IMG/VR virus record: IMGVR_UViG_3300044954_000034
Location: 1-22,270 of that record
DNA: 22,270 nt
Source: a virus
Reading direction: 5' to 3' (one strand)
Shown here: piece after piece, positions 1 through 22,270 of the stretch
Position numbering within the stretch: position 1 is the first letter of the stretch
Layout: each line of letters starts with the position of its first letter
Made by a program: the position numbers and the translations under genes
Notes under the pieces: model-generated
Seen by the model: only the letters and a program-made list of their open reading frames with translations
The model's database searches: none
Told to the model about the DNA's origin: nothing

Positions 1-96
1 AATCAGTATCCGATGCTCAATGGCGACTGGTGGCTGGCCGCCGCTGCTGGCGGGCTGCTGCGTACTCCAAGCATGGCAGGGGGAATGGTAGGATGA
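1..96 (+). CDS. C-terminal end of a small or structural phage protein (partial)
   Basis: The window opens inside a reading frame that runs without a stop to TGA at 94-96. The visible 31 residues begin NQYPMLNGDWW and continue into an Ala/Gly-rich hydrophobic tail (LAAAAGGLL), ending GGMVG. The stop overlaps the next start in an ATGA arrangement (ATG 93-95), which is the dominant junction type in this window and supports this as a real gene end. The tail could be a membrane-seeking segment or a flexible Ala/Gly end. Too little is visible to name a family. Given the genes that follow, a virion or tail protein is likely, but this is inference only. Confidence 0.6.
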   Translation, partial: NQYPMLNGDWWLAAAAGGLLRTPSMAGGMVG

Positions 97-908
97 AACT
101 CGCACGCAAAGTCGGTGCTACCTCGCAAATCCTGCAAATCTTCATCGCGGATTCGTCCAGCACCACCGGGGCGGGGCTGACGGGCCTAGTGTTCAACTCC
201 TCCGGCCTGACGGCGTATTACAACCGCGACACCGACGCATCGCCAACGGCTATCAGTTTGGTCACAATGACCGTGGGAACTTTTACCTCTAGCGGATTCA
301 AAGAGATTTCGTCGGCCAACATGCCTGGATGGTACCAGCTTTGCGTTCCCAATGCTGCCCTTGCGAGCGGGGCCAAAAGCGTTGGGATACACCTGAAGGG
401 GGCGACGAATATGGCGCCCCTGCCGATCGAGATTGATTTGCAAGCAGACGTCAACGTGGAACTATTCGGCGGCACTGCGGGAACGTTTACCACCGCCGGC
501 TACCCGGACGTGGCCCCCGACTGGGGCAAGGTACGCAACCCATCCACGGTTGTGAGTTTAAGCGGTACGGACATTGAAACGGCGACAACGGTGGAAAACA
601 TCGCGCTTGCAATACAAGCCGACCTGCCGCAGCGAATCACAAAGAACACGGCATTGTCAGCGTTTATGTTTAAACTCGTTTCCTCAACAGACCATATTTC
701 CGCTGTAACCGGCGTTACAGTTACTGCCACGCGGTCGCTAGATGGAGCCGCCTTTGCATCTTGTGCGAATAGCGCAACCGAAGTCTCTGGAGGCTGGTAC
801 AAAATAGACTTGGCGGCTGCGGACTTGAACGCCAACGTAGTAGTGTTGAAGTTCACCGGGACCGGTGCAGATACACGCGAAATTGTTTTGATTACACAGC
901 CGACATGA
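93..908 (+). CDS. Structural protein with two tandem beta-sandwich-like domains
   Basis: This 271-residue protein starts at ATG 93, chosen because a G-rich ribosome binding site lies just upstream and the ATG overlaps the previous stop as ATGA; an in-frame ATG at 30 would add an arginine-rich leader inside the previous gene. Two segments look alike. Residues of roughly 10-115 run from LQIFIADSSSTTGAGLTG to GWYQLCVPNAALASG, and roughly 190-271 from FKLVSSTDHISAVTGVTV to GGWYKIDLAAADLNANV. Each has a short strand, a TG-V/L turn, an aromatic GWY motif, an Ala-rich turn and closing strands, consistent with a duplicated Ig-like or jelly-roll domain. Such modules are common in phage tail fibres and baseplates. 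There are no catalytic motifs. The exact role is unknown, and tail fibre or adaptor is inference. Confidence 0.75.
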   Translation: MKLARKVGATSQILQIFIADSSSTTGAGLTGLVFNSSGLTAYYNRDTDASPTAISLVTMTVGTFTSSGFKEISSANMPGWYQLCVPNAALASGAKSVGIHLKGATNMAPLPIEIDLQADVNVELFGGTAGTFTTAGYPDVAPDWGKVRNPSTVVSLSGTDIETATTVENIALAIQADLPQRITKNTALSAFMFKLVSSTDHISAVTGVTVTATRSLDGAAFASCANSATEVSGGWYKIDLAAADLNANVVVLKFTGTGADTREIVLITQPT

Positions 909-1102
909 TCCTAGACCGCTACCTAAACCCGACGGTCCTGGAGTACGGCGTCAACGTGTTGGCGTTTGTCAACCCGTCGGAGGTGGCGTCCAGCCGTGTC
1001 GTGTTCACTGCCACAGGTGCGATGCCGCTATTCACATCCCAAGGAGGCATTGCGAAGTTCACGAACGACAACCGTTCGCCGCTGTATGGGGACAACCTAT
1101 GA
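905..1102 (+). CDS. Small hypothetical phage structural protein
   Basis: This 65-residue protein is linked to its neighbours by ATGA overlaps at both ends (ATG 905 inside the previous stop; its TGA 1100-1102 overlaps the next ATG at 1099), so it is almost certainly translated by coupling. The sequence is a mix of short beta-prone stretches such as VLAFVNPSEVASSRVVFTA and a polar C-terminus NDNRSPLYGDNL. No cysteines, signal peptide or membrane segment are seen. I do not recognise the family. Its position between two probable fibre or tail proteins suggests a small virion component or assembly factor. Confidence 0.7.
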   Translation: MILDRYLNPTVLEYGVNVLAFVNPSEVASSRVVFTATGAMPLFTSQGGIAKFTNDNRSPLYGDNL

Positions 1103-1452
1103 GCCGATATTTCCCGGAAGTATTCACACTGCTAGAGGGCGAAAGCGTTACGAGCTACGTCAACTTCAACAGCGTCATGCCGAGCAGCGAAACGCTATCC
1201 GCCTCGACGGCACAGGGCATCACAGGCAGCAGCACGCTAACCGTAGGTGCCACGAGCATCCCTAGTGCCAGCGTGGTCATCAACGGCAGCACGCTTGTCG
1301 CCTCACGCTACATCAAGTTCAGGGTCAGCGGGCAATCGGCCAGTGGAGGCTACGACAGCAAGGGCAGTTACGAGGTGTTATGCGAGGGCGTAACTACTGG
1401 CTCGGACACACGCCGCGGCATCGCCAGGTTCGTTACCTCAAGGGCAAGCTGA
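1099..1452 (+). CDS. Probable fibre-tail adaptor-like or Ig-like structural protein
   Basis: The 117-residue product starts at ATG 1099 overlapping the previous stop. It begins with a short N-terminal segment (SRYFPEVFTLLEGESVTSYVNF), followed by Ser/Thr-rich beta repeats around ITGSSTLTVGATSIPSASVV and a closing strand with YEVLCEGVTTGSDTRRGIARF. The pattern (a strand, an 'S..V' block, then Y-V-C-G-TT-G-RRGIARF) resembles the small beta-sandwich adaptor proteins that connect fibres to phage tails, where a 'TT..GR' turn precedes the last strand. That resemblance is by eye only. The gene ends one base before the HNH nuclease gene, so it is co-transcribed with the packaging genes. Confidence 0.65.
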   Translation: MSRYFPEVFTLLEGESVTSYVNFNSVMPSSETLSASTAQGITGSSTLTVGATSIPSASVVINGSTLVASRYIKFRVSGQSASGGYDSKGSYEVLCEGVTTGSDTRRGIARFVTSRAS

Positions 1453-1453
1453 C

Positions 1454-1804
1454 ATGGCGACAGCACCCAAGGTCCATAGGCCATACACCGATAGGCAGCT
1501 ACGAGGCACGACAACACAACGAGGATACGGGCACGACTGGCAGAAGCTCAAGCGATGGTATCGCAAACGCAATCCACTATGCGAGCGATGCAAGGCCAAG
1601 GGACTCACGGTGATAGGCCACGACGTACACCACAAGACGCCATTCACGCACCTAGGCGATCCAATGAGGCTCGACATGCGCAACCTGGAAACGCTGTGCA
1701 GGGCGTGCCACGTCAAGGAGCATCGCCGTATACAGGCCCGGCCTAATAGCCCGAACCCTATTAGCGTGGGTCAGCATATATCCGGGGGGGGTGTCTCAAA
1801 ATGA
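1454..1804 (+). CDS. HNH endonuclease, terminase-associated type
   Basis: This 116-residue protein has the compact phage HNH core: a zinc knuckle CERC (43-46), the histidine motif DVHH (57-60), Asn 77 and the second cysteine pair in LCRACHVKEH (81-90). The size and layout match HNH proteins that lie beside terminase genes in HK97-type phages, where HK97 gp74 is known to stimulate terminase cleavage of concatemeric DNA during packaging. The N-terminal basic segment before the first CxxC fits DNA binding. The gene sits one HNH gene away from the terminase large subunit. Odd points: the last codons read through a run of eight G (1784-1791), and a 7-bp inverted repeat lies at 1743-1764. The C-terminal tail beyond the HNH core (NSPNPISVGQHISGGGVSK) is probably dispensable. 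Confidence 0.88.
   Translation: MATAPKVHRPYTDRQLRGTTTQRGYGHDWQKLKRWYRKRNPLCERCKAKGLTVIGHDVHHKTPFTHLGDPMRLDMRNLETLCRACHVKEHRRIQARPNSPNPISVGQHISGGGVSK
1743..1764. repeat. Inverted repeat inside the 3' end of the first HNH gene
   Basis: CTAATAG (1743-1749) and CTATTAG (1758-1764) are perfect reverse complements separated by 8 nt. A second small hairpin, GTGTC (1791-1795) with GACAC (1803-1807), straddles the stop codon of the same gene. Neither is followed by a T tract, so I do not call them terminators. They may be RNA structure between the two HNH genes or chance. Confidence 0.35.
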
Positions 1805-1846
1805 CACACTTGCGACGTTTGCCCCGCCTCGCCGAAAGCGAAAAAA

Positions 1847-2416
1847 ATGGAAGCAAAATTGACCTGTACCCGATGCGGCCAAGCCCACGTGCGTGACAAT
1901 CGCGGACGCCCTGTTGCCAATCAATGGGTGTGCAAGCATTGCGGAAAGCGTATGGGGCGGTATGGCCGCAAGGTTGGATTTGCAATTTGCTACGTGTGCC
2001 ATTGCCCATTCATACGGCTGGGGAAGGGGCGCAAGGTGTGCGGTAGTTCGTGCCAAAGCTACGTCACCCGCCAAAGACAAAAGGCGAGAGGCGTTAAGCA
2101 GTCGTGGCGGAATGGCGTGTCGATACGCCAGCGGTGTGAGAAGCACGGCGTAAAGTGCGAGAATGTCGTGCCGCTAATGGTGTTTCGACGTGACAACTTT
2201 CAGTGCCAACTGTGCGGCATCGCGACCGACCCTTGTGCAACCCCATCACATGAGTCCTACCCGACCATTGACCACATTATCCCGGTGTCACGCGGTGGGC
2301 CGCACACTTACGACAACGTGCAGTGTGCCTGCCGCAAGTGCAATACACGCAAGGGAACAAAACTAACGTACAAGCCAACGGACAACACGCGGGACGTTAT
2401 ATGCCTGCGACGATGA
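1847..2416 (+). CDS. HNH endonuclease with two N-terminal zinc ribbons
   Basis: The 189-residue protein has three metal-binding parts in order. First is a Cys4 ribbon with C7, C10, C29 and C32. Second is a Cys4 cluster with C48, C51, C65 and C69. Third is a C-terminal HNH domain with FRRDNFQCQLCG (113-124), the catalytic DHIIPVSRGG (142-151), N157 and the second knuckle CRKCNTRKG (162-170). The HNH core is a textbook example of the broad bacterial/phage HNH family. The additional ribbons suggest DNA-site recognition and are typical of free-standing mobile nucleases. It ends in an ATGA overlap with the terminase large subunit. It could be a homing-type selfish nuclease or a second packaging-associated nuclease; the sequence does not decide. 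A poor Shine-Dalgarno site (A-rich) precedes ATG 1847. Confidence 0.87.
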   Translation: MEAKLTCTRCGQAHVRDNRGRPVANQWVCKHCGKRMGRYGRKVGFAICYVCHCPFIRLGKGRKVCGSSCQSYVTRQRQKARGVKQSWRNGVSIRQRCEKHGVKCENVVPLMVFRRDNFQCQLCGIATDPCATPSHESYPTIDHIIPVSRGGPHTYDNVQCACRKCNTRKGTKLTYKPTDNTRDVICLRR

Positions 2417-4182
2417 CCCGCAAAGACCCACGAGGCGGCCACAACGCCAAATCGCTTGAACAGCACAAGCGAGAGGGGACATACCGCGCGGATCGCCACA
2501 AGCCAGAGGTGCCCACCGCCCCGCTACTAGCCAAGCCGCGGCACTGTGCTGCCAAGGACCGCCACGTGCCGCCGGAGTGGATACACACCCGTGCCGACGA
2601 GTTGGCCCGCGATGCCGGCTGCTGGTTCGAGTTGCCGTTCGCCGAGCATGTTCGAAAGTTCGCTCGCAAGTTCTTGCGGCTGTGGGAGGGCGATGCTGCG
2701 GGCAAACCGTTTGAGCTGCTCGCCTGGCAGTGGGAGCGTGTGATTGCCCCGCTGTTCGGCTGGTTCCGGTGGGATGAGCAACGGCAGAAGCCGGTGCGGC
2801 GGTTCAACACGGCCTACATCGAAGTTCCGAAGAAGCAAGGGAAGTCGCCACTAGCGGCCCTGGTCGGCGTGTACCTGATGGCCGGCGACGGCGAGGGTGG
2901 CTCATCCGTGTTCTCGGCAGCCACCACGCAGCGGCAGGCGGGCATCGTCCACAATCACGCCCTGAACATGATAAAGGCCAGCGAGGAAATGAACCTCCGC
3001 TGCAAGCTGAACAGGTCCACGCACGCCGTGACCTACCTGCCCACGGATAGCATCTATCGGTCCATCTCGTCGGATGCCGGCGGCGCCGAGGGGCTGAACG
3101 GGCACTGCATCATTGACGAGCTTCACGCCTGGGACGGGCGGGCGTTCTTCGATGCGTTGCGGTATATGGGGGCCAGCCGGTCGTCCCCAGTGCTGTTTGC
3201 GATTACCACGGCGGGCGATGACATGGCGAGCGTCTGCCGGGAGCAGCACGACTACGGCCAGGCCGTCAACCGGGGCGACATCACGGACAGCGGGTTCCTG
3301 TGCTACATCACTGCCGCCAGCAACGAGGACGACCCCGGCGACGAAGCCACCTGGCAAAAGGCGAACCCGTCCTACGGCAAGATTATCTTCCGTGACGAGA
3401 TGGCCCGAGCCTACCAGCAATCCAAGCAGACGGCCACGCAGCTATCGGCGTTCAAGCGTTACCGGCTCAACGTCTGGGCGACGGCCACGAATCCCTGGCT
3501 CAATATCGACGACTGGCTGAAGTGCGGCGAGGACTACACGGAAGCGGATCTGCAGGGTCAGCCGTGCTATGCCGGGCTGGACTTGTCGGCCTCACGGGAC
3601 ATGACGGCTCTATCGCTCGTGTTCCCCGGCGAGTACGGCTATCGCGTGCTGCCACACTTCTGGGTGCCGGAGAAGGTCGTGGAGGAAAAGTCCAACGTCG
3701 TGCCCTACCGGGACTGGATAGCCGGCGGGCATGTGACGGTCTGCCCAGGCGAGGTCATGGACTACGAGTGGGTGGAGGCCAAGATTGCCGAGGTGAGCAA
3801 ACGGTTCAAGGTGATGGAAATCGCCTACGATGCCTGGCACGCCACGGAGCTGGAGCAGAACCTGACGAAGCGGCACCGGATGACGTGCGTTAAGTTCCCG
3901 CAGGTCATCAGCAACTTTGCGATGCCGACGGCGGAACTGCTGGCGATGGTCAAGTCGGGCAAGTTCGCCCACAACCGCAACCCGGTGCTGACGTGGCAGG
4001 CCGGGCACTGCAACGTCTACACGGACCCCAGCGGCAACACGCGGCCCGTCAAGCCCAAGCAGGGCGATGACCGGAAGATTGACGGCATCGTGGCAACCAT
4101 CATGGCATTAGCAAGGGCGATGCACCCCGACCGGCGCAAGGTCAGCGTGTACGCCTCGCAGGGCATCAGGAGTTTCGGATGA
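2413..4182 (+). CDS. terL: Terminase large subunit (HK97/Terminase_1 type)
   Basis: This is the ATP-driven DNA packaging motor and headful or cos nuclease, 589 residues from ATG 2413. I chose this start because it overlaps the HNH stop as ATGA; upstream in-frame ATGs at 2323 and 2401 lie inside the HNH gene. The ATPase half has Walker A VPKKQGKS (about 138-145) and Walker B CIIDE (232-236). The RNase H-like nuclease half has GLDLSASRD (acidic D390), YDAWHA (D473) and KIDGIVA (D557), which gives the usual set of carboxylates. The first 30 residues (GGHNAKSLEQHKREGTYRADRHK) look like the leader motif usually seen at the start of terminase small subunits. No separate small subunit is visible in the window. 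It docks on the portal encoded downstream. Confidence 0.97.
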   Translation: MTRKDPRGGHNAKSLEQHKREGTYRADRHKPEVPTAPLLAKPRHCAAKDRHVPPEWIHTRADELARDAGCWFELPFAEHVRKFARKFLRLWEGDAAGKPFELLAWQWERVIAPLFGWFRWDEQRQKPVRRFNTAYIEVPKKQGKSPLAALVGVYLMAGDGEGGSSVFSAATTQRQAGIVHNHALNMIKASEEMNLRCKLNRSTHAVTYLPTDSIYRSISSDAGGAEGLNGHCIIDELHAWDGRAFFDALRYMGASRSSPVLFAITTAGDDMASVCREQHDYGQAVNRGDITDSGFLCYITAASNEDDPGDEATWQKANPSYGKIIFRDEMARAYQQSKQTATQLSAFKRYRLNVWATATNPWLNIDDWLKCGEDYTEADLQGQPCYAGLDLSASRDMTALSLVFPGEYGYRVLPHFWVPEKVVEEKSNVVPYRDWIAGGHVTVCPGEVMDYEWVEAKIAEVSKRFKVMEIAYDAWHATELEQNLTKRHRMTCVKFPQVISNFAMPTAELLAMVKSGKFAHNRNPVLTWQAGHCNVYTDPSGNTRPVKPKQGDDRKIDGIVATIMALARAMHPDRRKVSVYASQGIRSFG

Positions 4183-4913
4183 GTGCAGTAGTGGATTACA
4201 ACGAGATATGGACGCCGCCAGAGTTCTTTTCGTGCCGGGAGCAGTGCCCGGTATGCGAGATGCGTGGTGCGTCACAACCGGAGCGGGACCGCTACGGCTT
4301 CACGGTGTACCCGGCCACGTGCATCTGCTGTGGCTTGCGTTGGTTCTCAATCCGCATGTCGGCCACGGAATACGCGAAGTTCTACCAGACCGGCACCTAC
4401 CGCCGGCTAGTGTCGGCGTACCACGGGCGGGAGATGGGGGGCAACGAAAAACAGTACGCACGGCACGTAGCTGCTTTTGTGCGTGGCTACGGCATCCAGA
4501 CGCGATTGTGCAGCATCCTTGACATAGGCGGTGCGCCGGACGGCTTGTGGGGCTGGTGGGAACGCTGCACGATCGCACAGCGTGAGAGGATCATTGACCC
4601 GGCGATTGATGGAGAAACAGCGGAAACTTTTGATGCACGCGGCGAGACATGGGATTTAATACTCGTGGCCCAAACGGTAGACCACCTGCTTGAGCCGGGC
4701 GCCGTGTTCAAGAAGCTAGCGGGCTGCTTGGCTCCCGCTGGTATCCTATTCTTCGACGCCGTGGACTGGGACGCCACGAAGGAATACAAGATCGACCACC
4801 CGTGCAACTTCAACATGCGTTCGGCGTCGATGCTGGCCGAGGTAGCCGGGCTGCGAATCGACAAGATGGAGCGGAGCGGGAATCATCTGAGGTTTCTATG
4901 CAGGCACTGGTAA
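4179..4913 (+). CDS. Zinc-binding class I SAM methyltransferase, glycan-cluster type
   Basis: The 244-residue protein starts at an ATGA overlap with terminase. The N-terminal part carries CPVC (23-26) and CICCG (48-52), a zinc-binding module that in this methyltransferase group precedes a conserved YxxGxY segment, seen here as FYQTGTYRRLVSAYHG. The Rossmann domain has SAM motif I LDIGGAPDG (114-122), the acidic motif IIDP (138-141), the motif IV-like AQTVDHLLEP (164-173), and a late DHPCNF..ASMLAEVAGL segment. Relatives with this layout are commonly encoded in O-antigen, capsule and deoxysugar clusters, where they methylate sugars or small molecules. Phage DNA methyltransferase motifs (DPPY, PC) are absent. 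Its place between terminase and portal is unusual. I infer sugar methylation linked to the nonulosonic acid genes downstream, but an unrelated small-molecule substrate is possible. Confidence 0.8.
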   Translation: MSAVVDYNEIWTPPEFFSCREQCPVCEMRGASQPERDRYGFTVYPATCICCGLRWFSIRMSATEYAKFYQTGTYRRLVSAYHGREMGGNEKQYARHVAAFVRGYGIQTRLCSILDIGGAPDGLWGWWERCTIAQRERIIDPAIDGETAETFDARGETWDLILVAQTVDHLLEPGAVFKKLAGCLAPAGILFFDAVDWDATKEYKIDHPCNFNMRSASMLAEVAGLRIDKMERSGNHLRFLCRHW

Positions 4914-5041
4914 AGGAAATCACTGGCATCGCCGGGCTGGGGCTGTTGACCTTCGGCCTGTGGCATGTGGACTGGCGGCTAAGTTGCTGCACGCTGGGCG
5001 TGTTGCTGCTGGCCGGGGCCGTGTATGGAGTCACGCGATGA
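4898..5041 (+). CDS. Small hydrophobic (membrane) protein
   Basis: This 47-residue protein starts at ATG 4898 inside the end of the methyltransferase gene, with a TGAGG ribosome binding site at 4888-4892. After a short polar start (MQALVKEI) it is almost wholly hydrophobic: GIAGLGLLTFGLWHV, then a charged turn DWR, then CCTLGVLLLAGAVYGV ending in TR. This fits one hairpin of two short transmembrane segments. Its stop overlaps the portal start as ATGA. The real gene is likely because the start, SD site and coupled stop agree and the hydrophobic pattern is non-random. Function is unknown; small membrane proteins at such sites can be lysis or superinfection-related, but nothing here shows that. 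Confidence 0.6.
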   Translation: MQALVKEITGIAGLGLLTFGLWHVDWRLSCCTLGVLLLAGAVYGVTR

Positions 5042-6705
5042 GATTTGCATTACTAGGCAGCCTGCTGCGTCACGACTGGAGCAGCATCGAGAACCCGAAT
5101 ACGCCGATCACCGGGCAGAACCTGACGGCGTGGCAGACGTTTGGCGGGCGTAGCACCGTGGATGCCGGCGTATACGTGACCGACCAGACCGCCCTGGAAC
5201 TGCCGCCCATCTGGGGCGGGCTGAATGTCATCTCGTCGGGGTTCGCCAAGCTGCCGGTCAACTGCCGGCGGATGCTGACTCCCTCCGGTTCCGAAGTGGA
5301 CACGATGCATCCCGGCCAGCGGCTGATGTGGAACCCGAACCGCATCATGCGTCCGTTCAACTTCAAGCAGCTTGTGATATTCCAGGCTTTAATGTACGGC
5401 AACCACACGTCGCTCATTATGCGGAACGCAATGGCCGAGCCGGTGGAGCTGCTGCCGAGTACGCCGGGCTGCACGGAGGTCTTTACCAAGAACGGGGAAT
5501 ACTGGTATCGGCTCCGCTTCGACTCGCAGACGGTCGAAGCCCCGGCTATCAACGTGTTCCACATCAAGACAATGGGCACATCAGGCATCCTCGGAGAAGC
5601 CCTGACACGCTACGGGCGGCAGGCCATCGGGCAGGGGCTGGCGCTCAACAAATACGCATCCAGCACGTTCAAGAACAGCGGGCGTCCGGCGGCGGTGCTG
5701 ACGCACCCCGGCAACCTGGACGACGACACGGCCCGCCGCATCCGTGAATCGTGGGATGAGATGTACGCCGGCAGTGCGAACGCCGGCAAGACAGCGGTGC
5801 TCGAAGAAGGCATGACGCTGACGACGTTGGCATTTTCCGCAAAGGACACGGACATTGTGAACCAGGCAAACTTCAGCGTGCGTGAGGTCTGCAGGCTGCT
5901 GAACCTGCAACCGCACAAGCTGGCCGACCTGGAGAACGCATCGCTCCGCAGCGTGCCGGAAGCGAATCAGCAATTCCTGGACGACACGCTGGAACCCTGG
6001 CTGACGCAGTTCGAGGAGGAGTGCGATGAAAAGCTGCTGACCGAACTGGAGAAGGATAACAATTCGCACTACTTCGACTTTGACACCGAGAAGTTGCAGC
6101 GGATGAACCCCAAGGAGAAGGCGGAAACGCTGCGGACGCTCAAGGAAGCAATGCTCATCAACACGAACGAAGGGCGTGATTCGCTCGGCAAGAACCCCGT
6201 CGAAGGTGGCGACAAGTTCGAGAACCCGAACACGACAGCCCCGCAGCCGAACGAACCCATGCCTGCAACGGAGGACGATGACGACGACGAACGCAGCCAG
6301 CGGGAGCGGCAATCCATCCGTGCCCTGCTGGTCGGCGAGGCAACCCGGTTCGTGCGGCGGATCGGCGTGCGTGCCCGCAAGGAGTCGAAGTTCGACACCA
6401 CGTTTGCGGCCTGGTTCGAGGACACGCTGATTGCTGAGTTCCGCAGCCAATGGGTGGCGAGTCTGGCCCCGGCGTGTGCCCTGGCAGCACAAGACCGCCG
6501 TGGCATCGCCTCGGCAGCGGAGGCCGTGGACGCCGCCCTGGTGGAAATCCAGTCCGACCTGAACACAATCTACAGCACCAAGAGCCGTGATGCGTTCCCC
6601 GATGCGGTGGACGCCACGATGACCCGCCACGAACAAGAGTTGGCCGACAGGCTGGCCAGCTCGATTTTAAGGGAGGAAAACCATGAGCGACGTGCTGCGG
6701 CGTAG
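5038..6705 (+). CDS. Portal protein (HK97 gp3 family)
   Basis: The 555-residue portal forms the dodecameric ring at the capsid vertex through which DNA enters. The start ATG 5038 overlaps the stop of the small membrane protein (ATGA). Family signatures appear in order: PIWGGLNVISSGFAKLPV near residue 60, MYGNHTSLIMRN near 120, VFHIKTMGTSGILGEALTRY near 175, SGRPAAVL, VREVCRLLNLQPHKLADL, and the terminal helix TLEPWLTQFEEECDEKLL. Typical family members run near 400 residues; here an acidic linker (EDDDDDE, 412-418) leads to an extra C-terminal domain of about 135 residues, Ala- and Arg-rich and probably helical. That extension might bind scaffold, protease or DNA. Its 3' end overlaps the protease gene by 23 bases in another frame. 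Confidence 0.95.
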   Translation: MRFALLGSLLRHDWSSIENPNTPITGQNLTAWQTFGGRSTVDAGVYVTDQTALELPPIWGGLNVISSGFAKLPVNCRRMLTPSGSEVDTMHPGQRLMWNPNRIMRPFNFKQLVIFQALMYGNHTSLIMRNAMAEPVELLPSTPGCTEVFTKNGEYWYRLRFDSQTVEAPAINVFHIKTMGTSGILGEALTRYGRQAIGQGLALNKYASSTFKNSGRPAAVLTHPGNLDDDTARRIRESWDEMYAGSANAGKTAVLEEGMTLTTLAFSAKDTDIVNQANFSVREVCRLLNLQPHKLADLENASLRSVPEANQQFLDDTLEPWLTQFEEECDEKLLTELEKDNNSHYFDFDTEKLQRMNPKEKAETLRTLKEAMLINTNEGRDSLGKNPVEGGDKFENPNTTAPQPNEPMPATEDDDDDERSQRERQSIRALLVGEATRFVRRIGVRARKESKFDTTFAAWFEDTLIAEFRSQWVASLAPACALAAQDRRGIASAAEAVDAALVEIQSDLNTIYSTKSRDAFPDAVDATMTRHEQELADRLASSILREENHERRAAA

Positions 6706-7360
6706 CAACGAAACTGACGTAGAACTGCGGGCCGACGGTGACGCCAAGGAAATCACCGGCACGGCAGCCGTGTTCTACGACGGCACACGGGACACGGAGT
6801 TCGTCCTGGACCCAGGCGGCCAGGGCCGGCGCAAGGTAGTCGAGCGGATTCTGCCCGGCGCCTTCGACAAGGTAATGCGTGAGCGCAACATTAGCGACAC
6901 CCGCGCCCTGTTCAATCACAACAGCGACCACCTGCTGGGACGCCGCAGCAGCGGCACGCTCAAGCTCGAGGTAACGGGGCGTGGACTGGGGTATGCGATT
7001 CCATTCGACGCCGCGGACCCCGACCATCAGCGGGTAGCGGCCAAGATGCAGCGGGGCGACCTGCGAGGCAGCAGCTTTGCATTTTCACTAGGGGAGAAAG
7101 ACATGGAGCGGAAGATCGAGGGTGACGTTGGCGTCGTGGAAATCCGCAGCGTCGATAAGCTGTACGACGTTGGCCCCGTGACGTTCCCGGCCTACGGCGG
7201 GACGGACGCCGGGATGCGTGGCCACAACCCTGAAGCGGAGCTAAAGCAGTTCCGCAAGTGGGAAGCCGAGCAGGAGGAAGCCGCAGCGGCAGCGGCTAAG
7301 GAAGCGATAGCCGCCGAGAACGCAACCTGGGAGGCCCGCGCTAAACTGGCGGGGATGTAA
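6683..7360 (+). CDS. Prohead protease (HK97 gp4, U35-type)
   Basis: The 225-residue serine protease trims the delta domain of the major capsid protein and itself during head maturation. A strong GGGAGG site sits just before ATG 6683 inside the portal gene. Recognisable parts are the strand ITGTAAVFYDG near 24-34, ERILPGAFDK (54-63), catalytic-histidine motif ALFNHNSDHLLG (75-86), and the serine motif DLRGSSFAF (126-134), followed by DVGPVTFPAY. The C-terminal third (from about 185) is a Glu/Ala-rich helix that is probably the cleavable tail or a scaffold-like segment. The stop TAA shares its last base with the next start (TAATG), coupling it directly to the NeuB-like gene. Confidence 0.95.
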   Translation: MSDVLRRSNETDVELRADGDAKEITGTAAVFYDGTRDTEFVLDPGGQGRRKVVERILPGAFDKVMRERNISDTRALFNHNSDHLLGRRSSGTLKLEVTGRGLGYAIPFDAADPDHQRVAAKMQRGDLRGSSFAFSLGEKDMERKIEGDVGVVEIRSVDKLYDVGPVTFPAYGGTDAGMRGHNPEAELKQFRKWEAEQEEAAAAAAKEAIAAENATWEARAKLAGM

Positions 7361-8013
7361 TGCGAGCACCGAAGGAAGCACTATGGGGGCCTGGCCAGCC
7401 TCCGTTTATCATCGCCGAAGTTGGACTGACGCACGAAGGTTCGCTGGGCAATGCGTTGGCGTTTATCGACGCCTGTGCGGATGCCGGGGCGAATGCGGTT
7501 AAGTTCCAGTGCCACGACGGCGATGAGAATGTCGAGTTCCGCGCCAACTTCGACTGGCCGCAGGACGACTGCCGCCAGGCGTATTGGGAGCGAACACGAT
7601 TCGCCCTGACGGAGTGGCAGGACATCTACGCCCATGCGCAGTTGCGGCGCATCGCTCTAGGCATCACGCCGTTCTCGCTGGCCGCTCTGTGGCTCGTGCA
7701 TGAGATGTGCGACTTCCTGAAAATCGCCCGCCAGCATTGCCGCAAACTGATTCACGATAAAGCCAATCTCACAAATAGGCGGGTTCTGTTTACCGGCCCT
7801 CACGGCGGCCTCGGCCTGAACGAATACGACCCCGCCCGGCACATCGGCATCAGCGACCATTCCGCCAGCATCGCCCCGGCGGTGGACGCCTTCAAGCGTG
7901 GGGCAGAAGTGGCGGAACTGCACGTCTGCTTTGACCGTCGGCAATTCGGCCCTGATGTCAGCATGTCGGTGACGATTGACGAACTGGCCGAACTGGTGAG
8001 GGCTGTTAAATGA
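7360..8013 (+). CDS. NeuB-like nonulosonic (sialic) acid synthase, compact
   Basis: NeuB enzymes condense phosphoenolpyruvate with ManNAc or a related sugar to form a nonulosonic acid. This 217-residue protein begins with the family's N-terminal barrel strand PFIIAEVGLTHEGSLGNA (15-32; E20, H25) and GANAVKFQ (43-50; K48). It continues with GITPFSLAALWLVHE (101-115), DFLKIA (118-123; K121), GISDHSAS (163-170; S165, H167) and ELHVCFDRR (186-194; H188). H167 and H188 match the two metal-binding histidines of NeuB. Usual NeuB is about 340-350 residues: here about 40 residues are missing between the KIA and SDH motifs, including the Asn-Tyr-Pro region, and the C-terminal SAF/antifreeze-like domain is absent. 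The frame is unbroken and coupled at both ends, so this looks like a compact form rather than a pseudogene, but activity is uncertain. Confidence 0.85.
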   Translation: MRAPKEALWGPGQPPFIIAEVGLTHEGSLGNALAFIDACADAGANAVKFQCHDGDENVEFRANFDWPQDDCRQAYWERTRFALTEWQDIYAHAQLRRIALGITPFSLAALWLVHEMCDFLKIARQHCRKLIHDKANLTNRRVLFTGPHGGLGLNEYDPARHIGISDHSASIAPAVDAFKRGAEVAELHVCFDRRQFGPDVSMSVTIDELAELVRAVK

Positions 8014-8249
8014 AGGGACCAATCACAGGATGCGGCGAGTTCGGTATAGCTTTGGCTAAAGCCTGCGGACTTGGCGAGCGGATGGTGAAGAGAATCGTAA
8101 TTGATTGCGCGTGCGATGAACTTGTAACAGTTACGGCTACACTTATCGACTTCAATGGCGATGAGATAATTGAAACCATCCAGAAGTATGATGTCCACCA
8201 ACGCCCGACGCCGGACCCGAAACAACACGCCGAGCCACAGCAGATATGA
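8010..8249 (+). CDS. Small hypothetical phage protein in the sugar cassette
   Basis: This 79-residue protein overlaps the NeuB-like gene (ATGA at 8010) and the NeuC-like gene (ATGA at 8246), so it is locked into the cassette. It starts with a short segment (MKGPITGCGEFGIALAKACGLG), continues with two beta strands (RIVIDCACDELVTVTATLIDF) and an acidic turn, and ends in a Pro/Gln/His-rich tail. The central 'RIVIDxxxDxLVTVTxTL' strand pair is common in small uncharacterised phage proteins. Composition is slightly more A/T-rich than its neighbours. It may be an ordinary phage gene into which sugar genes were inserted on either side; no catalytic motif is seen. Confidence 0.75.
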   Translation: MKGPITGCGEFGIALAKACGLGERMVKRIVIDCACDELVTVTATLIDFNGDEIIETIQKYDVHQRPTPDPKQHAEPQQI

Positions 8250-9358
8250 TAGCCTTCATCCTCTGCGACCGTGCGAACTATGGCCGGCTGAAGCCCGTCA
8301 TGCGTGCGTGCGTGGACGCCGGCCTGGACGTCTCGGCCATCTGCGGCGGCTCGATGGTGCTGCCACGGTTCGAGCGACCGGCTGACATGGTGCGTGCCGA
8401 TGGGTTCCACGTGTCGCAGGAAGTCTATTGCGAGATTGAGGGGGGCAACCGGCTGACGATGGCTAAGAGCGTCGGCGAATCGACCAAGGCTTTCGCCCAG
8501 GCGATTGGCAGCCCGCAACTGGCCGTCATCATCGGGGACCGCTACGAGGCACTGGGAGCGGCGACGGCGTGCCACTATGTCGGCGTACCACTGCTGCACC
8601 TGCAAGGGGGCGAGATATCCGGCACGCTGGACAACGGGGCACGCAATGCGATAACGGCGTTGGCAACGTGGCACTGGCCGGCGACCAGCAAAGCGGCTAC
8701 GCGAGTGGCGGAGCAAATCGGCTCCCGCGTCGTGTGGCCGCACCCCATTAAGGGCAACATCTCCTGCTACCAGTGGGAGTGGCGCGGCAAGGAGTCGCAC
8801 ATCCTCGGCATCGGCTGCCCATCGACGGACCTGCTGGCGGGACTCGATAACACGCCGGGCGATTACATCCTGGCCTGTTATCACCCCGACACGCATCACC
8901 CCGAAACGGCATCGGCAGAAGTGGCGGAAATGCTCGCCGCCCTGGAGGGGCAACGCACCGTGTTTATGTGGCCAAACATCGACGCCGGCTCGCACGGCAT
9001 CGGCATGGCGTTGCACCGGCACCGCAAGGCACCGTGGCTGCGGCGAGTGGTGAATATGTCGCCGGAGCAATACTATCGCACGATGGCCCAGGCCAAGTGC
9101 CTTGTCGGCAATAGCAGCAGCTTTGTACGGGACTCGGCCATTCTCGGCGTGCCTGCGGTCATCGTCGGCACACGGCAGGACGGGCGGGAGCGTGGGAGCA
9201 ACGTGGCGAGCGTGCCGGCGGATGCCAGGCTGATAGCCGAGTCGATTAAGCTGCAACCGGCCCGCTACGAGGCGTGCCATCTATTCGGCGATGGTCAGGT
9301 TTCGGGGCGGATTGCTGCGGCTATTAAGGCACTAGCACAAAGGGAGAAAGCGGCATGA
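8246..9358 (+). CDS. NeuC-like UDP-sugar 2-epimerase (hydrolysing)
   Basis: NeuC hydrolyses and epimerises UDP-GlcNAc to ManNAc, giving the substrate for NeuB. The 370-residue length is normal for the family. Motifs in order: N-terminal DRANYGRLKPV (8-18, matching the RADYG loop), VIIGDRYEALGAA (94-106), HLQGGEISG (118-126, where NeuC usually has HIHGGE), MWPNIDAGSHGI (241-252), VGNSSSFVRDS (287-297), GVPAVIVGTRQDGRER (301-316) and the closing LFGDGQVSGRI (347-356). These define the UDP-binding GT-B-like fold. The His-to-Gln change in HxGGE is notable. The gene is coupled by ATGA at both ends. The related legionaminic-acid enzymes act on a diacetamido sugar, so the exact UDP-sugar cannot be fixed from the sequence. 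Confidence 0.93.
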   Translation: MIAFILCDRANYGRLKPVMRACVDAGLDVSAICGGSMVLPRFERPADMVRADGFHVSQEVYCEIEGGNRLTMAKSVGESTKAFAQAIGSPQLAVIIGDRYEALGAATACHYVGVPLLHLQGGEISGTLDNGARNAITALATWHWPATSKAATRVAEQIGSRVVWPHPIKGNISCYQWEWRGKESHILGIGCPSTDLLAGLDNTPGDYILACYHPDTHHPETASAEVAEMLAALEGQRTVFMWPNIDAGSHGIGMALHRHRKAPWLRRVVNMSPEQYYRTMAQAKCLVGNSSSFVRDSAILGVPAVIVGTRQDGRERGSNVASVPADARLIAESIKLQPARYEACHLFGDGQVSGRIAAAIKALAQREKAA

Positions 9359-9570
9359 GCGACAAGAAGCGTGGCTGTGTTCTGAAGGTCAAGTTCACGC
9401 CTGCCGAAATGGACAAATTGTGGCACGCTCGCCGAGGCTGCAGGTCGGTCCAGGACTGGGCGCGAGATGTGCTAGTGACAGCTGCCGTGAAATCCAGAGA
9501 GTTCAAGCCCGGCGACCCCCGCAACCGCGAACAGAAATGCGAACCCTCGGCATCGTCCCCTGCCACCTAG
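9355..9570 (+). CDS. Small ribbon-helix-helix-like protein between NeuC-like and NeuA-like genes
   Basis: The 71-residue product starts at an ATGA overlap with the NeuC-like gene and overlaps the start of the NeuA-like gene by 34 bases in another frame. Residues 8-43 fit a ribbon-helix-helix pattern: a short strand CVLKVKFT, a helix PAEMDKLWHARR, a turn GCRS, and a second helix VQDWARDVLVTAA. This resembles small DNA-binding proteins of the CopG/Arc/MobC type. The C-terminal 25 residues are polar and Pro-rich. It may be a DNA-binding regulator carried by the cassette, or a phage small gene. RHH assignment is by pattern only. Confidence 0.65.
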   Translation: MSDKKRGCVLKVKFTPAEMDKLWHARRGCRSVQDWARDVLVTAAVKSREFKPGDPRNREQKCEPSASSPAT

Positions 9571-10130
9571 CCAGCCGCCGCCTACACCGCAAGAACCTGC
9601 TGACATGCGGCGGGCGAACCCTGCTGGAATGGACCGCGGCCCAGTGCCAGCAGTCCCGGCGGCTGTCGGCCTGGGTTGTCAGCACGCCCGATCAGGAGGT
9701 GGTGGACGCCTGCACACTGAACGGCTGGCCAGTTTCGACGCTGGCGGCCAAACTCCACGGCAAGGCCTCACTAGGCCATATCTGCCAAACGGAGCTACAG
9801 GGCCATCCTGAGCGGTTTGAGGCGGTCATGTGCCTCCAGCCGACCAGCCCGCTACGGCTGCCTGGGGACATCGACCGGGCCATCAGCACCCTGGAAACCA
9901 CCCCAAATTGCCAAGCGGTAGTGGGCAGGCGTTCAGATAAACATGCATCCACCTGTGGCACGGTGTTCCTGGTTCGGGCCGAGTTGTTGCCCAGCCTGCC
10001 GCTGGAGGGGCCTGGGGTGGTGCCCATCTACATCCCGCCGGAGCGTGCCGTGGACGTGGACACGGCGTATGACCTCTGGCTGGCCGATAAGCTGCTAACC
10101 CTGCCAGATAGCCCGGTTCGCTTGTCCTAA
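9537..10130 (+). CDS. NeuA-like CMP-nonulosonate cytidylyltransferase
   Basis: NeuA activates a nonulosonic acid with CTP to give the CMP-sugar donor. The start ATG 9537 is chosen because homology begins at once with LGIVPCHLASRRLHRKN (4-20); upstream in-frame sequence is a shadow of the RHH gene. Other family motifs are WVVSTPDQEVVDAC (46-59), the signature LQPTSPLRLPGDIDRAI (100-116), and the metal-binding AVDVDTAYDL (171-180; D173, D175). At 197 residues it is slightly short of the usual 220-230. The nucleotide loop, normally PARxGSK, is PCHLASRR, losing the conserved Arg but keeping a KdsB-like 'LASxR' and the RKN. KdsB (CMP-Kdo synthetase) is the main alternative, but LQPTSPLR and the neighbouring NeuB/NeuC-like genes favour NeuA. 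Confidence 0.87.
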   Translation: MRTLGIVPCHLASRRLHRKNLLTCGGRTLLEWTAAQCQQSRRLSAWVVSTPDQEVVDACTLNGWPVSTLAAKLHGKASLGHICQTELQGHPERFEAVMCLQPTSPLRLPGDIDRAISTLETTPNCQAVVGRRSDKHASTCGTVFLVRAELLPSLPLEGPGVVPIYIPPERAVDVDTAYDLWLADKLLTLPDSPVRLS

Positions 10131-10193
10131 GTCTATACGGGGTAAGGGCTAGCAACTATTTTAAAAATCTTTTCGGATTTCTATTGATTCCGC

Positions 10194-10221
10194 TTGACAA
10201 CAATAGCCGATACGCTACAAT
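10194..10221 (+). promoter_or_regulatory. Sigma-70-type promoter for the small-gene block
   Basis: TTGACA (10194-10199) and TACAAT (10216-10221) are separated by 16 bp. The 40 bases upstream are A/T-rich, like an UP element. The predicted transcription start (about 7 nt past the -10 box) falls on or next to the ATG at 10228, which is in frame with the gene at 10282. Confidence 0.8.
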
Positions 10222-10281
10222 AGGGGCATGACACACGAGAACACCACCAATGGTTCCTTTCCTCTTTCCAAGGAGAATGCG

Positions 10282-10470
10282 ATGTACGCTGTCGCCTCTC
10301 GGCTCGTGGGTTTCAAGTCCTCTTGGCTTCGCGTCCGCATTTTGCGGACGGAAGGTTCCTACGTCTGGTGCATCACGGCTGACCTCCGTGATGCCGGGAC
10401 CAAGTTGGTCCTGGACGCCTCGCAGGTTGTCACGGAGGACGAGTTGTCCCGCCAGTATCTGGCGGGTTAG
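10282..10470 (+). CDS. Small hypothetical protein behind its own promoter
   Basis: The favoured start is ATG 10282 because AAGGAG lies at 10270-10275, giving 62 residues (MYAVASRLVGFKSSW...). An in-frame ATG at 10228 would give 80 residues; it coincides with the predicted transcript start and would make a leaderless message, so both forms are possible. The protein is mostly beta-prone with RVRILRTEGSYVWCITADL in the middle and a polar C-terminal DELSRQYLAG. No known family is recognised. A GC hairpin (10448-10466) overlaps the last codons and a second one (10482-10505) follows the stop. It is the first gene of a block that has its own promoter and no homology to structural genes, as expected for a phage moron. 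Confidence 0.65.
   Translation: MYAVASRLVGFKSSWLRVRILRTEGSYVWCITADLRDAGTKLVLDASQVVTEDELSRQYLAG
10448..10466 (+). repeat. Hairpin at the end of the 62-aa gene
   Basis: CCCGCCAG (10448-10455) and CTGGCGGG (10459-10466) form a perfect 8-bp stem with a 3-nt loop TAT. It lies within the last codons, is followed by TTAG rather than a T tract, and so could slow RNA decay or translation rather than stop transcription. Confidence 0.6.
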
Positions 10471-10481
10471 AAGTTGAGCGA

Positions 10482-10505
10482 CCCTCCGGCAATTTCGCCG
10501 GAGGG
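10482..10505 (+). terminator. Second strong hairpin, terminator-like without a T tract
   Basis: CCCTCCGGC (10482-10490) pairs perfectly with GCCGGAGGG (10497-10505) around the loop AATTTC. The next bases are GATATCGGG, so there is no U tract. It may partly terminate, protect the RNA, or separate the highly expressed first gene from the next gene at 10542. Confidence 0.45.
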
Positions 10506-10541
10506 GATATCGGGCAAGCTACTAACACGAAAGGGAGAGCC

Positions 10542-10796
10542 ATGACGACGAAACAACAAGTTCTGCTAAAGGCCGGCGAACTGGGAGCAACGGTGCGAGA
10601 AGAGCGTACCGACATTTACGAAGTGCTGATTGACGCACCTGACGGCAAGCACTGGTTTGACGGTGGCTGCTCGCAGCTAGTGTGGAGCCAATGGGACGAC
10701 GAAAGCAAGCAAAACGCTTGGCCTGATCTGCTTGAACGTATGGAGTGGGGCTTGGAGTCGTGCGATGAGTGCTGCGGGCACCTGGAGCAGAATTAG
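10542..10796 (+). CDS. Small acidic hypothetical protein
   Basis: The 84-residue protein has a good ribosome binding site (AAGGGAGAG) just before ATG 10542. It is acidic and tryptophan-rich, with an N-terminal helix TTKQQVLLKAGELGA, a beta hairpin DIYEVLIDAPDGKHWFDGG, a second helix with DLLERMEWGLESC and a cysteine cluster CDECC near the C-terminus. The 'APDGKHWFDGG' segment suggests a compact alpha-beta fold. I do not recognise the family. Its neighbours are two other small genes in the same promoter-driven block. Confidence 0.7.
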   Translation: MTTKQQVLLKAGELGATVREERTDIYEVLIDAPDGKHWFDGGCSQLVWSQWDDESKQNAWPDLLERMEWGLESCDECCGHLEQN

Positions 10797-10798
10797 CC

Positions 10799-10987
10799 AT
10801 GAAAACCCACACCACCACCGCCGCCGCCCAGTCGCTCGGCCTGCACGTCGGCACGGTTCGCCGGCTGTGCAAGGCCCACGGAATCGGGACGCTGCTAAAC
10901 GCCACCACACGGGTGCTGTCCGACAAGGACTTCGCCAAGCTCAAGGGACTGGCCCGCAAGCCGGGCAATCCTAACTGGCAGGCTTGA
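10799..10987 (+). CDS. Small MerR/excisionase-like helix-turn-helix protein
   Basis: The 62-residue protein begins at ATG 10799, two bases after the previous stop. Residues 8-30 read AAAQSLGLHVGTVRRLCKAHGIG, a clear helix-turn-helix: first helix AAAQSLGL, turn HV, recognition helix TVRRLCKAHGI. Then comes a beta wing LLNATTRVLSDKDFAKL, as in MerR-type and excisionase-type winged helices. The remainder is a basic tail. It likely binds DNA. The -35 box of the promoter before the capsid gene (TTGACG 10984-10989) overlaps its stop codon, so self-regulation or control of that promoter is attractive but unproven. Confidence 0.75.
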   Translation: MKTHTTTAAAQSLGLHVGTVRRLCKAHGIGTLLNATTRVLSDKDFAKLKGLARKPGNPNWQA

Positions 10988-11011
10988 CGCCGCCGGCAGG
11001 CTGGGTATAGT
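10984..11011 (+). promoter_or_regulatory. Sigma-70-type promoter before the capsid leader
   Basis: TTGACG (10984-10989) and TATAGT (11006-11011) have a 16-bp spacer. The -35 box overlaps the stop of the helix-turn-helix gene. The predicted start near 11018 gives a leader of about 147 nt before the capsid ATG. Confidence 0.75.
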
Positions 11012-11017
11012 AGAAGT

Positions 11018-11134
11018 AGAAATCGACCTCTCCAGGTCGGCAGACGTGCAGTAAATCCGCACGGGTCCGAACAGTGAGAGCAGTCGGTGAATCGTCATTT
11101 CACCACTGCCCACGACCCGCAGCGGATTTTTGTT
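11018..11134 (+). ncRNA. Structured leader RNA or short phage RNA upstream of the capsid gene
   Basis: Start and end are estimated from the promoter and the T tract. Several helices are visible. Hairpin I is CGACCT (11024-11029) with AGGTCG (11034-11039), loop CTCC. An outer long-range stem is AAATCCGC (11053-11060) with GCGGATTT (11122-11129). Next inward is CGGGTC (11062-11067) with GACCCG (11114-11119). Inside is GCAGT-c-GGTGAA (11080-11091) with TTCACCACTGC (11099-11109), a single-base bulge and 7-nt loop. The T tract TTTTTGTT (11127-11134) follows the outer stem. Alternative local pairing CGTGC/GCACG (11045-11049, 11059-11063) would break the outer stem, as in an attenuator. I recognise no known riboswitch core. 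It could end as a short RNA or regulate read-through into the capsid gene. Confidence 0.55.
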
Positions 11135-11164
11135 GCGCGTGGGCGTTCCATAAGGAACCCCTAA

Positions 11165-12628
11165 ATGTCCGATCTAGCCAAAGAAGCCAAACGGCTGCGG
11201 GAAGACCGCGCCCGTGCGGCCAAGCAACTGCACGAGCTGGTCATTAACGCTCAAAAGGAAGAGCGTAGCCTGACCGGCGAAGAGCAGGTGAAGTTCAACA
11301 AGATCGAGGCCGACTGTAGCGACCTCGAAAAGCGGTTCAGCGATATCGAAAAGGTTATCGCCCTGACCGGCAGCGACCCTGCCGAGGAGCAGCGCGAAAG
11401 CCGCGTCATCAGCAACCGCCAAGCCGAGGCCAAGGGACTGCCGACTGCCGAAATGCAGGAGCGTGCGTTCCAGGGCTGGTGCTTGGCGAGCAAGCCGGAG
11501 CTTATCACCCCGGCCCACGAGGAAGCGGCCCGCGCGTGCAACGTGGACCTGCGTTCCAAGTCGTGGACGTTCTGGCTGCCCCAGTACGTCGGCGACAGCC
11601 CCAAGAGCGTTGCCGAGTTCCGGAAAATGCGGGCCGAGGGACGCATCCGGGTGCCCAAGGAATACACCGTCCGCGGCGACGGCGACCTTGTCATCACCCG
11701 CGCCACGACTGCCCAAACCGTGACGACCACGGGCGGCGGCCACACCGTTCAGAACGAAGGCATGGCTGCCATCGAGGAAGCCCTGCTGGCGATGGGAACG
11801 ATGCGGCAAGTCGGCAAGGTGATTCGCACCGCAACGGGTGCTACGTGGCCTGTGCCGACTTCGGCTGAGAACCAATCGGGCGTATTGCTCGGCATTAACA
11901 CTGCCGTGGATACCCTGAATATGACTTTCGGCCAGCAGACGCTGGGGGCCAAGAAGTACGCCTCCGCTGTGCAGATCCCCATCGAGCTGATGCAGGACAC
12001 GACGCTGAACATGGCCAACTATGTCGGCGGCGTGCTGGGCAATCGCCTGGCCCGCATCAGCGAAACGCACTTCGCCACTGGGGCAGCCTCGCTTGGGCAG
12101 CCCGAAGGCGTCATCACCACCGGCAGTTCCGGCGGTGCAAGTGCGGGGGCCACGCAGAGCAGCGAGGCCAACATCCAGTGGACCGACATCGTGAACCTGA
12201 TTCACTACGTCGATCCGGCCCTGCGTCCCGGTTCGCGGTTCATGTTCCACGACACCATCCTGAAGAACCTGCGGGGCCTGGTGGATACCACCGGGCGTCC
12301 GCTGTGGCAGCCGTCGATTACGGCGGGCATGGCGGATGGAACGCCAGACATGATCGCAGGGTACCCCTACAGTGTGAACAATTCTTTCCCGTCGTACAGC
12401 GGATCGACTGCTGCCGCCGCGTTGGCCAAGCTGTTCTGCTACGGACGTTTGGACAAGTTTTGGATTCGTGACGTCATGGGCATCACGGTCATGCGTGCCG
12501 ATGAGCGGCTGATCGAGTATGCCCAGGTTGGTTTCTATGCGTTTGCACGCATGGACGGCCAGTTCATTTCCGGCGTTGCCGGAACGACCGACAGCGACTT
12601 GCGGCTCATCACCGCGGTGGCGTCGTAA
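11165..12628 (+). CDS. Major capsid protein (HK97 fold)
   Basis: This 487-residue protein is the main shell subunit. The ATG at 11165 is preceded by AAGGA. Residues 1 to about 75 are charged and heptad-like (AKEAKRLREDRARAAKQLHE..., then EEQVKFNKIEADCSDLEKRF), matching the delta/scaffold domain that the upstream protease removes. From about residue 180 the HK97 pattern follows: a Thr/Gly-rich segment before HTVQNEG, AIEEALLAMGTMRQVGKVI, VPTSAEN, KKYASAVQIPIELMQD, GNRLARISETHFATG (the A-domain helix), and the C-terminal GRLDKFWIRDVMGITVMRADERLIEYAQVGFYAFARMDGQ segments (quoted here in parts of the family pattern). It has its own promoter and leader RNA, and a strong hairpin follows, consistent with separate high expression. 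Confidence 0.96.
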   Translation: MSDLAKEAKRLREDRARAAKQLHELVINAQKEERSLTGEEQVKFNKIEADCSDLEKRFSDIEKVIALTGSDPAEEQRESRVISNRQAEAKGLPTAEMQERAFQGWCLASKPELITPAHEEAARACNVDLRSKSWTFWLPQYVGDSPKSVAEFRKMRAEGRIRVPKEYTVRGDGDLVITRATTAQTVTTTGGGHTVQNEGMAAIEEALLAMGTMRQVGKVIRTATGATWPVPTSAENQSGVLLGINTAVDTLNMTFGQQTLGAKKYASAVQIPIELMQDTTLNMANYVGGVLGNRLARISETHFATGAASLGQPEGVITTGSSGGASAGATQSSEANIQWTDIVNLIHYVDPALRPGSRFMFHDTILKNLRGLVDTTGRPLWQPSITAGMADGTPDMIAGYPYSVNNSFPSYSGSTAAAALAKLFCYGRLDKFWIRDVMGITVMRADERLIEYAQVGFYAFARMDGQFISGVAGTTDSDLRLITAVAS

Positions 12629-12649
12629 CCCGTGCTTCCTTCGGTGCCA

Positions 12650-12682
12650 CGCCCGGCGGTTGGCGCAAGCTGCCGCCGGGCG
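12650..12682 (+). terminator. Strong hairpin after the capsid gene, no T tract
   Basis: CGCCCGGCGG (12650-12659) and CCGCCGGGCG (12673-12682) form a perfect 10-bp GC stem around a 13-nt loop, 21 bases after the capsid stop. The following bases AACCGGAGG hold no U tract. It probably stabilises the 3' end of a processed capsid message or partly terminates, reducing expression of the downstream connector genes. Confidence 0.55.
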
Positions 12683-12733
12683 AACCGGAGGAGTTTCCAG
12701 TCCGTTACCGAGGGGCATTGAAGGAGAGAAGCA

Positions 12734-13024
12734 GTGATTAAATACACAGTCGATGACGTAGTAATTGCACGTTCGCAGGCCAAGACGCTGCTGGCCCGTG
12801 CCAAGGCGAAGCGAGAGGAAGCCAAGACGGCACCGCCCGCCGAGCCGCACCCACGCTATCCACGGCGTGAACCGCCGGTGATGAAGTTCAACCCCAAGGC
12901 CAAGCCGTATTTGCTCAAGTCGGCCAAGCGGAGCGAGACAATGGCCGCCAAACTGGAAAAGAAGGCCGACCGCATCGAGCAAATCCTGAAGGAGCGGGCA
13001 CAGATTGAGCGGGGTGTGGCATGA
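12734..13024 (+). CDS. Small basic hypothetical protein after the capsid gene
   Basis: The 96-residue product uses GTG at 12734, with AAGGAGAG at 12721-12728. It is strongly basic, with Lys/Arg/Ala-rich helices (AKTLLARAKAKREEAKT), a proline-rich linker (PPAEPHPRYPRREPP), and a second long helix (SAKRSETMAAKLEKKADRIEQILKERAQIE) quoted only in part here as coiled-coil-like. It overlaps the next gene by ATGA. The basic charge and position suggest a head-associated, DNA- or capsid-binding accessory protein. No family is recognised. Confidence 0.7.
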   Translation: MIKYTVDDVVIARSQAKTLLARAKAKREEAKTAPPAEPHPRYPRREPPVMKFNPKAKPYLLKSAKRSETMAAKLEKKADRIEQILKERAQIERGVA

Positions 13025-13920
13025 GCGATAGCGGCACCGAAGAACCCAAGGTCTGCCGGATGGTACGTCCGCAGCCCGAACTGGCGGACATTAGCGACTA
13101 CGAAGTAGGCGAAGCCGAGCAGGACGAAACGCCGGCCAAGAAGGTGCGGCGGGTTGCCGTCTGCGGAACGTCCGAGACAACCCGCTGGCTCGTGCCTGTG
13201 AACCAAGTCGAGGAGGACGGTTCCCCCTCGTGGGAAATCTGGACGCTCGGCACCTGCAATAAGACGCTGTTGCGGCAGGACCGGCACTTCCAACTGCACG
13301 ACCTGGAGGAGGGGGCGAAGCGGTGGAGCGACGACTACAAGCGTTGGCTGTCCACGGCGCCCGTTCCTGTGTACGTGCAGCGGGTCCACGAGTGGATACC
13401 CAGCGGCGTGGCCTATCCGCTGGCCGGCATCTGCAAGCGGTTTGAGGCGGGCAACTACCTCACGTCGCAGATTGCCATGATGATTGCCCTGGCCGTCTAC
13501 GAGGGTGCCGACGAAATCGGCATCTGGGGCTGCGACCTGGCCCACGACGCCGAGTATTACTATCAACGCCCGTGCGTCGAGTATTGGATCGGCATCGCCC
13601 GAGGCATGGGCATCACCGTGACCGTGCCGAAGCAATCCGACCTGCTGAAGTCGGCTTTCATCTACGCCTACCAGACGCACGGCGGGATGCTGCAGACAGA
13701 CGCCGCCGCCGTGCTGGACGCCCGCAATCAGGAGCTGGAACGCCGGCACATGGAATGGGTGTGCAAAGCCAAGGAAGCCGAGAAAGCGATGCACATTCTC
13801 CAGGGGGCGATGGAGACTACCCGCTACTACCGCCACTGGTTCGGCTACGACCAGACCAAGAGCGGGCGCGATTACGTCATGCAGGATACCGCCATAGCTA
13901 AGAGCGATGGGAGGCCGTGA
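13021..13920 (+). CDS. DUF115/GT42-like Rossmann protein, possible glycosyltransferase
   Basis: The 299-residue protein starts by ATGA overlap. After a disordered acidic N-terminus (1-40) the fold begins with a Rossmann strand and loop RRVAVCGTSE (43-52), then WEIWTLG (71-77), HFQLHD (89-94), PVPVYVQ (114-120), YLTSQIAMMIALAV (146-159), EIGIWGCDLA (165-174) and QRPCVEYWIGIARG (182-195), ending in a helical region. The sequence order G-T/N-S loop, 'ExW', then 'LTS...IALA...EIxIxGxDL' resembles DUF115/MptE-like proteins and the CstII sialyltransferase family GT42, which has TSGVYMCAVAIALGYKEIYLSGIDF in the same place (quoted as a pattern of 'TSxxxxxxAIAxG' and 'EIxxxGxD'). Related phage proteins are widespread, so a nonulosonate transfer role is only an inference from the NeuA/B/C-like genes. 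Confidence 0.7.
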   Translation: MSDSGTEEPKVCRMVRPQPELADISDYEVGEAEQDETPAKKVRRVAVCGTSETTRWLVPVNQVEEDGSPSWEIWTLGTCNKTLLRQDRHFQLHDLEEGAKRWSDDYKRWLSTAPVPVYVQRVHEWIPSGVAYPLAGICKRFEAGNYLTSQIAMMIALAVYEGADEIGIWGCDLAHDAEYYYQRPCVEYWIGIARGMGITVTVPKQSDLLKSAFIYAYQTHGGMLQTDAAAVLDARNQELERRHMEWVCKAKEAEKAMHILQGAMETTRYYRHWFGYDQTKSGRDYVMQDTAIAKSDGRP

Positions 13921-14531
13921 TGCCTGTCGTAGAGTTAAGCACTGTCGCCATTGAGCCGGTGAGTGTCGATGAGGTCAAAGTCCACTGCCGCATAGACGGC
14001 ACGGCGGAGGATTCATACATCCGCGACTTCCTCATCCCCACGGCTCGGCGACAGTGCGAAGCGTTCGCCCGGCAGGTGTTTGTCAAGCGTTCCTTCCGGC
14101 AGGACATCGAGGGGCGGTGCTGGCCAAGCTACGGGCAATACGGCATCGGGCCGATTGTGCTGGACCGGGCGCCCCTGGAGTCGATTACGTCCGTCGCCTA
14201 TTACGCCAGCGGCAGCACGACGACGACGACCTGGAGCAGCACGAACTATCTGGCCGATACGGCGACGATTCCAGGGCGGATGTATCTGGCCCCCGGTTCA
14301 TCTTGGCCTGCGACCAGCGACACCCGGCACAACGCCGTGCAAGTGACGTATGTGGCTGGGCACAGCAGCACGGCAGAGGGTGTGCCCACCGACTACCGGC
14401 ACGCCGTGCTGCTTATGTGTGCGGACCTGTACGAGAACCGGCAGACGGAAATCACCGGCACCATCGTTGGACCATTCACCATAACGGCCAGGGAACTGTT
14501 GCGACCAACACGCAACTTCACATTTAGATGA
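13920..14531 (+). CDS. Head-tail connector, gp6-like
   Basis: The 203-residue protein begins at ATG 13920 sharing a base with the previous TGA. It has the usual connector start, with 'VEPVSVDEVKVHCRID' style helix after a short strand, DSYIRDFLIPTARRQCEAFARQVF (a helix, cited in part), then a beta region (ESITSVAYY, ...TWSSTNYLAD) and the C-terminal helix DYRHAVLLMCADLYENRQTE. This pattern matches HK97 gp6-type adaptor proteins that form a ring under the portal. A polyT/Thr-rich insertion (GSTTTTTWSST) lies in a loop. The stop overlaps the next start as ATGA. Confidence 0.87.
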   Translation: MPVVELSTVAIEPVSVDEVKVHCRIDGTAEDSYIRDFLIPTARRQCEAFARQVFVKRSFRQDIEGRCWPSYGQYGIGPIVLDRAPLESITSVAYYASGSTTTTTWSSTNYLADTATIPGRMYLAPGSSWPATSDTRHNAVQVTYVAGHSSTAEGVPTDYRHAVLLMCADLYENRQTEITGTIVGPFTITARELLRPTRNFTFR

Positions 14532-14851
14532 CACAGATAGGCCACCTACGCCACCGCCTGACGATTGAGATGGTGACTTCCTCGTCGAAGTCCGCCTATG
14601 GCCGGCGTGTGTTTACCCGTGGCGACCTTGGCAAAGTGTGGGGCAGCGTGGCACCGTTATCAGGACGCGAGCAGCAGGTGGCGGCGCAAACGCAGTCCCG
14701 TGCCACGCACAAAATTACGATCCGCCACAGGGAAAACGTCAGGCCGCATACGTTCATTGTCCACGACGGGCGACGATTTGAAATTGAGAGCGTGCTGAAC
14801 CGAGAAGAACGGGGCCAGTGGCTCGACATCATGGCAATCGAGAGCACCTGA
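14528..14851 (+). CDS. Phage head-tail joining protein
   Basis: The 107-residue protein has the SPP1 gp16/HK97-type joining fold: IGHLRHRLTIEM at the start, then GKVWGSVAPLSGREQQVAA (35-53 region; cited in full only as the family block W-x-S-V-A-P-L-S-G-R-E), then beta strands HKITIRHRENVRPHTFIV, DGRRFEIESVLNRE and WLDIMAIE. It plugs the connector and receives the tail. It is coupled to the connector (ATGA at 14528) and to the next gene by a TGATG junction (14849-14853). Confidence 0.9.
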   Translation: MTQIGHLRHRLTIEMVTSSSKSAYGRRVFTRGDLGKVWGSVAPLSGREQQVAAQTQSRATHKITIRHRENVRPHTFIVHDGRRFEIESVLNREERGQWLDIMAIEST

Positions 14852-15291
14852 TGGCAGTCCTGGAAACCGGCCTATATACGTATCTGGCGGCATCGACGCC
14901 GATCACGGCGTTGGTCAGTGACCGCATCTTTCCGAACGCCATCCCACCCGGCGAAGCGTTCCCCTGCGTGACGTTCAACCGCATCGGGGGGGAGCAGCCG
15001 CACCACATGACCGCGGCTGCCGTGATTCAGTCCGCCAGGATTCAGGTGGACTGCTGGGGAAAGGATCCCGACGGCGATGGCTACGAGGACGCCGCCACGA
15101 TTGCCGAGGCGATACGCAACCGCCTGGATGGCTATCGAGGTTCAATGGGAAGCGTGACCGTGCGAACGTGTCACCTGGATAGCCAGCGAGACGATTACGA
15201 GGCACCGACGGATGGAAGCGGAGTAGGCATTGATCGAGTCAGTCAGGAGTACCTGGTTTGGTATTCCATCGCAGCCCCGTCTTTAAGTTAG
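14851..15291 (+). CDS. Tail terminator / tail completion protein (DUF3168-like)
   Basis: The 146-residue protein starts at ATG 14851, sharing a base with the joining-gene stop; an in-frame ATG at 14818 lies inside that gene. It shows the DUF3168 order: ETGLYTYLAASTPITALVSDRIF, PNAIPPGEAFPCVTF, ...SARIQVDCWG, then ATIAEAIRNRLDGYRG and a terminal strand block QEYLVWYSIAA. Such proteins cap the tail tube at the head end. The genes on both sides (joining protein and tail tube) are in the standard order for siphophages. Confidence 0.88.
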   Translation: MAVLETGLYTYLAASTPITALVSDRIFPNAIPPGEAFPCVTFNRIGGEQPHHMTAAAVIQSARIQVDCWGKDPDGDGYEDAATIAEAIRNRLDGYRGSMGSVTVRTCHLDSQRDDYEAPTDGSGVGIDRVSQEYLVWYSIAAPSLS

Positions 15292-15303
15292 GAGTAACGA
15301 GTC

Positions 15304-15684
15304 ATGGCAGCAGACGTCGGAACCGGCGCAACGATCACCTTCGGCACATCAGCGTACACCGCAGAACTGACCGACATTCAGTGGACCGGCATCGAGCGAA
15401 CCGTGGTGGACATCACCCACCTGGGCAGTTCGCAGGCACGGGTGTTCATGCCCGGCGACCTGTACGACCCCGGCTCGGCGCAGCTGTCGGTCCTGTTCGA
15501 CGTTCGCACGCCGCGCCCGGCGATGAACAATGCGGCGGAAACCGTCACGCTGACGTTCCCCAGCAGCGACACGGCGGTCGCCAGCGGCTTCTTCAGCGGC
15601 TGGGAGTTCGGCGTGCCGCTTGAGGACAAGATGACGGCCACGGTCAACGTGAAGTTCACCGGGGCGATTACATTCACAACGTAA
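15304..15684 (+). CDS. Major tail tube protein
   Basis: The 126-residue protein has a GGAG site before ATG 15304. It is nearly all beta: GATITFGTSAYTAELTDIQW, then the loop TVVDITHLGSSQARVFMPG, then YDPGSAQLSVLFD, ETVTLTFPSS, and FFSGWEFGVPLEDKMTATVNVKFTGAITF (quoted as short strand cores). 'D.THL' followed by a 'PG.L.D.G' turn is typical of lambda gpV-like and related tube proteins that stack into the tail. The short length is at the low end for the family; no Ig-like C-terminal domain is present. It precedes the tail chaperones as expected. Confidence 0.88.
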   Translation: MAADVGTGATITFGTSAYTAELTDIQWTGIERTVVDITHLGSSQARVFMPGDLYDPGSAQLSVLFDVRTPRPAMNNAAETVTLTFPSSDTAVASGFFSGWEFGVPLEDKMTATVNVKFTGAITFTT

Positions 15685-15694
15685 TGGAGGAAGC

Positions 15695-16054
15695 ATGGCA
15701 CTGACGCTAAGCGAAATACTCGGCAAGGACGACGGCAAGATTATCAGCGTCAACGTCCCAGAGTGGGGCGGGGACGTGTGCCTGCGTGTCATGTCGGGTG
15801 CGGAGCGTGACGAGTACGAGTCGTTCCTGTTGTCGAAGATGAAGGACGGCAAACTGGCCGACAATCGCGGCCTGAAGCAAAAACTGTTGACGCTGACCCT
15901 CTGCGACGAGAAGGGGGTGCGGATGGTGGATGCTCCCCAGGACGCGGCCAAGCTGTTTGCCAAGTCGGCCAGCGTGCTTCAATCGCTGTTCGAGAAGGCA
16001 CAAATCCACAACGGGCTGCGTGACGAGGATGTGGAGGCCGTCGGAAAAAACTGA
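15695..16054 (+). CDS. Tail assembly chaperone, short form (gpG-like)
   Basis: The 119-residue protein begins at ATG 15695 after a GGAGG site and is the first of the two products of the tail chaperone pair. It starts with LTLSEILGKDDGKIISVNVPEW, then a VCLRVMSGAERDEYESFLL block typical of the family, LTLTLCDEKGVRMV, and a C-terminal helix AKLFAKSASVLQSLFEKAQIHN. It ends in GGA AAA AAC TGA, where the A AAA AAC sequence (16045-16051) allows a -1 shift into the downstream frame. Short- and long-form chaperones together coat the tape measure before tube assembly. Confidence 0.88.
   Translation: MALTLSEILGKDDGKIISVNVPEWGGDVCLRVMSGAERDEYESFLLSKMKDGKLADNRGLKQKLLTLTLCDEKGVRMVDAPQDAAKLFAKSASVLQSLFEKAQIHNGLRDEDVEAVGKN
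16045..16051 (+). promoter_or_regulatory. Programmed -1 ribosomal frameshift site A AAA AAC
   Basis: The heptamer A AAA AAC is read in zero frame as GGA AAA AAC followed at once by TGA (16052-16054). A -1 slip gives AAA AAA CTG AAG and opens the frame to 16383. A Shine-Dalgarno-like GGAGG (16033-16037) lies 7 nt upstream, matching the spacing range that promotes -1 slippage in bacterial dnaX. No independent start with a convincing SD serves the downstream frame. Confidence 0.88.
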
Positions 16055-16383
16055 AGCGGGACAGTGAGCGGTGTTTCTGGCTGCGGCTATCGCTGGAATA
16101 CCATCTCCCTGTCCGTCAGTTGCAGCGGGAATTGGACTCGCAGGAGTTTGCGGAACTGCTGGCGTATGACCGCTACATCGAACCCATCGGCGGCCACTGG
16201 AGGCAGGCGGCCACCATTGCGGCGACCGTGGCGGCGGGGTACACGACGAAAGGAAAGCGTCCGCAAGTGGAGGACTTTATCCCAACGCTGAAGATTCGCC
16301 CAGGACGCGAGAAGGGGCGGCAGATGGAGGCGGCGTTCAAGGCGTTTGCGAAGCAGCACAACGAGCGGCTGAAGAACAAATGA
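16051..16383 (+). CDS. Tail assembly chaperone, frameshift extension (gpGT-like)
   Basis: This is the -1 frame part of the fusion made by shifting at 16045-16051; the full product covers 15695-16051 then 16051-16383 and has about 229 residues. The extension starts KLKRDSERCFWLRLSLEY and continues HLPVRQLQRELDSQEFAEL, YDRYIEPIGGHWRQAATIA, then a Lys-rich tail ending EAAFKAFAKQHNERLKNK. The 'PVRQLQRELDSQEFAEL...EPIGG' block is typical of T-type chaperone domains. An ATG at 16120 is in the same frame but lies inside the conserved block, so it is not the true start. The stop overlaps the next start (ATGA). Confidence 0.87.
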   Translation: MKRDSERCFWLRLSLEYHLPVRQLQRELDSQEFAELLAYDRYIEPIGGHWRQAATIAATVAAGYTTKGKRPQVEDFIPTLKIRPGREKGRQMEAAFKAFAKQHNERLKNK

Positions 16384-16955
16384 AGTTTATCGCTAGATTC
16401 ATCGGGATGACGGAAGTGAAGCTAGCGCTAAAAGCGTTGCCTGTAAAACTGCAAAAGCAGATTATATCCAAGGCTATGACCAAGTCCACGAAAGTGGCCG
16501 TCAAGGCGATACGCCAGGAACTATCTTCAGGATATGTCTTCGACGCCCTGAAGATTCTGTCCAAACCGAATCGGGCTGCCCGCAAAAAAGCCAAGACTGA
16601 AAAGGGACGTATTTCGGCGGCCGCGCGTATGTCGCGTAGTGAACTCAAAAAGAGCATCGGGGTACGTAAGGTTAAACGCTCCAAGATGCGCGACAAGAAC
16701 ATCATCTTCCACGCTGTCGGCCCGCGTGCGTTCTTTAAGGTTACAAACATTCGCACCCCGAAACGGATGCCCTACGCTGCGAATACTGTTGCAAAGATGC
16801 TGGAAAGGGGGACCAGTTTTCTTCGGCCCACGGCATACACGCGCCGAGCTATGCGGCAGTGCAAGGGGCCATACAAGGACGCCATGATAGAAGCCGCCAG
16901 AGCAGCGATTAAAAAAGCCAAGGCCAAGATGAGCGAGAGCGCCACCAGTGCCTGA
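16380..16955 (+). CDS. HK97 gp10-like tail/neck protein
   Basis: The 191-residue basic protein starts at ATG 16380 by ATGA overlap. It fits the gp10 pattern: ALKALPVKLQKQIISKAM helix, a Lys/Arg-rich middle (KKSIGVRKVKRSKMRDKN), IIFHAVGPRAFF, PYAANTVAKMLERGTSF and FLRPTAYTRRAMRQCK. The family is a small virion protein near the neck or tail top. The position is unusual: gp10-like genes normally sit between the joining protein and tail terminator, but this one lies between the chaperones and tape measure. By eye it is also more A/T- and Lys-rich than its neighbours, which might mean later acquisition. The assignment is moderate; the gene is sure. Confidence 0.75.
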   Translation: MKFIARFIGMTEVKLALKALPVKLQKQIISKAMTKSTKVAVKAIRQELSSGYVFDALKILSKPNRAARKKAKTEKGRISAAARMSRSELKKSIGVRKVKRSKMRDKNIIFHAVGPRAFFKVTNIRTPKRMPYAANTVAKMLERGTSFLRPTAYTRRAMRQCKGPYKDAMIEAARAAIKKAKAKMSESATSA

Positions 16956-18447
16956 TACATCCGTCGGAAATATCGCTATCGGGTTTACGGCTGCTACCGG
17001 CGGTTTCACGGGCGGAGCGGACGCAATCATCAAGAAGCTCGGCCAAATCAAGATTGCTGGCGACCTGGTGGGCAAAGCGTGGAGCATGATGAGCGACACG
17101 TTCGCCAGAATGGACGACCTCGTGGACACAGCCGACATTATCGGCATCAATACGGATGCCCTCATCGGCCTGCGGTTTGCGGCAGACCAGGCCGGCAGCA
17201 GTGCGGAGGGCATGGATGCGGCACTCCAGACGATGATGAAAAACATCGGGCTGGCCGGCATGGGGCAGGGCCGGGCTGGCAAGGCATTGAAGGAACTGAA
17301 TCTTGAAGTTGCGGCGTTGTCGAACTTGTCCCCCGACCAGATGTTCCGCACCATCGCCCAGGCGATTGGCCAGTTGTCGGATGAGTCGCAACAGTCGGCA
17401 ATCGCGTCCAGGATATTTGGCGACGAAGGGCAAAAACTGCTCAACCTGTTTCGCTCCGGCGGTCTTGAAGATGCCATCACCCAGGCCGGGCAGCTTGGCC
17501 TGACAATGGGCGAGGGGGCGAGACAAGCGGCGGAAGCTCACGACGCCATGCGGCGTGTCAGCGGAGCCGTGCAGGCACTGTCCGATAAGATCATTATCGC
17601 CCTGGCGCCGAGCATCCTGCGGCTCGTGGACCTGTTCACGAAAAATGAAAGCAAGCTCGTGCGGCTGGCACAGGTCTTGGGCGAAATCGCAGAGGACGCC
17701 GCCGAGGGCGTGTTCGCGTTGGCGGAAACCTTGGGTCTCCTGATTGATCCGCTGCAAAATGCACCCGTTCCCCTGAACAATACAGCCAAGGGCATCAGGG
17801 AGGTGGGCGACGCGGCGGCGAAAGCAGGCCAGCAAATCGTGGAACTGGGCGAGGATTTTGAACCGGTAGAACATATCGAAAAGATTCTCACAGACCTAAA
17901 CAGCAAATTAGTAGACCTGAAAATGGCTGGAGAAAATAAAGACCTGGAGATGCTTAAGGCACTTGGCGCCACCCCAGAGCAACTAGAAGAGGCGGAAAGC
18001 TTGCAACGGCAAATCACAGAGCAAAAGGCATTGGCCGACCTGGAGGACCAGCGACTGGAAACGCTCCGCGAATGGGGCCGGGAAGCCCAGCGTGTCTTCG
18101 AGTCCACACGCACGCCGCTGGAAAAACTGGAAAGCGAAATGGGCAATCTCCAACTGCTGCTGGAGCAGGGGATGATTGACTTCGCCACGTTTTCCAGGGC
18201 GGCTGCCAATCTCCAGGAGGACTTCAACCGCAGCCTGCCACGAGGGGAACGCAGTCGAAGTCCCGAACTGGCTGCCGCCGGTTCTGCCGCTGCGTTTTCG
18301 ATTATCAACAACGCGAACAAAGCGGACACGCTAGAAGACATCGCCCGCAAGCAACTGCAAAAGCAGGCCGAGGAAATCATTGCCGCACACGGCATCGAGA
18401 AGGCCGTCAACGAAGGATTCGACAAACTATTACTATTCGAACTCTAG
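16948..18447 (+). CDS. Tape measure protein, short
   Basis: The 499-residue protein starts at GTG 16948, overlapping the previous stop by 8 bases, because the N-terminal PDTSVGNIAIGFTAATGG is typical of tape measures and no ATG lies near. It has a Gly/Ala-rich N-terminal region with helices, a hydrophobic stretch SDKIIIALAPSILRLVDLF, and long Glu/Gln/Leu-rich coiled-coil helices (ALGATPEQLEEAESLQRQI and onward). Tail length scales at roughly 0.15 nm per residue, so a short tail near 75 nm is expected. No lytic transglycosylase or peptidase domain is visible. It follows the chaperones as usual. Confidence 0.9.
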   Translation: MPDTSVGNIAIGFTAATGGFTGGADAIIKKLGQIKIAGDLVGKAWSMMSDTFARMDDLVDTADIIGINTDALIGLRFAADQAGSSAEGMDAALQTMMKNIGLAGMGQGRAGKALKELNLEVAALSNLSPDQMFRTIAQAIGQLSDESQQSAIASRIFGDEGQKLLNLFRSGGLEDAITQAGQLGLTMGEGARQAAEAHDAMRRVSGAVQALSDKIIIALAPSILRLVDLFTKNESKLVRLAQVLGEIAEDAAEGVFALAETLGLLIDPLQNAPVPLNNTAKGIREVGDAAAKAGQQIVELGEDFEPVEHIEKILTDLNSKLVDLKMAGENKDLEMLKALGATPEQLEEAESLQRQITEQKALADLEDQRLETLREWGREAQRVFESTRTPLEKLESEMGNLQLLLEQGMIDFATFSRAAANLQEDFNRSLPRGERSRSPELAAAGSAAAFSIINNANKADTLEDIARKQLQKQAEEIIAAHGIEKAVNEGFDKLLLFEL

Positions 18448-18456
18448 GAGTCTGAT

Positions 18457-18867
18457 ATGGCAGATATAACCGTAACCGCCGCCAATGTTCGCCCGTACAG
18501 CGGCTATGCCCAAAAGGCCGTGACCGCTGGCGGAACCGTGACCGCAGGCCAGTTGGTCTACAAGGACACGTCGGACAGCAACGAATACAAAGCCGCCGAT
18601 TGCTCGGCCTATGCCTCTAGCGTGATTGCCGGCATCGCCCTGACGAACGCCGCGGACGGGGAGCAGTTGATTGTGCAGACGAGCGGCTACGTCAACCCAG
18701 GCGGCACCGTGACTGTGGCCCAGGTCTACATCGGCAGCACAAATGCGGGCGGCATCGCACCCGTGAGCGACCACACGAGTGGCAACTATATGTGCGTGTT
18801 CGGCATCGGCATCACGTCCAGCAAGATCTATTTGTCCATCTCTAGCTCCACGGCAACGAAGCCATAA
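18457..18867 (+). CDS. Small beta-rich virion protein, decoration-like
   Basis: The 136-residue protein has TAGGAG before ATG 18457. It is Thr/Ser/Ala/Gly-rich and beta: KAVTAGGTVTAGQLVYKDTS, ASSVIAGIALTNAADGEQL, VNPGGTVTVAQVYIGSTNA, NYMCVFGIGITSSKIYLSI. The order (a 'AGQLVY.D', a 'GIALTNA..G', and a 'GGTVTVGQVY' strand set) resembles small capsid-decorating proteins of the DUF2190 type. Those genes usually sit beside the capsid gene, not after the tape measure, so a tail-tip or receptor-facing role is an alternative. The stop TAA shares its last base with the next ATG at 18867. Confidence 0.65.
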   Translation: MADITVTAANVRPYSGYAQKAVTAGGTVTAGQLVYKDTSDSNEYKAADCSAYASSVIAGIALTNAADGEQLIVQTSGYVNPGGTVTVAQVYIGSTNAGGIAPVSDHTSGNYMCVFGIGITSSKIYLSISSSTATKP

Positions 18868-19793
18868 TGGGCGTTACATCTGCGGTGAACATGGCAGCCG
18901 CTGACGGCGGCTTTGACCGTGAGGGGAATCGCACCTACACGGAGGAATGGAACGTCTACACGGACGACGCCAACGACCACGCCTCGACGGTGCTGGTGTC
19001 GGACCTGATCCCCAAGCTGTTCGACCTGTACCTGCCAGGCAACAGCTTCGACACCGGGGCGTATGTCATTTCCAAGCAGGCCCGGCGGAACGAGGAAATC
19101 CGCACGCTGTGGCATGTCCGAATCAACTATTCGACCGCCGGCGCCAGCAACAACGCACGGGACGGGGATGGCCGCAAACCGGACGACCCGCTGAACGAGC
19201 CGGCGGTGATTCAGTACCGGAGCGGCAGCGAGGAAAAGACGCTGGAGCAAGCGTACCGGGGCGACTTCTATTCGCTGCCGGATACTCCGACAATCACTGA
19301 CGAGAACATCGCCGCCGGCAAGCAGCCCGTGGTCAATTCGGCTGGCGAATACTTCGACCCACCGTACATGCGGCCCGATTATTACAGGGTGGTGACGATC
19401 ACACGCAACGAGGCGGACTACAACGATTTTCGCATATCGGAAATGATAGGCACCGTCAACGGCCAGGAGTTCCGGGGGCGAGTGAAATACACCTGGCGGC
19501 TGGCGGATGTGACCGCAGAAGAGATGCGGAAGGGGGGCCAGGTCTATCACCGGGTGACTTACGAGTTGCACTACAATCCAGACCGCTGGATTGTCAGTGC
19601 CTTGGACCAGGGATTCAAGGTGCTGCAAGGCGGTGTTCTGAAGCCGGCCCGTGATGCCACCGATACACGTTACGGCGACCCCGTGCTGCTCGACGGAGCC
19701 GGGGCGCAGTTGGCCGTCGGGGCCAATGCCAAGTTTCGCCCGTTCATACCACACAACATCGGAGACTGGTCGATTCTGAACCTAGACAACTAA
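18867..19793 (+). CDS. Conserved-looking structural protein of unknown function
   Basis: The 308-residue protein starts by a TAATG junction (18865-18869). It is acidic, rich in Asp/Tyr/Arg, and beta in the middle, with segments NRTYTEEWNVYTDDAND, TLWHVRINYST, PYMRPDYYRVVTITRNEADY, QEFRGRVKYTWRLADV, HRVTYELHYNPDRWIVSAL and IPHNIGDWSILNLDN. The repeated strand cores and late 'HYNPDRW' look like a tail-tip or baseplate protein. No cysteines or catalytic motif stand out. I do not recognise the family. It lies between two probable surface structural genes, so a distal tail component is the best guess. Confidence 0.75.
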   Translation: MGVTSAVNMAAADGGFDREGNRTYTEEWNVYTDDANDHASTVLVSDLIPKLFDLYLPGNSFDTGAYVISKQARRNEEIRTLWHVRINYSTAGASNNARDGDGRKPDDPLNEPAVIQYRSGSEEKTLEQAYRGDFYSLPDTPTITDENIAAGKQPVVNSAGEYFDPPYMRPDYYRVVTITRNEADYNDFRISEMIGTVNGQEFRGRVKYTWRLADVTAEEMRKGGQVYHRVTYELHYNPDRWIVSALDQGFKVLQGGVLKPARDATDTRYGDPVLLDGAGAQLAVGANAKFRPFIPHNIGDWSILNLDN

Positions 19794-20341
19794 TGGCTGG
19801 CAATCTCTTTTCAACGCCTGACGCGATGCGTATCCGCAAGGCGGTGCATTGGGTCGAGCGGCAAAGCACCACGGGGCGCGGCGACAAGAAACGGTGCTTC
19901 AATCCCGGCACGGATGCGGCGGCATTCGCCATCTACAAATCGAGCAATCAAACCGTGTCCGCCGGCAGCACGACGGCGGTGGTGGAGTTCGGCTCGTCGG
20001 TCCATTCCTACGGCGGGGTGACGTTCAGCACGGCGAACTACACGATCCAGCCTGGGGCGGGAGTCTGGGCCAACGCTATCACAGTGCAGGCCGTATCCGC
20101 CAGCCCCGGCGTGCCGGCGGGTGTGTGGGTGGAAAACAACGGCACACGGATTCCCGGCACATTCTTTCCCCTGTTCGGCGAGTTCGTCTACAGCGACCGG
20201 GTGACTATCGCGTTTGATACCGTGACAGCGGCGTCTGATGTGCTGCGGCTGTGCGTGGCGGCACAGGCCTCTGGCACAATGACCATTAAGGGTTCCACCG
20301 AGGCGTGCCGCTGGCAGATTCACCGGGTGCGGGATAGCTAG
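19793..20341 (+). CDS. Beta-rich virion protein, possible jelly-roll tip
   Basis: The 182-residue product starts at ATG 19793, sharing a base with the previous TAA. A basic N-terminal stretch with VHWVERQSTTGRGDKKRC is followed by beta strands: TTAVVEFGSSVHSYGGVTF, ANAITVQAVSASPG, VPAGVWVENNGTRIPG, VYSDRVTIAFDTVTAASDV and GTMTIKGSTEACRWQIHRV. The strand spacing recalls a jelly-roll or C1q-like domain, as in receptor-binding tips, but this is weak. It is the last gene of the structural run before a new promoter. No terminator is evident between 20341 and 20387. Confidence 0.7.
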   Translation: MAGNLFSTPDAMRIRKAVHWVERQSTTGRGDKKRCFNPGTDAAAFAIYKSSNQTVSAGSTTAVVEFGSSVHSYGGVTFSTANYTIQPGAGVWANAITVQAVSASPGVPAGVWVENNGTRIPGTFFPLFGEFVYSDRVTIAFDTVTAASDVLRLCVAAQASGTMTIKGSTEACRWQIHRVRDS

Positions 20342-20350
20342 GCCGGGGTA

Positions 20351-20379
20351 TTGACGCCACCCCGCCATGCCGCTATACT
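20351..20379 (+). promoter_or_regulatory. Sigma-70-type promoter for the small RHH gene
   Basis: TTGACG (20351-20356) and TATACT (20374-20379) have a 17-bp spacer. The predicted start near 20386 lies right at the ATG of the next gene (20387), with no ribosome binding site between, implying a leaderless message. Confidence 0.8.
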
Positions 20380-20386
20380 CCAAACC

Positions 20387-20554
20387 ATGACACGTACAAA
20401 GCAATCCGGCCCTGGTCGTCCCGCTACGGGTTCGGCCCCCATGCGTTGTATCCGGGTTGCCGACAAGCAGTGGGACCGCATCCGTGTGGCAGCATCCCGC
20501 AAGGGCGTCACGGTGTCGCAGTTCATTCGGGAAGCGGCCCTGTCGGCGTGCTGA
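20387..20554 (+). CDS. Small ribbon-helix-helix-like DNA-binding protein
   Basis: The 55-residue protein starts at ATG 20387. It has a basic Gly/Pro-rich N-terminus (TRTKQSGPGRPATGS), a strand MRCIRVAD, a helix KQWDRIRVAASRKG and a second helix VTVSQFIREAALSA: a ribbon-helix-helix layout like CopG/Arc regulators. It has its own promoter and a terminator-like hairpin at its end, so it is a monocistronic unit between structural and early genes. It is a plausible repressor or switch protein for the neighbouring promoters, but no operator has been identified. Confidence 0.75.
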   Translation: MTRTKQSGPGRPATGSAPMRCIRVADKQWDRIRVAASRKGVTVSQFIREAALSAC

Positions 20555-20570
20555 CAGTATTTTTATTTTG
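20540..20570 (+). terminator. Short intrinsic terminator after the RHH gene
   Basis: CTGTC (20540-20544) pairs with GACAG (20553-20557), helped by an inner GC pair, and is followed by TATTTTTATTTTG (20558-20570). The stem is short but the T tract is strong, so termination is likely but perhaps partial. Confidence 0.5.
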
Positions 20571-20583
20571 TCGAAAAGACGTA

Positions 20584-20611
20584 TTGACACCGCGAAAACA
20601 AGCGTTATAGT
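20584..20611 (+). promoter_or_regulatory. Sigma-70-type promoter for the early module
   Basis: TTGACA (20584-20589) and TATAGT (20606-20611) have a 16-bp spacer. The predicted start is near 20618, followed by a leader with GGAGG (20639-20643) for the gene at 20651. It begins the operon that runs to the exonuclease. Confidence 0.8.
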
Positions 20612-20650
20612 GGCCCCCAGGAAGCCCGACACAGCACCGGAGGCGACACG

Positions 20651-20845
20651 ATGACAACCCTGCGACTGCGAAGCCCCCGCCGGGGCACCACCAATCTGCG
20701 GTCCACGATCACGCTAGTCTATGACGCAGACTACGAAGCTGCCGTCATGCTGATGCGGTCGAACGAGCACTTCCACAATTTGCTTGAGCACGGCTGGGAC
20801 TGGGAGCACGTGAACTGGCCCATTTTAGAAGGGAGAGAGACATGA
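20651..20845 (+). CDS. Small hypothetical protein, first gene of early module
   Basis: The 64-residue protein has a clear GGAGG (20639-20643) 7 nt before ATG 20651. It has an Arg-rich start (TTLRLRSPRRGTTNLRST), then ITLVYDADYEAAVMLMRS and a Trp/His-rich C-terminus (HFHNLLEHGWDWEHVNWP). The first gene of the module is probably expressed early. No family is recognised. The stop overlaps the next start (ATGA). Confidence 0.7.
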   Translation: MTTLRLRSPRRGTTNLRSTITLVYDADYEAAVMLMRSNEHFHNLLEHGWDWEHVNWPILEGRET

Positions 20846-21117
20846 AAACCTTTGCGGACTTGCTGGCACGGGCGAGGGAACTGCACGCAGAGCATCCAGG
20901 GAGTTATGTGTTCGTTGAACTTCAGCAGCACTGCTCGGCGAGTGGCGGCGTGTCATATCACCTGTGGCTCAACGTAAGTGCCAATGGGACAGATGGCCAG
21001 GGCCGACATTACAAGTCTATGGACGCCGCATGGAACGCGCTGGAAGCTGCCTTCGACCACGCCGCTCCCATCGTCGTCGGCGACGTGCAACTGCCGGTGG
21101 AAGGGGCGGCAACATGA
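20842..21117 (+). CDS. Small hypothetical early protein
   Basis: This 91-residue protein is coupled to its neighbours by ATGA at 20842 and 21114. It has a helix FADLLARARELHAEHPG, a strand SYVFVELQQH, a beta hairpin VSYHLWLNVS, a DGQGRHYKSMDAAWNALEAAF block and an acidic C-terminal tail. The 'YHLWL...Y.S.D.AWNALE' pattern suggests a small alpha-beta fold, but I cannot name it. A role in early phage takeover is possible only from its position. Confidence 0.7.
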   Translation: MKTFADLLARARELHAEHPGSYVFVELQQHCSASGGVSYHLWLNVSANGTDGQGRHYKSMDAAWNALEAAFDHAAPIVVGDVQLPVEGAAT

Positions 21118-21353
21118 GCCTCTACATCTGCTCCCAATGCGGAGCGACCAATCACGCAGACTACCGCACCCTGCGGGCCAAGTACGACGACGACAGCGGC
21201 CCCACGTGCAGCAACTGCGGCGGTCTGTGCGAGGGGCCGGCGGGCGACTTGTCGGACGTGCCGCAGTTCGAGGACTGCGATGACGACCCGTTCTGGCGTG
21301 AGCGGGATGCGGAGCGGTTCGAGCGGCGGGAACGCCTAATGGAAAGGATGTGA
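21114..21353 (+). CDS. Small zinc-ribbon protein
   Basis: The 79-residue protein has two CxxC pairs: C6/C9 (ICSQCG) and C32/C35 (TCSNCGG), which together form a zinc ribbon. The C-terminal half is strongly charged and helical, with FEDCDDDPFWRERDAERFE and RRERLMERM. Such ribbons with charged tails often bind nucleic acid or a protein partner. The start ATG 21114 overlaps the previous stop as ATGA. Specific function is unknown. Confidence 0.75.
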   Translation: MSLYICSQCGATNHADYRTLRAKYDDDSGPTCSNCGGLCEGPAGDLSDVPQFEDCDDDPFWRERDAERFERRERLMERM

Positions 21354-21355
21354 CG

Positions 21356-21667
21356 ATGCACCAGACAAGCTTCCTTGAGCCTGGCTACATGCCGCCACCG
21401 TTCGGCGGGCAAACGTATTCCCCCGAGCGGGACGCCGTGCGGATGACGGGCGCCCTGCTGCGGGTGTGGACCTACATGCGGGACGGCCAGTGGCGAACGC
21501 TGGCGGACATTGCTGCAGCGTGCGGCACGAGCGAAGCCGGGGCATCGGCCAGGCTGCGGGACTGCCGCAAGCCGGCGTTCTGGGAGCGGTTCCCAGAGCT
21601 GCATGGATGCAGCGTGGAGCGGCGGCACATTGAGAACGGATTGCACGAGTATCGGGTGGTGAAATGA
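21356..21667 (+). CDS. Winged-helix DNA-binding protein, phage early type
   Basis: The 103-residue protein is given ATG 21356 because AAGGA lies at suitable distance; a GTG at 21350 is an alternate start. The core runs from about residue 25: RDAVRMTGALLRVWTYMRDG, then QWRTLADIAAACGTSEAGAS, ARLRDCRKPAFWERF and a wing ending in GLHEYRVVK. The 'DGQWRTLADIAAACGTSEA..SARLRD.RKP' pattern is common in small winged-helix proteins next to phage replication and recombination genes. It probably binds DNA. The stop overlaps the exonuclease start (ATGA). Confidence 0.8.
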   Translation: MHQTSFLEPGYMPPPFGGQTYSPERDAVRMTGALLRVWTYMRDGQWRTLADIAAACGTSEAGASARLRDCRKPAFWERFPELHGCSVERRHIENGLHEYRVVK

Positions 21668-22270
21668 AAGTCGAAAACCACGTAACCCGTGAAGCATGGC
21701 TGCAAGCCCGGCTAAAGGGCATTGGCAGCAGCGAGGCCGCCGCCGTGTGCGGTGCGTCACAATTCGCCTCGCCGTATTCCGTGTGGCTGGAGAAGATCGG
21801 CGACAAGCCACCACGGCACGAGGAATCGGAAATGATGGCAGCGGGCCGGCGGCACGAGCCGACCATTGCCAAGTGGTTTTTTGAGTCGTGGCCGTTGCCA
21901 GACGGCGAGATATGGGACATCACCGACCCTGGTGACTTCGCGATGCACTGGGCGGACTTGCAGACGGTTCCCATGTTTGCCACACCAGATAGGATCATTA
22001 ATCGCAATGGCAAGCGGTGGGCGTGCCTGGAATTGAAGTGCGCCTGGGGCAGCAGCGGCAAGCAGTGGGAAACCAAGATACCGCTGGGCTACCAGGTGCA
22101 GTTGACGCACCAATTGATTTGTACCGGCCTGCGTGTCGGCTACTTTGCGGCACTGATCGACGGCTACAAGTTCCGCTGGCATCGGCTGGACTTCAATCAG
22201 AAGTTCGCCGACGCCCTCGTGCGAAAACTGACACAGTTCTGGCAGAAGTACGTCATCACCAAGGAGCCGC
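21664..22270 (+). CDS. YqaJ-type (lambda exonuclease family) recombinase, truncated by window end
   Basis: Translation from ATG 21664 is open to the window edge, with 202 codons visible. It has the order REAWLQARLKGIGSSEAAAV, GRRHEPTI (E65), MFATPDRII (D109), CLELK (E123, K125) and GYQVQLTHQLICTG (Q144), then FWQKYV. These are the conserved residues of the PD-(D/E)xK alkaline exonuclease family that resects 5' strands so that a single-strand annealing protein can recombine phage ends. Full length is probably 250-350 residues. A recombinase of the RecT/Erf type would be expected next to it but falls outside the window. Confidence 0.93.
   Translation, partial: MKVENHVTREAWLQARLKGIGSSEAAAVCGASQFASPYSVWLEKIGDKPPRHEESEMMAAGRRHEPTIAKWFFESWPLPDGEIWDITDPGDFAMHWADLQTVPMFATPDRIINRNGKRWACLELKCAWGSSGKQWETKIPLGYQVQLTHQLICTGLRVGYFAALIDGYKFRWHRLDFNQKFADALVRKLTQFWQKYVITKEP

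Follow-up and report, generated by a model that had tools for sequence, protein, structure and literature searches.

The capsid protein is usually the most abundant product of a phage, and to our knowledge control of its level is poorly understood in phages outside the classical models. Several described systems bear a partial likeness to the capsid leader analysed here. The lambda PR'-tR' late leader (6S RNA) is controlled by Q antitermination, and it too combines a phage promoter, a short leader and a terminator-like hairpin ahead of late structural genes. Unlike it, the present leader adjoins the capsid gene, carries a hairpin at the start codon, and has a covarying helix between two of its hairpins, here called P2 and P3. 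In T4, gp32 represses translation of its own mRNA; the 5' leader of gene 32, also a highly expressed phage gene, can likewise form a pseudoknot, with the structure near the ribosome-binding site. The present leader differs from it in having its own promoter and a U-tract hairpin, and the two are unrelated in sequence and architecture.

Other likenesses are looser. The RNase III sites of T7 late mRNAs also place a long hairpin upstream of the capsid message, whereas the hairpin described here is followed in many relatives by a U-tract and also pairs with a second hairpin downstream of it. The put antiterminator RNA of HK022, which modifies RNA polymerase on early transcripts, similarly presents structured RNA directly after a phage promoter; here, in contrast, P2 is itself terminator-like and lies upstream of a late gene. 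Finally, the Mu-gpT-DE RNA motif is a candidate from comparative genomics whose conserved structure is tied to a phage head-protein gene, as in our case. What sets our leader apart from it is that Rfam scans of the window and seven relatives were empty, rather than a comparison of structures.

The window is the whole stretch analysed, an IMG/VR virus record of 22,270 bases that codes for a terminase, a portal, a prohead protease, a cassette of sugar genes and a Phage_capsid-type major head protein. The computations show how the leader folds and that it recurs ahead of capsid genes; they also show that P2 covaries, that there is long-range complementarity and that promoters are enriched. Because about a hundred related phages have the same arrangement with compensating base changes, the leader looks, from sequence comparison, like an undescribed RNA control element for production of the phage shell. 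A covarying leader in so many uncultured phages is a concrete, testable control element, and a capsid-leader RNA would add a family absent from Rfam. Literature searches found no prior description of such an RNA.

Structure of the leader

The major capsid gene (Phage_capsid, PF05065) occupies 11165..12628 on the plus strand, its ATG following directly on the leader. An initial annotation had seen an elaborate structured RNA at this place, and folding bears this out. The 153 bases ahead of the gene (11012-11164) reach a minimum free energy of -70.9 kcal/mol (z -6.3), against -43.7 ± 4.3 kcal/mol for dinucleotide shuffles, none of which (0 of 200) reaches the native value. In a sliding scan of the whole record, the lowest z among 370 plus-strand windows (-6.7) belongs to the 120-nt window at 11041. 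Second in structure on the plus strand is 10441-10560 (z -4.7), which holds a hairpin CCCTCCGGC/GCCGGAGGG with no T run.

The computed fold contains every helix that the annotation had listed, from P1 through the two outer helices and inner hairpin of P2 to the T run. P1 is a 5' hairpin (CGACCT/AGGTCG) at 11023..11040 on the plus strand. P2, at 11053..11129 on the same strand, is a long, bulged, terminator-like hairpin of -38.3 kcal/mol whose homologous position covaries in relatives. Its outer helices pair AAATCCGC (11053-11060) with GCGGATTT (11122-11129) and CGGGTC (11062-11067) with GACCCG (11114-11119); within 11074-11113 sits a bulged inner hairpin, with 11 bp round a loop at 11092-11098 plus a GTG/CAC pairing. 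The plus-strand U-tract TTTTTG (11127-11132, T run 11127-11131) gives P2 the terminator feature of a stable hairpin with a U-tract directly 3'. The stem is bulged and exceeds the usual terminator length, and a loop-limited scan did not list P2.

Three elements had escaped the annotation: an outer extension helix on the plus strand (11044-11051 x 11133-11140), a hairpin on the Shine-Dalgarno sequence, and a possible long-range helix. The second of these, P3 (GGGcGTTCC-ATAA-GGAACCCC, 11141..11161, plus strand), pairs the GGA of the plus-strand Shine-Dalgarno AAGGA (11152..11156), 8 nt upstream of the ATG, in the computed ensemble. The alternative stem that had been proposed at 11045-11063 does exist, with 5 bp and -5.5 kcal/mol when folded alone. 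It overlaps the 5' strand of the outer extension helix and is the weaker of the two: forcing it makes the window's fold 12 kcal/mol worse. Neither the window, at the gathering score or at E up to 10, nor any of the seven relatives matched a family in Rfam 15; the earlier judgement that no known riboswitch core is present thus stands, and we rejected a riboswitch core as a candidate.

A long, nearly continuous duplex such as P2 (-38 kcal/mol), a few tens of bases from a highly expressed gene, could alternatively be a predicted RNase III processing and mRNA-stabilising site, as in T7 late mRNAs, that would give the capsid message a protected 5' end. We regard this as unlikely, if conceivable: it leaves the U-tract, the nearby upstream promoter and the covarying P2-P3 helix unexplained.

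That promoter, which the annotation had called strong, is the sigma70-type sequence TTGACG-16-TATAGT on the plus strand (10984..11011). One such match was found where 0.1 would be expected. With the promoter ending at 11011, the transcript is expected to start near 11018.

Recurrence and covariation among related phages

Several routes to relatives gave nothing. Direct capsid or terminase searches of IMG/VR found no close relative. Neither a nucleotide search of phage records with the leader sequence nor a scan of IMG/VR for the stem pattern gave a match, and R1, a covariance model built from just the window, detected no relative in 30 loci or in 392 planctomycete genomes. Relatives were obtained by alignment-based searches, first as planctomycete MAG loci and then, stepwise, as IMG/VR loci. 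L041 and L046, the closest early relatives, come from genomes of the planctomycete group searched, and at least two relatives are located in planctomycete genomes. No relative found has a capsid more than 39% identical to that of the window, which forms a long branch among the leader-bearing relatives.

The layout recurs. Among 111 distinct leaders of related capsid genes (window included), 92 carry P2, and the common order is promoter, long hairpin P2, often a U-tract, hairpin P3 and capsid start codon. L041 and L046 both have a TTGACA promoter with a -10 box ending 168-169 nt upstream of the capsid ATG. Downstream of it come a 5' hairpin and a long hairpin, then a T run and finally a hairpin covering the Shine-Dalgarno sequence. 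A counterpart of P1 is also seen in the closest leaders when these are compared by eye, with a different sequence. The long leader looks like a lineage trait, since in eight phage or plasmid records with related capsids and the same gene order the gap from protease to capsid is only 10-76 nt and could not hold it. The leader of the Planctopirus limnophila phage plasmid has no notable fold (z -1.1).

Some leaders have peculiarities of their own. L040 and L002, from Planctopirus/Planctomyces phage elements, have in common a different hairpin upstream of the capsid gene (CCYGYCAGTGC/GCACTGGCRGG), with one compensatory pair between them. In L042, positions 9440-9559 have the lowest z of the locus (-7.2), with the hairpin end GCGTTTTG directly before the capsid ATG.

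Promoters and U-tracts are enriched in the leaders of relatives. The shared layout has a sigma70-type promoter 140-220 nt ahead of the capsid start; promoters with at least 10 of 12 matches are present in 18% of one leader set and 20% of another, compared with 0.2-0.3% of control stretches. U-tracts are found in 45% and 33% of these sets versus 2-3% of controls, and 42 of the 92 P2 hairpins are followed by a clear one. L057 is identical to the window at TTTTTGTTGCGC (window 11127-11138). The sequence TTTTTGTTG has six plus-strand copies in 419 kb of relatives' loci and lies at most 132 nt from the capsid start in four leaders. L231 and L232 have a perfect consensus promoter, TTGACA-16-TATAAT, about 140 nt upstream of the capsid start.

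These promoters bear on the reading of P2 as a plain terminator, shielding the capsid gene from transcription that arrives from upstream, with a fold that has no regulatory role. U-tract hairpins are common as operon punctuation, and in the window a cassette with its own promoter does lie upstream. Yet with recurrent promoters upstream of P2, such a terminator would also stop the capsid's own transcript, and P3 and the long-range helix would have no explanation; we consider this reading quite unlikely.

The annotation had proposed a check for covariation in homologous upstream regions, and P2 passes it clearly. On 18 leaders aligned with MAFFT, which is blind to structure, RNAalifold recovers P2 with double-sided changes at 13 of 17 pairs. 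Fully 90% of cells are paired, none of 500 shuffles equals P2 on any measure, and the pairing collapses once the partners are slid. P2 cells contain 49 G.U and 8 A.C combinations, and those of the long-range helix 22 and 6. An excess of G.U over A.C, 49 against 8 in P2, implies that the coding-strand RNA is under selection. A DNA element, whether for packaging, recombination or as a protein-binding palindrome, is therefore hardly tenable: DNA proteins can bind to large inverted repeats, and such repeats can extrude, but no tool result favours this, G.U far exceeds A.C in the covarying pairs, and the covariance model R2 scores much higher on the coding strand. On these two grounds we rejected a DNA palindrome.

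Covariance models place the element at capsid genes. Held-out leaders recovered by R2 include L122 and L041, and R3 recovers held-out L202, L071, L107, L073, L122 and L108, nearly always directly before the capsid start; strong matches to either model occur only at capsid starts. In 392 planctomycete genomes R2 gave one strong match, the L046 prophage. We take the weak R2 matches in these genomes as chance, because of 20 loci fetched only the L046 prophage lay near a capsid gene.

The position of the element also speaks against a stand-alone, trans-acting small RNA of about 115 nt ending at the U-tract, which the annotation had offered beside an attenuator. A promoter and a U-tract do frame a 115-nt unit in the window. 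However, conservation extends through the 3' part to the capsid start codon, that 3' part pairs back to P2, the element adjoins the capsid gene and is not found elsewhere, and a clear U-tract is missing from about half of the P2 hairpins. Conservation to the start codon and the capsid-adjacent position led us to reject the small RNA as first choice, and it is very unlikely. The other half of that proposal fares better: a structured, attenuator-type leader agrees with a layout that recurs before the capsid gene in most relatives and with the covariation of P2.

The window itself is a divergent case. R2, built without it, does not match it, and R3, also built without it, gives an unconvincing 8.5 bits (E 0.042 in a 401-base stretch). 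Promoter, P2, U-tract, P3 and capsid start do follow one another in the window in the shared order and spacing. Its layout and spacing, its promoter and U-tract, its P2-P3 complementarity and the kinship of its capsid all place it in the group, and we count it as a divergent member; since the relatives' models match it weakly, membership rests on layout, position and capsid kinship.

Long-range pairing between P2 and P3

A second, unexpected helix joins the 3' strand of P2 to the P3 loop. In many leaders this loop contains CCGGCGA, which is complementary to a TCGCCGG on the 3' side of P2, and the paired variants change together: CUGGCGAC/GUCGCCAG in L097, CAGGCGA/UCGCCUG in L174 and L185, CGCACGA/UCGUGCG in L166 and L176, and CCCGUCGA/UCGGCGGG in L190. 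In 33 leaders picked once the pairing had been noticed, mean self-complementarity is 20.2 (shuffles 14.9 ± 0.5); in 42 unselected leaders from a second search it is 18.8 (shuffles 15.2 ± 0.5). Cross-leader permutations gave 0 of 20,000 in the 33-leader set and again in the 42-leader set, counts that are not strict probabilities because related sequences are non-independent. With 36 leaders, RNAalifold returns the long-range helix as consensus without prompting, with double changes at all 5 of its pairs, equalled by at most 2 of 500 shuffles. Covariation of the helix is weak in the motif-conserved 18-leader alignment taken alone.

In the window the plus-strand partners are GCCCACG (11108..11114), within the 3' strand of P2, and CGTGGGC (11138..11144), at the 5' flank of P3. 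Their complementarity scores 21 against 13.7 for shuffles (p 0.03 for the window alone), and the P2 3' strand fits its own P3 region better than that of any other leader in the set. Folding the window with this helix costs 12 kcal/mol relative to the minimum, pseudoknots being left unscored in that figure. The helix excludes the upper pairs of P2 and crosses its outer stem, and so would form a pseudoknot. As an alternative pairing, it appears from these comparisons better supported than the stem at 11045-11063.

Such a pseudoknot could be a putative autogenous operator, in which P2, P3 and the long-range helix are bound by the capsid, the scaffold or another phage protein that represses capsid translation. 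The covarying, pseudoknot-forming helix, the seat of P3 on the ribosome-binding site and the restriction of clear instances to capsid genes would all suit this idea, but the window's P3 loop lacks the GGCGA that is common in that of relatives. We hold it possible yet doubtful.

Possible action on capsid expression

We consider that the region probably forms the 5' leader of the capsid mRNA and, as a cis-acting, attenuator-like RNA, sets the amount of capsid. Its own promoter would start the transcript about 150 nt ahead of the capsid start codon. P2 and the U-tract would then act as an attenuator-like, terminator-like hairpin limiting capsid mRNA; as an attenuator P2 may terminate transcription, and on this proposal some transcripts should end near 11131. 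In read-through mRNA the ribosome-binding site would be held in P3, which may repress and so limit capsid translation. The P3 side would pair with the 3' strand of P2, linking both hairpins, and the resulting helix might switch the leader between states. The P3 side is transcribed only once the polymerase has passed the U-tract; this helix alone therefore cannot prevent termination there and must act on read-through mRNA. We infer that a phage or host factor may act on the leader.

Two results weaken this simple picture. As a group, the leaders do not pair their Shine-Dalgarno sequences significantly more strongly than control genes do (p 0.088), which leaves Shine-Dalgarno occlusion unsupported as a general trait, and a clear U-tract is present at less than half of the P2 hairpins. 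A bolder reading of this attenuator-like leader, to which we give somewhat less than even credence, is an undescribed, widespread phage RNA switch in which a terminator-like hairpin and a ribosome-site hairpin share a strand, so that termination is coupled with translation, and perhaps with the binding of a virion protein, in setting capsid output.

The region upstream of the leader has features of its own. The sugar genes (7360-10130) lie between prohead protease and capsid, an unusual position for cargo, and comprise a truncated NeuB-type synthase, a NeuC-type UDP-GlcNAc 2-epimerase and a KdsB/PseF-type cytidylyltransferase. A second strong promoter in the cargo region, TTGACA-16-TACAAT (10194-10221), precedes a small ORF at 10228. 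Another small ORF (10802-10987) shows a weak helix-turn-helix match of excisionase type (E 0.005, below the cut-off) and has a stop codon that overlaps the capsid promoter.
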